A stretch of 64,000 nucleotides of DNA from an uncultured Flavobacteriales bacterium (GTDB lineage Bacteria; Bacteroidota; Bacteroidia; Flavobacteriales; Schleiferiaceae), in NCBI GenBank assembly GCA_913055685.1, contig CAJXKC010000001.1, forward strand, positions 124,001 through 188,000, given 5' to 3'. Below are positions 1 through 64,000 of this stretch, in pieces. Under the pieces are notes generated by a model. The model was not told the origin of the DNA and did no database searches. It saw only the letters and a program-made list of their open reading frames with translations. Position numbers and translations under genes: made by a program. The first letter of the stretch is position 1. Every line of letters starts with the position of its first letter.

Positions 1-294
1 GCCTCTGCTGGTTTCGAAACCCTTCCCTTACATAACCATGTACTCACTTTAGGTGAATGGGGTTGGATTTTAGGTCAAAAGCAAGAATGGGTTCGAGGAA
101 AGCTCAAGGAAAGGGCACAAAGCCTAGACTTCCCTGAAATAGAAACAAATTGGCTCAATAATGAAGCTATGTTACTGATGACCTCTTTTGGGAAGGACAT
201 CTACTTTGAAGTGAAAGACAGCATTAAGAATAACCACATTCAAGACCCTGTTTTGTATCGCTATTATTTAGAAGGAAATTGGGACCTCTATTAA
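1..294 (+). CDS. Spermidine-synthase-like protein, C-terminal part (partial)
   Basis: The first 97 codons are open from base 1 to a TAA at 292-294, so the 5' part lies outside the window. The visible tail contains HVLTLGEWGWILG and NEAMLLMTSFGK and ends YYLEGNWDLY. From memory this resembles the tail of the multi-domain (membrane plus aminopropyltransferase) spermidine-synthase-like proteins of Bacteroidota; no catalytic motif is visible here. The speD gene begins one base after the stop, and that pairing (SAM decarboxylase with aminopropyltransferase) is the main support. Alternative: another polyamine-associated protein of unknown activity. Confidence 0.5.
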   Translation, partial: ASAGFETLPLHNHVLTLGEWGWILGQKQEWVRGKLKERAQSLDFPEIETNWLNNEAMLLMTSFGKDIYFEVKDSIKNNHIQDPVLYRYYLEGNWDLY

Positions 295-295
295 A

Positions 296-616
296 ATGGA
301 AGAAAGTAAAATCTATAATTACCGTTTTTGGATTAAGCTTACCGATGAAAAAGAAATCGTTTCTGAGGTCGATCGCCTGCTACGAGAAGCGGACTATGGA
401 ATAATGAACTTTAGCGAGCATCACTTTCAGCCGCAAGGCTACACCTCCATGTGGCTCTTAAGCGAAAGCCATTGCGCCTTACACACCTTCCCAGAAGAAG
501 GCCGGTCTTACATAGAATTAAGTGGCTGTGGAAAAAGTAAAAGTGAACACTTTATTAAGGAGGCAAAAAAGCTCTGGAAAAACTATCTTGCAGGAGAACA
601 AGAATCCATTTCTTAA
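296..616 (+). CDS. speD: S-adenosylmethionine decarboxylase proenzyme
   Basis: A 106-residue pyruvoyl-dependent decarboxylase of the short bacterial class. It makes decarboxylated SAM, the aminopropyl donor for spermidine. The self-processing site SESHCALHTFPEE is intact: by comparison with the Thermotoga enzyme (Ser63, His68, Cys83) the pyruvoyl precursor is Ser58 (cleavage after Glu57), the processing histidine is His63 and the catalytic cysteine is Cys78, with identical spacing. It is slightly shorter than the usual 115-130 residues. It lies one base after the spermidine-synthase-like gene and directly abuts the isoaspartyl peptidase gene, so the three are probably co-transcribed. Some SpeD homologues are now known to decarboxylate arginine or ornithine instead; the neighbouring aminopropyltransferase-like gene favours the classical role. 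Confidence 0.88.
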   Translation: MEESKIYNYRFWIKLTDEKEIVSEVDRLLREADYGIMNFSEHHFQPQGYTSMWLLSESHCALHTFPEEGRSYIELSGCGKSKSEHFIKEAKKLWKNYLAGEQESIS

Positions 617-1591
617 ATGCGTAAGATTTTAACACTTCTAGCAATTTTTATTGCCGGGGTAAGTCAGGCTCAATACCAAATAATTATTCACGGTGGAGCC
701 GGTAATGGCCTAAGATCCGATCGGCTCAGTAAAGAACAAATTGATGAATTTCACCTAAGCCTAGAGCAGGCTTTACGCATTGGCGATAGCGCCCAGCAAG
801 CAGGTTTAAGCGCTCTAGAAACAGTAAGCCTAGTTATCCAAAGCATGGAAAACAACCCTGTTTTTAATGCGGGAAAAGGAGCGGTACTTACATATGAGGG
901 GCAAGCCTCTTTAGACGCCTCCATTATGGATGGTAGCAATTTAGCCGCTGGCGCTGTAGCAGGTTTAAGCTGCATTAAAAACCCAATCACCGCCGCTTTA
1001 GCGGTATTAGAAAGCTCACCGCACGTGCTTTTATCCGGACCTGGAGCTGATTCATTTGCGGTAGCCATGGAGCTCACCAAGGTAGACCCAAGTTACTTCA
1101 TTACAGAAAGTAAAATAAAAGGCTGGAAGCGCTGGTTAAAGAGTCATAGCTACGCCGACACCCTGCGTGACTTTAAAATGGGCACGGTAGGCTGCGTGGT
1201 GCGCGATCGCGAAGGCAATATTGCTGCCGGCACCTCCACGGGCGGAATGATGGGCAAGCGTCATGGGCGCATTGGCGACTCTCCAGTTATCGGCGCGGGA
1301 ACCTACGCCAATAGTAAAACCGTAGGAATTAGCTGTACTGGCCATGGAGAGTTCTTTATCCGTAATGCTGTAGCCTATCAAATTAGCGCGCGTTACGAAC
1401 TGCAGGAACAGAACGGACAAAAAATGGCCGATTGGGTAGTCCAAAAAATCCTCAAAGAACAAGGTGGTGATGGCGGCGTAATCGGAATAGATGCCCAGGG
1501 AGGCCTTATTGTTTCCTTTAACACCGCAGGTATGCTTCGCGGCAGTATTAAAGAAGGTGAAGCGCCCCAAACCCGCATCTTCAAAGATTAA
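617..1591 (+). CDS. iaaA: Isoaspartyl peptidase / L-asparaginase (Ntn hydrolase), exported
   Basis: A 324-residue plant-type asparaginase (asparaginase 2 family). It cleaves isoaspartyl dipeptides and hydrolyses asparagine in the periplasm. A signal peptide (about residues 1-19, ending SQAQ) precedes IIIHGGAGNG, the family's N-terminal signature. The autoproteolysis site is GTVGCVV, with Thr190 as the future N-terminal nucleophile of the beta subunit. The downstream GTSTGGMMGKR and the GDSPVIGAGTYA segment are typical of the substrate pocket. The ATG directly follows the speD stop codon with no spacer. It is the last gene before a tRNA with its own promoter. The family is clear; the preference for isoaspartyl peptides over asparagine is inferred from the family. 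Confidence 0.9.
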   Translation: MRKILTLLAIFIAGVSQAQYQIIIHGGAGNGLRSDRLSKEQIDEFHLSLEQALRIGDSAQQAGLSALETVSLVIQSMENNPVFNAGKGAVLTYEGQASLDASIMDGSNLAAGAVAGLSCIKNPITAALAVLESSPHVLLSGPGADSFAVAMELTKVDPSYFITESKIKGWKRWLKSHSYADTLRDFKMGTVGCVVRDREGNIAAGTSTGGMMGKRHGRIGDSPVIGAGTYANSKTVGISCTGHGEFFIRNAVAYQISARYELQEQNGQKMADWVVQKILKEQGGDGGVIGIDAQGGLIVSFNTAGMLRGSIKEGEAPQTRIFKD

Positions 1592-1669
1592 TTTCTTTGA
1601 AATACAAGCACTTGCATTTTTTTCTAAATTTTTAGGCCCAAAGCTGCTAACTAAATAAAAAAAGCCTTT

Positions 1670-1677
1670 TATATTTG
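1670..1677 (+). promoter_or_regulatory. Promoter -7 box of tRNA-Val
   Basis: TATATTTG matches the Bacteroidota housekeeping -7 consensus TAnnTTTG exactly and lies 16 bases before the tRNA. No clear TTG element is seen 19 bases upstream. Confidence 0.6.
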
Positions 1678-1693
1678 CCGTCCCAAAACGGAA

Positions 1694-1771
1694 GGGCGAT
1701 TAGCTCAGCTGGTTCAGAGCACCTGCCTTACAAGCAGGGGGTCACTGGTTCGAATCCAGTATCGCCCACCA
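1694..1771 (+). tRNA. tRNA-Val (anticodon TAC)
   Basis: A complete cloverleaf can be drawn: acceptor stem GGGCGAT paired with ATCGCCC, D stem GCTC/GAGC, anticodon stem CCTGC/GCAGG with loop CTTACAA, and T arm ACTGG-TTCGAAT-CCAGT. The anticodon TAC at 1729-1731 reads GTA and other valine codons. The 3' CCA (1769-1771) is encoded. The gene stands alone, with a -7 box upstream and a strong terminator 9 bases downstream. Confidence 0.97.
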
Positions 1772-1896
1772 AGAACAAAACCCACGCAATAGCGTGGGTT
1801 TTTTCATTTCAGCCCAGCCGAGCCAAGCTCGCTTGAGTGAGCGATGGGCTGAAATGAAAAAGACCGATCGACTGCAAGGAGAGCGGTTTTGTTCTT
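1771..1896. repeat. Nested palindromic element abutting the tRNA 3' end
   Basis: Outer arms AAGAACAAAACC (1771-1782) and GGTTTTGTTCTT (1885-1896) are perfect 12-bp inverted repeats. They enclose the tRNA terminator hairpin and a second, perfect 17-bp inverted repeat (1800-1816 with 1845-1861; arm TTTTTCATTTCAGCCCA). Inside that, short alternative hairpins exist (CGAGC-CAA-GCTCG at 1819-1831; TCGCT/AGCGA at 1829-1844). The outer left arm begins at the last A of the encoded CCA. The remainder up to 1986 holds no gene that I can see. It could be a MITE-like remnant, a structured RNA or an elaborate terminator. Confidence 0.7.
1781..1804 (+). terminator. Rho-independent terminator of tRNA-Val
   Basis: A 7-bp stem CCCACGC / GCGTGGG with loop AATA is followed by six T. 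Flanking A and T runs extend the pairing. It lies inside the larger nested palindrome at 1771-1896. Confidence 0.9.
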
Positions 1897-1986
1897 AGAG
1901 TTCAAAGGCCCCCAGTTTGGGTTATAAAATAATCTGGCCAACCAAATTCCCCCAGTTCCCGTAACTTAGCTTCATCAATCAAACCC

Positions 1987-2511
1987 ATGCACAAAGCCGA
2001 AAAAACAATACTCCTCCTCTGCCTCTTAGCTTTAATACTAAAAGTGTTTAATGTTGTGCTAAGTGACTTAATTTGGGTAGTAAGTTTAAGCGCCTTAGCA
2101 ACCTTCTACTACATTTTTGGGCTGGCTGTATTCAATCAATTCCCACTTCGTAAAATTTTAAGGAAGGAGAGTTATACGGGCATTTCCAAACGTCGCATTG
2201 CTGCCAGCTTAGCCTTTGGCTGGGTCCTTGCCATTCTTAGCATTGGAATCCTCTTCAAACTACTATTCTTACCTGGCGCAATGACCCAAATGTTCATCGG
2301 CTTTAGCATAGCCTTATCGGGATTGCTGATTACCGCCTTTTTCTACCATGAGAGTAAAAGAGACTTTTTCAAAGGTATTTGGATTAGATTAATTCCAGCT
2401 ATTCTAATTACCTATGCATTTGTCAACATTCCAGATCTTACTTTGGCGGAGGCCTTAGATCCCGAAAACCTAGAACTACATGAGCAAATAAAAGCTCGAA
2501 ATCATCACTAA
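1987..2511 (+). CDS. Unknown small integral membrane protein
   Basis: I do not recognise this 174-residue protein. It is strongly hydrophobic, with about five predicted membrane segments: residues about 6-27, 28-50, 73-96, 101-120 and 133-150. A short basic loop (KILRKESYTGISKRR) lies between the second and third. The C-terminus is hydrophilic and acidic and ends in RNHH. The ATG follows an AT-rich leader without a Shine-Dalgarno, as usual here. The next gene starts after a single base, so the two are very likely co-transcribed. No catalytic motif is visible. Confidence 0.7.
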   Translation: MHKAEKTILLLCLLALILKVFNVVLSDLIWVVSLSALATFYYIFGLAVFNQFPLRKILRKESYTGISKRRIAASLAFGWVLAILSIGILFKLLFLPGAMTQMFIGFSIALSGLLITAFFYHESKRDFFKGIWIRLIPAILITYAFVNIPDLTLAEALDPENLELHEQIKARNHH

Positions 2512-2512
2512 G

Positions 2513-3055
2513 ATGCCAAAACTAATTCCATCGAAGCTATATTCTGAAGATACCGGCATGGCCCATGCGCAATGCAAGATTTGCCAAAAGGATTTTGGCG
2601 AGCATGAAATTTACGGCGTCCAAAAAGTCTATAAGAACTACCCTAATCAAGAAGCACAGGTCCTATTCGATTTTGCTTTATGCCAAACATGTATGGAGGA
2701 GGCCCGTGCAGAATTGAGTGTAGAATCAAGACTGCGGATCGATCAATTTATAATGGGTAAACTGCAAGTTTTAGAAGCAAAAGGAGTAGACATCAGTGAA
2801 AGCTTTCAAGAAGAGACCTGTTCTCTTAGCGGAAAGCTACTTTCTGAAAGTAAAGAATATCAAGTGGTGGCTGTTTGCAGAGGAGACGAGCTTCTAGATA
2901 GTCCCATGGTTATGAGCGATGACATTTTAGAGCAAATTCAAGAACTACTTTCGGAAGAAAGCAAGGACGAACTCAATCGCTTTAACGAGAACAATTTTGG
3001 CTGGCCTCCTGAATTAAAGAAGATCTGGCAAGATGGCGATTATGTCTTGCTCTAA
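2513..3055 (+). CDS. Unknown soluble protein with two CxxC pairs
   Basis: I do not recognise this 180-residue protein. Two CxxC pairs, CKIC (residues 21-24) and CQTC (57-60), are spaced like a zinc-binding knuckle. They are followed by an acidic helical C-terminal half with two more cysteines (ETCSLSG, AVCRGD). There is no signal peptide or membrane segment, so it is probably cytoplasmic. Its ATG lies one base after the stop of the unknown membrane protein, which suggests a functional pair. Its TAA stop overlaps the stop of the convergent DUF481-like gene by four bases (CTAA). Confidence 0.7.
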   Translation: MPKLIPSKLYSEDTGMAHAQCKICQKDFGEHEIYGVQKVYKNYPNQEAQVLFDFALCQTCMEEARAELSVESRLRIDQFIMGKLQVLEAKGVDISESFQEETCSLSGKLLSESKEYQVVAVCRGDELLDSPMVMSDDILEQIQELLSEESKDELNRFNENNFGWPPELKKIWQDGDYVLL

Positions 3056-3816
3056 AATTTGACCTGAATTCCGTTGGTAATCTTATAGGTAAAGTTGGGA
3101 ATACTTGGGTCTATCACCGGATTGGTATCATAAGAAACCTTCGACTCAAATGTAAAGGCCCAGTGCTCATTAAACTTAACTGCTAGTTGGCTATTCCAAT
3201 TAAATCGAAAGTCCTCGAACTTCTCAAATCTAGGCTGGTAATAAACTACACTGGTAAGACTAACGCTAGTACCAATATCCCAATCCAAACTTAAATAAGA
3301 ACTCAATCGCCAGTCATAGTGCTCGATCTCCGTGCTTTGCTCTCGATCGTACTCATACATAAATAAATGCCCGGTGTAGAGTGAAAATTTATCCGTCTTC
3401 CCTAATCGGAAACGAGGACCAAAGCCTTGAAGTTGCCTGGCTTCAATTTTCAAAGGTCGATCGGTTTGAAACTGCACAAAGCCCTCTGTCCAAAACCATT
3501 CATTAAAACGCCTAACCCTCCGCAAATGGAAAAAACCCGATTGAGCGAAGTTTTCCTCGGCCGAAGAATTAAAATGGAGTGAGCTCAGAAAGATATAGGT
3601 ACTCTTTCCGCTCAAATAGCGAATTGCCATATCATTCTCTAATTCCAACACCGAAGTGGTATTTTTATAGAGACTTAAGTCAAAGTTATTTTGAAAACGC
3701 CAGCGACTAGTATCATCTGCCATACGGAGGGATTCCACATTAACAATTTGACCGCTTAAGGAAAGGGAAAACAAACTAATGAAAAGTACTTTCCGTAATA
3801 TTGATACTTTATTCAT
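3052..3816 (-). CDS. DUF481-like outer-membrane beta-barrel protein
   Basis: A 254-residue exported protein with a signal peptide (about residues 1-22, ending SLSGQ). Alternating amphipathic strands follow, ending in the aromatic-terminated TNGIQVKF, typical of an outer-membrane barrel. The segment FHLRRVRRFNEWFWTEGFVQ followed by LQGFGPRFRL resembles the DUF481 (YdiY, salt-induced outer-membrane protein) family as found in Bacteroidota. Function is unknown beyond that. It has its own well-formed promoter (3905-3935) and a leader with a perfect hairpin (3828-3857). Its stop overlaps that of the gene at 2513. Confidence 0.6.
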   Translation of the reverse strand: MNKVSILRKVLFISLFSLSLSGQIVNVESLRMADDTSRWRFQNNFDLSLYKNTTSVLELENDMAIRYLSGKSTYIFLSSLHFNSSAEENFAQSGFFHLRRVRRFNEWFWTEGFVQFQTDRPLKIEARQLQGFGPRFRLGKTDKFSLYTGHLFMYEYDREQSTEIEHYDWRLSSYLSLDWDIGTSVSLTSVVYYQPRFEKFEDFRFNWNSQLAVKFNEHWAFTFESKVSYDTNPVIDPSIPNFTYKITNGIQVKF

Positions 3817-3827
3817 GTCCCAAAAAT

Positions 3828-3857
3828 AAATAGTCCCAGGCTCCCCCGGGACTATTT
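3828..3857. other. Perfect hairpin in the 5' leader of the DUF481-like gene
   Basis: AAATAGTCCC (3828-3837) and GGGACTATTT (3848-3857) form a perfect 10-bp inverted repeat with a 10-base loop. On the minus strand it lies between the promoter and the ATG at 3816, so it would be transcribed in the leader and end 11 bases before the start codon. It could be an attenuator, an mRNA-stabilising hairpin or an operator. Its T tract is weak in both directions. Confidence 0.55.
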
Positions 3858-3904
3858 AGACCAAAAAGGTCATGTCATGAAACATTTGAAAACTCTACTC
3901 AGTT

Positions 3905-3935
3905 CAAATATAGTAGCATTTTTTATAAATACAAA
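3905..3935 (-). promoter_or_regulatory. Full consensus promoter of the DUF481-like gene
   Basis: Read on the minus strand: TTTG (3935-3932), exactly 19 bases, then TATATTTG (3912-3905). Both boxes and the spacing match the Bacteroidota sigma-ABfr promoter. The predicted leader is about 80 bases. Confidence 0.75.
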
Positions 3936-3959
3936 CATTTTAAACACCTCAATATCTGT

Positions 3960-4610
3960 ATGTTAGCAAATATAAATCTAGAAAAAGTGCTTTTTTTGAG
4001 AAATAGAGCGCTTTTCAGTCTTCTATTAATCATTTTTAGCACACCTAAGTATGCTTATTCTCAGGGTGAAGACTCTGGAGAAAAGCTTAAAAGTGCTATT
4101 GAGAGTTTCATCCAAAATCACCAAAAAAATTACGACAAAAAGTATCTCAATATCCGCAAACGTGAAATAGGCGACCTGGAAGAAGAACCCTATGCCTGGA
4201 AGGACTTCTTTATGCTGGAAAGTAAAGAAGAATATGAGAACACTTTAGGCTATACCACGGAAAGGGAAATCTATTTCATGTTTTACCATTACGAAACTGA
4301 GTTAGACCGGAAGTATGCTCTTAAATATTGGATGAAAAACTTCATTGAAGGAGAAACGATTAGGCCTAGTCGACCAGTTCGCACCTATGATTACGCCGTT
4401 CCTACCATAATCCTAATTAATCCGCAGAGCATTATTATATGCAATTATGAGTGCAAGTATTATGATGAAGATAATTACGATTATTGGAAAAAAACCTTGC
4501 TAGAACAATTTGGCGACAAAAGTGAAACCATGGTTATTGAAATCGAGTGCGACGGCCCCTTGAAATGGACCAATAACGCACCCGACCCTAAAATTAGAGA
4601 GCTTTTTTAG
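3960..4610 (+). CDS. Unknown exported protein
   Basis: I do not recognise this 216-residue protein. A hydrophobic stretch (ALFSLLLIIFSTPKYAYSQ, about residues 17-35) looks like a signal peptide with a long N-region. If initiation is later the N-terminus would be shorter, but no internal ATG is better placed. The mature part is rich in Tyr, Glu, Asp and Lys. It includes MFYHYETELDRKYALKYWM and a two-cysteine segment (CNYECKYY, with a further Cys near the end). Its AT-rich codons differ slightly from its neighbours. Its TAG stop overlaps the stop of the convergent gene (TTAG, 4607-4610). Confidence 0.65.
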   Translation: MLANINLEKVLFLRNRALFSLLLIIFSTPKYAYSQGEDSGEKLKSAIESFIQNHQKNYDKKYLNIRKREIGDLEEEPYAWKDFFMLESKEEYENTLGYTTEREIYFMFYHYETELDRKYALKYWMKNFIEGETIRPSRPVRTYDYAVPTIILINPQSIIICNYECKYYDEDNYDYWKKTLLEQFGDKSETMVIEIECDGPLKWTNNAPDPKIRELF

Positions 4611-5203
4611 GCCTGCTCAAGCTCCGCAATTCGCTGGTCTAACTTCTGCAACAGTTTATTGAAAGTCTTTCGATTCATCCAACGGGCCAAGAGATGAGCT
4701 AGAGGAGTTATGACTACTATTGTCACTAGTAGAATAATCCAAATAATCTTCTCATTTAAAGCCTCCTGCCAAGTCATTTTTTCCATTAAACTGAAAAAGA
4801 ATCCTGCGGCCGCTGAAATAGGATAGAGGAATAAGCCAGATAATTCTTCGAGTCTTATGGTAGAGCGCACATTATCCACGTAGGATTTTAAGGTTTGCAC
4901 CACCGACCCTTTAGCCATATGCAAAGCCTTAGCGCGCTTGTAGCGTTTAATAAAAAAAACTAAACCCACTATATGCGCCAGGGCAATCAGACTAAAAAGC
5001 ATTTGCGGAAACCAATCGTTCAAATAGAATATCACCCCTACGTAGACTGGGGTAAATAGTAGTGTGAAGACGATTTTCCACCAAAGTCGTCGATTAATTT
5101 TACGCAGGACGTCCACATTTTTTGCATGGATACCGCTTTTAATCTCCGCTTCAGTTAGGCGCTTATCTTGATCTATACTTCGCCAAATATTTTCAATTTC
5201 CAT
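4607..5203 (-). CDS. Membrane protein co-encoded with an ECF sigma factor
   Basis: A 198-residue protein with a hydrophilic N-terminus starting MEIENIWRSIDQDKRLTEAEI. About four membrane segments follow (roughly residues 43-61, 68-87, 120-139 and 151-171), then a charged, coiled C-terminus (LLQKLDQRIAELEQ). Its start overlaps the end of the sigma-factor gene by 11 bases, an arrangement typical of a sigma factor and its membrane regulator. A role as anti-sigma factor is inferred from position only; no zinc-anti-sigma HxxxCxxC motif is present. Confidence 0.7.
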   Translation of the reverse strand: MEIENIWRSIDQDKRLTEAEIKSGIHAKNVDVLRKINRRLWWKIVFTLLFTPVYVGVIFYLNDWFPQMLFSLIALAHIVGLVFFIKRYKRAKALHMAKGSVVQTLKSYVDNVRSTIRLEELSGLFLYPISAAAGFFFSLMEKMTWQEALNEKIIWIILLVTIVVITPLAHLLARWMNRKTFNKLLQKLDQRIAELEQA

Positions 5204-5678
5204 CTTCCTCCGCTTTAATAGCCTGTGCTAATTTCTCCTTAACCCGATGAAGCTTCACCGCCAAGTGGTTTTTCGACAAGCCCGATATATCGGCAAGCTC
5301 CTCATTGCTATAACCATCTAAATGCAACATGATGATTAATTTCTCTGCATCGTTTAAAGCTCGAATATGGCGCATTAGCATTGCGCGCTCATCACCTTTA
5401 GGCTCCACTATCCAATCTCCATCAAAGCCTTCGCTTTTCGTTAATTCCTTCTTTCGCTGGTGAGTAAGGGCAGTGTTTAAAGCCACCCGATACAACCAGG
5501 TTGAGAACTGCGACTCCCCTTTAAAGCTATCGAAAGAACGCCAGGCTTGATATATCACCTCCTGGCGCAAATCTTGCTCATCATCACGATTTGCTGCGTA
5601 GATTCGCGTAACCTTATAAATGATTCCGCCAAAATCTTCAATTAGCTGCACAAATTGCTTTTCCTTAGACTCTTTCAA
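5193..5678 (-). CDS. ECF-type RNA polymerase sigma factor
   Basis: A 161-residue group IV sigma-70 factor. Region 2 covers about residues 15-85, with DEQDLRQEVIYQAWRSFDSF and the core-binding/-10-melting segment FSTWLYRVALNTAL. Region 4 covers about residues 105-155, with the helix-turn-helix YSNEELADISGLSKNHLAVK followed by LHRVKEKL. It directs RNA polymerase to an unknown regulon. It lies 12 bases downstream of the TraB/GumN gene on the same strand and overlaps the following membrane-protein gene, so the three form an operon. The target promoter is not identifiable here. Confidence 0.92.
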   Translation of the reverse strand: MKESKEKQFVQLIEDFGGIIYKVTRIYAANRDDEQDLRQEVIYQAWRSFDSFKGESQFSTWLYRVALNTALTHQRKKELTKSEGFDGDWIVEPKGDERAMLMRHIRALNDAEKLIIMLHLDGYSNEELADISGLSKNHLAVKLHRVKEKLAQAIKAEEDGN

Positions 5679-5690
5679 GCTTGAGTGTTA

Positions 5691-6554
5691 TTAAAGAGCT
5701 TCTAATTTAAACCCTTCTTTACGTAGCAAACTTACCAATCCCTGCTCACCACTTAAATGCAAGGCACCAACTGCAACAAATGCCCCACCCTGCTCAAGTT
5801 GAGCACTCAAGGTGGGTATCCAGTTTAAGTTACGCTTTACTACGAGTTCGTCCATACCTCCATTTTCTTCTTCATACTGCTCGCCTAAACCCTGGATATC
5901 CTCTAAATCATCGGAGAGATAAGCCGATATAAGCGATTGCGCATCGAGCAATGTTCCCTCTTCTTCCTTAAGAAGTTTCAAAAGTTCATCCACCTGCTCC
6001 TTGGGACTCTGAGTGTTCATTAAAATCTTCACTTGCTCCTCCATGGACTCAAGAGCTAAAACCTTTTTGGAAGTCTTCGCTCCTTCTTCGGCGAAGAAAA
6101 GATCCATTGGTTTTCCATCGCGTTGGGCTGAATCTGGCATTGCTTCCTGCATCACACTTAAGCTGTAAGTCATAGACAATACCGCCGGTTTTAAATGATC
6201 CAAAGCAGCCAATGGAGCACCCATTAATGGCTCCAACTTCTGTTTAAGCAAAAAATAATCTTCCTCATTCACTAAGGCCTTCAAGGAATGCTCAGGCATC
6301 ATGTAATAGGGCATTAAACCCGGAAGCTTAGCGCTATCCAAAACCATTTCCACGATCACTTGATCGGCCTTTTGAAAAGCATCTAAAACTTCGGGGCGAT
6401 CCTCCTTAAGGAAATCGGATCCCATTAGATGATAGGTACCAAAAAGGTAAGATTGCTTGCCTTCAGGAGAGGTTACTTTCCAGAAAAGTCCATTATCCTG
6501 CGCACTAAGCGCCCCGGAGACCAGGAGCAATAAAGCAAAAATTAGTTTTTTCAT
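5691..6554 (-). CDS. TraB/GumN family protein, exported
   Basis: A 287-residue protein with a signal peptide (residues 1-18, ending LSAQ). It has the TraB/GumN hallmarks: the N-terminal YLFGTYHLMG, a central glutamate (QVIVEMVLD), and the C-terminal AFVAVGALHLSGEQGLVSLL (GxxH plus G..GL). These residues are conserved in the superfamily that includes the metalloprotease Tiki, so a periplasmic or lipoprotein-associated hydrolase is possible. No activity is established for bacterial GumN-like proteins. It is the first gene of the operon with the ECF sigma factor, preceded by a -7 box at 6594-6601. Confidence 0.85.
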   Translation of the reverse strand: MKKLIFALLLLVSGALSAQDNGLFWKVTSPEGKQSYLFGTYHLMGSDFLKEDRPEVLDAFQKADQVIVEMVLDSAKLPGLMPYYMMPEHSLKALVNEEDYFLLKQKLEPLMGAPLAALDHLKPAVLSMTYSLSVMQEAMPDSAQRDGKPMDLFFAEEGAKTSKKVLALESMEEQVKILMNTQSPKEQVDELLKLLKEEEGTLLDAQSLISAYLSDDLEDIQGLGEQYEEENGGMDELVVKRNLNWIPTLSAQLEQGGAFVAVGALHLSGEQGLVSLLRKEGFKLEAL

Positions 6555-6593
6555 TTTTATGTTTTTTTGATTTCTACAAGGTTAGTTGCAAAC

Positions 6594-6601
6594 CAAAGCT
6601 A
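6594..6601 (-). promoter_or_regulatory. Promoter -7 box for the TraB/GumN - ECF sigma operon
   Basis: The minus strand reads TAGCTTTG, an exact TAnnTTTG match 40 bases before the start codon. The -33 element is weak. The rest of 6555-6730 shows no gene and no clear terminator. Confidence 0.5.
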
Positions 6602-6730
6602 ACTATTACAACAGGTATCTCACATTTAAAGTGAAGCCATCTAAAGAGTTGATAATCAATAGAAATTTTTTTACCAATTAGTCTCATCGATAGCATCTGA
6701 CTTCGAAAATAAGGCACTCATAGCAACATC

Positions 6731-8272
6731 TTACTGCACTCCCCAAAAATCTCGATCCAAGCTCCGGTATTGGACAGCTTCGGCCAAATGATTTGATTTA
6801 ATATGATCGGCATGATCTAAATCGGCAATAGTCCGCGCAACCTTTAAAATACGATCATAAGCCCGGCCACTGAGATTTAGACGCTCCATCGCCTTTTTCA
6901 AAAGGGCACGACTATCCTCGTCCAAGGCGCAAACCTTACGCAAGAGGGCACTATCCATTTGCGCATTAAAAAAGATCTGCTGGCTACCCTGAAACCTTAG
7001 GTCTTGTTTTTCCCGCGCTTTCAGGACTCTTCCTTGTATCAGCTGACTGCTCTCCCCCTTTTCTCGGGAAGCAATGGCATCAAAACTAACCGGCGTTACT
7101 TCTACCTGAATATCTATACGATCTAATAAGGGTCCGGATATTTTATTTAAATATTTCTGCACTAAGCCGGGGGAACATACACATTCCTTCTCAGGATGGT
7201 TAAAGTAACCGCAAGGACAAGGGTTCATGGAGGCAATAAGCATAAATGATGCTGGAAAATCGACCGACAACCTTGCTCTACTAATGGTTACTTTTCGCTC
7301 CTCCATTGGCTGCCTCAAGACCTCCAAAACTGTACGTTTAAATTCGGGCAGCTCGTCTAAAAACAAGATGCCATTATGGGCCAAGCTAATCTCACCTGGC
7401 TGAGGAAAACCTCCGCCGCCAACTAAAGCCACATCAGAAATGCTATGATGAGGGGAGCGAAAAGGACGATAAACCACCAGGCTTTCGCCACTCTTTAGTT
7501 TTCCGGCTACCGAATGAATTTTAGTGGTCTCAATAGATTCATAGCGATTCATAGGTGGCAATATGCCCGACATCCTTTTAGCTAACATGGTCTTCCCCGC
7601 TCCAGGTGGACCAATTAATAAGACATTATGCCCCCCTGCTGCCGCAATTTCTAATGCTCTTTTAACCCCTAACTGCCCTCTCACCTCAGCAAAGTCTGGA
7701 AAACTGCGTCTTAGCTCAGTTTTAAGCTCTTCGGAACTTTTTGGCTCAGAAACCTTAATTAGACCCTCTCCTTTAAAATGCAGTATAACTTCCTTTAAAG
7801 AACTCGCACCGTAAATCTCTAGACCCTCTACTACCGATGCCTCTTTAACATTCTTATCTGGAATAACAACTGCTTTAAAGCCATCTTTCTTTGCTTGGAT
7901 TACAATAGGTAAAATACCTCTTACCGAAACTAAACTTCCATCCAATGATAATTCACCCACCAATAAACACTCCGATAGGCCTGGCAATTCCTCTTGCTTA
8001 GATGCTGCTAAAATTGCTAGAGCTATGGGTAAGTCATAAGCCGATCCTTCTTTACGAATATCGGCGGGTGAGAGATTTATGGTAATTCGGAAACCGGGCC
8101 ATTTGTAATTATTATTTAAAAGTGCCGCGTGAATACGATGTTGACTTTCCTTTATGGCCGAATCAGGTAGGCCCACTAAATGAAAATTTACACCAGGATT
8201 CACATTAGCTTCAACCGTAATGGTACTTGCATCCACACCAACCACGGCACTACTATAGGTTTTTGAAAGCAT
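6731..8272 (-). CDS. comM: YifB/ComM family Mg-chelatase-like AAA+ ATPase
   Basis: A 513-residue protein. The N-terminal domain (about 1-170, starting MLSKTYSSAVVGVDASTITV) has the Lon-protease-like ChlI fold. It is followed by an AAA+ module with Walker A GPPGAGKTMLAK and Walker B GILFLDELPEF, then the C-terminal Mg-chelatase domain (RAYDRILKVARTIADL). A CPCGYFNHPEKECVC cysteine cluster between them is typical. In naturally competent bacteria ComM is a hexameric helicase that promotes branch migration during transformation; the family is also found in non-competent species. It stands alone and is divergent from the small gene at 8423. Confidence 0.93.
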   Translation of the reverse strand: MLSKTYSSAVVGVDASTITVEANVNPGVNFHLVGLPDSAIKESQHRIHAALLNNNYKWPGFRITINLSPADIRKEGSAYDLPIALAILAASKQEELPGLSECLLVGELSLDGSLVSVRGILPIVIQAKKDGFKAVVIPDKNVKEASVVEGLEIYGASSLKEVILHFKGEGLIKVSEPKSSEELKTELRRSFPDFAEVRGQLGVKRALEIAAAGGHNVLLIGPPGAGKTMLAKRMSGILPPMNRYESIETTKIHSVAGKLKSGESLVVYRPFRSPHHSISDVALVGGGGFPQPGEISLAHNGILFLDELPEFKRTVLEVLRQPMEERKVTISRARLSVDFPASFMLIASMNPCPCGYFNHPEKECVCSPGLVQKYLNKISGPLLDRIDIQVEVTPVSFDAIASREKGESSQLIQGRVLKAREKQDLRFQGSQQIFFNAQMDSALLRKVCALDEDSRALLKKAMERLNLSGRAYDRILKVARTIADLDHADHIKSNHLAEAVQYRSLDRDFWGVQ

Positions 8273-8363
8273 TTTTTAATCAGGTTTTAAAGTATCTAAT
8301 CCGTAGATAATGATTTTACAACGGAGAAAAAACATCTTCTTTATTTATGAAATCGAAATTATT

Positions 8364-8371
8364 TATTTTTG
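8364..8371 (+). promoter_or_regulatory. Promoter -7 box of the gene at 8423
   Basis: TATTTTTG matches TAnnTTTG and lies 51 bases before the ATG. No convincing -33 element is seen. Confidence 0.45.
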
Positions 8372-8422
8372 TACTTTCCATTAAAGGAAGGAGTTAATTA
8401 GAAGCATTTAAAAATTTATTTA

Positions 8423-8680
8423 ATGTCACGAGTACCTAAATCAGCGCATACCCCAAAACAGGTAGCAGAATATTTAAAAAGCCAAATTGCGGTTAGAGGC
8501 GAAAAAGGATTGAAGTCAGCTTTTGCTAATCAGTTCTTCACTCACTTTAATACCGAAGAAATTGAAGATTTGCAAGCATCTTTTCAACGAGAGTTGCAAA
8601 ACCGTTCTGAAGCAGAAATTCAACGTTTAAGAGAAATGCTTGAAGCAAAAAGCGGGAAAACAGTTGAATTAAAAGACTGA
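8423..8680 (+). CDS. Unknown small helical protein
   Basis: An 85-residue, highly charged protein without signal peptide or membrane segment. It looks helical throughout: TPKQVAEYLKSQIAVRGEKG, then a C-terminal helix FQRELQNRSEAEIQRLREML. I do not recognise a family. It has its own -7 box and its own terminator (8712-8744), so it is an independent transcript between comM and recA. DNA binding is possible from the size and charge but is not shown by any motif. Confidence 0.75.
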   Translation: MSRVPKSAHTPKQVAEYLKSQIAVRGEKGLKSAFANQFFTHFNTEEIEDLQASFQRELQNRSEAEIQRLREMLEAKSGKTVELKD

Positions 8681-8711
8681 TTCCGCTTCGAACAAACGTG
8701 TACAAACACTT

Positions 8712-8744
8712 AAGGCTCAACATTAAAATGATTGAGCCTTTTTT
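8712..8744 (+). terminator. Rho-independent terminator of the gene at 8423
   Basis: The 9-bp stem AAGGCTCAA / TTGAGCCTT has an 11-base loop, and a run of T follows it. Confidence 0.85.
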
Positions 8745-8770
8745 CGTTATGTAAGGAAGCTAAAGCACCT

Positions 8771-8778
8771 TATATTTG
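8771..8778 (+). promoter_or_regulatory. Promoter -7 box of recA
   Basis: TATATTTG is an exact consensus match 21 bases before the ATG, implying a leader of about 15 bases. No SOS-box palindrome is obvious around it. Confidence 0.6.
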
Positions 8779-8798
8779 TGTTCCATAATTGAAGAAAA

Positions 8799-9797
8799 AT
8801 GAGTGACGACAAGAATGCCAAATTAAAAGCCCTAAAGCTTACCCTAGATAAAATGGACAAAACTTACGGTAAAGGCGCCGTAATGAGAATGGGCGATAGT
8901 CCCATGGAAAAAATCGAAACCATTCCTTCGGGTTCTTTAGGTTTAGATATAGCCCTCGGAGTAGAAGGCTACCCTAAAGGCCGTGTCGTTGAAATATATG
9001 GACCTGAAAGTTCGGGTAAAACCACTCTTACCCTACATGCTATTGCAGAGGTTCAAAAGCAAGGAGGTATTGCTGCCTTTATTGATGCTGAACATGCCTT
9101 CGACCGGGTATATGCGGAAAATCTTGGGATAGACACCGAAGAACTAATTATATCTCAGCCAGACAACGGAGAGCAAGCCTTAGAGATTGCCGACAACTTA
9201 ATCCGTTCGGGCGCAATCGACCTACTGATCATTGATTCGGTAGCGGCTCTTACTCCAAAAAGTGAAATTGAAGGAGAAATGGGCGATAGTAAAATGGGCT
9301 TACAAGCGCGTTTAATGTCTCAGGCGCTTAGAAAACTTACAGGAACCATAAGCAAGACCAATTGCTGCTGTATCTTCATTAACCAATTACGGGAAAAAAT
9401 TGGGGTAATGTTTGGCAATCCTGAGACTACCACCGGTGGTAATGCGCTCAAGTTTTACGCCTCGGTGCGACTTGATATTCGTCGTATTTCTCAGATCAAA
9501 GATGCGGATGGTGTATCTGGTAACCGTGCCCGAGTTAAAGTGGTTAAAAACAAAGTTGCTCCCCCCTTCCGTCAGACTGAATTTGACATTATCTACGGCC
9601 AGGGGATTTCTAAAGTGGGAGAAATTATCGATCTAGGGGTTGAACATGAAATCGTGAAAAAATCAGGCTCCTGGTTTAGCTACGGAGACACCAAGCTTGG
9701 TCAGGGTAGAGATGCAGTGCGTCAATTACTAGAAGACAATCCAGAATTAGCCGATGAAATAGAGGTTAAAATTAAGGATGCCCTAAACGGAAAATAA
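8799..9797 (+). CDS. recA: Recombinase RecA
   Basis: A 332-residue RecA. It forms filaments on single-stranded DNA and catalyses strand exchange in homologous recombination and SOS induction. Motifs are Walker A GPESSGKT (residues 68-75), the catalytic-glutamate region [10 protein letters not shown], Walker [13 protein letters not shown], loop L1/L2 segments ([40 protein letters not shown]) and the allosteric glutamine in INQLR. The C-terminal acidic tail of E. coli RecA is short here. The gene is monocistronic, with a -7 box before it and a terminator at 9807-9830. Confidence 0.98.
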
Positions 9798-9806
9798 TTT
9801 TTCAAT

Positions 9807-9830
9807 AAAGCCGGTCCAAAGCCGGCTTTT
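9807..9830 (+). terminator. Rho-independent terminator of recA
   Basis: The stem AAAGCCGG / CCGGCTTT has a 7-base loop and ends in T residues. It starts 9 bases after the recA stop and lies just before the next start codon. Confidence 0.85.
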
Positions 9831-9842
9831 CAATTTTTAAGC

Positions 9843-10910
9843 ATGAGAGTTTTTAGCGGTTTTATAGTTTTCATTATTGCCATTAGCTTATCCGCTTGTA
9901 ATTCAGCAAGCCAGGATAGTGAGGCTGATCAAAAAGGTTCCGAAAATTCACAACCGGATAGCACAGCACCACAAGGGCAAATTGCGCCTTCCGATCGCCT
10001 AGATTCCCTTGATGCTGTCCTTAAATCAGACCCGAATAATTTAGAAGCCTTGACCCTAAGAGGTAAGAAGAGAATGAAGCGTGGTGACCTACAGAACGCC
10101 TTATTCGATTTTCAAAGAGTTCAGGAAATTGACTCTACCTATCAAGACATGCTTTTAGCTTTAGGTGAACTTTATATGCGCCGAAATCAAAGCCGTCAAG
10201 CACGAGATGCGTGGTTAAGCTGCGCGAACAATAGTCCACAAGCTTTGGATTGTCGTATTAATTTAGGCCGCCTGTATGCTAGCGTTCAAGATTACAAACC
10301 GGCCTTAAACTTCCTCAATGAGGCGATAGAAATTGACCCTTACAATGCCGAAGCACATCTACTAAAAGGGGTGGTGATTCGCGATGGAGTTAGGGATACT
10401 AATTTAGCTTTAACCTTTATTCAGAGAGCTACTGAACTAGACCAAGAGTATGTAGAAGCATTGGACCTAATGGGCGTGATGCTTGCCGACAAAGAAGATA
10501 CCCTAGCTCCCTACTACTATAAGCGCATTCTTAATATTGATCCGGAGCGATGGGACATTTATTATAAACTAGGGGTTTATTACATGAATCAGGATGAAAT
10601 AAACCGAGCCTTAGAAGCTTACACCAAAGCTACCCAGATAAACCCTTATGACGCCGATAGCTATTACAATATGGGCTACCTTTTCACCACTCAGGTAAAG
10701 GATTATCGAGAGGCAAAAAAATACTTTAGTCAATCGATTCAAGCCAAGCCTAACAATAATTACAAGGCCTATTATGGACGCGCCTATGCCTATGAAATGC
10801 TTGGAGATGTTATTAATGCCGAAAAAGATTATCTAAAATCTCTTGAATTACTTCCATTGTATCAACCTGCTCGAGAAGGCTTAGCGCGCGTGCGAAAGAG
10901 CAAGCAATAA
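9843..10910 (+). CDS. TPR-repeat lipoprotein
   Basis: A 355-residue lipoprotein with lipobox LSAC (Cys19) after a hydrophobic signal, then a disordered polar linker (about 20-50). About eight tetratricopeptide repeats follow (about 55-350). Examples are ALTLRGKKRMKRGDLQNALF and DSYYNMGYLFTTQVKDYREA, with the typical W/LG..Y..A...P spacing. It probably scaffolds an envelope complex; no partner can be named. The following 98-residue gene starts on the last base of its stop codon (TAATG), so translation is coupled. The small space after recA contains only the recA terminator, so its own promoter must overlap that. Confidence 0.88.
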   Translation: MRVFSGFIVFIIAISLSACNSASQDSEADQKGSENSQPDSTAPQGQIAPSDRLDSLDAVLKSDPNNLEALTLRGKKRMKRGDLQNALFDFQRVQEIDSTYQDMLLALGELYMRRNQSRQARDAWLSCANNSPQALDCRINLGRLYASVQDYKPALNFLNEAIEIDPYNAEAHLLKGVVIRDGVRDTNLALTFIQRATELDQEYVEALDLMGVMLADKEDTLAPYYYKRILNIDPERWDIYYKLGVYYMNQDEINRALEAYTKATQINPYDADSYYNMGYLFTTQVKDYREAKKYFSQSIQAKPNNNYKAYYGRAYAYEMLGDVINAEKDYLKSLELLPLYQPAREGLARVRKSKQ

Positions 10911-11206
10911 TGAATTGGTTTCAAAATAAAAATTGGAGCGACGAGAGTCACCTTGAATTCTATCAAAACTATCGTTTAGCAGATTCTGAAACCCAGGCTA
11001 AGGCACTGATTACTCAGGCTGAATTACTCTGCAAGCATCTAGACGGAAATACGCTAAAAGCTGCCGAATCGCTACTGATACTATGGATGAAAGATCACTT
11101 CGACAAAGAAACTGCGCCCAAGGTATATGAGCTTATGGCTAATATTTGTCATCGGATAGGCGACCATAAAAGGGCACATGACTTTGAACGAAAGATTAAG
11201 CGCTAA
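10910..11206 (+). CDS. Unknown small protein coupled to the TPR lipoprotein
   Basis: A 98-residue soluble helical protein that I do not recognise. Its sequence (ETQAKALITQAELLCKHLDG, then APKVYELMANICHRIGDHKRA) suggests two or three helical hairpins like degenerate TPRs. The start codon overlaps the TAA of the TPR lipoprotein gene by one base, which implies translational coupling and perhaps a joint role. Its stop shares the tetranucleotide CTAA (11203-11206) with the stop of the convergent GDPD gene. Confidence 0.7.
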   Translation: MNWFQNKNWSDESHLEFYQNYRLADSETQAKALITQAELLCKHLDGNTLKAAESLLILWMKDHFDKETAPKVYELMANICHRIGDHKRAHDFERKIKR

Positions 11207-12093
11207 TATCTCCCTAGAGCGCTTATCATTCGCGCGGGATAGTCGGTAATAATTCCATCTACCCCCATCTCTTTGAGGCGTTGTGCTTCCTCAATTTCAT
11301 TTACAGTCCAAGGTACCACCTGCACCTTCAAGGCTTTTAAGTTTTGTAAAAAGCCTTGGTTGACTAACTGGTAATGAGGACTAATCACATCTGGAATAAA
11401 ACCAAGCCTATTAAGATGATCCTTTAAATCCTCCTTTCCATTATCAATGAGAAAGGAAAGCTTCAATTCTGGTCTTTTATCATGAAGATATTGAAGGACT
11501 CTGGGGTCAAAACTTTGCAGAACAAGTCGCTGCTTTAAATCGGCTTTATCCAACACTTCCAAGACCAAATCGGCATAGGACTTATAATCAGGACTATAAA
11601 CCCCATCCCATTCGGGCTTTGACTTAATTTCAATATTGTAATTCGGCATTTCCCGCCCCATCATTAAAGCCGTCTCTTCACAGGCACTTAGCAAATCGAT
11701 GAGAAGAGGCTTTGCTATTCTTTCATTAGCCTGACTAGGAAATTTTGGATTTGTCTTAGATCCACAATCATAAGCCTGAATTTCTTGGTAACTCAGTTTA
11801 AACAAGTTTACCAGTGGACTATCCCTTAAAGATGCTCCATCTGGACCTATACAAATTTGAGGATTAAAAAAAGGCTCATGAGAAACCACAACCTGAGAGT
11901 CGGCACTAATAACTACATCCAATTCTAGGGTCAGAACTCCTTCTTGCAGGGCCCGCATCATAGCTGGAATAGTGTTCTCTGGTGCTTCTCCCCGGGCTCC
12001 GCGATGCCCTTGCCAGTCGAAAGGTTTTTCTACTGTGCCTGTTTTACACGTTGCCAATAAGATTATCAGTAAAAAATACTGAACTATTCTCAT
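11203..12093 (-). CDS. Glycerophosphodiester phosphodiesterase family lipoprotein
   Basis: A 296-residue GDPD-family enzyme. It hydrolyses glycerophosphodiesters to glycerol-3-phosphate and an alcohol. The N-terminus carries a lipobox (LLATC, Cys16). The catalytic motifs are GHRGARGEAPENT (His-Arg and Glu of the TIM barrel), LELDVVISADSQVVVSHEP (Glu, Asp and the second His) and the C-terminal MGVDGIITDYPARM. It is probably anchored in the periplasm or outer membrane. The start overlaps the stop of the SDR gene by four bases, so the two are co-transcribed. GlpQ-like activity is inferred from the family. Confidence 0.9.
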   Translation of the reverse strand: MRIVQYFLLIILLATCKTGTVEKPFDWQGHRGARGEAPENTIPAMMRALQEGVLTLELDVVISADSQVVVSHEPFFNPQICIGPDGASLRDSPLVNLFKLSYQEIQAYDCGSKTNPKFPSQANERIAKPLLIDLLSACEETALMMGREMPNYNIEIKSKPEWDGVYSPDYKSYADLVLEVLDKADLKQRLVLQSFDPRVLQYLHDKRPELKLSFLIDNGKEDLKDHLNRLGFIPDVISPHYQLVNQGFLQNLKALKVQVVPWTVNEIEEAQRLKEMGVDGIITDYPARMISALGRY

Positions 12094-12962
12094 TTCCCTT
12101 TACGAGTTGCTTCACCAATCCAGTCCCACATTTCGTCCGGAACCGCCTCCAAAAAGTTAAGTTCACCGGCACCTAAAAGCCATTCACCTCCATCGATAGT
12201 TACTATTTCCCCATTCATATAGGCGGCGAAATCACTCACTAAAAAGGCAGCCAAATTGGCCAGCTCCTGGCGTTCACCGGCTCTTTTAAGTGGCACTTGA
12301 TTTTCAATTTTGAGCATATCTGGAATATCTCCAGGCAATAAACGACTCCAAGCTCCTTCGGTAGGGAATGGACCTGGCGCAATAGCATTAAAGCGGATGC
12401 CATGACGCGCCCATTCAACCGCTAAAGACCTTGTCATGGCAGAAACCCCTGCCTTAGCCATAGCAGATGGAACGACGAAAGCCGATCCAGTGGCAGCATA
12501 AGTTGTAGTGATATTAAGCACCACTTTACCTTTCTCTTCATTCTTAATCCAATGCTTACCGAAAGCTAAAGTGCAGTTCTTAGTTCCCTTTAAAACAATA
12601 TCGATGACTGCGTCAAAAGCACCGGGAGAAAGGCGTTCGGTAGGACTAATAAAATTACCTGCAGCATTGTTTAAAAGTACATCGACCTTCCCATAATGCG
12701 CTATTACCGCATCCTTCATCTTATCGACCTCCTCGAAGCTTCGAACATCACATGGGTGAAAGAAAACCTCCCCACCTTTTGCCGCCATCATTTCTCCTGC
12801 GGCTTTCTCAAGGACTTCTACTCTCCTTCCACAGATGGCCAATTTAGCACCAAGTTCAAGAAAATACTCTCCCATGGAGCGACCCAAACCTGTACCACCT
12901 CCGGTAATCATTATTACTTTGCCCTCAAGAGCACCATCACGTAGCATTCCGCTCGTATTCAT
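12090..12962 (-). CDS. SDR oxidoreductase, 2,4-dienoyl-CoA reductase-like
   Basis: A 290-residue short-chain dehydrogenase. The NADP(H)-binding motif is GGGTGLG with GRR at the end of beta-2, followed by NNAAGN. The usual YxxxK is replaced by SxxxK in FVVPSAMAKAGVSAMTRSLA, as in the peroxisomal 2,4-dienoyl-CoA reductase subgroup. The downstream NAIAPGPFPTEGAWSRLLPG also fits that group, so a role in oxidising unsaturated fatty acids is likely. It is cytoplasmic. It is co-transcribed with the GDPD lipoprotein gene (4-base overlap), a possible lipid-turnover link that is only inferred. Confidence 0.85.
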   Translation of the reverse strand: MNTSGMLRDGALEGKVIMITGGGTGLGRSMGEYFLELGAKLAICGRRVEVLEKAAGEMMAAKGGEVFFHPCDVRSFEEVDKMKDAVIAHYGKVDVLLNNAAGNFISPTERLSPGAFDAVIDIVLKGTKNCTLAFGKHWIKNEEKGKVVLNITTTYAATGSAFVVPSAMAKAGVSAMTRSLAVEWARHGIRFNAIAPGPFPTEGAWSRLLPGDIPDMLKIENQVPLKRAGERQELANLAAFLVSDFAAYMNGEIVTIDGGEWLLGAGELNFLEAVPDEMWDWIGEATRKGK

Positions 12963-13071
12963 TATCCTCGCTTTTGTTTATGCGCAAGATAAGTATTATC
13001 CAAAGGTGGCCACATTAATTAATGATTAAGCCTGAAAATTCAGACCTTTATCCCCAAAGCAATCAAAGAGA

Positions 13072-15129
13072 ATGCCCGAAAATATTATCAGTCCAAAGGC
13101 ACAGGAAATTCCGCATGAGCTCCAAATGCATGGCCACAAGCGCATTGACCCTTACTTCTGGCTTCGGGAGCGAGAAAACCCAGATACCATTGCATATTTA
13201 GAGGCAGAGAATACCTACCGCGAACAGCATATGCAGCACCTTCAAGGCTTTGAACAAGACCTCTTTAAAGAAATGAAAGCGCGCATTAAGGAGGACGATA
13301 GTTCGGTACCCTATTTCCGAAATGCTTATTGGTATTACGTTCGTTATGATCAGGGCAAAGAACACCCTATATATTGTCGCAAAAAGGACTCCCTTAAAGC
13401 GGCAGAAGAAATTATCCTAGATGCTAACCTAGGGGCCAAGGACCACGAATATTATCAAGTAGCTGGCATGAGCGTTTCCCCCGATAATAAATGGCTAGCC
13501 TTTGGATTAGATACTCAGGGTCGAAGAATCCATGACATCTATTTTAAGAATCTGGAAAGTGGAGAAACCCTGCCTTCTAAACTAGAAAATAATACCGGCT
13601 CATGTTCATGGAGTAAAAAGGGTGATTATATTTTTTACACCCAAAAGGATGAAACCCTTAGAGCCAATAAAATTTACCGGCATCAATTCGGCACCAATCC
13701 AAACGAAGATGTTGAAATTTACCATGAAGAGGACCCTACTTTTGTATGCTCTTGTTATAAAAGTAAAAGCGAGGCTTATTTGATAATTGGCTCTCATAGT
13801 ACCCTTTCGAATGAATACCGGTATTTAGCCGCCGATTGGCCCGAAGGAAATTTCGCAATTATCCAGCCTCGAGAAAGAGAGCTTGAGTATTCTGTTGCTC
13901 ATTTTGGTGAGCACTGGTATATCCGCACCAATTTTAATGGAGCAAGAAACTTCTGCCTAATGCGGACCCCTATTGAAAAGGGCTTGAAAGAAAACTGGCA
14001 GCCGGTGCTAAAACATCGACCTGAAGTTTATTTAGAGGGCATCGAGATCTTTGAAGATTACCTAGTTATTGAAGAACGGTCCCAAGGTATAACGCGGATT
14101 CGGATCAAAAGGTGGGATGGTAAAGACGACCATTACCTTGAGTTTAATAGTGAAACCTATACTGCGGGAACAGGCCTGAACCTCGATTTTCAATCGAAAA
14201 AACTACGCTACTATTATTCCAGTCTGATTGAACCTTATTCGGTTGTGGAATATGATATGGAAAGTCGAGAGAAAAAGATTCTGAAACAACAGCCCGTTCT
14301 TGGTGATTTTCAAAGCTCCAATTACCGAGAAAAGCGTCTTTGGGTGAAAGCTAAAGATGGCAAAGAAGTGCCCGTATCATTAGTTTACCATAAGGACCAT
14401 GATCCAAATCAAAATTCGCAAAACACCCTTCTATACGCTTATGGTTCCTACGGTTACACCATAGAACCCTCCTTCTCCACCACGCGACTTAGTCTTTTAA
14501 ATAGGGGTTTCACCTTCGCCATTGCTCATGTTCGAGGGGGCCAATATCTGGGTCGAGAATGGTATGAAGAAGGTAAATTACTAGAAAAGAAAAACACCTT
14601 CAGTGACTTTATTGCGGCGGCAGGCGGACTCATTGACTTAGAGTACACCAATCCTAATAAGCTCTTTGCCATGGGTGGTAGTGCTGGCGGCCTGTTAATA
14701 GGGGCTGTAATAAATGAAGCACCAGAATTGTTTAAGGCGGTTATAGCTGCGGTGCCATTTGTTGATGTGGTGAGTACCATGCTTGATGAAAGTATTCCGC
14801 TCACTACCGGTGAGTACGATGAATGGGGAAACCCAAATAATGAGGAATATTACCATTACATGCTCTCATACAGTCCTTACGACCAGGTAAAACACCAATC
14901 GTATCCCAACCTACTCATAACAACTGGTCTACATGACTCTCAGGTTCAATATTGGGAACCAGCTAAATGGTGTGCGAAGCTTAGAAAGTATAAGCAAGGA
15001 GACTCCTTAGTTTTAATGTATACCAATATGAGTAGTGGGCACGGTGGGGCTAGCGGTCGCTTTGAAGCCTTAAAAGAAACAGCAATGGAATATAGTTTTA
15101 TCCTTTGGCAAGCAGGTCTAGTAAAATAA
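13072..15129 (+). CDS. ptrB: Oligopeptidase B (S9A serine peptidase)
   Basis: A 685-residue prolyl-oligopeptidase-family enzyme. The N-terminal seven-bladed propeller (about 70-400) restricts access to short peptides. The C-terminal alpha/beta-hydrolase domain (about 410-685) has nucleophile GGSAGG, aspartate in TTGLHDSQVQYWEP and histidine in SSGHGGASGR. The HVRGGQYLGREWYEEGK segment and TTGEYDEWGNP are characteristic of oligopeptidase B, which cleaves after Arg and Lys. There is no signal peptide, so it is cytoplasmic. The ATG follows a 109-base gap shared with the divergent SDR gene. No clear promoter box was found in that gap. Confidence 0.92.
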   Translation: MPENIISPKAQEIPHELQMHGHKRIDPYFWLRERENPDTIAYLEAENTYREQHMQHLQGFEQDLFKEMKARIKEDDSSVPYFRNAYWYYVRYDQGKEHPIYCRKKDSLKAAEEIILDANLGAKDHEYYQVAGMSVSPDNKWLAFGLDTQGRRIHDIYFKNLESGETLPSKLENNTGSCSWSKKGDYIFYTQKDETLRANKIYRHQFGTNPNEDVEIYHEEDPTFVCSCYKSKSEAYLIIGSHSTLSNEYRYLAADWPEGNFAIIQPRERELEYSVAHFGEHWYIRTNFNGARNFCLMRTPIEKGLKENWQPVLKHRPEVYLEGIEIFEDYLVIEERSQGITRIRIKRWDGKDDHYLEFNSETYTAGTGLNLDFQSKKLRYYYSSLIEPYSVVEYDMESREKKILKQQPVLGDFQSSNYREKRLWVKAKDGKEVPVSLVYHKDHDPNQNSQNTLLYAYGSYGYTIEPSFSTTRLSLLNRGFTFAIAHVRGGQYLGREWYEEGKLLEKKNTFSDFIAAAGGLIDLEYTNPNKLFAMGGSAGGLLIGAVINEAPELFKAVIAAVPFVDVVSTMLDESIPLTTGEYDEWGNPNNEEYYHYMLSYSPYDQVKHQSYPNLLITTGLHDSQVQYWEPAKWCAKLRKYKQGDSLVLMYTNMSSGHGGASGRFEALKETAMEYSFILWQAGLVK

Positions 15130-16871
15130 AAGCAGCACTCCAACACTGGGAGTTCGGGCTAATCTTTTTGCTAGCCTCAATTTTGCGATTTTGGAATCTT
15201 CATGAAGCCGACTTCGTCCATGACGAACTAAGCGCTCTGCTTAGAACCAAGTACCATTCTTTTGCGGATTTGATAAATCTTGCAGTGCGACCAGATGGAC
15301 ATCCCGCACTTACCCAAGTTTTCCTTTACTACTGGGCGCCATTGGTTAAATACCATGAATTTTGGGTTAAACTGCCCTTCGTTCTTGCTGGCCTAGGCAG
15401 TATCCTACTCATATACCTAGCCTTGCTTAAGGTTTACCCCAAAACCAAAACTCCATTGGTAGCTCCAGCAATAATGGCTGCTTCCGAGCTATTTGTCTAT
15501 CATCATCAAATCGCGAGACCCTATGCCCTTGGAGCCCTCTTTGTTAGTTGGGCTATTTATGCCTACCTCGCTTGGTTTTATCAGGAGAAATCTAAATATC
15601 ACCTTGTCCAATTCGGTGTGGCCGCTAGTTTAGCTGCCTACACCCATTACTTAGCCTTACTTTCGGTATTAATAATTGGCTCTAGTGCTTTAATCCGGGA
15701 AAGAGAACAAGTAAAACTATGGTGGCTAACCGGACTCGCCGTTCTATTAGTTTTTAGCCCACACTTAGGAATATTCTTTGATCAGTTAAGCTTAGGTGGA
15801 GTTGGTCAATGGCTCGCTAAACCAGGGCCTTTGTGGCTACTTGACTTTTTCCGCTATACCTTTAATTTCAGTTTTGGCTATTGGAGCACAGCCTTCCTCC
15901 TTATTGGTCTATTAATTTATGGGATTAAAAGTCCCTTCAAAGAGGCATGGGCCTGGTTTTTAATTTGCTTTGGCATTGCTTTTTTCTATTCACTCTTAAG
16001 AAACCCAGTTCTACAATATTCCAGTTTACTTTTCTTAAGCCCAGTCGTTTTCATTTTTCCTTTTAGCAAAAGGGCCAAACCTATCCTTGTTTCAGCTACA
16101 AGTTTCACCATCCTTAGTCTACTTAGCCTTTCACTCATTCTAAATCGCGATTATTTTGAAGAAGCTCAGCTAAGTCCTGCCAAAGAAGTTAAACGCTTTA
16201 GGCCAAAGCAATCCAATTTGAAAGTCTATTATCATTGGAGTAAGGAAAAGTGGGATTTTTACCGTGAGATTAACCAGGAGGTTTTGCCCGGGGAATATCT
16301 TGAAACCCTGGCTCCGGAGAACTTAGCTCAAGAAGGCTTTATCCTTCTAATGGATCATGAAAGTCCTGCGCACTGGCCCTTAGCCCTTTGTGATTATGGC
16401 TTTGAAATATTAAAGTCCGCAGAGCACTTTGGATTTAGCATCTACCAATTCGGCGGCTTACATAAACGGGAGTCAGATGAATATTGCGGCTTTCGCCTGA
16501 TGGAGAAAAAGAGCCTAAGTCAAGAAACGAATCAATATCAAAACTTAGGCAGCCTTGAGTCTAGCACCTACCTAGCTGATTTAAGTCAAAGTAGTGTTGT
16601 AGTGCAGTTTCAAAACCTAAAAACTGGACCCAATTGCCATTTGGTATTTCAAATTTTGGATGGAGATGAACAAGTAAATTGGTTTGCTCACCCAATTGAC
16701 TCGAATAGTAATTACCTAAGTCGGCCTATAGGAAAATACGGCATCAACCAATACCAATGGCGCATTCTAATCGATCAAGGGCAGAAGCCAATTGCCATGG
16801 AAGGGGAAGTTTCGGTGCGACTAGTATCCGGTAATGAAAAGATCTATGGCCTAGTCCAAGATTTCAAGTAG
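15105..16871 (+). CDS. Polytopic glycosyltransferase-like membrane protein (TTG start)
   Basis: A 588-residue protein. The N-terminal two-thirds has about nine membrane helices. The first periplasmic loop carries EADFVHDELSAL and RPDGHPALTQVF, resembling the acidic motif of GT-C (PMT/ArnT-like) glycosyltransferases that use lipid-linked sugars. The C-terminal part (about 370-588) is soluble and beta-rich. The only plausible start in this frame is the TTG at 15105, overlapping the ptrB end by 25 bases; the next in-frame ATG is far inside the membrane domain. The 3' end overlaps the convergent ArsC-like gene by 21 bases. The sugar and acceptor are unknown. Confidence 0.72.
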   Translation: MASRSSKIKAALQHWEFGLIFLLASILRFWNLHEADFVHDELSALLRTKYHSFADLINLAVRPDGHPALTQVFLYYWAPLVKYHEFWVKLPFVLAGLGSILLIYLALLKVYPKTKTPLVAPAIMAASELFVYHHQIARPYALGALFVSWAIYAYLAWFYQEKSKYHLVQFGVAASLAAYTHYLALLSVLIIGSSALIREREQVKLWWLTGLAVLLVFSPHLGIFFDQLSLGGVGQWLAKPGPLWLLDFFRYTFNFSFGYWSTAFLLIGLLIYGIKSPFKEAWAWFLICFGIAFFYSLLRNPVLQYSSLLFLSPVVFIFPFSKRAKPILVSATSFTILSLLSLSLILNRDYFEEAQLSPAKEVKRFRPKQSNLKVYYHWSKEKWDFYREINQEVLPGEYLETLAPENLAQEGFILLMDHESPAHWPLALCDYGFEILKSAEHFGFSIYQFGGLHKRESDEYCGFRLMEKKSLSQETNQYQNLGSLESSTYLADLSQSSVVVQFQNLKTGPNCHLVFQILDGDEQVNWFAHPIDSNSNYLSRPIGKYGINQYQWRILIDQGQKPIAMEGEVSVRLVSGNEKIYGLVQDFK

Positions 16872-17192
16872 GTTTTCGCTGGGTCTTCCAATTGCCGCCT
16901 TTTGGCCATGCTCCAAAATTGGACGCTCCATTAATTGAGGATACTCAATCATGGCTAAGACTATTTCTTCCTCGTCCAGTTCTTTATCTTGAAACTCTTC
17001 CTTCCAAACACTTTCCTTCTTTCGCACGAGGTCAATGGCCGCCATATCAAGCTTATCCAATAAGTCCATTAATTCATTCGGACTAAGCGGTTCCTTCATG
17101 TACTCCACCACTTCTGGACTTAAACCTTTCTCTTCTAATAATGCCAAGCCCTCACGACTCTTACGGCAACGGGAATTATGGTAATACTTCAT
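16851..17192 (-). CDS. ArsC/Spx-family thioredoxin-fold protein
   Basis: A 113-residue protein of the arsenate-reductase family. It has the N-terminal KYYHNSRCRKSREGL (catalytic Cys9, with the Arg pair) and the C-terminal MERPILEHGQKAAIGRPSENLLEIL that binds the oxyanion in ArsC. A glutaredoxin-dependent reductase is likely. No arsenic resistance genes are nearby, and many such homologues (YffB-like) have other or unknown substrates, so no gene symbol is given. It lies 3 bases upstream of the giant T9SS gene on the same strand and overlaps the convergent gene by 21 bases. Confidence 0.85.
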   Translation of the reverse strand: MKYYHNSRCRKSREGLALLEEKGLSPEVVEYMKEPLSPNELMDLLDKLDMAAIDLVRKKESVWKEEFQDKELDEEEIVLAMIEYPQLMERPILEHGQKAAIGRPSENLLEILD

Positions 17193-17195
17193 GCT

Positions 17196-20100
17196 TTAGC
17201 GCTGTAAATGAACAAATCCTTTATCACTTGATTTCTGACCACAAATATCTTCATAATTGAAGACATAGAAGTATACCCCCGGCGGGAGATCTTGCCCTTG
17301 CGATTTGCCATCCCAAGCATCCTTTAAAAAGTTACCTTTAAATAGTAGGAGACCATTGCGGTTGTATATTTCAAACTCCGCTTTTTCCAAGATCGGCTCC
17401 AAGCGCTCTGCATCCAAGACCCTAAATTCATCATTAAGCTGATCACCATTGGGACTAAACACATTTGGGAAGTTTATGCTAAAATCTTCATCATAGAAAT
17501 ACAATTCCTCCTCATAGGTCTTAGTGCGACCACAGACGGTATCTACGATCTCCAATTGTATGGTGTGGAAACCACCATCATTGAGTTGTAAGCTTAAGGT
17601 GTCGCTACCTTCCGGCAAGGTATTTCCATCTAAAGTCCAGTTGAATTGATGAAAGCCTTTTTGAAAAACTTGTAGTCTTAAGTTACGCTCTGGATCGCAT
17701 GGGTCCCAATAAGTCTCGAAGCGTGTGAAATCTTCCAGCTCTCTAATATTAATCTTCTTAACTACCGTATCGAAACCACTGCATATCCGATCTTCTGCTA
17801 TTAATTGAACCTCATATTCATCGGGCGAAAAATTCCGTTGCGGATTTTTCACTACACTCGTATCACCAGCTTGAAAATACCAGCGGAAGTGACTCGCTCC
17901 GCTGCTCAAATTTCTAAATTTAACCAAGCCTGTTGCATCGCAAGAATCGTATTCGATTTCGAAATCAGCGTCTAGAACATCGTTCTTCGCATAAATAGAC
18001 AAAGACATAGAATCTACCAGCAAGCAGTTTGTATCGAGGGCGATAAAGTGAAAGGTAGTAGTTCCACTATCCAAAATTTGAAAATAGCGATCGTCCAAAG
18101 TGTCTACTAGTCCATCTCCGATTCTAAACAGCACTAGGTCTGCATTAAAACTAAAGTCCTGAAAACTCACACTATCTGGCAAACAAAGGGTATCACTTAA
18201 ACCCGCACCAAGTCGCACATCTGCACGCACTGTATCGGCTTCCATATCGATACGAAAGACCGCCATATTGCAATTACTACTTCCCTTAGTATCGGCAAAG
18301 GCATTAGGTGTAGTTGGAAAGCCCTGGTTATTGCTACCACAGGAGCAGACCGCCTGAAAAATATTCCCATCCTTACGGAAGCGCGAACTACCACCGTCTA
18401 CATGATCGGGACCAAAACCTACCTGTCCAAAATAAGTAGCGTATTCGAGGCGCTGCCATGAAGCATCGAGTCGTAAAAAGTAAAAGTCTCCGAAGTCAAC
18501 AGTACTCCTTAAAGCATCGTGAGTGAGCGGCATATTTCTGGGCACGGTCATTAATCCTCTTGCTGAAGGATAAGCCGCACCCCAACCCGAAATAAAGATA
18601 TCACCACAATCGGAAACCAGCAGAGCAGTTGGACTTAATTGCACTAAACCAACTTGGCCATCGCCGAAGGTGGTAGAATGGTTTATCGCATTGAGGCCAG
18701 GGTTAATCTCTTGTAGAAACTGCGCACTACCATACTGACCCCAAACGCTATCACCTACTATTGGCCAAGCACCATAGGTTTGACCAAAAAGCACTAAATC
18801 ACCCTCAGGATCAAGGTCCAGAAAATAGGCTAGATCGTCTTCTTGCGTTCCATTATAAGTAAAGCGCATAATTTGCCCATTGGCTGGGTCTAGCTCAGCT
18901 ACAAATGCATCCACTTTTCCGGCCCTAAAAGGCTGCAATACCCCGACGGTATCGGTACTAATAGAATCACTCTCGGTGGCTCCGGTTATAAATAAGCGGT
19001 TATTGGCGGTGTAGCGCAAGGAAAAAACCGCATCATTGGATTCGCCACCGACATAGCTAAGCCAGTTAAGCTGACTAAGATCGGAGTTGAAAGAAACCAC
19101 CAAGCCATCTTGTAAACCACCATAACTCGTGTTACTTCCGCCGGAAGGCAAATTAGGTGACTCGGTAAAAGAGGAAACTATAATATTTCCATTCTGATCG
19201 ATGGTGATATCCCCGCGCGCGCCATCGCCATAATTGAAATCCATTCGATTATTGACCGCATCCTTAAGGGAGTCTCCCAAATAGGTTGAGCCTAACAAAT
19301 TACCCCCAGTACTATCTAAAATACTTAGAAACATATCACTGGCATAGGTGAGTTGAAAGCCCGAAGCTACTCGGTGAAAGCCACCAGGACCAAAGGCGAA
19401 TGTAGTATCGTAGGCAGTGGTACTAACCGGAAAATCTGGTGAACCGGTCATCCCAAGAATAATCAATGATTTATTGGGTCCTTCCAAGAGACTAAAGGGA
19501 ACATCCTCCTCTTTACCCCCCAAATAGGTCGCGTAGACCTGAGCGCTACCATCGGCCGTATACTTGGCAATGGAAATATCTACTGAGCCAATGGAAGAAT
19601 CTTGAAAAGCGCCTAAAGTGGTAGGGAAGCCCTGTTTGGAACCAGAGAAAAAATTAACCCCTGCACCATAGGCCATATCTTCTTCACCAAAGGTGGCCGA
19701 TAAGCCAAAATTATCATCGGTTGAACCGCTGTAGGTACTAAAGATAAGAGTTGGATCAATTATCAAAACTTTTTCCTGATCGTATTCTCCCAGGGAAAAA
19801 CTGTATTCTCCGTTACCTGCTTTCTGGAAGTAGCAGTCAATTTCCTGCTCACCTTGGAAGGCCTCTGGCTTAGTATAAACCAATGAGCCCACCGAACTCA
19901 AAAGCGCAATATTTGATCCGGCCAGACCTTGTTCCTCGACCCCCTCAATCTGCCATTTGATTTGGCTTGGGTCGGCTCCCGGATGAACGATAAAATCGTA
20001 TTTCAAGAAATTTTCATCACTAAGGTAATAGCGTAAATCGACTCCAGGATAAATATTAGGGTAGATAAACTCTTGATATTGCTTAACCCCAGACTGCCAA

Positions 20101-20504
20101 GCGCGGGACTCTTTGCCTTGTAAAAAGTTCAAATAGGGGACCCCAGCTAGCATTTTGGCATTTTTCGGCCGAGAAGCTGGATTGGCTCCGATCCACCTCA
20201 ATCGATACACATGTCCTTTATTGGGAATTGAAGCTTGCGGATGTTGGTGTGGATTGTGATCAGTTCCGGGCGGTGTCAGTAAAAGGACCCTCTGCTCCCC
20301 TGCTTTCACAAATACGAAATTAGAGCCCTGCCTAAGCCGAAAATCGAAGTCGCCCTCCCATTGTCCTTGATTTGGGATAAAGCCAAACTCCTGCGCACTT
20401 AGCAGAGTACTCGCAAATAAGAAAAGGAGGGTAAGGGCTCTCAATACTCCATTTTTCAGCAAAGTAGCAAGTAAATGGCAGACTTCAAAGGCTTGAAAAA
20501 GCAA
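17196..20504 (-). CDS. Giant secreted T9SS type B protein with SBBP-like repeats and CHU_C tail
   Basis: Up to 1102 residues. After the signal peptide comes a DUF7948-like module (about 40-250: GFIPNQGQW to FLKYDFIVHPGA). A run of beta-propeller/SBBP-type repeats follows (about 255-790, with repeated Y.ATYLGG..D elements), then PKD-like domains (about 880-1000). The tail is a gliding-motility-associated C-terminal domain (FPNVFSPNGDQLNDEF to DLPPGVYFYVF), the T9SS type B sorting signal. No ATG serves as start. The track-style start is TTG at 20504, but TTG at 20444 gives a cleaner signal peptide (RALTLLFLFASTLLSAQ). It probably ends up on or beyond the outer membrane, perhaps in adhesion or gliding. 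It lies 29 bases downstream of prfB. Confidence 0.88.
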   Translation of the reverse strand: MLFQAFEVCHLLATLLKNGVLRALTLLFLFASTLLSAQEFGFIPNQGQWEGDFDFRLRQGSNFVFVKAGEQRVLLLTPPGTDHNPHQHPQASIPNKGHVYRLRWIGANPASRPKNAKMLAGVPYLNFLQGKESRAWQSGVKQYQEFIYPNIYPGVDLRYYLSDENFLKYDFIVHPGADPSQIKWQIEGVEEQGLAGSNIALLSSVGSLVYTKPEAFQGEQEIDCYFQKAGNGEYSFSLGEYDQEKVLIIDPTLIFSTYSGSTDDNFGLSATFGEEDMAYGAGVNFFSGSKQGFPTTLGAFQDSSIGSVDISIAKYTADGSAQVYATYLGGKEEDVPFSLLEGPNKSLIILGMTGSPDFPVSTTAYDTTFAFGPGGFHRVASGFQLTYASDMFLSILDSTGGNLLGSTYLGDSLKDAVNNRMDFNYGDGARGDITIDQNGNIIVSSFTESPNLPSGGSNTSYGGLQDGLVVSFNSDLSQLNWLSYVGGESNDAVFSLRYTANNRLFITGATESDSISTDTVGVLQPFRAGKVDAFVAELDPANGQIMRFTYNGTQEDDLAYFLDLDPEGDLVLFGQTYGAWPIVGDSVWGQYGSAQFLQEINPGLNAINHSTTFGDGQVGLVQLSPTALLVSDCGDIFISGWGAAYPSARGLMTVPRNMPLTHDALRSTVDFGDFYFLRLDASWQRLEYATYFGQVGFGPDHVDGGSSRFRKDGNIFQAVCSCGSNNQGFPTTPNAFADTKGSSNCNMAVFRIDMEADTVRADVRLGAGLSDTLCLPDSVSFQDFSFNADLVLFRIGDGLVDTLDDRYFQILDSGTTTFHFIALDTNCLLVDSMSLSIYAKNDVLDADFEIEYDSCDATGLVKFRNLSSGASHFRWYFQAGDTSVVKNPQRNFSPDEYEVQLIAEDRICSGFDTVVKKINIRELEDFTRFETYWDPCDPERNLRLQVFQKGFHQFNWTLDGNTLPEGSDTLSLQLNDGGFHTIQLEIVDTVCGRTKTYEEELYFYDEDFSINFPNVFSPNGDQLNDEFRVLDAERLEPILEKAEFEIYNRNGLLLFKGNFLKDAWDGKSQGQDLPPGVYFYVFNYEDICGQKSSDKGFVHLQR

Positions 20505-20533
20505 GGACTCCCTTAAATGAGTGAAAGGAAGCC

Positions 20534-21640
20534 TTAGGAATCGACCGCTTCTTGATCCTGACCCGTACTCATGAGATAGGCTTTAATGAAGGCATCTAAA
20601 TCGCCATCCAAAACTTGGTCTACATTGGAGGTTTCATGACTAGTACGCACGTCCTTAATGAGCTTATAAGGATGCAAGACATAATTACGAATTTGAGATC
20701 CCCATTCGATTTTCTTCTTACCGGCTTCAATCTCGGCTCGCTTGGCATTTTTAGCCTCTAGCTCAATTTCGAAAAGTTGAGATTTCAGCAATTGCATGGC
20801 CTTCTCTTTATTTTGAAGTTGGGAACGACTTTCAGTATTTTCTATAATAATTCCAGAAGGACCATGTTTTAACCGCACCCCGGTTTCCACCTTGTTCACA
20901 TTCTGTCCGCCTGCACCACCTGAGCGAAAAGTATCCCATTCGATATCCGATGGGTTGATATCAATTTCAATAGAATCGTCTACCAGGGGATACACATACA
21001 CAGAAGCGAAGCTTGTGTGTCGTTTCGCATTACTATCAAAGGGCGAAATGCGCACAAGACGGTGTACCCCATTTTCCCCCTTTAAATACCCGAAGGCGAA
21101 ATCCCCTTCTATTTCCAAGGTCACCGTCTTAACTCCTGCCACATCGCCCTCTTGGTAATTGAGTTCCCTAACCTTGTAGGCCTGACGCTCTGCATAACGG
21201 ATATACATACGCATAAGCATGGAAGCCCAATCGCAGCTTTCCGTACCCCCGGCTCCGGCCGTGATTTGTAAAATAGCGCTAAGCTGATCCTCTTCTCCCG
21301 ATAGCATATTGCGGAATTCAAGGTCCACTAATTGCTGCAATGCTTTTTCGTACATCTGATCCAACTCAGCCTCTTCAAGCTCCCCCAAGTCGTGAAACTC
21401 TAAACCGAGCACTACCTCATCCACCGCTGCTTTTAGTTCTTGGTAAGCCTCCACCCAAAATTTCAGACCCCGAATTTTCTTCATCACCTTCTGGGCTTCT
21501 TTTTGATCTTCCCAAAAATCGGCCACGGCAGTTTTCTCCTCCTCATTAACGACTTGAATTTCCTTCTGCTCAATTTGGAGGTACTGATATAACTCGCCTA
21601 AACGAGCTTCCAGAGTTTGAACTTGTTCCTTGCTTACCAT
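20534..21640 (-). CDS. prfB: Peptide chain release factor 2
   Basis: A 368-residue class I release factor that terminates translation at UGA and UAA. The stop-codon-reading tripeptide SPF is in [17 protein letters not shown], and the GGQ peptidyl-hydrolysis motif is in [19 protein letters not shown]. Unlike E. coli prfB, the N-terminal part ([11 protein letters not shown]) reads straight through in a single frame, with no in-frame TGA and no CTTTGA slippery site, so the usual programmed-frameshift autoregulation is absent. The ATG is chosen because it aligns with the E. coli N-terminus. It is the first gene of a unit with the giant T9SS gene. Confidence 0.96.
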
Positions 21641-21644
21641 AGCG

Positions 21645-21652
21645 CAAATTTA
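21645..21652 (-). promoter_or_regulatory. Possible -7 box of prfB
   Basis: The minus strand reads TAAATTTG, a consensus match only four bases before the ATG. If used, transcription would start at or next to the ATG (leaderless mRNA). No matching -33 element is seen. Confidence 0.35.
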
Positions 21653-21732
21653 GAAATTGATTAATGCAATAGCACCACTAGAGCTTTTAAGGATATTTCT
21701 TTGATTTCGCTACGCCCCGCCAAAAGAATAGC

Positions 21733-21740
21733 TAATTTTG
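21733..21740 (+). promoter_or_regulatory. Promoter -7 box of lpd
   Basis: TAATTTTG matches TAnnTTTG 24 bases before the ATG, leaving a leader of about 18 bases. The -33 element is not convincing. Confidence 0.5.
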
Positions 21741-21764
21741 TAAACCTAAAATTTCAAAAGATCC

Positions 21765-23165
21765 ATGGATAATTTTGACGTAGCCGTAATTGGCTCAGGC
21801 CCCGGAGGATATGTTGCCGCCATTCGTTGTGCTCAATTAGGCATGAAAACGGCCATCATTGAAAAATACAGCACCTTAGGTGGAACTTGCCTTAACGTAG
21901 GATGTATCCCATCTAAAGCCTTATTAGATAGCAGTGAGCATTTTCACAATGCCGCTCACAATTTCGCTGAACACGGAATTGAGATTAATGCGCCTCAAGT
22001 AGACCTCAACAAAATGATCGAGCGCAAGCAAAAGGTCGTTGATCAAACTTGCGACGGGGTTAAGTTTTTGATGGATAAGAATAAAATCACTGTTTTTGAA
22101 GGTTTAGGCTCTTTTGTGGACGACCACACCCTTGCTATTCAAAAGAAAGACGGTGAAGAAAAGATAAGCGCGAAGAATATCATTATCGCGACTGGCTCAA
22201 AACCAACCGAATTACCCTTTGCGAAATTCGACAAAGAGCGAATCATCAGCTCTACTGAGGCTCTTAAATTGCCAGAAGTTCCAAAGCACCTGGTGGTAAT
22301 TGGCGCTGGTATCATTGGACTCGAACTAGGTAGTGTTTACGCCCGCTTAGGAGCAGAAGTAACGGTTGTAGAATATCTAGACCGTGCGATTCCTACCTTC
22401 GACGGTGCGATGAGTAAAGAAATCACCAAATCGCTCAAGAAATTAGGATTGAAATTTAATTTCAGTCATAAGGTGAGTGATGTAAGTCGGGATGGTGAAA
22501 AAGTAATTATTACCGCTACCAACAAGAAAGACGAGGAAGTTAAAATCGAAGGTGATTATTGCCTAGTAGCGGTTGGCCGAAGCGCCTACACCGAAGGACT
22601 CGGCTTAGATAAAGTAGCTTTAAAAACAGATGAGCGCGGTAAAATAGCGGTGAATGATCAGCTCCAAACCGAAAAAAGCCACATCTATGCGATTGGTGAC
22701 GTTATTAAAGGTGCGATGCTTGCGCACAAAGCTGAGGAAGAAGGCGTCTTTGTAGCCGAAAGCCTTGCCGGGCAAAAACCACATATCGACTATGATCTAA
22801 TTCCAGGGGTTGTATATACTTGGCCAGAAGTTGCCAGTGTTGGTAAAACTGAGGAGCAATTAAAAGAAGCCAAAGTGGCCTATAAGAGTGGTAGCTTTCC
22901 TTTCCGTGCCTTGGGTCGCGCTAGAGCAAGCGGCGACATCGATGGACTGGTAAAGATTCTTGCCGATAAAGAAACAGATGAAATTCTAGGTTTTCATGTT
23001 ATTGGTCCTCGTGCAGCTGACTTAGTTGCGGAAGGGGTTGTAGCTATGGAATACCGAGCTTCTGCCGAAGATATCGCCCGTATGAGTCATGCTCATCCAA
23101 CTTTTGCCGAGGCAATTAAAGAAGCGGCTTTAGCGGCCACCGAAAATCGTGCCTTACACGTATAA
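21765..23165 (+). CDS. lpdA: Dihydrolipoyl dehydrogenase (E3)
   Basis: A 466-residue flavoprotein. It reoxidises dihydrolipoamide for the pyruvate and 2-oxoglutarate dehydrogenase complexes and for the glycine cleavage system (whose P-protein, gcvP, is at 40861). The FAD-binding GSGPGGYVAA motif (about 10-19), the redox-active disulfide GGTCLNVGCIPSK (about 40-52), the NAD-binding GAGIIGLELGSVYARLGAEVT and the C-terminal His-Glu dyad HAHPTFAEAI are all present. It is monocistronic, with a -7 box at 21733 and a strong terminator at 23181. Confidence 0.97.
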   Translation: MDNFDVAVIGSGPGGYVAAIRCAQLGMKTAIIEKYSTLGGTCLNVGCIPSKALLDSSEHFHNAAHNFAEHGIEINAPQVDLNKMIERKQKVVDQTCDGVKFLMDKNKITVFEGLGSFVDDHTLAIQKKDGEEKISAKNIIIATGSKPTELPFAKFDKERIISSTEALKLPEVPKHLVVIGAGIIGLELGSVYARLGAEVTVVEYLDRAIPTFDGAMSKEITKSLKKLGLKFNFSHKVSDVSRDGEKVIITATNKKDEEVKIEGDYCLVAVGRSAYTEGLGLDKVALKTDERGKIAVNDQLQTEKSHIYAIGDVIKGAMLAHKAEEEGVFVAESLAGQKPHIDYDLIPGVVYTWPEVASVGKTEEQLKEAKVAYKSGSFPFRALGRARASGDIDGLVKILADKETDEILGFHVIGPRAADLVAEGVVAMEYRASAEDIARMSHAHPTFAEAIKEAALAATENRALHV

Positions 23166-23180
23166 TTATTTTACTGAAAA

Positions 23181-23214
23181 AAAGGCCGTTCCTCTTTTGA
23201 ACGGCCTTTTTTTT
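23181..23214 (+). terminator. Rho-independent terminator of lpdA
   Basis: The 11-bp perfect stem AAAGGCCGTTC / GAACGGCCTTT has a 7-base loop and is followed by a long T run. Confidence 0.95.
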
Positions 23215-23251
23215 GTGAATTAATGCTTAGCTTGGCTTTTGATAGTCCGTC

Positions 23252-26200
23252 ATGCGTAACATAAAATGGGCATATTTTAGCTATATCTTACTGATAATCT
23301 TTATCAGTGGTTTGCTTTATATCTTCTTACGGGAAAGTCACCGACATAAAGATTTCGACTCGGAGCGCCTAGATATCGCCGGAAGGCAACGCATGTTATC
23401 CCAGAGAATAAGCAAAGAGGCGCTTCAAATTACAGAATTTGCCCAAGCCTCTCAATTGCAGAAAAGCTGTGAAGACTTAAGCGAAGCTATTGATCGCTTT
23501 ATTCTTCAAGAGAAAATGCTTCAAGAGGGCGATCTCTACGAATTGGTGAATTTGAAATATCGAATTAAAATTGATTCGATTCACCAGGAAAAAAGGGCCT
23601 TACGTGATAAATACCTTACTCTCGCTGTCGAAATTCAAAAGTATTGCAAAGGCCAATTTGCTTTGGATGAGGCTAAAAAAACGGCCTTAGAAATTTTAAG
23701 GTTAAGCGATCCTGTATTGACCTACTTCGAAAGTGTAGTAGATGTTTACAAGGCGGACTCAGAATTTAAAAGTCGGCGCGAACTGCGATTGAATAACCTC
23801 GCCTTTGCATTAGTAGCTTTTACTTTTATCCTCTTATCAGTACTTTTCTTCCTCCCTATTTTCCAGGCTCATAAAAAAGAACGAGAGGCGCGGGTAAAGT
23901 CTTTAGAGGAGAGTCAGGATGCCCGCGACCAGCTAAAAAAGCTCCTCGACGCAGAAATCGACTACACGAATGAATTACAGCGGCAACGAAATGCTTTAGC
24001 TGCTAGCCAGGAAGAACTGAAAAGCACGATAAAAGAGCTGGAACTTGGCCGCGAAAAATTAGCGGAAAGCGAAAAAGAATTATTAGGTGTAATCGATAAT
24101 TTACCGGTAGGTGCCATTCTTGTGCAAGGTGACCAGTTAATGGTAAACACCAAGGCAGCTGCCATTATCGGTTATGGCGCAGAGCGCCTAAATACAGTTG
24201 AAAAATTCTTTAGCAAGGTTTTCCGGGAAAACTGGCGGGAAATCTTAGACCAGTACAATGAACTCTTACAAAGTGGTCCCATTGAAGGATTCCTTTTCCC
24301 GATTTACCGACCCGATGGCGAGAGGAGAATTGCTGAGTTCGGGGGCTATGCCTTTAAAAGAGGAGTGGTTTGGACCATTAATGATGTAACCGATAAAAGA
24401 CGTGCCGAAAAGGCCCTTAAGGTTAATGAAGAGGCCATTCGTAAGCTTTATGAAATATCGGCCGACCCCGAGGCAAGCTTTGAAGAAAAGATTGAACGCT
24501 TCCTGCAACTGGGTACAGATCGCTTCCAAATGCCAAATGGTATACTTACTCAATTTAATCTTGATGAATACGAATACCAAGCAGTTCAAGCCTACAGTGA
24601 GCACAACCAAGTCGAAATAAATAGGGTCTTACCCCTTAATAACACCCTTAGTGAATTAGTTTTTAAAGAAGGTTCGGCAGTAGGCTTCCATAACCGTAGC
24701 TCGGCTCCAGACTTTACTAATCACATGGACAATTTCCCGATTGAATCGTACATCGGAGCCATGGTACGCACAGAAGATGGTGTCTTTGGCACCCTTAACT
24801 TCAATAGTCCCGAAGGTCGTTATCGCGCTTTCAGTGAAAATGATTTGGACCTATTGCGCTTAATGGCTCGTTGGGTTGGCGCTGAAATATCGGCCGAAAA
24901 CAGTAAGAAACGTTTAATTGAGGCAAAAGAACGGGCGGAAATTGCAGCCAAGGCCAAAAGTGAGTTTTTGGCTACCATGAGTCACGAAATCCGCACGCCA
25001 ATGAATGGGGTGATTGGAATGACCTCCCTCCTTTTGCAAACCGAATTAGACCGCGAGCAACTAGATTATGTAAACACCATTCGACTAAGTGGGGATACGC
25101 TCCTAAGCATTATCAATGACATCCTTGACTTCAGTAAAATTGAAGCGGGGAATATGAATCTGGAGGAATACCCCTTCTCCCTACGTCAATGTGTGGAGGA
25201 GTCTATCGAATTAATGGGTAATCGAATTACGGATAAAGGCTTAGAACTCATTTATCACATCGACCCCAAAATCCCCAAATACATCATTGGGGACATCACC
25301 CGTTTGCGCCAAATATTAATCAATTTACTCAGCAATGCGGTGAAATTCACTGAGGCTGGAGAGATAGAAATTAAAGCAGAGTTAAGGAAATATGAAGATG
25401 GTCAGTTAAACATTGACTTTTCGGTACGGGACACCGGCATTGGCATGACCAAAGCACAGCAGCAAAAACTCTTTAAAGCTTTTAGTCAGGCCGACTCTTC
25501 CACCACCAGAAAATATGGCGGCACCGGTTTAGGCCTAGCTATTTCGCAAAGACTTAGCCGAATGATGGGCGGCGATATAAATGTGGAGAGTAAGGCTGGT
25601 CAAGGCTCCACTTTCACATTTAGCATTGTAGCTAACCCAGCGGAAGATCAAGAAGATCGGAATGAGAAAAAGGTCCTCCAATTATTACGCAACAAGAAGG
25701 TACTCTTAGTGGATGACAACCACACCAATCTAAGGGTGCTATTAAAGCAGTTTAGCACCTGGGGCTTCCAGGCCTTCTCTGAGTCAGAACCGCGTATTGC
25801 CTTAGAGACTTTGCAAAAGCAAGACTTTGACCTATTGGTGACAGATTTTGAGATGCCCAATTTAGATGGCTTAGAGCTTAGTCGAAAAGTAAAGGCGAAA
25901 AAACCGGATTTACCGATAGTCATGTTAAGCAGCGCCTATCCCGAAATAGAGGCTGAGGAAAAGGCAAAGCTTTTTTCATATTACGTGCATAAACCGGTAA
26001 AATACTCACAGCTATTTAATGCCGTAGCAGAGATCTTTAAAGACAGCTCTAAAAGCATGGAGCAAGACTTAAAGTCTGAAGCACGAGAAAAACTCGCTTC
26101 CGATTTAGGAACAGATTTCCCCTTGCGCATTTTACTAGCAGAGGACAATGCCGTAAACCAAAAATTAGCAGCCTTAACCTTGGAGAAAATGGGCTATCAA

Positions 26201-26503
26201 TGTGATATCGCTGCCAATGGCCTTGAAGTATTACAAGCACTAGATCGCCAGGATTACGACCTTATCTTTATGGATATTCAAATGCCCGAAATGGATGGTA
26301 TTGAAGCTACTCATAAGGTTATCGAGAAGTATGGTGGTGATAAAAGACCTACTATTATCGCGATGACCGCCAATGCCATGGAAGGTGATCGAGAAAAATT
26401 CTTGGAAGCGGGTATGGACGACTATGTTACAAAGCCCATAAATTTGCGCATTATCCAAAACATGCTTCGCAAGGTTTATTTGAAAGAGTACCTGCATGAA
26501 TAA
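23252..26503 (+). CDS. Hybrid sensor histidine kinase with PilJ-like, PAS, GAF and two receiver domains
   Basis: A 1083-residue inner-membrane kinase. TM1 (about 7-25) is followed by a periplasmic helical domain with [19 protein letters not shown], the signature of the PilJ/NarX-like type IV pili methyl-accepting N-domain. TM2 (about 186-208), a coiled coil, a PAS domain (about 275-390) and a GAF domain (about 400-545) come next. Then come HisKA ([15 protein letters not shown], phospho-His578) and HATPase ([19 protein letters not shown]). Two receivers follow, with phospho-acceptors Asp865 and Asp1008. There is no Hpt or DNA-binding output, so the signal must leave through a separate protein. 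The pabB start overlaps its 3' end by eight bases. The stimulus is unknown. Confidence 0.92.
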
Positions 26504-27758
26504 GCGCCGGTCTAGCGTATTAGAACTTACGAAATCACAAGTAGAGAATATTCTTCGTTGGGCCAGCGAAGATCCCTTCTGCATTTATTTAGACTCGCAT
26601 GGTCACAGCGACCACTATGGTAGATTCGAACAGCTTTTGGCTTGGGGAATGAAAAGCCATTTTGAGCTTAGCAAGGAAACCGATTTACAAAGCCTCTTCA
26701 GCTGGCATCAAAATAATGGCGACTGGGCCTTTGGTCATTTCAACTATGAATTAAAGTCGATTAGTGAAGGAATCCATAATCCGCATCCAGATCCCTTAAA
26801 CTGGAGCTTAGCCTCATTCTTTAATCCGAGGCATTTACTCTATAAAGAAAGAGGAAAAGAGAAATGGATATTGGAAAGTGAAAACCTTGAACCCGAAACA
26901 CTACTTTCCTTAAAAAACCCATCAGCGAAAGCTAAAAGCCAAATACAATTTAAGAGCCTAATTAGCAGGGACCAATATTTAAGGGATGTCCAGTCTTTAA
27001 AGGCCGAAATACAATTCGGAAATATCTACGAAGTAAATTACTGCCAGTCTTTTGAAGCCCAAGGCTCATTAGATCCTCTGGCCTATTTCCTAACTAAGAA
27101 CGAAGAACATCAGGCTCCCTTTAGCGCTTTTTATCGTCATCAAGATCAATATGCACTTAGCTTTTCGCCCGAGCGATACCTTCGCAAAGAAGGGCAAAAA
27201 GTTATTTCTCAACCTATTAAAGGAACTGCCCCACGTTATGCCGATTCTTCGAAAGACAGTTCGGCTAAAACCGACTTATTGGCCTCTGAAAAAGAGCGAG
27301 CCGAAAATGTAATGATTGTAGATTTGGTTAGAAATGACCTATCGCGAACTGCCCAAAATAATAGTGTAAAGGTCGACGAGCTCTTTGGCCTTTACAGTTT
27401 TAATGCCGTGCATCAGATGATTAGCACGGTAAGTAGTATACTAGATGAGGAGAACCACAGCTGGATAGACCTCATTGAGAAGTCCTTTCCAATGGGAAGC
27501 ATGACCGGTGCTCCTAAATATTCGGCCATGCAGTTAATAGATCGTCATGAGCATTTTAACCGCGGTCTATACTCGGGTGCCATTGGTTACATCGACCCCA
27601 AAGCCAACTTTGATTTTAATGTTGTCATCCGCAGTCTGCTTTACCACGCCGGTAAAAAGTTAGCGCGTGTTGGAGTGGGATCGGCCATTACTATTCACTG
27701 CCAGCCGGAAGCAGAATACGAGGAGTGCTTGCTTAAAGCAGAAAAGCTGGTCGGCTAA
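26496..27758 (+). CDS. pabB: Aminodeoxychorismate synthase component I
   Basis: A 420-residue chorismate-utilising enzyme. It makes 4-amino-4-deoxychorismate for folate synthesis. The diagnostic PIKGTAPR carries the lysine nucleophile of PabB (TrpE has alanine there). Other signatures are [43 protein letters not shown] and the C-terminal [19 protein letters not shown]. No pabA or pabC lies in the window. It overlaps the kinase gene by eight bases and is followed by tilS after 15 bases, so pabB-tilS-dsbD-nth form one run of co-directed genes. Confidence 0.93.
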
Positions 27759-27773
27759 AGTTATCTTTGCAAA

Positions 27774-29105
27774 ATGCACGCTCAGCTAATTGAAGCATTT
27801 AAACATTGGAAAATTGATTCTCGTGACCGGTTACTTATCGCCTTTAGCGGCGGAGTAGATAGTAGGGTGCTATTGGAATTAATGCTCGAATTAGGCTTTA
27901 AGCCTGATTTGGCACACTGTAATTTCATGCTGCGTACTGAAGCCTCGGAGGAGGACGAACAGTTTTGTCGAGATTTAGCCAGTTCCAGGAATTTGGTCTT
28001 ACATGTAAAGCGTTTTGATACTAAAGCATTTGCAGAAAAGCATAACCTTTCAACTCAAATGGCCGCTCGAGAATTGCGCTACCAATACTTCGAAGCACTA
28101 AGTGAAAAATATGACTATCGGGCGGTCTTAACTGCACATCACGCCGACGATCAAATAGAAACAGTACTATTTAAACTAGCACGAGGAACCGGTTTAAAAG
28201 CAATTGCGGGCATAAACCCTCAACGTGGAATATTCTTGAGGCCCCTTTTAAATATTTTCAAATCAGATATTCTCGCTTTTGCCGAAAAAAAGGGATTAAG
28301 CTGGCGTGAAGATTTATCTAACCAAGAAGACAAGTACTTACGCAATTCCTACCGCCTTAAGCTCATTCCGAAATGGCAGGAAATTCAGCCCAACTTCAAA
28401 GAGAAAGTACTCCACAGCAGTCGCTTATTACAGGAGCAAAACCTAAGTTTAAACAGCTTATTAGATGAAAAGTTAAACTTGAATTTGACGCGAGTGGGCG
28501 TGGAGGAACAGCTCCATTACTCGACGTTGAAGGACCGCGATTACTGGCATCAACTGCTTTTTCGCTGGCTGGACATGAAAGGCATTTGGGACTGGGCCGC
28601 GGTGAAAAAACTAGCAGAAGCTAAAAAAGGACGGTACACCTTTAATGACGACTGGGTTCTAAGTCAGGATAATGGATTCCTCCGACTGAGTCCAAAACAA
28701 GAAACAAAGTCGGTAGACGATGCTATTACAGCGGATAGCGAATATTATCAAGGCCCGGGATTTAATCTTCTGATAGAAAAAATTACGACTGAAGACCTTA
28801 ACATCAGCGGTTCGGCCCATGACCATTACCTTGATCTAGCCAAACTAAAATTCCCTTTAAGGATCAGGAATTGGAAGGAAGGGGACAGGTTTCAACCTTT
28901 AGGCATGAAGGGGCATAAAAAGATCTCGGATTACCTGATTGATCAAAAAACTCCGCTCCATCAAAAAGCAAAAAAAATGGTTTTAGAAAGTGATGGCAAG
29001 ATTGTTGCCCTTATAGGCGAGCGCATTGATCATCGTTTCAGGGTCAATAATTCCACGAAAACCATTTACTTTGTGCGGCTTAGATTTTCAAATATCACCT
29101 CATGA
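27774..29105 (+). CDS. tilS: tRNA(Ile)-lysidine synthase
   Basis: A 443-residue enzyme that converts C34 of tRNA-Ile(CAU) to lysidine using ATP and lysine, an essential decoding modification. The PP-loop motif SGGVDS is at about 25-30. The family signatures LAHCNFMLR, AARELRYQYF, LTAHHADDQIETVLFKLARG and REDLSNQEDKYLRNSYR follow. The C-terminal TilS domain (IRNWKEGDRFQPLGMKGHKK) is present. It overlaps dsbD by four bases (ATGA). Confidence 0.96.
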   Translation: MHAQLIEAFKHWKIDSRDRLLIAFSGGVDSRVLLELMLELGFKPDLAHCNFMLRTEASEEDEQFCRDLASSRNLVLHVKRFDTKAFAEKHNLSTQMAARELRYQYFEALSEKYDYRAVLTAHHADDQIETVLFKLARGTGLKAIAGINPQRGIFLRPLLNIFKSDILAFAEKKGLSWREDLSNQEDKYLRNSYRLKLIPKWQEIQPNFKEKVLHSSRLLQEQNLSLNSLLDEKLNLNLTRVGVEEQLHYSTLKDRDYWHQLLFRWLDMKGIWDWAAVKKLAEAKKGRYTFNDDWVLSQDNGFLRLSPKQETKSVDDAITADSEYYQGPGFNLLIEKITTEDLNISGSAHDHYLDLAKLKFPLRIRNWKEGDRFQPLGMKGHKKISDYLIDQKTPLHQKAKKMVLESDGKIVALIGERIDHRFRVNNSTKTIYFVRLRFSNITS

Positions 29106-31279
29106 GATTACTTACCACCATATTCACTCTGCTCCTAAGTTTTTCTTTTGTTTCGGGTCAAATTCTTGATCCGGTTGACGTGGAATTTTCCACTAAAAAA
29201 CTAGGCATGGGCGAGTATGAGCTCATCGCTAAAGTTACTATGGAGCCAGGTTGGCACGTTTATTCGGTAACCACGCCTGATACCTCATTTATAATCGGCT
29301 CCGATTTCACCTTTGAGAAAAACAAACATTTCGAATTAATTGGTGGCATCAAAGAACCCAAGCCACACTGCGAATACGACGAAAATTTCATGGAAAACTT
29401 ATGCTACCATGAAAAGATGGTAGAATTTCGTCAGCATATCCGCATTCTAACAGAACATGAATTTAAAATAAGGGCCGAGTTCACTTATCAGACCTGTAAT
29501 GACGCTACTTGCCTTCCTCCCGAATACATTGAACATGTTTTTGTAATCAATCCGGGAGTAGCTAAAAAAGCGAGCGCTAAGCCAGGTTCTAACTCTAGTG
29601 AAACCACAAGCAGTGAGGGCGCAACAAGTAATGCCTCATCCGAATCTGCAAGTGCTGATTTAGCGCAGCAAGATGAGGAAGCAAAAAGCGCAAGCGAAGA
29701 TGAAGCTAGTAGCAGCGAAGAAACATCGGTTCCAGGTGAAAAACTAGAAATCGACTACAGCAATACTGAATCTCAAGCTAGTACCGAAGCAAGTAGCGGC
29801 AGTAATGAAACTACAAATGGTAAGGAAAATGAAGGTAGTGAGGGAAGTCGGTCTATGTGGGGCATCTTTATTTTAAGCTTCCTAGGTGGCTTAGCGGCCT
29901 TACTTACTCCCTGCGTATTCCCAATGATCCCCCTTACGGTAAGCTTCTTCACCAAACAGTCGAAAAACCGCGCCAAGGGTATTGCTAATGCCATTACCTA
30001 TGGTATCGCAATTATTGTGCTTTACACCTTGTTGGGATTATTAATTACGGTTGTTTTTGGAAGTGATGCGCTCAACGCCTTTTCTACCAACCCCTACGTA
30101 AACCTTGCATTCTTTGTCTTATTAGTGGTTTTTGCCATTAGCTTTTTTGGAGCTTTTGAAATAACCTTACCCAGCTCTTGGGTTAATAAGAGCGACGCCA
30201 ATGCCGACAAGGGAGGTATCGTGGGTATCTTCTTTATGGCCTTCACTTTAGCCCTGGTTTCTTTCTCATGTACCGGTCCTATCATTGGTACCTTACTTGT
30301 AGAAGCAGCAAGTGGAGGTTTCCAAGGACCTTTAATTGGGATGTTTGGCTTTAGTCTTGCCCTGGCCTTACCTTTTGCCTTATTCGCAGCTTTCCCAGGT
30401 TGGCTAAACTCCTTACCTAAAAGTGGTGGCTGGTTAAATTCGGTTAAAGTGGTTTTGGGCTTTATTGAATTGGCCTTCGCCTTTAAGTTTTTGAGCACCG
30501 CCGACCTAGTATGGCAGGCAGGTTTATTGAAGCGTGAATGGTTTATTGCCATTTGGATTGGCATCGGCTTTTTAATGACCTTATACCTCTTAGGTAAATT
30601 CCGTATGCCCCATGATAGTCCGACCGATAAGGTTTCAGTATTCCGCTTAATGATGGCTATCATTACTCTAAGTTTCACTATTTACTTGGTACCAGGATTA
30701 TGGGGAGCTCCCTTAAAATTAATTAGTGGATTCCCACCACCTATGTTCTACAGCGAATCTCCTAACGGAGTGGGTGGCTCGGCAGCTGTAATCACCCCTA
30801 GTGGAAGAGATATTCCAGACGGGGCCGACCCAGAGCATTGTCCGCATAATTTAAATTGCTTCCACGACTTTGAAGTAGGTAAGGCCTATGCGAAGAAGGT
30901 AAACAAACCTATTCTGCTTGACTTTACCGGTTGGGGCTGTGTGAACTGCCGTAAAATGGAAGAGCAAGTGTGGAGCGATCCTCGAGTTTTAGAGATATTA
31001 CGGGAGGACGTAGTACTTATCTCTCTTTATGTAGATGAAAGGGAGGAATTAGCCGAGGAGGAAAAATACGTGAGTGATATTACTGGAAAAAAGATTCGCA
31101 CCATTGGTAATAAGTGGTCCGATTTCCAGATTCGTCACTATAAGAGCAATTCGCAACCACAGTACATCATCATTGGCCACGACAGCATGGAACCTCTTAA
31201 CGGCACTACCGCCTATGACCCTGACATCCAATTATACATCGATTGGTTAAATGAGGGCATTGAAAAGTTTAAAGGTTAG
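29102..31279 (+). CDS. dsbD: DsbD-type thiol:disulfide interchange protein
   Basis: A 725-residue transmembrane reductant conduit that carries electrons from cytoplasmic thioredoxin to periplasmic thiols. The signal peptide is about 1-19 (ending VSGQ). The N-terminal DsbD-alpha-like domain has the pair Cys132/Cys137 (TCNDATCLPP). About 80 residues (160-245) of Ser/Glu/Ala-rich linker follow. The eight-helix core carries Cys271 (LTPCVFPM) and Cys390 (SFSCTGPI), and the C-terminal thioredoxin domain carries C613VNC616. All three redox pairs are intact. The unusually long low-complexity linker is the only odd feature. nth follows nine bases after the stop. Confidence 0.93.
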   Translation: MRLLTTIFTLLLSFSFVSGQILDPVDVEFSTKKLGMGEYELIAKVTMEPGWHVYSVTTPDTSFIIGSDFTFEKNKHFELIGGIKEPKPHCEYDENFMENLCYHEKMVEFRQHIRILTEHEFKIRAEFTYQTCNDATCLPPEYIEHVFVINPGVAKKASAKPGSNSSETTSSEGATSNASSESASADLAQQDEEAKSASEDEASSSEETSVPGEKLEIDYSNTESQASTEASSGSNETTNGKENEGSEGSRSMWGIFILSFLGGLAALLTPCVFPMIPLTVSFFTKQSKNRAKGIANAITYGIAIIVLYTLLGLLITVVFGSDALNAFSTNPYVNLAFFVLLVVFAISFFGAFEITLPSSWVNKSDANADKGGIVGIFFMAFTLALVSFSCTGPIIGTLLVEAASGGFQGPLIGMFGFSLALALPFALFAAFPGWLNSLPKSGGWLNSVKVVLGFIELAFAFKFLSTADLVWQAGLLKREWFIAIWIGIGFLMTLYLLGKFRMPHDSPTDKVSVFRLMMAIITLSFTIYLVPGLWGAPLKLISGFPPPMFYSESPNGVGGSAAVITPSGRDIPDGADPEHCPHNLNCFHDFEVGKAYAKKVNKPILLDFTGWGCVNCRKMEEQVWSDPRVLEILREDVVLISLYVDEREELAEEEKYVSDITGKKIRTIGNKWSDFQIRHYKSNSQPQYIIIGHDSMEPLNGTTAYDPDIQLYIDWLNEGIEKFKG

Positions 31280-31288
31280 GGCTAAACC

Positions 31289-31963
31289 ATGACCAAAGCC
31301 GAGAAGGTTTCTTTTGTTATTGCTTCCCTGGAGGAGCTCTATCCAGAAACCCCTATTCCGCTCGACCATAAGGATCCCTTTACGCTATTAGTGGCCGTAC
31401 TCCTCTCAGCGCAGTGCACCGATGAGAGGGTCAATAAAATAAGTCCACTTCTGTTTGCTAAGGCAGACAACCCTTATGACATGATGAAATTGAGTCGCGA
31501 AGAGATTCAGGACATCATTCGTCCTTGTGGTTTAAGTCCGATGAAGTCTAAAGGTATTTACGGTCTTTCGCGCATTCTAGTAGAAGATTACCAAGGTAAG
31601 GTGCCTGCCGATTTTAAAGCTTTAGAGGCTTTGCCGGCAGTGGGACATAAAACCGCTTCGGTAGTAATGAGTCAAGGTTTTGGCCATCCCGCCTTTCCGG
31701 TAGACACCCACATTCACAGACTAATGTACCGCTGGAACCTCAGCAATGGGAAGTCGGTAGAACAAACGGAGAAAGACGCAAAAAGACTTTTTCCGAAGGA
31801 ACTCTGGAACAAATTACATCTGCAAATAATATTCTACGGAAGGGAATACAGTCCGGCTCGATCTTGGAGTTTAGAAAAAGATTTTATCTCCAGACGCATC
31901 GGCCGTAAGAGCCTTATTCGGAAAACTTTTGGTGAAAAGGCAATAGCCTTAATGGCATCCTAG
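31289..31963 (+). CDS. nth: Endonuclease III without the iron-sulfur cluster motif
   Basis: A 224-residue helix-hairpin-helix DNA glycosylase/AP lyase that removes oxidised pyrimidines. The N-terminal LLSAQCTDERVNK, the HhH segment ALPAVGHKTASVV with catalytic Lys121, and FPVDTHIHR with Asp139 are intact. The C-terminal four-cysteine loop that binds [4Fe-4S] in most Nth proteins is missing: the segment reads FYGREYSPARSWSLEKD followed by FISRRIGRKS, with no cysteine after residue about 80. Activity is therefore expected, but without the cluster. The stop shares CTAG (31960-31963) with the convergent gene. Confidence 0.92.
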   Translation: MTKAEKVSFVIASLEELYPETPIPLDHKDPFTLLVAVLLSAQCTDERVNKISPLLFAKADNPYDMMKLSREEIQDIIRPCGLSPMKSKGIYGLSRILVEDYQGKVPADFKALEALPAVGHKTASVVMSQGFGHPAFPVDTHIHRLMYRWNLSNGKSVEQTEKDAKRLFPKELWNKLHLQIIFYGREYSPARSWSLEKDFISRRIGRKSLIRKTFGEKAIALMAS

Positions 31964-34900
31964 AAGTCGGTGCTCAAAGACACGTAAAAGATTCCCGGTA
32001 AAACAATACCGTCTTCTACTCCCCAAGCCCAATCGGCTCTGATATAGTAACCAAACAGACGACTGCGTAAGCCTACTCCGGTACCTAAGATTACCGGTTC
32101 TTTCTGGGAGTCTAATACAATCTGACCGCCCGAACCTAAAGGAATAGTGCGGGTATTAATCGCATTTTCTCTCGACCAAGGATGGGGTCCGTTCCAAGCC
32201 GTACCCACATCTGCAAAACCAATTAGCATCAGGTTATTTAAGAAGTCGTTTCGGATCGGTCGATTGGCTAGGTAGGAAATAAATGGCCAACGGATTTCGG
32301 AGTTCAAGACGGCAAACTGATTACCATTGCGGACATTTTGGAAAAAGCCACGCATATTGGTCACCAGAGTTTGGAAGATGTAGTTGTTTTCTCTCGCGAT
32401 GGGGGTGCTGGGATCCAGTCTTGGAGAAAACTCATTGTCTACCCCACCCATGATGTGGATCAATTTTTCGGGACCAAAAGAAGTACCTACCGCAAGACGA
32501 TTGGCCCAAATCATATTGCGGTGAATGATAAGGTAATGGCGCGCATCTAAACCAGCGGTATACATTCCCGAATTAGACTTAGTAAGGTTTCGGTAGTACT
32601 CAGCAAAAAGCTTATAACGTAAACCGGCGTAGAGATTAAGTCCGATTTTACGGGTGTTGTCATATACATAGGCACTGCGTGCAATGGCATAATCGGTGTA
32701 GCGGATAGGATCATCTACCCGGTTAAAGTCCGTAGCCAAACGAATGTTCTCATCCATCCGGTAGCCTGCACTAAGATGCAAGCCCGCTACAGGGTTAAAA
32801 GGATAGACCACCTTAAAGTTCACTTCATTGTTTATGAGTCTACGGAAGTTATTTAAAGCCGCAAATTGCACCTGAGATCTACGGGTGAAGGTGTAGTACT
32901 TATCCCATCTATTCTTATAATCGGCTACTCCTACAACAAACTCGGCATTGGGAGTTAGGGAAGTCCCAGGCAAAGGCTGAAAGGTCGTGCGCACGCCTGC
33001 TACAATGCGGTAATCGTGCATTAGATCCATTACCCCAACCTTAAAGTTCATGTTAAAACCCTGATTGAGAATATCGCTACTCACGAAACCCGTAAAGGGC
33101 TGGTATTGCGGGTTATCGAACATATTATCGAAGCGTACGGTAAAATTGTCTTGGTAGAAAGACAAGAAATAGTTTCGCACTGGTGGCACTTCCAACTTAT
33201 CCGAGCTCTCGGCCACCACTTCTGAAAGCACATTAGGTAAAAGGGGGATTTTCTTAGCTAGGCTATCCTTCTTAGGTAACTTTTTCTCGGCCGGCTTAGC
33301 TTCGCGGTAAAATCGGTAGTTATAAATATCAATGGGTAAATTGTCCCTTTGAATGCCGGGATAGTAAAGCGGCCGGTAATCCAAAGCATAAGTGGGCTCT
33401 TCCTCCGACTCCTCGTCCTCAGGCATAGCCATCACATTACTCTCGACCTTCATGGGCTTTAAACCTAATTCTTCTAGACTAGGATACTCGTCGATGTACA
33501 AGCGGTATCGGCCATCTTGAAGAAAAACGGTGGCCCGTAAATTCTCTCGGGGAGCTAGGTCTTGATTCACAATTGAAAAATCCTTGGACTCCAATTGATA
33601 CTCCGAGAAATAATAGTCGTAATGCGTAATGGTATCCACATAGGCGATAGTGGAGTCGATTTTCAATAAATGCTGCCTGCGACTGCCATCTCTTTCACTA
33701 AAAAAAGATAGTACTCCGGGGGCCATTTCCTGCAAATCAGACTCGCGAATCTGAGGTGAATTGGTCATCCGCCAAATCAGTAAGCTATCTTTATCCAAAG
33801 CCCTATTCTCGGTGGCAAACAAATCCAATTCGCCCGTGCTTATATGCCTTTGATCATTGGGCAGCAGGCTATCCACCGGCCGGTTAGAGGCCCAGGCGAT
33901 TCTTTTCCCATTATTAAAAAAAACTGGATCTACATCATCGTAAATATCATTGGTTACCGCCTTAATCTTAGTATTCAGAATGGTGAAGACATAAATATCT
34001 GACTGCCCATTTTTCACCGCCGAGAAAAGGAATTGTTTACCGTCGGGCGAATATTGCAGGGACACTATTTTATCGAAGCGGTAAAAAGGTTTAGTGGTAA
34101 GTTCATCTTCCTCTAGATCGTAAATACTAAACTGGGTGGCCCCTTTTTCTTCAGTAAAGATAGCTAGGCTTTCGCCTGAAGGATGCCAAGCCAAGAGTGG
34201 GTAGGAATAGTCGGTGTTTTGTGCAATGCGATAGCCCCCCGTATAAATTCGCTTTTTCTTGTCTTCAAGGCGATCATATAAATACACCTTATAACGTGAA
34301 AACCTCCGATCTACATAAGCGAGGTATCTACCATCTTTACTCAGTTTTACGTCGGTAATCTCATGATGCTTGCGCCCTTTAATTACGGCCGATTTGTCTT
34401 TAAATTTTTCTTGACCAGTATAGCCGTAGTGCTCACGGTAAAATGCTTGCCAATCGGCCGTCATCTGATCCATATCCTTACCAAGGATATAAACAAAGCC
34501 GCTTTCAATATCTCGGTTTACGACCGACATGTAAATAATATTGCGGATTACCTTATCCCCATAGGTTTGCTTCACATAGTTCCAAAAAGAATGACCTGCG
34601 TAGCGCGCATCGAGTTGGGTGAGACTATTAATATGATTGTATTTCCCGCTAAAGAATCCATCCCTAACCTGCACATCTATATCGGCATCCCATTCTTTTC
34701 CGATAAAAGAAACTAATCCCTCTACATACCAAGCGGGTAAATTTAATAAGGCCGAATTAGCGAGCGATTGAGTGAAACTGCCGTAAATAAGGTTACTGAG
34801 CACTACTTCCGCCAAGCCCATGCGCAAGGTCCGCTCTAGGTTCGCATAATTACCATCGAAATACACAAACAAGCGACGACCACTTATACGCGTAACCCCG

Positions 34901-35262
34901 CCCGTATTGTAATCTTCCTCGGTGGAAGAGTTTACATTACTCTGTTTTAAATCCGATAAGTTATTGAAGACTAAAATTTGTACCCTTTCATCCAAAGGAG
35001 CATCCAAATAATTTTCGATGCGCGGTAAATTCTTGTGTGTAAGTCGGGCCACATTTTCGGCTAAGTACTCATTGCCGCGGTAGAAATAAACATCGAAAGC
35101 TTCGAAGCGGTAAAAGACCCAATCGAAATCGTCGAACTGCACGCGATTCTTACCATATTCTTGGCGAATACCATAGTAAAACTGCGCCTTTCCTTCCGAA
35201 AAAAGAAAGATTAAAATAAATAGCCAGAAGCTTTTTAATAATGCAGAGTAGTCTTGCTTCAC
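31960..35262 (-). CDS. Outer-membrane protein: degenerate gluzincin + TolB-like propeller + beta-barrel
   Basis: A 1100-residue protein with a signal peptide (about 1-26, ending GKAQ). Residues about 30-280 resemble the peptidase-MA/gluzincin fold (LPAWYVEGLVSFIGKEW), but the expected HExxH position reads GLAEVVLSN, so it is probably not a protease. Residues about 290-560 form a WD40/TolB-type propeller (SPDGKQFLFSAVKNGQSDIY, LAWHPSGESLAIF). Residues about 690-1100 form an Omp85-like barrel ending in GIFYVSLSTDF with the terminal Phe expected of BAM substrates. Function is unknown. It is divergent from the T9SS gene at 35322. Confidence 0.78.
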   Translation of the reverse strand: MKQDYSALLKSFWLFILIFLFSEGKAQFYYGIRQEYGKNRVQFDDFDWVFYRFEAFDVYFYRGNEYLAENVARLTHKNLPRIENYLDAPLDERVQILVFNNLSDLKQSNVNSSTEEDYNTGGVTRISGRRLFVYFDGNYANLERTLRMGLAEVVLSNLIYGSFTQSLANSALLNLPAWYVEGLVSFIGKEWDADIDVQVRDGFFSGKYNHINSLTQLDARYAGHSFWNYVKQTYGDKVIRNIIYMSVVNRDIESGFVYILGKDMDQMTADWQAFYREHYGYTGQEKFKDKSAVIKGRKHHEITDVKLSKDGRYLAYVDRRFSRYKVYLYDRLEDKKKRIYTGGYRIAQNTDYSYPLLAWHPSGESLAIFTEEKGATQFSIYDLEEDELTTKPFYRFDKIVSLQYSPDGKQFLFSAVKNGQSDIYVFTILNTKIKAVTNDIYDDVDPVFFNNGKRIAWASNRPVDSLLPNDQRHISTGELDLFATENRALDKDSLLIWRMTNSPQIRESDLQEMAPGVLSFFSERDGSRRQHLLKIDSTIAYVDTITHYDYYFSEYQLESKDFSIVNQDLAPRENLRATVFLQDGRYRLYIDEYPSLEELGLKPMKVESNVMAMPEDEESEEEPTYALDYRPLYYPGIQRDNLPIDIYNYRFYREAKPAEKKLPKKDSLAKKIPLLPNVLSEVVAESSDKLEVPPVRNYFLSFYQDNFTVRFDNMFDNPQYQPFTGFVSSDILNQGFNMNFKVGVMDLMHDYRIVAGVRTTFQPLPGTSLTPNAEFVVGVADYKNRWDKYYTFTRRSQVQFAALNNFRRLINNEVNFKVVYPFNPVAGLHLSAGYRMDENIRLATDFNRVDDPIRYTDYAIARSAYVYDNTRKIGLNLYAGLRYKLFAEYYRNLTKSNSGMYTAGLDARHYLIIHRNMIWANRLAVGTSFGPEKLIHIMGGVDNEFSPRLDPSTPIARENNYIFQTLVTNMRGFFQNVRNGNQFAVLNSEIRWPFISYLANRPIRNDFLNNLMLIGFADVGTAWNGPHPWSRENAINTRTIPLGSGGQIVLDSQKEPVILGTGVGLRSRLFGYYIRADWAWGVEDGIVLPGIFYVSLSTDF

Positions 35263-35293
35263 CTCTATTCGATTAGACTCAATATCTTTAACG

Positions 35294-35301
35294 TATAATT
35301 G
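35294..35301 (+). promoter_or_regulatory. Probable -7 box for the T9SS gene at 35322
   Basis: TATAATTG matches seven of eight positions of TAnnTTTG and lies 20 bases before the ATG. It also overlaps a GTG at 35301, which argues against that GTG being the start. Confidence 0.4.
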
Positions 35302-35321
35302 TGCTAATTATTAATAGCCCT

Positions 35322-37208
35322 ATGACGAATATACTTACTCTACCCCGAATCACCGCTTTTTGTTTAGCATTCCTACTAAATCTTGGCCTGGTAGCTCAGT
35401 CGAGCTATCAGAAAATAGTGCTAAAAAACATCCAACCAGTGGGCTCTTTTGAACCAGGAGGTATAGAGCAAAAGTATGCCCCCAGTTTGCAGCCTCAAGA
35501 AATGCCGCATCCCGACGGTGAGCTGGATCGCAACAAAGCCAGTCGCTTGCCGCTGATAAAGGACTTCTCCAAAATGAGTAATGACGTCCAGTTAAACGCC
35601 AACACTCCGCGACCAGAAGTTTTGGACTCTTTAGGTGGTAATAATTACAGCGGTTCTGTGCCAAATGATGATGATTTTGCGATTGGCAGAAACGGGCAAA
35701 TTCTTCGCGTTCGAAATTCAACTATTGGGGCTTACGATTACACCAAAGACAGTTTATTGTACGAGTCTACCTTATTTCGTTTTTACCGTCCGCAGCAATT
35801 TTTACCTGGTAGCAAGTACGATCCTCGTGCGCTTTACGATCCTTTTGAAGATCGCTTTATCGTCTTATACCTAAGCGGTAATACCTGGGAAAACTCCAAG
35901 ATTATCCTGGGCTTTTCGAAATCATCCGATCTAGCAGATGGCTTTAATATTTATCAATTAGATGGCAACCCACTTAATGATAGTACCTGGAGTGATTATC
36001 CTCACATCAGCATCAACGAAAAGGATTTGTTCATTACCATGAATACCTTTTACAATGGCTCCTCGAATAACAGCGGCTATGTTCAATCCACCATCCGCCA
36101 GGTGAGTAAAAACCCAGGATATGATAGTTTGGCATTAACAGAGCACTATTATTATAATATCAAATCCGGAAATCGTAACCTTTTCAATTTCTCGGGTATT
36201 GATTTAGGAGATACGAGTCGACTTCAAAACCGCCCCCAATACTTGATTTCTAATCGTAACCTTGATTCCATAAACGACAGTATATTCGTGGCCGAAATTC
36301 TTGGCGATGCTTTGGGGAACCCTCAATTCCGTATCCGCACTTTTACCACCGAAACCCCTTATGGTTTACCTCCAGAGGCCCGACAAGCAAATGATCATAA
36401 ATTCGACTGCAATGATAGTCGCATCCAAGGGGCAGTGTTGCACAATGGCCTTATTCAGTTTGTAGGTAATACGATAACCTCCACCGGTAATTCTGGGATT
36501 TATCATGGCATCATCGATCGCTACGGGGACTCCACCAATATTTACTTTAAGATCATTAATATGGATCCTATCGATATCGGTTACCCTCAAGTTACCTATA
36601 CGGGTAAGTCCCGCAGTGAGGTCGAAAGCATTATTAGTTTTAACCACACCGGTGATAGTCTTAACGCTGGCTTCTCTTGCCTCTTTTTCGACAATGATTA
36701 CACCTACAGTTACCGCAAACAAATTGTGGAAGGCGGCGACTACATCGATATCATTTCCAGCAATGGCAATCGCAAATACGAGCGCTGGGGAGATTATACC
36801 GGGAACCAGCAGGATTACAATGAGTCGAGTGTGGCCTGGGCCTCAGGTTATCAAGCCACCAGCAATGGACAACCGCTAACGGTTATCGCCAAACTTCGCA
36901 GTCCGAATTGGAGCAACTCCCCCATTGTTGGCCTTAAAGAAGAGGACAAACCAAAAGTTGAGCTAAGTCCGAATCCTGCCCAGCATTGGTTTCAATTAAG
37001 CATTGAACGCCAGAAAGAAGAACTCCTCTATTTTGAGCTCATTGGCATGGACGCAAAACAAAGCGTTTTTAAGGTAGAGGAACAAGCCTTTGCTGGCAGC
37101 AATACCTTTAGGTTTAAAACTGATTTTTTAAGTCCTGGTCTTTACTTACTTCAAGTCAAAGACAGCAAGGGTGCGGCGATTAGCACCAAAAGAATTGTAA
37201 TTCAATAA
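35322..37208 (+). CDS. Secreted T9SS type A protein of unknown function
   Basis: A 628-residue protein when started at the ATG at 35322. The frame extends to a GTG at 35301, but the probable -7 box covers that codon and the signal peptide (ITAFCLAFLLNLGLVAQ) fits the ATG better. The large middle part is beta-rich, with repeated reference to F/Y-P-W strands (YDPRALYDPFEDRFIVLYLSG), suggesting a propeller or lectin-like fold. The last about 80 residues (VELSPNPAQHWFQLSI to SPGLYLLQVKDSKG) are a Por_Secre_tail sorting domain, so it is exported by T9SS. I recognise no enzymatic motif. Confidence 0.85.
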   Translation: MTNILTLPRITAFCLAFLLNLGLVAQSSYQKIVLKNIQPVGSFEPGGIEQKYAPSLQPQEMPHPDGELDRNKASRLPLIKDFSKMSNDVQLNANTPRPEVLDSLGGNNYSGSVPNDDDFAIGRNGQILRVRNSTIGAYDYTKDSLLYESTLFRFYRPQQFLPGSKYDPRALYDPFEDRFIVLYLSGNTWENSKIILGFSKSSDLADGFNIYQLDGNPLNDSTWSDYPHISINEKDLFITMNTFYNGSSNNSGYVQSTIRQVSKNPGYDSLALTEHYYYNIKSGNRNLFNFSGIDLGDTSRLQNRPQYLISNRNLDSINDSIFVAEILGDALGNPQFRIRTFTTETPYGLPPEARQANDHKFDCNDSRIQGAVLHNGLIQFVGNTITSTGNSGIYHGIIDRYGDSTNIYFKIINMDPIDIGYPQVTYTGKSRSEVESIISFNHTGDSLNAGFSCLFFDNDYTYSYRKQIVEGGDYIDIISSNGNRKYERWGDYTGNQQDYNESSVAWASGYQATSNGQPLTVIAKLRSPNWSNSPIVGLKEEDKPKVELSPNPAQHWFQLSIERQKEELLYFELIGMDAKQSVFKVEEQAFAGSNTFRFKTDFLSPGLYLLQVKDSKGAAISTKRIVIQ

Positions 37209-37210
37209 AA

Positions 37211-37235
37211 AAAGGGGACCAATGAGGTCCCCTTT
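37211..37235. terminator. Bidirectional Rho-independent terminator
   Basis: The 10-bp perfect stem AAAGGGGACC / GGTCCCCTTT has a 5-base loop, with T runs on both strands. It sits in the 35-base gap between the convergent T9SS gene and kmo and can serve both. Confidence 0.92.
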
Positions 37236-37243
37236 TTATTTTA

Positions 37244-38590
37244 TTAAAGCTTTTCAGCCAGCTGAAGCATGCGTTGCTCCACTTCTTCCGAATCCCAAAT
37301 CTCATGGATATTCGGCATATTCATAATTTCGGCCATTAACTGGTCTTGGCGCTGACCCAGGGCCATTGCCTCAGAGTAGCGCACATTAGGAGAGAAAGTT
37401 ACCAGACCATAAAGTGGGGTCCACTTTTCAGGATACTTTTTAGAAAACTTAGTCTCAATCTTTTTCTGCAATAAGAAATCGGGATCACCGGTAAGGTCTC
37501 GCATCTCCACAAAATTGCGCATCGCTAAATCAGCAATTGCATCTCCATCTGGCTTACGCTCAATTTCATAGGCCTTAAACAAAGCCTCCCAATCATCGCC
37601 GTATTCATCTATCAGTCGATCCAAGACAAAACAATCTTCGAATCCAGCATTCATCCCCTGCCCGTAGAAAGGCACAATAGCATGACTAGCATCCCCTATC
37701 AGGGCCACCTTCCCATTTCTTGTCCAAGGGAAACAACGAATTATCACTAAGGAAGAATCAGGGTTTTCTTCCCAGTCCTTATCGAAGTTGGGCATTAAAG
37801 CCAGAGCATCTCCAAATTTCTCAGCGAAGAAGGCCCGTGCTTTAGCTACCGTATCCAAGCTTTCAAAAGAAGGTTCCCCTTCATTGGGGAAGAAAAGGGT
37901 ACAAGTAAAGCTCCCATCGGGGTTCGGTAATGCAATGAGCATATAGTTACCTCTGGGCCAAATATGTAAAGCATTCTTTTCAAGTAGAAACTCGCCATTT
38001 GGTCCGGGTGGAATCTCTAGTTCTTTATAGCCATGTTCGATATACTGTTGAGAGTAGGAAAAGCGATCGGTTTTCATCATGGCACCACGAACCGCACTAA
38101 AGGCCCCATCGGCGCCAAAAAGCAAATCGGCTTCTACCCTTTCTGGTTTTTCTTCACTACCAAAAGTAGCGGCGGCATTTTTTAAATCCACTTCCAGGCA
38201 GGCTTGCTCAAACTTAATTTCTACCCCCTGCTTTTCCGCTTCAGACATCAATAGCATATTAAGCCCCGCTCTGGAAACCGAATTAATAGCCTGACCTTCC
38301 TGTCCATAAGGTTGGTAGCTAAGGTTCCCTTCCACATCGTGCATAACACGACGATGCATGGGTATAGCCATTTCCTTTAAAACCTTTTCTTCTAGTCCGA
38401 CCTTAGCGAGAGCCTGCAAACCCCGGTCACTAAGGGCCAGGTTTATGGAGCGGCCCCCGTCTAATAAATTTACCCGAGCATCTGGACGACGCTCATAAAT
38501 TTTCACTGAATGACCACGTTTTGCAAGGTAAACACCCAACAGAGAGCCTACTAAACCAGCTCCGGCAATGGTAATCTTCTTCTTTTGCAT
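37244..38590 (-). CDS. kmo: Kynurenine 3-monooxygenase
   Basis: A 448-residue FAD-dependent hydroxylase that converts L-kynurenine to 3-hydroxykynurenine with NADPH and O2. The N-terminal GAGLVGSLLGVYLAKRGHSV binds FAD. DGGRSINLALSDRGLQAL is the family signature, and GDASHAIVPFYGQGMNAGFED is the second flavin motif. The C-terminal helix that anchors the eukaryotic enzyme to the mitochondrion is absent. It lies one base downstream of kynU, with which it forms consecutive pathway steps towards 3-hydroxyanthranilate and NAD. Confidence 0.96.
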   Translation of the reverse strand: MQKKKITIAGAGLVGSLLGVYLAKRGHSVKIYERRPDARVNLLDGGRSINLALSDRGLQALAKVGLEEKVLKEMAIPMHRRVMHDVEGNLSYQPYGQEGQAINSVSRAGLNMLLMSEAEKQGVEIKFEQACLEVDLKNAAATFGSEEKPERVEADLLFGADGAFSAVRGAMMKTDRFSYSQQYIEHGYKELEIPPGPNGEFLLEKNALHIWPRGNYMLIALPNPDGSFTCTLFFPNEGEPSFESLDTVAKARAFFAEKFGDALALMPNFDKDWEENPDSSLVIIRCFPWTRNGKVALIGDASHAIVPFYGQGMNAGFEDCFVLDRLIDEYGDDWEALFKAYEIERKPDGDAIADLAMRNFVEMRDLTGDPDFLLQKKIETKFSKKYPEKWTPLYGLVTFSPNVRYSEAMALGQRQDQLMAEIMNMPNIHEIWDSEEVEQRMLQLAEKL

Positions 38591-38591
38591 C

Positions 38592-39872
38592 TTAGGCTTT
38601 TAGAAATTTTTCGAGCAATTGCCCAAATTCGTAAACATCTTCAAAGGAGTTATACATTGGAACTGGTGCCAAGCGAATCACATCAGGCTCGCGCCAGTCG
38701 GCTATAACTCCTGCTTCACTCAGACTCTCAAAGACTGCGCGACCTTTACCGGGCACTGCAATGGAAATCTGACATCCACGACGTTTTTCATCTTTAGGAG
38801 TAATAATGCGTACAGACTGTCCACTGTTCACCGCGGCATCTTCAATAACTTTTTGCAAGTAAGCCGTTAACTTTAGGCTTTTGCTCCGCAAGGCCGTCAT
38901 TCCTACTTGGTCAAACAATTCCAGGGAAGCCAATAAGGGAGCCATCGCAAATACGGGCGCATTACTAAGTTGCCATGCTTCTGCGGTAGGGATTGGGTCA
39001 AAACGATCGCCCATCTTAAAGCGCTCTTCTTTATTATGGCCCCACCAGCCTTCAAAGCGGGGAATATCCTTCTTTCCATGGTGACGCTCGTGAATAAAAA
39101 CTCCCGATACCCCACCTGGCCCGCTATTCAAATACTTATATCCGCACCAAGCGGCGAAGTCGGCGCCCCATTTATGTAAGTCTAGCGCAATATTTCCAGC
39201 CCCATGAGCCAAATCCCAGCCCACTATGGCGCCGGCTCTTTTCCCAGCATCGGTAATTCTTTCCATGTCGAAAACCTGGCCGGTGTAATAGTTCACACCC
39301 CCTAGCATCACCAAGGCCAGTTCGTCCTTATGCTGGTCAATGGCGGCGATTACTCTTTCATCGTCAATAAGCTCTGTCTCGGGATCGGGTGCCAACTCAA
39401 TTAAGCATGTTTCCGGATCTAAGCCATGAAAACGCAACTGACTACGCAAGGCATATTGATCGCTAGGAAAGGCTTTCCCCTCGCATAATATTTTACAACG
39501 CTTGCCTTTCGGCTGAAAGAAACTTACCATTAGCAGGTGTAAATTGGTAGTAAGGCCATTCATAGCCACTACCTCGCTTTCTTTCGCTCCTACAATTTTA
39601 GCTAGGGAAGCGGTAAAAAACTCATGGTAAGCCACCCAAGGACGATGTGCCTCTAAGTGACCATCCACGCCCCAGCGGGCCCAGTCATCTAATTCCTCGT
39701 TTATTATTTCCCGTGCCTTTCTTGGCTGCAGGCCAAGGGAATTCCCGGTAAAATAAAGCACCTTCCGATCCTTGTTTTTAGGAAACAAAAACTCGTCTCG
39801 GTAAGTAGCTAAAGTATCTTCTTGATCGGCCAATCGAGCCCCTTCAAGTGTATTCGGATAAGACATATTCAA
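38592..39872 (-). CDS. kynU: Kynureninase
   Basis: A 426-residue PLP enzyme that cleaves 3-hydroxykynurenine (or kynurenine) to 3-hydroxyanthranilate (or anthranilate) and alanine. Recognisable segments are YFTGNSLGLQPRKARE, the PLP-phosphate region NGLTTNLHLLMVSF, VGWDLAHGAGNIAL (Asp contacting the pyridine nitrogen) and the Schiff-base lysine in AAWCGYKYLNSGPGG. It lies 17 bases downstream of the UbiA-like gene and one base upstream of kmo. No tryptophan dioxygenase or kynurenine formamidase is in the window. Confidence 0.96.
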   Translation of the reverse strand: MNMSYPNTLEGARLADQEDTLATYRDEFLFPKNKDRKVLYFTGNSLGLQPRKAREIINEELDDWARWGVDGHLEAHRPWVAYHEFFTASLAKIVGAKESEVVAMNGLTTNLHLLMVSFFQPKGKRCKILCEGKAFPSDQYALRSQLRFHGLDPETCLIELAPDPETELIDDERVIAAIDQHKDELALVMLGGVNYYTGQVFDMERITDAGKRAGAIVGWDLAHGAGNIALDLHKWGADFAAWCGYKYLNSGPGGVSGVFIHERHHGKKDIPRFEGWWGHNKEERFKMGDRFDPIPTAEAWQLSNAPVFAMAPLLASLELFDQVGMTALRSKSLKLTAYLQKVIEDAAVNSGQSVRIITPKDEKRRGCQISIAVPGKGRAVFESLSEAGVIADWREPDVIRLAPVPMYNSFEDVYEFGQLLEKFLKA

Positions 39873-39889
39873 TTAAATAGGCTTCAAAT

Positions 39890-40747
39890 TTAAAAATTGC
39901 CAATGGCAAGCTCGCTTAGAAAAAGAATAAACAATACAATTATTGGTATGGACTCTACCCAAAAGCTTATGTAGAAATCGCTCTGATTCTTGGCTACCCC
40001 TTTAATTATCCACTGACCAAGCTCCAAGCCCAAGAGCCACGCCAAGACATAAGTAAGATTTATTCCATAATAGAAATAGGAGAAAATCACCCAAACCTGA
40101 TAGAGCATTATTAGGAATCGGGATAAGTCGAGAGAGGCCTCTAGCCCCAGCAATTGAGGTATGGTTTTTAGTTGTGCGGCATCCAAATCTAAATCACGCA
40201 CGTCAAAAGGAATGGTAAGGGCAGCTACCAAAATAATGCGCATTAATAATTCTAGGTAGGTATGGAAAGTCCATAATCCCTCACTAATTAGATGCGGCAC
40301 ACCGAAACTTAACCAAGACCAGGCAAAAGCAATTAAAAATAACTTCAACATGGGAATGCTGCGCAAGGAGGAGAAAAAACGGTGCGGATTCGGAAAGGCC
40401 AAAGGATAGAGAAAGGCAATAAGAAAGCCAGGTGCTAGTGCATATAGTAAACCAAGACTAATAATTTGCTTTAGAAAAGCCAAACTAATAATACCCATTC
40501 CCAGGGTACTAATAAAAGCTATGGTTAGATTATTTGACCAGCCTAATTTAGGACTTGAAGGCAAGGCTTCACCCTGAATTAATTTGACCCATCGCATATA
40601 ACTATAAGCCGAGGCAGTACCGAATAATAAGAAGGCTGAGTAAAAGATAGCGACCGCTGATATCGGCTCGCTAAAACTAAGCATAGACAAGGCGCAAACC
40701 GCAAGGCCCACCCAAAGATTACTGGCTATAAGAATCCGTGACAGCAT
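39890..40747 (-). CDS. UbiA-superfamily-like membrane protein
   Basis: A 285-residue protein with about eight to nine membrane helices. It carries the second aspartate-rich motif of UbiA prenyltransferases (IPFDVRDLDLDAAQLKTIPQ) in the right place. The first motif (NDxxDxxxD) is missing; the corresponding loop reads YSYMRWVKL. It may therefore be a divergent or inactive prenyltransferase. It is the first gene in the kynU-kmo operon (17-base spacing to kynU), but no functional link is established. The promoter was not found in the 113-base gap shared with gcvP. Confidence 0.68.
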   Translation of the reverse strand: MLSRILIASNLWVGLAVCALSMLSFSEPISAVAIFYSAFLLFGTASAYSYMRWVKLIQGEALPSSPKLGWSNNLTIAFISTLGMGIISLAFLKQIISLGLLYALAPGFLIAFLYPLAFPNPHRFFSSLRSIPMLKLFLIAFAWSWLSFGVPHLISEGLWTFHTYLELLMRIILVAALTIPFDVRDLDLDAAQLKTIPQLLGLEASLDLSRFLIMLYQVWVIFSYFYYGINLTYVLAWLLGLELGQWIIKGVAKNQSDFYISFWVESIPIIVLFILFLSELAIGNF

Positions 40748-40819
40748 TGGCTTAATTGGCGCTATCTATAATGTTAAGAATAAGTGAATAATATCATATA
40801 AAAAAGCAATGCCTATGCT

Positions 40820-40827
40820 TACTTTTG
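40820..40827 (+). promoter_or_regulatory. Promoter -7 box of gcvP
   Basis: TACTTTTG matches TAnnTTTG exactly, 33 bases before the ATG. The leader would be about 27 bases, too short for a glycine riboswitch. Confidence 0.5.
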
Positions 40828-40860
40828 CTGCGAATATTGACAATTATTTTCACATAGGAT

Positions 40861-43737
40861 ATGAAGACTGATTCTTTTGCCTACCGCCACATTGGGCCAC
40901 GTGAGCACGATTTGGAAGAAATGTTGAAAGTGGTAGGGGCAAGCTCCATTGATGAATTAATCGAGCAGACGATTCCCGCTGGCATTCGCCTAAAGGAAGA
41001 AATGGACCTCAGTGAACCCATGACCGAAAATGAGTTCCTGAATCATATTCGCGACTTAGCGCGAAAGAATAAGGTATTTAAGTCTTATATCGGCTTAGGT
41101 TACCACCCATCTATTATGCCAGGGGTTGTTCAACGAAATATCCTTGAAAACCCAGGTTGGTATACGGCTTACACGCCTTATCAAGCAGAAATCGCGCAAG
41201 GTCGACTGGAAGCTTTATTGAACTACCAAACTATGGTAAGTGATCTTACCGGCCTACCGATTGCCAACGCGAGTCTCTTAGACGAAGCCACTGCAGCAGC
41301 AGAAGCCATGAGCATGTTCTATGGTGGACGTAGTCGCGATAAGAAAAAAGCCGGCGCTAATAAATTCTTTGTCTCTTGGCATTGTTTGCACCAGAATATC
41401 GAGTTAATCAAGACCCGCAGCGAGCCTTTAGGAATTGAATTGGTAATTGGTGACCATCGAGAAATTAATCTAAGTGAAGATTATTTCGGTGCCCTACTTC
41501 AGTACCCTGCAGCCGACGGTGAGATTTTCGAGTACACCGAATTTATGGAGGAAGCCAATAAGCATGATGTGCAAGTAGCTGTTGCGGCTGATATCATGAG
41601 CTTATTGCTTTTATCTCCTCCCGGAGAATGGGGCGCAAAAGCAGTGGTAGGTACTACCCAGCGCTTTGGTATTCCATTGGGCTTCGGCGGACCACACGCG
41701 GCTTATTTTGCCACTACCGAAGATTACAAGCGTCATATCCCTGGTCGTATTATTGGTCAGACTATCGACCGCGATGGAAAGCCAGCTCTACGTATGGCCC
41801 TCCAAACCAGGGAGCAGCACATTAAACGGGATAAAGCCACTTCCAATATTTGTACCGCCCAAGTATTGTTAGCAGTAATGGCAGGCGCCTATGGTGCTTA
41901 CCACGGACCAAAAGGTCTGCGCAATATTGCCAAGAAGATTCATCATCACACGGTTACCCTTAGTGAAGGCTTAAACCGCCTTGGCTACACCCAGGTAAAT
42001 CAATTCTTTTTCGACACCTTACGAATTGAGTTAGGTCAGGTTGATAAGGAAGAAATTCGCAGCCGTGCCATTGAACGTGAAATAAACCTCCGTTACATAA
42101 GCGCCCATGAGGTAGGCATCAGTTTAAATGAAACTACCAATTTAGAAGCGGTTCACGAATTATTAGAAATTTTTGCGGAAGCTAAAGGCGCGGAAGTACC
42201 TAACTTGAAATTATTAGAAGTAAATGTACTCCCCGAAAAGCTAAAAAGAAGCAGTACCTATTTAGAGCATCCAGTATTTAACCGCTACCATAGCGAGACC
42301 GAAATGATGCGCTATTTAAAATATTTGGAGCGTAAAGATCTGTCCCTAAACCACTCAATGATTTCGCTTGGAAGCTGCACCATGAAGCTTAATGCCGCTA
42401 CTGAGATGATTCCACTTAGTTGGCCATTGTGGGCGAATATTCACCCTTTTGCTCCGACCGATCAAGTTTTAGGTTACCGCGAATTAATTGCAAACCTCGA
42501 GCGCGACTTAGCCGAGATCACTGGCTTCCACTCGATGTCTATGCAGCCTAACTCAGGTGCACAGGGCGAATATGCCGGACTAATGGTAATTCGCGCTTAT
42601 CACCATTCTCGTGGCGAGGATCATCGTAATGTTACTCTCATTCCGAGTTCAGCTCACGGTACGAACCCAGCATCGGCGGTAATGGCCGGAATGAAAGTAG
42701 TAGTGGTGAAATGTGACGACAACGGAAACATTGATGTAGAAGACCTTAAAGCAAAAGCAGAGCAACATAAAGACAATCTTTCTGCTTTAATGATTACCTA
42801 CCCCTCTACTCATGGAGTATTTGAGGAACGAGTGAAAGAAATCACCCAGATTATCCACGATAATGGTGGTCAGGTTTATATGGATGGAGCCAATATGAAC
42901 GCCCAGGTAGGCTTAACTAGTCCGGGTGAAATTGGTGCCGATGTTTGCCACTTAAATCTCCACAAAACCTTCGCCATTCCTCATGGTGGTGGTGGCCCTG
43001 GCATGGGACCCATTGGCGTAGCCGAGCATTTAGCGCAATTTTTACCGGGTCACCCTTTGGTGAAAACCGGTGGTAAACATCCGATTTCACCGATTTCAGC
43101 CGCTCCCTTTGGCTCGGGATTAATCTTAATTATCAGCTACGGATACATTAAAATGCTCGGCGCGAAGGGTCTAACCGACGCTACTCGCTACGCCATTTTA
43201 AATGCCAATTACTTGAAGGAACGCTTACACGGATCTTTTGAGGTATTGTATGCCAATCAGAATAACCGTGCGGCCCACGAGATGATTATCGACTGTCGTC
43301 CCTTTAAAAAGGACGCCGGCATAGAGGTTACGGATATTGCCAAGCGCCTGATGGATTATGGCTACCACGCCCCCACGGTAAGCTTCCCTGTAGCCGGTAC
43401 GGTAATGATTGAGCCTACCGAAAGCGAAAGCCGCGAGGAGCTTGACCGCTTTGTAGACGCGATGCTTAGCATCCGTCAGGAAATTAAATCCATTGAGGAA
43501 GGAAAGTCAGATAAGGAGAATAACCCTTTGAAGAACTCCCCTCATACCATGGAACAGCTAACGGCTAATGAATGGTCTTTCCCATACGACCGTAAAACCG
43601 CCGCTTTCCCGCTGGACTACTTATACAGCAATAAGTTTTGGCCAAGTGTACGCCGAGTAGACGACGCTTATGGCGACCGTAATCTGGTTTGTACCTGTGA
43701 ACCAATTGAATCCTATATGGAGACTGAAGAAGTGTAA
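40861..43737 (+). CDS. gcvP: Glycine dehydrogenase (decarboxylating), P-protein
   Basis: A 958-residue PLP enzyme that decarboxylates glycine and loads the aminomethyl group on the H-protein. It is the fused (alpha+beta) form of usual length. The N-terminal half has [17 protein letters not shown] and [13 protein letters not shown]. The C-terminal half has [43 protein letters not shown] and the PLP lysine Lys702 in [17 protein letters not shown]. The C-terminus keeps the conserved [16 protein letters not shown] and [16 protein letters not shown]. It is monocistronic, with its own -7 box and terminator; gcvT and gcvH are not in the window. Confidence 0.98.
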
Positions 43738-43767
43738 CATTTTACACCAATCTTCAAAAAACTAAAG

Positions 43768-43796
43768 AAGGAAGCCCAATACGGCTTCCTTTTTTA
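43768..43796 (+). terminator. Rho-independent terminator of gcvP
   Basis: The 9-bp stem AAGGAAGCC / GGCTTCCTT has a 6-base loop and a T run to 43795. The next promoter starts at the end of this T run. Confidence 0.9.
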
Positions 43797-43826
43797 TTGC
43801 ACTAAACTAAATGTTTCCTATTTTTG
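43797..43826 (+). promoter_or_regulatory. Full consensus promoter of the T9SS gene at 43868
   Basis: TTG (43797-43799), exactly 19 bases, then TATTTTTG (43819-43826). This matches the Bacteroidota housekeeping promoter in both boxes and spacing. The predicted leader is about 36 bases. Confidence 0.75.
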
Positions 43827-43867
43827 TTAACCTAGTGTTAAAATCGAATAACCCTTAATTAAAGAAC

Positions 43868-45859
43868 ATGAAGAAAACAGCTATCCTATTTCTTAGCTTA
43901 GCTTCAGCAGTAGCGGTTAACGCTCAGGGTCTTCCACAAATTGACCCAGTACTTGAGCCACAAGACGCACCTGCGAAGCACGCAATTAAAAAAGCCACCC
44001 CAGAGTCGGGTACTGCGAACGTAGTTTGGAGTGAAGACTTTGCCAATGGCATTCCTACTGGTTGGAGCCAAACTGGTACCCCTGCAACCGCACAATGGGA
44101 ATACCGTGGCCCTAACACCACTCCTAGTAACTCTACTGGATCTCGTGGTAATTTCTCAGGAATCAACAACACCCCTCCTACCAATGATCCTTTGGCATCA
44201 ACTACTGGTAGCAATGGTTTCATGATTTTTGACTCTGATTACCTAGACAATGGTGGTACTAGCGTTTTCGGTTCAGGATCAGCTCCTGCTCCACACATTG
44301 GTCGTCTTACTACTGATATGATCGACCTTTCTCAACACCCATCAGTAGAATTGAAATTCGAGACTTATGCTCGTCGTTTCTTCTCTAACTGGTTTGTTGC
44401 TTTCTCTACTGACGGTGGTGCAACTTTCACCGACACCGTAGAATTCTTTGACCCTAGCACTGTTGCAGTAAACGCTTCTACCTTAAATGGTGAAGTAGCA
44501 CTTGCTAACGTTTCTGCTTTTGTAGGTGGTCAGGATTCTGTAGTAATGCAATTCATTTTTGACGGTACCGATGGTAACGTTAACGGTAATGGTTACTACT
44601 ACTGGATGATTGACGATATCGAATTACGTACGCCTCCAGCTAACCAAATGTTGTTCACTACTTGGAACGGTGCTCCTGCCCAAGATATGATCTACAATGG
44701 TAATGGTGCTGCTTATCCTAAGTACGGTATCATGAATACCAATCAGATTGTACCAGTTGAGTTCGACGCGAACTTCTTCAACTACGGTACAAACGCTCAG
44801 TCTAACGCAACTTTAGATGTAGAAATTTGGGACGTTACTTCTGGTACTCCTAGTTTAGTAACTACTGTATCTGCTCCTGGTTGTGCTAACTTAGCTCCTG
44901 GTGATACTTGTGATTACAATGACTTAACTACTACTCAGTGGACTCCTCCTGCACAACAAGCTTCTTACTTATTAGTATGGAAAGCGGTTTCTGATTCTAT
45001 CAGCAGTGCAAGTACTACTACCACTGACACTTTCTCATTCTTTGTACACGACGAATTATACTCTACCGATCGTAACAACGTAGACAACTACGTGGGTACT
45101 AACTCTGCTAACCCAGAGATTATCGCCATGGGTGTTATGTACGACCTAAGCAATGAGGACGCTAACAACACTGGTTCTGGATTAGTATACTTAGAAGGTT
45201 TAACTATCGAGCTTTCAGCGCTTACCGATAGTACTGCCGACATCGAAGTTGCTTTCTACGACACCACCGGTTTTGCTTTCAATGCTGGTTTCCCAGCTAG
45301 TGCAACTGCTGCTTTCCGTAGATCTTTCACCTTAAACGGTTCATTAGTAGGCACCAACGCTTACTTCGATCTACAGACTAATGGTAACCCATTGGCTCTA
45401 CCAGCACAGCCTTACCTTATGATCTTGAACTTCTTCCCGAACGCTACTGACGGTGTTATCCGTATTGCGAACGACCAGTCTTTCGATCAGCCAGGTATTT
45501 CCACTGTAATGCAATTAGCAGACGGTAACTGGTACGGCGGATTTACTTCTCGTGCGCACGAAGGTACTTTCATCCGCTTAGTAGTTCAAGAAAACTTCAG
45601 CGTTGCTGACCAAGACCTAATTAACTTTAGCGTTTATCCTAACCCAACTTCTGGTGAAGCAAACATTATGTTCGCTGAAGGTGGTGCTTACACAATTGAC
45701 GTTCTTGACATGGTGGGTAACCGCGTAATGTCTCAAGAAGCTACTGTAAACACTAACGAAAAAGTTCAGTTAGATCTTAGCAGCTTACCTAAAGGCGTTT
45801 ACTTAGTAAATGTTAAAGGTGAAAACACTGACAAGACTGTAAAACTTACTGTGAAGTAA
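43868..45859 (+). CDS. Secreted T9SS type A protein, first of a tandem pair
   Basis: A 663-residue protein with a signal peptide (about 1-20, ending VNAQ). An N-terminal jelly-roll-like module (about 45-255) follows, with WSEDFANGIPTGWSQTG, WEYRGPNTTPSNSTGSRG and FMIFDSDYLDNGG. The middle is beta-rich, ending near FFPNATDGVIRIAN. The C-terminal sorting domain (VYPNPTSGEANIMF to LPKGVYLVNVKGEN) sends it through T9SS. Codon use is strikingly uniform (GGT, GCT, ACT, CCT, AAC dominate), unlike its neighbours and its paralogue, which suggests very high expression. A consensus promoter and a strong terminator frame it. The ligand or activity is unknown; a cell-surface or matrix protein is plausible. 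Confidence 0.87.
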   Translation: MKKTAILFLSLASAVAVNAQGLPQIDPVLEPQDAPAKHAIKKATPESGTANVVWSEDFANGIPTGWSQTGTPATAQWEYRGPNTTPSNSTGSRGNFSGINNTPPTNDPLASTTGSNGFMIFDSDYLDNGGTSVFGSGSAPAPHIGRLTTDMIDLSQHPSVELKFETYARRFFSNWFVAFSTDGGATFTDTVEFFDPSTVAVNASTLNGEVALANVSAFVGGQDSVVMQFIFDGTDGNVNGNGYYYWMIDDIELRTPPANQMLFTTWNGAPAQDMIYNGNGAAYPKYGIMNTNQIVPVEFDANFFNYGTNAQSNATLDVEIWDVTSGTPSLVTTVSAPGCANLAPGDTCDYNDLTTTQWTPPAQQASYLLVWKAVSDSISSASTTTTDTFSFFVHDELYSTDRNNVDNYVGTNSANPEIIAMGVMYDLSNEDANNTGSGLVYLEGLTIELSALTDSTADIEVAFYDTTGFAFNAGFPASATAAFRRSFTLNGSLVGTNAYFDLQTNGNPLALPAQPYLMILNFFPNATDGVIRIANDQSFDQPGISTVMQLADGNWYGGFTSRAHEGTFIRLVVQENFSVADQDLINFSVYPNPTSGEANIMFAEGGAYTIDVLDMVGNRVMSQEATVNTNEKVQLDLSSLPKGVYLVNVKGENTDKTVKLTVK

Positions 45860-45882
45860 GAAACAATAGCTCTTAAGAAAAG

Positions 45883-45920
45883 TCCCGACCTCGGTTCGCC
45901 GAGTTTCGGGATTTTTTTTT
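45883..45920 (+). terminator. Rho-independent terminator of the gene at 43868
   Basis: A two-part stem, TCCCGA / TCGGGA (outer) and CTCGG / CCGAG (inner, TTCG tetraloop), is followed by nine T. Confidence 0.92.
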
Positions 45921-46011
45921 GATTTTTCCTTAACACTTATTCTGCAAGTAATGACAAGCGCTCCTCCTTAGCTGCCGCTAATATTGCTGTTTGAATCCTA
46001 TTATTTATAAA

Positions 46012-48054
46012 ATGAGAAAAACAGCTATCCTTATCGCTACGGTTCTTTTTACCTGCCCGGGACTAAACGCCCAAGTAAAGAGTAACCGCATTCCTAGTAA
46101 CCTGAAACCCGAGCCTTTTCAGGCCGATGTTCATTCCCAAAAAACCCGTAACCATAATCAAGTACAAAAAGGAGAAAGTTCCTCAAGCACATCTTTCTGG
46201 AGCGAGGACTTCGCCAATGGTATTCCTTCTGGCTGGACCCAAAATGGCTCAACTCCCACCGCCGTATGGGAATACCGTGGACCAAGCACCACGCCCAGCA
46301 ATAGTACTGGCTCTAGAGGAGCCTTTGCTCAGGGTACCGGTCCCATTCTTAGTAATAGCGCCAGTAATGGTTTTGTGATCTTCGATTCAGACTACCTCGA
46401 CAATGGCGGCTCGGCCACAAATATGGGTAATGGTAATGCGCCTACTCCGCATGTAGGAAGATTAATGACAGACACCATCGACTTAAGTGGGCAAACAGCA
46501 GTAGAACTAGCCTTTACCTCCTATGCTCGACAGTTTTTCACCAATTATTTCGTGTGCTTCTCCTCCGACGGAGGTGCTAGCTGGCCCGATACCATTGAGC
46601 TTTTTACCGAAGTTGCGGTTAATGACGGAACTCCAGAAAATTTAGAATTAAGCTTTAATGTATCAAACTACATTGGTGGCTCTGCTAATGCAATGATCCA
46701 GTTCATTTTTGCGGGCAATAAACCTGGTAACACTAATGGAACCGGTTACTATTTCTGGCAATTGGACGATATTGAACTTCGTTCTCTTCCAGTAAACGAA
46801 TTGCGCTTTACCGCCATCGATGGTGCCCCCGCTCAAGACGTGAGTTTTAATAGCGACCCCGCCTACGGCAAATACGGTATCCTTAATGACGACCAAATTG
46901 TACCGATGGTCTTTGATGCGAATATTTACAATTATGGCTCCGCTACCCAAACCAATGTGCGACTTGAAGTAGAGGTTTTAGACGGAAATGGCACTTTGCT
47001 TACTACCCTAGTTTCACCTGCCGCAGCCAGTCTATTGATGCTAGACTCCCTCGACTTTAACACCCTCACTACTAATGCTTGGACCCCAGCAGGCCCGGAT
47101 GATTACACCTTGGTGTATAAAATAACCTCGGACAGCTTAAGTGCAAGCACCACTCAAGTTACCGACTCGGTGCCTTTCTTTGTAAATGAAAACGTTTACG
47201 GTTTAGATTGGAATCAGAGCGATAATTTCTTTGGCACCACCAGTGCTGTGGGTGAAATGGTTGCCGCCGGTGTACGCTATTCTTTAGAGAATGAAGACTC
47301 TGATAGCAGCAACTCCGGTCTGGTATTCTTAGACGGGGTCGATGTATTCTTAAGTCTACGATGCGACTCAACCGCCGATCTCGAGTTCCAATTATTTGAC
47401 ACTGCCGGTTTCCAATTCAATGCAGGCTTCCCCGCCTCGGCAAATCCGATTTATACGACTACTTATAGTCTAAGTGGCGTAAATCTCGGTCAGATTGTAC
47501 GATTCCCCTTTACCACTCCCGATAGCATCTATGATAATGGTAGTCAAACCTGGACCCCAGTTGAACGTCCAGTAGCGGTCCCCACGGGAACTTACTTTAT
47601 AGTGATCAATTTCTTCCCTAATGCGACCGACGGAGTAATCCGGATTGCAAATTCGGCTCGATTCTTCCAGCCAGGAGAAGCAAGTATTTTCCAAACTGGC
47701 GACGGGGACTGGTTCGGCGGTTTCCTCGATAGTGAAACTTTTGAAGCCCCTTTCATTCGTTTAGTTGTTGCCGATGCTCCGGCCTATAATATTAGTCTAG
47801 GAGAGGCAGACGATAAGCAATTCGCCCTTTATCCTAACCCTACTAATGGCTTAGGCAACATTGAATTCCCTGCGGGTGGCGAATACACTATTAGGGTCCT
47901 TGACATGGTAGGTCTTAGCCACTATAAGAAGACCCTAAGAGTTAACCAAAAGGAAAAACATAGCTTCGACTTCAGCTCCTTTAAACCAGGCATTTATTTA
48001 GTGCAAATTGAAGGTGAAGGGCTAAGCAAGACCGTGAAGTTAAGAATCCAGTAA
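46012..48054 (+). CDS. Secreted T9SS type A protein, second of a tandem pair
   Basis: A 680-residue paralogue of the preceding gene. The ATG at 46012 is preferred to the in-frame TTG at 45991 because it gives the signal peptide MRKTAILIATVLFTCPGLNAQ-type start that matches the paralogue. It shares WSEDFANGIPSGWTQNG, WEYRGPSTTPSNSTGSRG, VIFDSDYLDNGG and FFPNATDGVIRIAN. The sorting domain is LYPNPTNGLGNIEF to FKPGIYLVQIEGE. Relative to the first copy it has an insertion around DSIYDNGSQTWTPVERP and ordinary, mixed codon use. The pair arose by tandem duplication and then diverged in sequence and expression level. Function is unknown. Confidence 0.85.
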   Translation: MRKTAILIATVLFTCPGLNAQVKSNRIPSNLKPEPFQADVHSQKTRNHNQVQKGESSSSTSFWSEDFANGIPSGWTQNGSTPTAVWEYRGPSTTPSNSTGSRGAFAQGTGPILSNSASNGFVIFDSDYLDNGGSATNMGNGNAPTPHVGRLMTDTIDLSGQTAVELAFTSYARQFFTNYFVCFSSDGGASWPDTIELFTEVAVNDGTPENLELSFNVSNYIGGSANAMIQFIFAGNKPGNTNGTGYYFWQLDDIELRSLPVNELRFTAIDGAPAQDVSFNSDPAYGKYGILNDDQIVPMVFDANIYNYGSATQTNVRLEVEVLDGNGTLLTTLVSPAAASLLMLDSLDFNTLTTNAWTPAGPDDYTLVYKITSDSLSASTTQVTDSVPFFVNENVYGLDWNQSDNFFGTTSAVGEMVAAGVRYSLENEDSDSSNSGLVFLDGVDVFLSLRCDSTADLEFQLFDTAGFQFNAGFPASANPIYTTTYSLSGVNLGQIVRFPFTTPDSIYDNGSQTWTPVERPVAVPTGTYFIVINFFPNATDGVIRIANSARFFQPGEASIFQTGDGDWFGGFLDSETFEAPFIRLVVADAPAYNISLGEADDKQFALYPNPTNGLGNIEFPAGGEYTIRVLDMVGLSHYKKTLRVNQKEKHSFDFSSFKPGIYLVQIEGEGLSKTVKLRIQ

Positions 48055-48075
48055 GCTTTTGCTTTAGATTTCGTG

Positions 48076-48108
48076 GGGTCATTCGCTTTCGAGCGGATGG
48101 CCCTTTTT
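48076..48108 (+). terminator. Rho-independent terminator of the gene at 46012
   Basis: An 11-bp stem (GGGTCATTCGC / GCGGATGGCCC, with two G-U pairs) has a TTTCGA loop and is followed by five T. The G-U pairs mean that it works only in the plus direction. Confidence 0.8.
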
Positions 48109-48856
48109 ATTTATTACGGATACGACGAAATATCTCAGAGCTGTAAATGAAGTCTTTGATATCCTCATTATCAGTGGATAAAATCTCCTCTCCGCTACCC
48201 TGCCAAGCTTTAAAGCCGTCTTTAATAAAGATGATATTATCCCCAATCTCAATAACAGAGTTCATGTCATGGGTGTTAATCACCGTGGTCATATTAAACT
48301 CCTCGGTTAGCTCACTAAGCAGTTTATCAATAACCACTGCCGTTTTAGGATCGAGACCAGAATTGGGCTCATCACAAAACAAATACTGCGGATTCATGCT
48401 AATGGCGCGAGCAATAGCAACCCGCTTCTGCATACCACCCGAAAGCTCTGCCGGATATTGCTGATTAACGTTCTTCAAGTTTACACGTTCCAAACAGAAA
48501 TTCGCTCTATCGCGTTTCTCTGACTCAGACATATCCGAGAACATGTTTAAAGCGAAGGTCACATTTTCTTCAATGGTTAGAGAGTCGAATAAAGCATTTC
48601 CCTGAAAAACCATCCCCATTCTGGTACGCAAATCCTTGCGCTCTTTGCGGTTTAAACTACCCAGCGCAACACCATCATAGGATATTTCGCCTTCGTCAAT
48701 ATCGTGTAAACCCACTAAAGATTTTAGGAAAACCGTTTTACCGCCTCCACTCTGTCCAATAATTAAATTGGTTCTTCCTTTATGGAAATCGGCGTCGATC
48801 CCTTTTAAGATTACTCGATCTCCAAAACCTTTCTTTAAGCCATTAACCTCTATCAT
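48107..48856 (-). CDS. mlaF: ABC transporter ATPase, MlaF-like
   Basis: A 249-residue ATPase of the phospholipid-trafficking (Mla/Mkl) ABC family. Walker A is GQSGGGKT, the signature is LSGGMQKRVAIARAI, and Walker B is YLFCDEPNSGLDP with H-loop NTHDMNSV. The SGGGKT and LSGGMQKR variants are typical of MlaF rather than other importers. The start codon is immediately adjacent to the MlaE-like stop (one-base overlap). It lies downstream of the permease in the same operon. The MCE-domain protein (MlaD) is not in the window and must be encoded elsewhere. Confidence 0.92.
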   Translation of the reverse strand: MIEVNGLKKGFGDRVILKGIDADFHKGRTNLIIGQSGGGKTVFLKSLVGLHDIDEGEISYDGVALGSLNRKERKDLRTRMGMVFQGNALFDSLTIEENVTFALNMFSDMSESEKRDRANFCLERVNLKNVNQQYPAELSGGMQKRVAIARAISMNPQYLFCDEPNSGLDPKTAVVIDKLLSELTEEFNMTTVINTHDMNSVIEIGDNIIFIKDGFKAWQGSGEEILSTDNEDIKDFIYSSEIFRRIRNK

Positions 48857-49602
48857 TAAACTAGAAGTATTTGGGTTAAGAAATAATTGGAAACGATTAC
48901 CGCTACCGAGCTAGCCACCACAGCTTTGGTCGCGTTTATTCCTACTTCAATAGCACCACCCTTTACGTAAAATCCGAAATAGGCAGAGATACTCACAATT
49001 AGGAATCCAAAAACGAATGATTTTATCAAAGCGTAGGTAATATGATAGGCGTCGAAATCCAGCTGCAATCCGTAGATATAATCATCTACACCCATAACCC
49101 CTCCAACAGAGGCTAAATAGCCACCCACCAAACCTAAAAACATACTGATAGTTATGAGGATAGGATTGAAAATTACCATGGAGACCACTTTTGGAGCAAT
49201 CAGGTAGGCCGCTGGGTTTACACCCATCACTTCCAGAGCATCAATTTGCTCCGAAACCCGCATGCTACCAAGAGTAGAGGCAATATTTGAACCTACTTTA
49301 CCCGCTAAAATTAAGCTCACCATGGTGGGAGAAAACTCCAAAATAATACTCTCCCGGGTGGCAATAGCAATATAATACTGAGGGATAAATGGATCATCCA
49401 AATTAAAGGCAGTCTGGATAGTAACTACTGCCCCCACAAAAATGGAAATCACCGAAACTATCGCTAAACTATTGTATCCCAACAGATCCAAGTCTCTCAT
49501 AAAAGCCTGGTAATACATCCGGAGATTTTCTGGCTTTCTGAAAGTACGACCCAATAGCACCATATAACGGCCTAAGGACTCTAACTGTCTCTTGAAATAC
49601 AT
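48856..49602 (-). CDS. mlaE: ABC transporter permease, MlaE-like
   Basis: A 248-residue permease with about five membrane helices. It carries the MlaE/YrbE signatures FVGAVVTIQTAFNL, the central coupling helix SNIASTLGSMRVSEQIDALEV, VMGVNPAAYLIAPKV and GFYVKGGAIEVGINATKAVV. With MlaF it forms the inner-membrane complex thought to move phospholipids between the membranes and keep outer-membrane asymmetry. It is first in the operon and divergent from the small lipoprotein gene at 49642. Confidence 0.93.
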   Translation of the reverse strand: MYFKRQLESLGRYMVLLGRTFRKPENLRMYYQAFMRDLDLLGYNSLAIVSVISIFVGAVVTIQTAFNLDDPFIPQYYIAIATRESIILEFSPTMVSLILAGKVGSNIASTLGSMRVSEQIDALEVMGVNPAAYLIAPKVVSMVIFNPILITISMFLGLVGGYLASVGGVMGVDDYIYGLQLDFDAYHITYALIKSFVFGFLIVSISAYFGFYVKGGAIEVGINATKAVVASSVAVIVSNYFLTQILLV

Positions 49603-49618
49603 ATCGCGAAAATAAAAG

Positions 49619-49626
49619 TAATTTTG
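49619..49626 (+). promoter_or_regulatory. Promoter -7 box of the small lipoprotein operon
   Basis: TAATTTTG matches TAnnTTTG and lies 15 bases before the ATG at 49642. It supports that small gene as the real first gene of the sprT-purKE run. Confidence 0.5.
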
Positions 49627-49641
49627 CTCTAAGCGACGATT

Positions 49642-49779
49642 ATGAAAAAAGCATTCACATTTAAAGGCTTAGCCTTTTTACTTCTGCTTGGTTCCCTCCT
49701 TTCCATGGGCGCCTGTAAAATGGTGGAAGACTGTAATTGTCCGGGGAAATCAATGGCTAAAATTGAATGGCAACCTTAA
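49642..49779 (+). CDS. Small lipoprotein, 45 residues
   Basis: A short open frame not usually called. It encodes a perfect lipoprotein signal: MKKAFTFKGL, then a hydrophobic core (AFLLLLGSLLS), then the lipobox MGAC with Cys25. The mature peptide is only 21 residues and contains a CNC pair (EDCNCPG). The ATG lies 15 bases after a consensus -7 box. The 3' end overlaps the SprT-like start by 13 bases in another frame, a typical operon junction. I recall similarly tiny C-x-C-P lipoproteins in other Bacteroidota but know no function. Alternative: a leader whose translation only serves to couple sprT. Confidence 0.68.
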   Translation: MKKAFTFKGLAFLLLLGSLLSMGACKMVEDCNCPGKSMAKIEWQP

Positions 49780-50393
49780 AGGATTCGTATCAGGCATTAA
49801 ACCGGTATTTACCAGAAGGTAGCATTGATTTGTTAAGACCCTTACTGAGTCAATATCCCCTGCAATTAACCATCAGTAAACCGCGCAAAACCAAATTTGG
49901 TGACTATCGCTTCCCACAAGGCGAAAAACCGCACCGCATTAGTATTAATGGGAACTTAAATCCCTATTCCTTCCTAATCACCTTACTTCACGAATACGCT
50001 CATTTAGTGGCCTTTGATAAGTTTGGAAGGAAGATAAAACCGCATGGGGAAGAGTGGCAGTTTTGCTTTAAAGACATTAGCCATCCCTTTATTGAAGCCA
50101 ATGTTTTTCCGCAAAAACTAAAGCTAGCATTTAGGCAGAGTTTGGCTAGAGGACATGCCAGCAGTGCTACGGATTTACAATTATTACGAGTTCTTAAAGA
50201 TTATGATGCGGAAGTCCCAAGTGATGCTCTTACCTTTGTCGAAAATTTAAAATTAGGCGAACTTTTCTTGCTCAACGACCGCGTTTTTAAACGCGGGGTA
50301 AAAAGCCGCAAGCGCTTCCGTTGCATGGAAATAGAAAGTCGAAAAGAATATATGGTGCACCCCTTAGCGGAGGTAAACCGACTTGAAGAATAG
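49767..50393 (+). CDS. SprT-like zinc metalloprotease domain protein
   Basis: A 208-residue protein with the SprT-like signature LLHEYAHLVAFDKFG (HExxH plus downstream helix) and a second histidine in KPHGEEWQFCFKDI. The N-terminal YPLQLTISKPRKTKFGDYRF matches the family's first strands (ligand TKxGdYR). The C-terminal zinc-ribbon cysteines of eukaryotic Spartan proteins are absent; RKRFRCMEIESRKEYMVHPL replaces them. Proteolysis of DNA-protein crosslinks is known for Spartan, but the role of bacterial SprT-like proteins is unclear. It starts inside the small lipoprotein gene and ends one base before purK. Confidence 0.82.
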   Translation: MATLKDSYQALNRYLPEGSIDLLRPLLSQYPLQLTISKPRKTKFGDYRFPQGEKPHRISINGNLNPYSFLITLLHEYAHLVAFDKFGRKIKPHGEEWQFCFKDISHPFIEANVFPQKLKLAFRQSLARGHASSATDLQLLRVLKDYDAEVPSDALTFVENLKLGELFLLNDRVFKRGVKSRKRFRCMEIESRKEYMVHPLAEVNRLEE

Positions 50394-50394
50394 C

Positions 50395-51564
50395 ATGAGC
50401 ACAGCTAAAAATTACTTTTCAACCGATTTTAGATTGGGCATCGTTGGTGGTGGCCAGTTAGGCAAGATGATTTTACAGGAAACGCGTCGGCTAGATATAG
50501 GCACTCGCGTTTTGGACCCTAGTACGGATGCGCCTTGTCGCATAGGCTGCAACGAGTTCACAGTTGGCTCCCTTCAAGATTATGATACGGTTTATCAGTT
50601 TGGCCAGAATTGCGATGTAATCACTATTGAGATCGAAAATGTAAATACGGAGGCTCTTAAACAGTTGCAAAGCGAAGGCAAAAAAGTTTATCCTCAGCCA
50701 GAGATTATCGAGCTTATTAAAAATAAGATTAATCAGAAGGACTTTTACCGTAAGAACCTAATTCCGACTGCCGAGTACATCGCCTTTGAAAACTTAAGCG
50801 AACTAAAGGGAGCTATGGGCGAAGAGCGCCTGCATTTTCCCTTTGTTTGGAAGCAAGCCACTGGCGGCTTTGATGGTCGCGGGGTAGCCGTTATTCGGAG
50901 CGCTGAAGATTTAAATAAACTTCCTCAAGAGGCACCTTGCTTAGCCGAAAGCCTCGTTCCTTTCGAAAAGGAAATCGCAGTAGTAGTAGCGCGTTCTGCT
51001 AGTGGAGAAACCCGCTCTTTCCCAACCGTGGAAATGGACTTTCACCCTGAGGCCAATTTGGTAGAGTTTGTATTTAGTCCGGGTAAGTTAAGCCAAGAAG
51101 TGAGTGATGCTGCCCAGAAGTTGGCTCGTGATGTGGCGGAAAAGCTGGGTGTAGTCGGCATCTTAGCCGTTGAAATGTTCTTAACAAAGGAGGGGGTACT
51201 CCTAATTAATGAAGTAGCACCACGGGTTCATAATAGCGGACATTTAAGTATCGAGGGAAACCTTAGCTCTCAATTTGAGCAGCATGTTAGGGCAGTTTTA
51301 GACTTACCCCTAGGACACACCGACACCATTCAAGCTGCGGTTATGGTTAACCTTGTGGGTGAAGAAGGCTATACCGGTCCGGTTCACTATCAAGGGATCG
51401 AAGAAATTATGGCCCTCTCTGGAGTCTATGTGCACCTCTACGGCAAAGCGGAGACCAGACCATTCCGAAAAATGGGTCATGTAACCATCATTGACCCCGA
51501 TCTAGAAAAAGCCCGCTCTAAAGCAAAGGTGGTAAAAGAAACAATTAAAGTTATCAGTTTATGA
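50395..51564 (+). CDS. purK: N5-carboxyaminoimidazole ribonucleotide synthase
   Basis: A 389-residue ATP-grasp enzyme. It carboxylates AIR with bicarbonate and ATP to N5-CAIR in purine synthesis. Motifs are LGIVGGGQLGKMI, the ATP-grasp LHFPFVWKQATGGFDGRGV, EIAVVVARSASGE, and VEMFLTKEGVLLINEVAPRVHNSGH with the metal ligands. I use the ATG at 50395; an in-frame TTG at 50383 would overlap the SprT-like gene. Its stop overlaps the purE start (ATGA), so product channelling to PurE is supported by tight coupling. Confidence 0.96.
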   Translation: MSTAKNYFSTDFRLGIVGGGQLGKMILQETRRLDIGTRVLDPSTDAPCRIGCNEFTVGSLQDYDTVYQFGQNCDVITIEIENVNTEALKQLQSEGKKVYPQPEIIELIKNKINQKDFYRKNLIPTAEYIAFENLSELKGAMGEERLHFPFVWKQATGGFDGRGVAVIRSAEDLNKLPQEAPCLAESLVPFEKEIAVVVARSASGETRSFPTVEMDFHPEANLVEFVFSPGKLSQEVSDAAQKLARDVAEKLGVVGILAVEMFLTKEGVLLINEVAPRVHNSGHLSIEGNLSSQFEQHVRAVLDLPLGHTDTIQAAVMVNLVGEEGYTGPVHYQGIEEIMALSGVYVHLYGKAETRPFRKMGHVTIIDPDLEKARSKAKVVKETIKVISL

Positions 51565-52049
51565 GTGCAGCAGTTAGCGTAATTATGGGTAGTAAATCAG
51601 ACCTACCGGTAATGCAAGAAGCAGTCGAGGTCCTGAAAGAATTAGGTGTTTCGGTAGAAGTTAATATAGTTTCTGCCCATCGTACGCCCGAAATTATGTT
51701 TGACTTTGCCAAAACTGCTCATTTAAACGGAACCAAGGTTATTATCGCCGGAGCAGGCGGAGCTGCGCATTTGCCAGGTATGGTGGCTTCTATGAGTCCA
51801 CTACCGGTAATTGGCGTTCCGGTAAAAAGTCGGAATTCTATAGACGGCTGGGATTCGGTATTATCGATCCTTCAGATGCCTGGTGGGGTTCCCGTAGCCA
51901 CTGTTGCCCTAGACGGAGCAAAAAATGCGGGCATTTTAGCTGCCCAGATTATAGGAAGTCAGGATTCTAAGATCTTGGATAATATCATCGCTTATAAAGA
52001 AAACCTGAAAGAAAAGGTCATCGCTTCCCGCGAAGAGTTAGGAAACTAG
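51561..52049 (+). CDS. purE: N5-CAIR mutase
   Basis: A 162-residue class I PurE that converts N5-CAIR to 4-carboxy-AIR. Signatures are VIMGSKSDLPVM, VNIVSAHRTPEIM with the catalytic His, AGAGGAAHLPGMVAS and GWDSVLSILQMPGGVPVAT. A class I (N5-CAIR) rather than class II (CAIR/CO2) enzyme is expected because purK directly precedes it. The stop shares CTAG (52046-52049) with the stop of the convergent LytTR gene. Confidence 0.97.
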   Translation: MSAAVSVIMGSKSDLPVMQEAVEVLKELGVSVEVNIVSAHRTPEIMFDFAKTAHLNGTKVIIAGAGGAAHLPGMVASMSPLPVIGVPVKSRNSIDGWDSVLSILQMPGGVPVATVALDGAKNAGILAAQIIGSQDSKILDNIIAYKENLKEKVIASREELGN

Positions 52050-52804
52050 AGACTTTTTAAAAGGCTCATTAATTGTTCCTTCTTACGATTGGCCACCGGA
52101 ATTCGGCTCCCATCTTCGAGTACCAAATAGCCCCCATCGGTTTGAACGTACTTCTTCAGGAAGTTTACATTCACCAGATGTGATTTATGGATGCGCAAAA
52201 AGGAATACCCCTCTAACATCATGTCAAATTCCTTTAGGGTTTTGGAAGCCAGGAGGTTCTTCTCGTTGTTTAAGTAAAAAGTGGTGTAATTAGAACTACT
52301 TTCAAGGCGAATGATGTCGCTGAGGCGGATTACATGCATCCCATCCGAAGTAGGCACGACAATCTTTTTAGGAGAATCGGAAGCCTGACGAATATTTTCT
52401 ACCAGGACATTAAGGCTGGCCACTTTTTTAGGAATACCTTTTTCACTCTCGAGTCTACGTACCGCCTTCACCAACTCCTCTGGGTCTACCGGTTTAAGCA
52501 GATAATCTAAAGCGGAGAATTTAATCGCTTGAATCGCAAATTCATCGTGGGCGGTAATAAAAATAATGGCCAGGGCCTCTTTTCGCTCCTCGCTCAGACT
52601 CTTCAATAAATCAAAGCCACTCTCTCCCGCCAGGTCGATGTCCAAGAATAACAAATCGACCTCTGGGTTCTCTAAAAGCTTGAGCCCTTCCTCAACCGAG
52701 CCACCTTGCCCCAATAATTCTAATTCAGGACAAAATAAGTCGAGTTTACCAGCCAAAGCCTCGCGCGAATTGGCTTCATCATCAATGATTACCGCTTTTA
52801 ACAT
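52046..52804 (-). CDS. LytTR-family response regulator
   Basis: A 252-residue regulator. The receiver domain (about 1-120) has the acidic pair IIDDE (8-9), phospho-acceptor Asp55 in LLFLDIDLAG, and the Thr/Lys of FITAHDE and LLKPVDPEEL. The LytTR DNA-binding domain (about 145-250) has VPTSDGMHVIRLSDIIRLES and LRIHKSHLVNVNFLKKY. It is the cognate regulator of the propeller histidine kinase two bases upstream on the same strand, in the usual Bacteroidota LytS/LytT arrangement. Targets are unknown. Confidence 0.94.
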   Translation of the reverse strand: MLKAVIIDDEANSREALAGKLDLFCPELELLGQGGSVEEGLKLLENPEVDLLFLDIDLAGESGFDLLKSLSEERKEALAIIFITAHDEFAIQAIKFSALDYLLKPVDPEELVKAVRRLESEKGIPKKVASLNVLVENIRQASDSPKKIVVPTSDGMHVIRLSDIIRLESSSNYTTFYLNNEKNLLASKTLKEFDMMLEGYSFLRIHKSHLVNVNFLKKYVQTDGGYLVLEDGSRIPVANRKKEQLMSLLKSL

Positions 52805-52806
52805 TC

Positions 52807-55608
52807 TTATAATTCTTGTGCCGGTAGGCGTATAATTACTGTGGTACCAGTGGCCTTCCCTGCTTGGTTGTATTTATCTATAACTTCTAAATCGATAAGC
52901 TCATCACTCGATCGGCGTAAAAGGTCAATTCTATCCTTATTGATCTGAGTAGCCATGCTACGGTGGGCTTTCTTACCGGGTAAGTCCTTCGCCTTTACCC
53001 TTCCAATTCCATCATCATCCACAATACAGCAAAGCTGGTTCCCCTCTCTACTGAAACTGATTTTCACAAATCCGGACCCCTCTTTAGGTTTTATCCCATG
53101 TAAAATTGCGTTCTCTACATGAGGCTGGATAAGCATCGGCGGTAAGCCTACATCGTAATCAATCTCTTCATCTACTTCGATTTGATAATCGAATTTATCG
53201 CTAAATCTCAGCTTCTCAAGTTCAAGATAATTCTTCAAAATGGAAACTTCTGTCTCCACCGGATGAATATGCTCCATAGATGATTCAAGGGTGAGCCTCA
53301 TTAATTTTGCGAAATTATTGAGATAGCGAACCGCTTGTTTAGGATCCTTTTTAAAGATAAAGCTGCTGATACTATCCAAGGCATTAAAAATGAAATGGGG
53401 ATTCATTTGCAAGCGAAGAGCCTTACGCTCCATTTCCATTAATTCGTTTTCAAGCTTTAAGCGTTCTGCCGCCCTACGGTAACGGTCGCTTAACCACAAA
53501 TAAGCCAGGCTTCCAAAGCTCAAAACGACAATTGTCCAGAACCACCAAGTACGCCAAAAGGCAGTGCGAATTCTAAAATGGTAAGTCGCTTTTTCCATTT
53601 GCCACTCTTGCCAAGGGTAACGCGCCTGCACTTCGAAATAATAATCCCCTGCTTTTAAATCCGTAAACAGAGCTTCTCTTCGACTACCGGCGTAAGTCCA
53701 GCTAGTAGACTGCCCCTTTAAGCGGTATCGGTATTGCACCCACTGGGGATAAAAAAGGCTGCGTAGGCTGTAATTAAAGCGCAGGTAATTTTGTTGATAG
53801 CCAAGGTCTAAGCTCAGGGGAATATTGCTAAAAGCTTCGCGTCCGGGGGCTAAATCTTGAATGCTGTCTCCTTCTTTTCCAAGGAGATCTATGGCTATGA
53901 TCCCCAATTTAGCAGCAAGCGCTTGCTTTGCCATGGCCTTAATATTCCAAATATAAACCCCTTGATCCCCTGCTGAAATAAGGCTATCGCCCTTTATAAC
54001 AATCCCTTGAGAACTTACTGGTCCGCCAAAGAAATGCAAGTTCACCCGTTCCTTCCCTTCCACCTTCTGTTGCACGTCATTAAAGGCAAGCAATCCTTTA
54101 TTGGTTCCTAACCACAACTGCTCTTTGGAGATTACTAAGTCCCGGATTTCAGCGAATTCTAAGCTTTTTAAATCGTAATGAATCCGGGTACCACTGGTGG
54201 TATTAAGAAGGAAAAGACCCTGATTTAAAGTAGCAAATGCCAAATGCTCCTCATCTATCTTTTCAAAGGCACTTACGCTAATGCTATCCAATGGGAAGTC
54301 TCCAATAAAGTCCACTTTTTCCAATTTTCCCCCGCTTCTTCGCCATATCCCTCCGGTATAGGAAGCGAACCATAAATCGCTTTGACCGGTGCCCCGGATA
54401 CGGAAAATACTAGCTCCTTCTAAACGCTCAGAACTGTATTGCAATTGAGCTTTGGAGGCTCCAGCCTGATAAGTCCATATGCCTTCCGAGCTTCCCACCC
54501 AAAGCGTATCACCATCAGCCTTCAAGGAAAAGATAAACCCCCTAAGCCCTAAATTTCTTTGTCGACCAAGCTCCGGGTTATAAGCCACCAAGCCCCTTTC
54601 GGTTCCTAAGATCAATTCTCCATTAAAGGAGCACATGCTTAAGATAAGGCCTAAGCCCTCTACCTTTTCCTTGCGAAAACCTTGACCTAAAGATTCGAGT
54701 CCTAAGGCAGTAGAGAAATAAAGTCTTCCATTAGCATGCCCGGCACTGAGCAGAGGTAATTGTCTAGGAAAATAGTGTTCCCAAGGGCTATGCAAACGGA
54801 ATAAAGCGTCTTGCCCGATTAAGAGAATGGTTCCCGTCGATGAAATGAAAAAATCCTTGGGTTGCTTCTCGCTGATTGGCAAAGGAAGCTTCATCAAAAA
54901 CTTCCGATCTTTATACAAGCGCAGGCCACTTCGATAAACCGCCGCAGTATACCCTTTCTCCCATTTGCAGAGAATTGGCTCACTTGAATCGGAAGCAATT
55001 TCCGGAAATAATTGGTGGTAAATTATACTATCTGCGAATGTTTCTCTTTGCCATGAGTCGTTCTGCCGCCTTAATCGCTCCAGTTTCTCCTGGATCAAAA
55101 ACAGCCCGATAGAGCTTCTAATAAGTTTTGAATTGGGTGCTATTAAACTACCTAGCTTTATTAGGCTATCCCCTTGAATTGACCACAAAGTCTGATCCGC
55201 TATCACCAGTGGGCCATATTGACTAGCTAAAATTTGCTCGACCGCGGAATTCGCTTGCCAGAGCATTTTAAAACTTAAACCATCGTAATGCCAAATGCTT
55301 TTGCCGTCATGCCATAAAAGTTGCTGTGAAATGGAGTCGAAAATAAGCTCCTCTACTACCGGAAAGTCTTCCAAACCGTAGTTTTCGAAGCTGTAGCCAT
55401 CATAACGTAAGAGTCCGGCTCCTTCTGAGGCTAACCAGGTAAAACCAGCAGGTCCCTCGCAAATGGCATTAATACCCGCGGTAGGTAAACCCTCCTCTAA
55501 TCCAATTTTATCAAAGGTGTACTGTTGGGCCCTAAGTAGGCATCCGCTTATTAAAGCGCTTAGAAATATTAAAAAACGACTTAAGCTCAGTGTGTTAGGT
55601 AGTTTCGT
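52807..55608 (-). CDS. Propeller-containing LytS-type sensor histidine kinase with non-canonical start
   Basis: About 933 residues counted from an ACG at 55608. It has an export signal (LSLSRFLIFLSALISGC then LLRAQQ), a two-component-regulator-type beta propeller (about 28-590, first blade YTFDKIGLEEGLPTAGINAI), a Y_Y_Y-like domain (about 610-690), a TM helix (about 695-715), and a His_kinase domain (LRLQMNPHFIFNALDSISSF, His738) with HATPase (MLIQPHVENAILHGIKP). The frame is closed by TAG at 55618-55620. Between that stop and the signal peptide there is no ATG, GTG or TTG; the first is TTG at 55374, inside the first blade. ACG (55608) or CTG (55590) must start translation, or the start codon is damaged. 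Partner: the LytTR regulator downstream. Confidence 0.85.
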   Translation of the reverse strand, partial: TKLPNTLSLSRFLIFLSALISGCLLRAQQYTFDKIGLEEGLPTAGINAICEGPAGFTWLASEGAGLLRYDGYSFENYGLEDFPVVEELIFDSISQQLLWHDGKSIWHYDGLSFKMLWQANSAVEQILASQYGPLVIADQTLWSIQGDSLIKLGSLIAPNSKLIRSSIGLFLIQEKLERLRRQNDSWQRETFADSIIYHQLFPEIASDSSEPILCKWEKGYTAAVYRSGLRLYKDRKFLMKLPLPISEKQPKDFFISSTGTILLIGQDALFRLHSPWEHYFPRQLPLLSAGHANGRLYFSTALGLESLGQGFRKEKVEGLGLILSMCSFNGELILGTERGLVAYNPELGRQRNLGLRGFIFSLKADGDTLWVGSSEGIWTYQAGASKAQLQYSSERLEGASIFRIRGTGQSDLWFASYTGGIWRRSGGKLEKVDFIGDFPLDSISVSAFEKIDEEHLAFATLNQGLFLLNTTSGTRIHYDLKSLEFAEIRDLVISKEQLWLGTNKGLLAFNDVQQKVEGKERVNLHFFGGPVSSQGIVIKGDSLISAGDQGVYIWNIKAMAKQALAAKLGIIAIDLLGKEGDSIQDLAPGREAFSNIPLSLDLGYQQNYLRFNYSLRSLFYPQWVQYRYRLKGQSTSWTYAGSRREALFTDLKAGDYYFEVQARYPWQEWQMEKATYHFRIRTAFWRTWWFWTIVVLSFGSLAYLWLSDRYRRAAERLKLENELMEMERKALRLQMNPHFIFNALDSISSFIFKKDPKQAVRYLNNFAKLMRLTLESSMEHIHPVETEVSILKNYLELEKLRFSDKFDYQIEVDEEIDYDVGLPPMLIQPHVENAILHGIKPKEGSGFVKISFSREGNQLCCIVDDDGIGRVKAKDLPGKKAHRSMATQINKDRIDLLRRSSDELIDLEVIDKYNQAGKATGTTVIIRLPAQEL

Positions 55609-55633
55609 TAGCTGCTTCTAAAATTAAGCCGAA

Positions 55634-56404
55634 ATGCGGAAATTCATAGGGTTTTTACTATTTCCCTGCCTATTAAATAGTCAGAGTCCCATCCAAGACA
55701 TATCCTTAGCTGGCTTGGGGCGGACTCTCAGCCAGCATACCGCCACTTTAAATAATCCCAGCTCCTTCGCACATCCTCCCGGATTTTTGCTGGGGATTTC
55801 CCACCAGAGGCGCGGAGCTCTAAAGGACCTAGATCTGCATAGCTTTCAAATTAGTTATCGGCGGCAGCAAGCCATTTTTGCCGCATCCTACCAACATTTC
55901 GGAAACGACTATTACCAAGAAAACCATATTTCCCTGGCCTATGGCATGCGATTATCCCCTAAAATTAGATTGGCTGCACGAGGAGAGTTGGTCCATCTAA
56001 TGCAGATCGAAAGACCAAGTACTTGGTTTTATTCGGCATCTATAATCGCTCAATTTCGACTAAACTCAAAGCTCGCTAGCTGTATTAAGCACCAAGCTCA
56101 TTGGAAAGAAGGGGACTTGAAACATGCCCTTAGTATGGAATGGCAAATGCAAGCCAATTCAGGGTTTAATTTACTACTTGGGGGCTTTTTCGATTTTGCA
56201 GAACGACTAGAAATTAAGGGCGCCTGGCAGTACAGAATAATAGAGGGTCTTTTCTTCCAACAAGGCCTCTCCCATAAATTTGAGAATACTTGGCACTTTG
56301 GACTCAATTGGGAATCATCATCAATTGGTCTATTGATAGCCTGCGCCTATGGTGATTTAAGTGCCTGGACGCTCGGCTTGGGCTGCAATTACCGTTTACC
56401 ATGA
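55634..56404 (+). CDS. Unknown outer-membrane barrel-like protein
   Basis: A 256-residue exported protein with a short signal peptide (about 1-17, MRKFIGFLLFPCLLNSQ). The mature part opens DISLAGLGRTLSQHTATLNN, which resembles the start of PorV/FadL-like Bacteroidota barrels, and continues with amphipathic strands ending GLGCNYRLP. The function is not recognised. Its stop overlaps the start of the next gene (ATGA at 56401-56404), so the two are translationally coupled and probably act together. Its start lies only 25 bases from the ACG of the divergent kinase, so both promoters must overlap coding sequence. Confidence 0.7.
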   Translation: MRKFIGFLLFPCLLNSQSPIQDISLAGLGRTLSQHTATLNNPSSFAHPPGFLLGISHQRRGALKDLDLHSFQISYRRQQAIFAASYQHFGNDYYQENHISLAYGMRLSPKIRLAARGELVHLMQIERPSTWFYSASIIAQFRLNSKLASCIKHQAHWKEGDLKHALSMEWQMQANSGFNLLLGGFFDFAERLEIKGAWQYRIIEGLFFQQGLSHKFENTWHFGLNWESSSIGLLIACAYGDLSAWTLGLGCNYRLP

Positions 56405-58377
56405 GACTGCCAAAGATCTTAGGTTTTTGCTGCCTCGTCCTTAATCTCACAGGGCAGAGTCCCAATTTCTTGGAAAACCAAGCTAACCGCTTTATCCCCA
56501 ATGACCCTAGTATTCTTTTGGAAAGAGAGGAAGAGCTGTTCAGGGAAAAAATTTTCGTCAATTTTTGCAGCCTGGAAGACTTGGTAAGCAGTGGTGTTTT
56601 TGATCTATATCAAATAAACAATCTATTGCAATATCGAGAAAGAGGTGGTAAAATTTACAGCTTAGTAGAGTTGGCCCAGATAAAGGGTTTCAGCCCAAGC
56701 TTTTTAAAAGAAATTAGCCCCCTACTCGACTTTAGTACTCAGCCTCCCCGACCTAAACTTTATGCCCCTTGGCTTAAAAAATATAACCAGCATGAAATTT
56801 ACTGGCGCTGGAGTCGGGACCTACAAGAAAGACGGGGCTATAAAGAACAGAAATACTTGGGTGACCCTTGGGAAAGTAGCTTGCGGTATCGTTATCAGAA
56901 TGGTCGTCATTTACGGGCTGGCCTCCAATTGCAAAAGGACCCAGGAGAAGCCTGGACTGGTGAAGGCCGATTTCTAAGTCATGATCATTCCTCCTTTTTT
57001 ATAGAAGGGCAAGCCAATGCTATTATTCGAAAGGTAATTCTAGGAGATTTCAAATACGACTTTGGTCAGGGTTTATGTTTAAGCTCGGGAGGCATGGCGA
57101 TGGTAAATGCGCAAGAAGCCAACCTTAAGCTATACCCCAAAGGTCCGCGTGCTTATGCCGGTGCTGATGAAAACCAGTTTTTTCGAGGCTTGGCAATTAA
57201 CAGCGCCTATAAATCCTGGCAACTAAAGGCATTCTATTCTGTGAAAAATCAAGATGCACGTATTGATAGTCTGGAGGAGCAAGCTATCGTCCTAAACCCT
57301 AATCGGACCGGTTTACATCGCACCGAAGCTGAATCAGCGCTTATTAATCAAGAAAGGCGGCATGCTTGGGCTTTGGACATTTCCTTTGAAAATCAGCTTT
57401 GGCAGATGGGAGTGCTTGCCTTCCAGGAAAAACGTCGCGCTAATGTCCCTAACACCACATTCCAAACAAATGATTTTAAATGGTCTGGCCATTGGAATTA
57501 CCTAAAGAAAGGTTTCAATTTTTACGGAGAAATTGTGGCCAATCAAAAACTGGAATTAAACAGCATTGCCTTGATTAGTGGAATTCAGACCAGCCTTAGC
57601 AGCAAGAGCAGCATTGCCTTTTCTTATTACCTAATGGGGCATCAGGCTCAATCCAATTGGCAGGCTAATCCCAACTTATTGAAAGGCGTTCCTGGTGAAA
57701 AAGGCTTTAAGCTGCAGTTTAATCAGCGTTGGCAAGGAAATCAAATGAGTGTCCTCGGACTGCAGGAGAGTCGCTATTCTTTACCAAGCTATTTGAACGA
57801 AGGCCCAGGTCGGCAATTGGAACTATTTGGCCAGCACCTTATTTCTTATGGCGAAGGTCAATTTCAAATTAGAGCCTTTCATCAAAATAGCTCCTTCTAC
57901 CAAAACCAACCTGACTTAAAAGAATTAAGTAAACAAAAGAAACAGAGGACCCTTATTCGACTTAGTAATAGTGGGGCAATCAGCGCCAAGCTAAAACTTA
58001 AATTGAACCTTAGTTTTTCGCAGAGCTCCGGCTCCAATGGCATTCGCAAGGGTCTATTAATGGGAATGGCCCTTGTCTTTAGAAGTCAAAAGTGGGATCT
58101 AAAAGGAGGTATTGCCTATTCCAACATCAATCACTGGGATAGTCGAATTTACCTTTATGAATACGACTTGCCCTATAGTTTTTCTATTCCGGCCTTTGGC
58201 GGAAAAGCTCTACGTCATCACTTATTGATTAGCTGTAAAGTTTTCCCCTGGATGAAATTATCCATTAAACATGAGGCTTGGCTTTATTTTGATCGTATTA
58301 ACATTAGCAGTGCCTGGCAGCAAATAGAAGGCAATAGACAGAACCGATTAAAAATGGCATTCCTGATTAAATTATAA
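56401..58377 (+). CDS. ComEA-like helix-hairpin-helix protein with a barrel-like C-terminal region
   Basis: A 658-residue protein with a signal peptide (about 1-19, ending NLTGQ). Residues about 50-105 carry a helix-hairpin-helix pair, FVNFCSLEDLVSSGVFDLYQ followed by IYSLVELAQIKGFSPSFLKE, like ComEA/T2SS K DNA-binding modules. The remaining about 530 residues are beta-rich and amphipathic, ending NRLKMAFLIKL, suggesting an outer-membrane barrel. DNA or polymer handling at the outer membrane is a hypothesis. It is coupled to the preceding barrel-like gene by ATGA. Confidence 0.72.
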   Translation: MRLPKILGFCCLVLNLTGQSPNFLENQANRFIPNDPSILLEREEELFREKIFVNFCSLEDLVSSGVFDLYQINNLLQYRERGGKIYSLVELAQIKGFSPSFLKEISPLLDFSTQPPRPKLYAPWLKKYNQHEIYWRWSRDLQERRGYKEQKYLGDPWESSLRYRYQNGRHLRAGLQLQKDPGEAWTGEGRFLSHDHSSFFIEGQANAIIRKVILGDFKYDFGQGLCLSSGGMAMVNAQEANLKLYPKGPRAYAGADENQFFRGLAINSAYKSWQLKAFYSVKNQDARIDSLEEQAIVLNPNRTGLHRTEAESALINQERRHAWALDISFENQLWQMGVLAFQEKRRANVPNTTFQTNDFKWSGHWNYLKKGFNFYGEIVANQKLELNSIALISGIQTSLSSKSSIAFSYYLMGHQAQSNWQANPNLLKGVPGEKGFKLQFNQRWQGNQMSVLGLQESRYSLPSYLNEGPGRQLELFGQHLISYGEGQFQIRAFHQNSSFYQNQPDLKELSKQKKQRTLIRLSNSGAISAKLKLKLNLSFSQSSGSNGIRKGLLMGMALVFRSQKWDLKGGIAYSNINHWDSRIYLYEYDLPYSFSIPAFGGKALRHHLLISCKVFPWMKLSIKHEAWLYFDRINISSAWQQIEGNRQNRLKMAFLIKL

Positions 58378-58446
58378 TTTTAAGCTTTGAAAGGAAAGGT
58401 GGTTTTTGTACCCCATTTCATTATTAATTTGCAGAAAAATTAGACC

Positions 58447-58965
58447 ATGCTCTCAGACAAACTTAGCGCAGCACTAAACAAACAAATTCAGGTTGAAGCA
58501 GAATCTTCACAGGTATACTTAGCGATGGCTTCTTGGGCCGAAGTGCAAGGACTAGAAGGCGTTGCCTCATTTATGTATGAGCAATCGGACGAAGAGCGTC
58601 AGCACATGCTTAAATTAGTGAAATTCGTAAATGAAAGGGGCGGGCATGCCATTGTCTCTACCTTGAAATCACCTAAAGCTGAATTTGGTACATTTAGAGA
58701 TATGTTCCAGGAGCTCTATAATCATGAAATCATGGTATCCAAGAGCATTAATGAATTGGTACACATCACCCTTGAGGAAAAAGATTATGCCACTCATAAT
58801 TTCTTGCAATGGTATGTAGCCGAACAAATAGAGGAAGAAGCAGTGGCGCGCACCATCCTCGACAAGATTAATTTGATCGGAAATGATAAAGGGGGCCTTT
58901 ATTTATTTGATCGCGACATTCAACAACTAACGGTTGAAAGTGCTGCGTCAAACAATCCCCAGTAA
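58447..58965 (+). CDS. ftnA: Ferritin
   Basis: A 172-residue non-haem bacterial ferritin that oxidises and stores iron in a 24-mer. The di-iron ferroxidase ligands are visible in VEAESSQVYLAMASWAEVQG (Glu on helix A), SDEERQHMLKLVKF (ExxH on helix B) and AEQIEEEAVARTILDK (helix D). A near-consensus -7 box (TTAATTTG, 58424-58431) lies 15 bases before the ATG. It is followed after ten bases by the arginine decarboxylase gene, so it heads the polyamine operon, unusual company for ferritin. Confidence 0.95.
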   Translation: MLSDKLSAALNKQIQVEAESSQVYLAMASWAEVQGLEGVASFMYEQSDEERQHMLKLVKFVNERGGHAIVSTLKSPKAEFGTFRDMFQELYNHEIMVSKSINELVHITLEEKDYATHNFLQWYVAEQIEEEAVARTILDKINLIGNDKGGLYLFDRDIQQLTVESAASNNPQ

Positions 58966-58975
58966 GTAGCTTAAA

Positions 58976-60382
58976 ATGAAAAACACCTATTTTGATCTCA
59001 TCGATCAAAGCTATTATTTCCCGCAGGAAGGCTTTGACCTGAGAGATGAGTACCTAACCTTTCACGGTATCTCATTAAAGCACCTTATTGATAAATACGG
59101 TACTCCTTTTAGGTTTATTTACCTTCCTAAAATCGGGGATCAAATAAAAAAAGCCCGCAATCTTTTTAATCGAGCTATAAAACGCAGCAGCTTCAAAGGG
59201 AGCTATGAGTTTTGCTACTGCACCAAATGCAATCACTTTTCCCATGTGGTAAGTGAGGCTTTAAAGCATAATGTAAATCTCGAAACCTCATCTTCTTTCG
59301 ATATCGACCTAATCCTCAATTTATACAAAGAGGGCAAGTTTACAAAGGACCGCTACATTGTAAATAATGGCTACAAGACCGACGACTACTTGCAGAAGAT
59401 TGTAAAGATGCATGAGCTCGGTTTTGAAAACATTATTGTAGTGCTAGATAGCATGAGCGAATTACAAAGGCTGATGCAGTTTGCGGGTGATAATAAAATT
59501 AAAATTGGCCTAAGGATGGCCATTAATGAAGAGCCGCAGTCTAGCTACTACACCTCTCGTTTAGGCATACGCCATAATGAGATGCTAGACTTCTACGAAA
59601 ACCACATCAAGGAAAATCCTCAGGTTGAATTAAAAATGCTCCACTTCTTTGTAGATAGTGGCATTAAAGACAGCTTGTACTACTGGGGTGAGTTTCAGAG
59701 GGCAATGAAGCTTTACATTGAGCTTAAAAAACGTGCAGCCGGACTAACGCACTTTAACTTAGGCGGCGGCTTCCCGATTCGAAATAATTTGGGTTTTGAA
59801 TACGATTACGAATACATGATTCGTGAAATCGTACAAAACATAAGTGATGCCTGCGATGCCGAAGAAATTCCCCATCCCAATATTTTCACCGAATTTGGAA
59901 AATACACTGTAGGTGAATCGGGGGCAATCATTTTTAAGGTGCTGGAACAAAAGAAGCAAAACGACACGGAGAATTGGTACATCATTAACAACAGCTTAAT
60001 GAATACTATTCCCGATGCTTGGAGTATCCACGAAAAATTCATTCTCCTACCTATCAATAAATGGGACCGTGAATACCAAAGGGTAAACATTGGTGGTATT
60101 AGTTGCGATCATTCCGACTACTATAATTCGGATGAACTAAACCAAGAAGTAATGCTCCCGCAATATGATGGTGAAAAAGATGATGAACCCTTGTACTTAG
60201 GCTTCTTCCACACGGGAGCATATCAAGATGCCATTAGTGGCTATGGAGGAATTAAACACTGCTTAATCCCCTCACCAAAACACGTTATTATTGATCGCGA
60301 TGAAAAAGGTAACATCGTAGATTATGTGTACCGCAACGAGCAATCGGCCGAAGAAATGTTTAAACTTTTAGGTTATAAATGA
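58976..60382 (+). CDS. speA: PLP-dependent arginine decarboxylase (fold III, short form)
   Basis: A 468-residue fold-III decarboxylase that makes agmatine from arginine. The PLP lysine is Lys84 in FCYCTKCNHFSHV. HFNLGGGFPIR is the phosphate-binding glycine loop, and FTEFGKYTVGESGAII is the conserved dimer-interface segment. The second-subunit cysteine motif is near ISCDHSDYY. It is much shorter than E. coli SpeA (about 650), consistent with the Bacteroidota form. The assignment to arginine rather than ornithine rests on the agmatinase gene that overlaps its end by four bases. Confidence 0.9.
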   Translation: MKNTYFDLIDQSYYFPQEGFDLRDEYLTFHGISLKHLIDKYGTPFRFIYLPKIGDQIKKARNLFNRAIKRSSFKGSYEFCYCTKCNHFSHVVSEALKHNVNLETSSSFDIDLILNLYKEGKFTKDRYIVNNGYKTDDYLQKIVKMHELGFENIIVVLDSMSELQRLMQFAGDNKIKIGLRMAINEEPQSSYYTSRLGIRHNEMLDFYENHIKENPQVELKMLHFFVDSGIKDSLYYWGEFQRAMKLYIELKKRAAGLTHFNLGGGFPIRNNLGFEYDYEYMIREIVQNISDACDAEEIPHPNIFTEFGKYTVGESGAIIFKVLEQKKQNDTENWYIINNSLMNTIPDAWSIHEKFILLPINKWDREYQRVNIGGISCDHSDYYNSDELNQEVMLPQYDGEKDDEPLYLGFFHTGAYQDAISGYGGIKHCLIPSPKHVIIDRDEKGNIVDYVYRNEQSAEEMFKLLGYK

Positions 60383-61230
60383 GAATTTACGCTGGCGTAG
60401 AAGAACACTGGGGAGACTACGAAAAGGCCAAAGTGCTTTTACAGTCCATTCCTTACGATGGCACTAGCACCTGGGGCAAAGGAGCCGATAAAGGTTTTGA
60501 GGCTTTTCTGGATGCCACCGACAATATGGAGGTTTACGACATCGAAACCGATTCGGAAGTCTACCAGCAAGGCGTACACATCTTAGAGCCTATAAAGGAA
60601 GACTCTAGTCCGGAAGCGGTCTTTGAATCCGTTTATGCAAAAACTACCGAATTACTTAAAACCGGCAAATACCTCACCTTTTTTGGCGGGGAGCACAGCA
60701 TTAGCATTGGCGTTATCAAGGCTTTTTACGAGAAGTACGATAAGCTCAGTGTTTTGCAGTTAGATGCTCATGCCGACCTTCGCCCCGAGTACCATGGTAG
60801 CCCATACAACCACGCTTGTGCGGTATACGATGCTAGTCAAAATTGCAATTTGGTGCAAGTGGGTATTCGCAGCATGGACGGGGAAGAAAAGCAGTTTGTA
60901 CAAGAAGGCAATTGCTTTTATGCACATCAAATGTGGGACAATGATAAATGGATGGACGACTCCATTGCACGCCTGGGAGATCAGGTATATCTAACAATTG
61001 ACCTAGATGCCTTCGACCCTTCAATTATGCCCGCTACTGGAACTCCGGAACCAGGAGGCATGGGCTGGTACGAAACCTTAAAATACCTACGCCGCGTATT
61101 TAAGGAAAGAGAAGTAGTAGGATTTGACATCGTGGAATTAGCGCCTGAACCTGCTCACAAAGGCTCTAATTTCTTGGCGGCTAAGCTGTATTACAAACTT
61201 TTAAGCTACAAATTCGAAAATGGAAAATAA
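60379..61230 (+). CDS. speB: Agmatinase (ureohydrolase family)
   Basis: A 283-residue manganese enzyme that hydrolyses agmatine to putrescine and urea. Metal-binding motifs are complete: GGEHSISIG, LDAHADLRPEYHG and the C-terminal LTIDLDAFDPSIMPATGTPEPGG. Agmatinase rather than arginase is supported by its position directly after speA and before the deoxyhypusine-synthase-like gene. Its end overlaps the start of that gene by 11 bases. Confidence 0.94.
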   Translation: MRIYAGVEEHWGDYEKAKVLLQSIPYDGTSTWGKGADKGFEAFLDATDNMEVYDIETDSEVYQQGVHILEPIKEDSSPEAVFESVYAKTTELLKTGKYLTFFGGEHSISIGVIKAFYEKYDKLSVLQLDAHADLRPEYHGSPYNHACAVYDASQNCNLVQVGIRSMDGEEKQFVQEGNCFYAHQMWDNDKWMDDSIARLGDQVYLTIDLDAFDPSIMPATGTPEPGGMGWYETLKYLRRVFKEREVVGFDIVELAPEPAHKGSNFLAAKLYYKLLSYKFENGK

Positions 61231-62197
61231 GGGACCAATTGGCCAGTTCATGCTGGAACACTATAAGCACTTCAATGCCGCTGCCCTCGTAGATGCTGCG
61301 AAAGGCTATGAAAAACATTTGGCAGAAGGTAAAAAGATGATGATCACCTTGGCTGGTGCGATGAGTACCGCCGAGCTCGGCAAAAGCTTAGCCGAAATGA
61401 TTCGTCAAGATAAGGTGCAAATAATCTCTTGCACCGGCGCCAATTTGGAGGAAGACCTTATGAACCTAGTAGCGCATAGTCACTACGAGAGAGTTCCACA
61501 TTACCGTGATTTAACTCCTAAAGAAGAATGGGATTTATTGGAGCGAGGATTAAACCGTGTTACAGACACCTGTATTCCTGAGGAAGAAGCCTTCCGACGC
61601 CTACAATCACACATCTACGAAATTTGGAAAGAGGCTGAGGCCAATGGTGAACGTTATTTCCCCCACGAATTCATGTATAAAATGCTGAATTCTGGAGTGC
61701 TGGAGCAGTACTATGAAATAGACCCCAAAAACTCCTGGATGTTGGCTGCCGCAGAGAAGAACTTACCTATTGTAGTTCCTGGATGGGAAGACTCAACCAT
61801 GGGTAACATTTTCGCTTCCTACTGTTTAAAAGGAGACTTAAAGCCCAGCACAATGAAGTCAGGTATCGAATACATGACTTTCTTGGCCGATTGGTATACC
61901 GACAATGCCGGCAGTGAGGGCATCGGATTTTTCCAAATAGGCGGGGGTATTGCTGGTGACTTCCCAATTTGTGTAGTGCCAATGTTGTACCAAGACATGG
62001 AGCGCACCGACACTCCGTTCTGGTCTTACTTCTGCCAGATTAGTGACAGCACTACCAGCTATGGCTCTTATTCTGGGGCAGTACCCAACGAAAAAATCAC
62101 CTGGGGGAAATTAGACATAAACACCCCTAAGTTTATTGTGGAGTCGGATGCCACCATTGTGGCTCCTCTTTTATTTGGCTACCTTTTAGGCTGGTAA
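61220..62197 (+). CDS. Deoxyhypusine-synthase-like protein, probable homospermidine synthase
   Basis: A 325-residue NAD-dependent DHS-family protein. The nucleophilic lysine of DHS is kept as Lys297 in NEKITWGKLDI, just after the substrate loop YGSYSGAVP. The NAD-binding segments TLAGAMSTAELGKSL, IISCTGANLEEDLM and FFQIGGGIAGDFP are clear. Bacteria lack eIF5A, and several bacterial DHS homologues make homospermidine from putrescine, the major polyamine of many flavobacteria. Its position after speA-speB supports this role (putrescine being supplied by SpeB). The alternative is another aminobutyl transfer, for example to a protein. Confidence 0.87.
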   Translation: MENKGPIGQFMLEHYKHFNAAALVDAAKGYEKHLAEGKKMMITLAGAMSTAELGKSLAEMIRQDKVQIISCTGANLEEDLMNLVAHSHYERVPHYRDLTPKEEWDLLERGLNRVTDTCIPEEEAFRRLQSHIYEIWKEAEANGERYFPHEFMYKMLNSGVLEQYYEIDPKNSWMLAAAEKNLPIVVPGWEDSTMGNIFASYCLKGDLKPSTMKSGIEYMTFLADWYTDNAGSEGIGFFQIGGGIAGDFPICVVPMLYQDMERTDTPFWSYFCQISDSTTSYGSYSGAVPNEKITWGKLDINTPKFIVESDATIVAPLLFGYLLGW

Positions 62198-62205
62198 GCC
62201 ATTTT

Positions 62206-63738
62206 ATGGAAGAGCAAAAAATTGAAAATATTGAATTAGCCTATTTAAGCAGCGATGATTATCAAAGCTTAAAGGAGCTCATGGAACAAGCCTATCCGGA
62301 TATGGATAGCCTTCACTGGTCGAAGCACGAGATCAAGAAGCTAATTAGCCTTTTCCCTGAAGGGCAAGTGGTTCTGAAGGTTAATGGCGACCTAGCCGGT
62401 TGCGCCCTTTCCCTATTGCAGGATTACAGCATCACAGACCGTACTCATACCTATAATGAGATTACAGGAAACGATAGCTTTAAAACGCATAAAAAAGATG
62501 GGGATTTGCTTTACGGCATTGATGTTTTTATCAATCCTAGATATCGCGGTTTACGCTTAGGTCGTCGTTTATACGACTTCCGTAAAGAGCTTTGCGAAAG
62601 CATGAATTTAAGGGGTATCGCCTTTGGCGGTAGGATGCCACTTTATCACCAATACGCAGAGCAGCTCAGTCCCCTCGAGTATTTGGAAAAAGTACGCACC
62701 CATGAAATTGAGGACCCGGTTCTTAATTTTCAGTTTAGCAATGATTTTCACGTAAAAAAGATTTTAAAGAATTACCTCGAAGGGGATGAGGAATCCTTGG
62801 ACCATGCGGTTTTAATGGAGTGGAACAATGTGTACTACGAAAAGCCTAGTGAGAGTCCGGGTGGCGCCACTCGGGTAATCCGAGTTGGTCTAGTTCAGTG
62901 GCAGATGCGTCGCTATAAAGACCTCGACGAATTAATGAGTCAGGCGGAATACTTCCTTGACTCCATCTCTGGCTATCACGCCGATTTCGCCTTATTCCCC
63001 GAGTTTTTCAATGCTCCCTTATTAGCCCCATACAATGAGCTTAACGAAGCAGAGGCGATTCGAAAACTAGCCCAGCATACCGACGAAATCGTGGAGCGCT
63101 TTGCGCGCCTCGCGCTCAAATACAATATCAATATCATTACGGGTAGCATGCCCTACATAAAAGAAAACCGGCTCTTTAATACCGGTTTCTTATGCCACCG
63201 TGATGGACGACTAGACAGTTACGACAAACTCCATGTAACCCCCGACGAAGAAAGGGTCTGGGGTATGGAAGGCGGTAATGATTTGCGAACCTTCGATACG
63301 GATTGCGGGAAAATTGGGGTCCTCATTTGCTACGATGTAGAATTCCCTGAGCTTAGTCGACTTTTAGCAGAAGAAGGCATGGACATTCTTTTTGTCCCCT
63401 TCCTAACCGATACCCAAAATGGGTATTCGCGGGTCCGCAATACGGCTCAGGCTAGAGCCATCGAAAACGAGTGCTACGTAGTAATTGCTGGTAGTGTTGG
63501 CAACCTTCCGAAGGTGAGCAATATGGACATCCAATACGCCCAATCGATGGTATTTACTCCTTGTGATTTCGCCTTTCCGAGCACGGGAATTAAGGCCGAA
63601 GCGACACCAAATACTGAGATGATCTTGATGGTTGACCTGGATATTCACCTCCTGAGAGAGTTAAATGAGTTTGGCAGTGTACGCAATCTTAAAGATAGAA
63701 GACTGGACTTATACTCAGTAAAGAAGAACCGCCTTTAG
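62206..63738 (+). CDS. GNAT acetyltransferase - carbon-nitrogen hydrolase fusion
   Basis: A 510-residue bifunctional protein. The N-terminal GNAT domain (about 10-165) has the acetyl-CoA loop NPRYRGLRLGRRLYDF. The C-terminal nitrilase-superfamily domain (about 220-500) has the complete Glu-Lys-Cys triad: Glu266 (LFPEFFN), Lys341 (SYDKLHVTPDEE) and Cys375 (VLICYDVEFPE). Such fusions are widespread, but their substrate is unknown. It follows the DHS-like gene by eight bases, so the substrate may be a polyamine or an acylated or carbamoylated derivative (nitrilase relatives include N-carbamoylputrescine amidase). That is inference from context. Confidence 0.88.
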   Translation: MEEQKIENIELAYLSSDDYQSLKELMEQAYPDMDSLHWSKHEIKKLISLFPEGQVVLKVNGDLAGCALSLLQDYSITDRTHTYNEITGNDSFKTHKKDGDLLYGIDVFINPRYRGLRLGRRLYDFRKELCESMNLRGIAFGGRMPLYHQYAEQLSPLEYLEKVRTHEIEDPVLNFQFSNDFHVKKILKNYLEGDEESLDHAVLMEWNNVYYEKPSESPGGATRVIRVGLVQWQMRRYKDLDELMSQAEYFLDSISGYHADFALFPEFFNAPLLAPYNELNEAEAIRKLAQHTDEIVERFARLALKYNINIITGSMPYIKENRLFNTGFLCHRDGRLDSYDKLHVTPDEERVWGMEGGNDLRTFDTDCGKIGVLICYDVEFPELSRLLAEEGMDILFVPFLTDTQNGYSRVRNTAQARAIENECYVVIAGSVGNLPKVSNMDIQYAQSMVFTPCDFAFPSTGIKAEATPNTEMILMVDLDIHLLRELNEFGSVRNLKDRRLDLYSVKKNRL

Positions 63739-63754
63739 AAAGCATTTAAAAAGG

Positions 63755-64000
63755 ATGAAAAAGTTTGCCCTATTACTTATTGGCATAATGCCCTTATTCG
63801 CTCAATCGCAAAGCGCATTAATGGACAGCCTTATTTGGCTAAACTACCAGTATAGAATCAGCGAAAACGCCGAGTTTGCCGATAGCAGCCATTCACCTTT
63901 AACCGAGGAGGACCGTCAGCATTTTTACAGTCTTAACTGGTTCCCCATCGACACCAACTTTATAGTATGGGCCAGCTTAGAGCTAACACCCGAAGCTAAG
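63755..64000 (+). CDS. DUF1684-like exported protein, 5' part (partial)
   Basis: The ATG at 63755 opens a frame that runs to the end of the window (82 codons, no stop). A signal peptide (MKKFALLLIGIMPLFAQ) is followed by DSLIWLNYQYRISEN, HSPLTEEDRQHFYSLNWFPI and DTNFIVWASLELTP. This pattern (short N-region, PL...F..L.WFPID, then V.A.LE.TP) resembles DUF1684. It starts 16 bases after the GNAT-nitrilase gene and may belong to the same operon. Confidence 0.6.
   Translation, partial: MKKFALLLIGIMPLFAQSQSALMDSLIWLNYQYRISENAEFADSSHSPLTEEDRQHFYSLNWFPIDTNFIVWASLELTPEAK

Follow-up and report, generated by a model that had tools for sequence, protein, structure and literature searches.

The window analysed here is a stretch of 64,000 nucleotides from the genome of an uncultured bacterium of the Flavobacteriales, family Schleiferiaceae (the window genome, G000). 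Its minus strand carries a histidine kinase gene followed by a response regulator gene, and a divergent gene begins on the plus strand. The features of the locus are listed below.

52049-52804, minus strand: LytTR response regulator gene (PF00072, 3.1e-19; PF04397, 3.2e-16), with its stop codon at 52046-52048
52807-55590, minus strand: histidine kinase gene, running from CTG (proposed start) to TAA (stop), defined by the open frame, Pfam matches and motifs
55525-55590, minus strand: putative signal peptide MSLSRFLIFLSALISGCLLRAQ, read from the sequence, 22 residues with CTG read as Met (compare MSLQRGRLILFISLWTLGLLGQ in the related genome G004)
55588-55590, minus strand: CTG, best candidate near-cognate start, at the position of the relatives' ATG, with A at -3 and -6 and an open predicted leader; the context matrix speaks against it
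55606-55608, minus strand: ACG, candidate start of the earlier note, with a matrix score of 4.55; both -3 and -6 are C, and the Q of the signal peptide is 28 residues away
55618-55626, minus strand: stop codons closing the frame upstream, TAA 55626-55624 and TAG 55620-55618, read from the sequence
55619-55626, minus strand: TAATTTTA, a degenerate sequence like the Bacteroidota -7 element, 36 nt upstream of the CTG; a putative promoter, found with a loose pattern that carried no chance control
55634-56404, plus strand: divergent gene whose beginning resembles a signal peptide, with the ATG (55634) 43 nt from CTG 55590; no Pfam match

Together with its leader the kinase frame spans positions 55620 to 52807 of the minus strand; from CTG 55590 it comprises 927 codons with no internal stop. 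One protein carries the matches to PF07494 (6.6e-06), PF07495 (Y_Y_Y, 8.1e-11) and PF06580 (His_kinase, 2.9e-23) as well as an H-box and the motifs PHVENAILHG and DDGIG. By these features it is a propeller sensor kinase of a Bacteroidota LytTR two-component pair, predicted to be exported. NCBIfam gave no match above its cut-off for the four proteins tested. The ATG of the regulator lies 2 nt after the kinase stop (52802-52809), a spacing that suggests translational coupling. The regulator is 80-87% identical in all six other genomes of the genus (G001 to G006), and homologues of kinase and regulator are adjacent in 12 of the 12 relatives' genomes examined, including G002, where the kinase is spread over two contigs and its 3′ part lies beside the regulator. 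The set of purK, purE, regulator, kinase and a large divergent gene is kept together in the six other genus genomes (over two contigs in G002) and in another six members of the family. Sequence similarity reveals the smaller divergent gene in five of the six genomes of the genus; G004, the exception, has an open frame in its place.

The N-terminus of the kinase has no ATG, GTG or TTG. On the minus strand the frame reads TAG(55620-55618) AAG CAG CTA ACG(55608) AAA CTA CCT AAC ACA CTG(55590) AGC TTA AGT CGT TTT TTA ATA(55569), and the first canonical codon in it is TTG 55374, none lying between the TAG at 55618-55620 and this TTG, just as the earlier note had described. The stretch from TAG to TTG amounts to 81 codons (the 78 counted previously hold if one starts from the ACG) and encodes a putative signal peptide followed by the first repeat of the propeller, the latter matched by PF07494 at residues 40-63 of the protein numbered from the ACG. 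The view that an N-terminus with a predicted export signal and a first propeller blade precede the TTG is thus borne out, the leader being conserved as well: it is hydrophobic and ends in RAQ, at a position shared among relatives in sequence comparison. Over residues 34-82 of the open frame, identity to G001, G003, G004, G005 and G006 is 67-69% (the split kinase of G002 being excluded), against 43-47% for the remaining protein, and because this segment is conserved above the protein-wide level the natural start should lie upstream of TTG 55374.

Within the genome the gene is an extreme. Gene calling over 444 kb (the window and 19 stretches of 20 kb, a twentieth falling inside the window) gave 314 genes, and for each the stretch from the upstream stop to the first ATG, GTG or TTG was measured along with its coding log-odds. 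The kinase stands at the end of this distribution with 81 codons and a log-odds of 8.9, the runner-up by score having 27 codons and 4.3. Stretches of at least 60 codons occur in two of the 314 genes, the kinase counted.

Among 88 family genomes the kinase is found in 22 at E <= 1e-100, and the start can be read in 20 of the 21 orthologues besides the window's own, that of G049 running off a contig end. A canonical start is present in 19 of these 20: an ATG is available in 13, and six (G009, G014, G015, G022, G048 and G050) offer GTG or TTG as the sole canonical start (6/20; L015, L031-L043, L046-L053). Weak starts are perhaps a tendency at this kinase locus. In five relatives of the same genus (G001, G002, G003, G004 and G005) the ATG nearest the signal peptide lies 21-22 residues before its Q; these starts are themselves predictions, and four of the five genes also have an in-frame TTG further upstream. 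The earlier note had called for an alignment of the orthologous start in close relatives, and this alignment puts the ATG of all five at the position of CTG 55590 and finds none near the signal peptide of G006.

The G006 gene is the twentieth readable orthologue, from the same genus on a separate branch, and no canonical start stands beside its signal peptide. Its frame comprises 941 codons without a stop and its leader reads CTA ATT AGA ATT AAG ACT ATC AAA AAA GCG GCT, i.e., ..KL-ATT-R-ATT-KT-ATC-KKAALILILLISVLPCFSQ; the second ATT (L032:7759) gives MKTIKKAALILILLISVLPCFSQ, 23 residues. Upstream of this ATT and in frame lie a GTG at 37 codons and an ATG at 46 codons, both overlapping the start region of the divergent gene in antisense, the ATG of that gene being at L032:7810. 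Codon usage cannot decide on such an extension, since it scores log-odds of -4.3 and -2.7 and the true signal-peptide stretch scores equally poorly (-4.8). If a start is allowed up to 40 codons upstream, G006 passes and is therefore not start-less under this loose rule, the window gene is the sole failure among 12 kinases, and the neighbouring genes pass in 64 of 64 cases in 13 genomes.

A tree of the regulator, purE and purK places G000 with the five ATG species to the exclusion of G006 (support 99/98). A clade of G000 and G006 is disfavoured by the AU test (p = 0.012, a value that is not strictly a priori since the pair was chosen after a first FastTree), and a single ancestral loss in such a clade is disfavoured with it. 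The canonical start would thus have been lost either twice separately or once at the base of the genus with a later regain, at a cost of two changes either way. The second course is allowed by an open fork in the tree between G006 on the one side and G013 and G015 on the other, which admits a loss at the root followed by regain of ATG. Published switches of this kind are very rare: of 61,358 ancestral AUG starts in other prokaryotes, two are reported to have become CUG and one AUU (PMC5622118).

Several observations bear on the codon that may be used in the window gene. CTG 55590 lies 22 residues before the signal-peptide Q and so matches the relatives' ATG, and ACG 55608 lies 28 residues before it. 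Adenines at both -3 and -6 are present at CTG 55590 and at ATT 7759 and ATC 7750 of G006; they are absent at ACG 55608 and at the ATG or TTG starts of the six orthologues checked. This is weak evidence because the combination is nearly as common inside genes, being only slightly commoner at starts (17 of 154 ATG starts of the window genome versus 7,897 of 103,038 internal codons). The predicted openness of the leader appears to be the stronger evidence for the choice of codon. At CTG 55590 the ensemble energy is -3.09 kcal/mol, and a profile computed from 55740 to 55410 in 15-base steps is least structured there; a leader as open or more so is found at 10% of the 154 ATG starts, 0.7% of 600 internal sites and 0.7% of 137 GC-matched internal sites. 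A separate shuffle test agrees, with less structure than in the shuffles (z of +1.84 and +2.17). The candidate codons of G006 have leaders of -2.91 (ATT 7765), -3.05 (ATT 7759) and -2.05 kcal/mol (ATC 7750), and those of the five ATG orthologues range from -5.4 to -11.1 kcal/mol. The near-cognate codons of G006 therefore have most of the features of CTG 55590. More than one G006 codon is a candidate, since ATC 7750 also has A at -3 and -6, with a more open leader and a higher score (7.08, against 3.93 for ATT 7759 and 2.71 for ATT 7765) in a context position-weight matrix built from 122 starts.

It is this matrix that speaks for initiation at the ACG, which outscores every other near-cognate codon of the window leader (4.55, where the mean of the genome's starts is 4.36), CTG 55590 scoring 1.19, so that the CTG is no more than the likelier candidate. 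The matrix is weak at the kinase locus, as several impossible codons score high and the ATG codons of G004 and G002 score -0.2 and -7.1. The ACG has C at both -3 and -6, its leader of 28 residues is longer than the 21-22 of the five relatives, and its surroundings are less open than those of the CTG (-5.20 versus -3.09 kcal/mol). ACG is also among the weaker near-cognate starts in E. coli. Codon usage inside the window signal peptide (log-odds -2.6) does not locate the start.

The spacing to the promoter-like element is a further point of comparison. TAnnTTTG, which we take to be the Bacteroidota -7 promoter element and which is putative here, occurs in exact form in the five same-genus relatives at -26, -26, -33, -40 and -40, and in a looser form, TATTTTTC, at -35 from the ATT of G006 (again a loose pattern without a chance control). 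CTG 55590 keeps a spacing to the degenerate motif of the window like that of the relatives, while ACG 55608 is 18 nt from the start of the motif, against 26-40 nt for the relatives' ATG. On this combined evidence, near-cognate initiation at the ACG in place of the CTG is unlikely, and the proposal that the ACG is a mutated ATG is not supported: the ATG of the relatives matches the CTG, and the ACG has neither the adenines nor the promoter spacing.

The divergent gene leaves little room between the two transcription units. As the two starts are 43 nt apart (55588-55634), the divergent promoters must overlap or sit inside each other's gene. The same spacing is 50 nt in G006, 99-113 nt in G001-G005, 44-45 nt in G022 and G019, and 74 nt in G009. 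By eye, the neighbour may have its own -7 element in TAGTTTCG, at 55600-55607 of the plus strand. Neither of the two divergent genes of the conserved pair (55634-58377) has a Pfam match; the second resembles helix-hairpin-helix proteins by eye, and the versions of the first found in the family may resemble PorV/PorQ-like proteins.

The state of the gene can be judged from its frame. Of 8,343 possible single changes in the window gene 457 create a stop, so that an unconstrained frame would stay open with a chance of less than 5% beyond about 0.02 substitutions per site. At four-fold sites of kinase, regulator, purE and purK, the Jukes-Cantor distance (JC) to five relatives is 0.92 or more in 20 of 20 comparisons, two of which are saturated. 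The terminal branch of the kinase relative to that of regulator, purE and purK together has a ratio of 5.0 in G000 and 4.8 in G006, as computed by hand from FastTree trees; these values are in the upper half of the range of the other 11 genomes (2.4-9.1) though within it, and so do not point clearly to relaxed selection. The kinases of both G000 and G006 have an H-box and an N-box, and the short DDGIG pattern was matched in G000 and went unmatched in G006 and five of the other genomes. An intact frame, a conserved leader and an ordinary branch length argue against an old pseudogene.

A recent loss is another matter, since a young pseudogene or silent allele could still have an undecayed frame. 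The gene has no canonical start, a single substitution is enough to produce this state, and the rarity of published changes from AUG to CUG or AUU (2 and 1 of 61,358; PMC5622118) also speaks for this reading. Such a loss could date back no further than about 0.02 substitutions per site and must have happened independently in G006 too, in two genomes that both keep the H-box, the N-box and the regulator, and we regard it as improbable. A sequencing or assembly error at the start codon would need no more than one wrong base. The window genome is assembled in 8 contigs at 99.93% completeness and the surrounding frame is open throughout. A base-calling error is made unlikely by G006, a separate genome (a draft of about 170 contigs, 89% complete) in which a canonical start beside the signal peptide is likewise missing, and an error of this kind is rated as quite improbable. 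Least probable is a start elsewhere, either at TTG 55374, the first canonical start, giving a short unexported protein, or through frameshift or re-initiation from a mini-ORF (MNFRISA*, ATG 55647) that shares the kinase frame. A start at the TTG would cost the protein its signal peptide and first propeller repeat, both conserved in relatives, and it was rejected on this ground. Two in-frame stops separate the mini-ORF from the kinase gene, G000 and G006 have unrelated mini-ORFs that lie in different frames relative to the kinase, and programmed frameshift or mini-ORF re-initiation was rejected as no consistent mini-ORF exists in the two genomes.

On balance we favour, with modest confidence, a functional kinase gene with a near-cognate start, most likely CTG 55590-55588, for which the open leader and the adenines at -3 and -6 would compensate. 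The CUG would be read as Met by the ordinary initiator tRNA to yield the 22-residue signal peptide and then the propeller sensor, and the unstructured leader and A at -3 and -6 would offset the poor start codon, as Bacteroidota do in place of a Shine-Dalgarno sequence. An altered initiator tRNA was considered as a cause and rejected: the usual initiator-type anticodon stem GGGCTCATAACCC is present in seven of seven genus genomes, and ARAGORN calls the G000 copy tRNA-Met. Production of the kinase is probably low and dependent on the fidelity of initiation, possibly under the control of IF3 by analogy with infC and sigR, and the amount of the LytTR regulator is perhaps lowered as well through translational coupling to the kinase. 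The earlier note is thus borne out in part: the N-terminus is intact and has no standard start, and the real start must be a non-standard codon or a recently mutated one, whereas the idea of the ACG as the lost ATG is not supported. Likewise, where expression had been described as tuned down or lost, "tuned" is likelier than "lost" because the frame is otherwise intact and G006 also has no canonical start next to the signal peptide; a lowered level is what we infer.

To our knowledge, few bacterial genes with truly non-canonical starts have been characterised. The infC gene, encoding IF3, starts with AUU and is autoregulated by its own product. In this genus infC begins with ATT CTG GCN AAG, devoid of a canonical start, in six of the six genomes in which IF3 was found (L054:1980-2200, minus strand, and L085-L089; none was found in G001). 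We take the ATT to be the start on the model of the known AUU case, and on this footing the machinery of the genus does initiate at a near-cognate codon in infC. The kinase resembles infC as a bacterial gene with a near-cognate start, a likeness that extends to this genus, but infC is autoregulated and its codon is invariant, whereas the kinase codons differ (CTG in the window, ATT or ATC in G006, ATG in others). A second case is sigR of Streptomyces, with a GTC start that is repressed by IF3, as reported from experiment (PMC5472188). It is likewise a regulatory gene in which a non-canonical start sets the stoichiometry of a signalling pair, but it encodes a sigma factor, and its control by IF3 is experimental where that of the kinase is inferred (PMC5472188). 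In lacI of E. coli, the weak GTG start codon of a regulator is described as tuning expression; GTG is a standard bacterial start, unlike anything available to the kinase (PMC11445065). For the initiation of Bacteroidota, which uses A at -3 and -6 and an open leader in place of Shine-Dalgarno pairing, these adenines are reported to favour starts in Flavobacterium johnsoniae, and CTG 55590 and ATT 7759 of G006 share them together with little predicted structure; that study deals with starts in general, and the terms AUU, non-AUG and infC are absent from its main text (PMC6847099). No published case of a histidine kinase with a non-canonical start codon was found in the open-licence PMC literature, and among the matches listed there, judged by title and the opening of the abstract, none is a comparable case from Bacteroidetes.

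The locus has a practical side, as gene callers tend to misplace non-canonical starts; an automatic annotation of the kinase would probably take TTG 55374 as the start and so miss the export signal. The orthologues of the same genus that start with ATG are natural comparisons for the near-cognate kinase starts. Should near-cognate starts prove recurrent at a sensor-kinase locus, it would become possible to test whether translation controls two-component stoichiometry in a phylum that does without Shine-Dalgarno sequences. Two lineages have no canonical start next to the signal peptide (a candidate CUG in one, AUU or AUC in the other), each with an open predicted leader and A at -3 and -6, and it may be proposed from this, tentatively and with some doubt, that the fidelity of initiation exerted by IF3, and not the strength of the promoter, sets the amount of the sensor. 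If true, the stoichiometry of a two-component system would here be switched at the step of translation, in a phylum lacking Shine-Dalgarno initiation.
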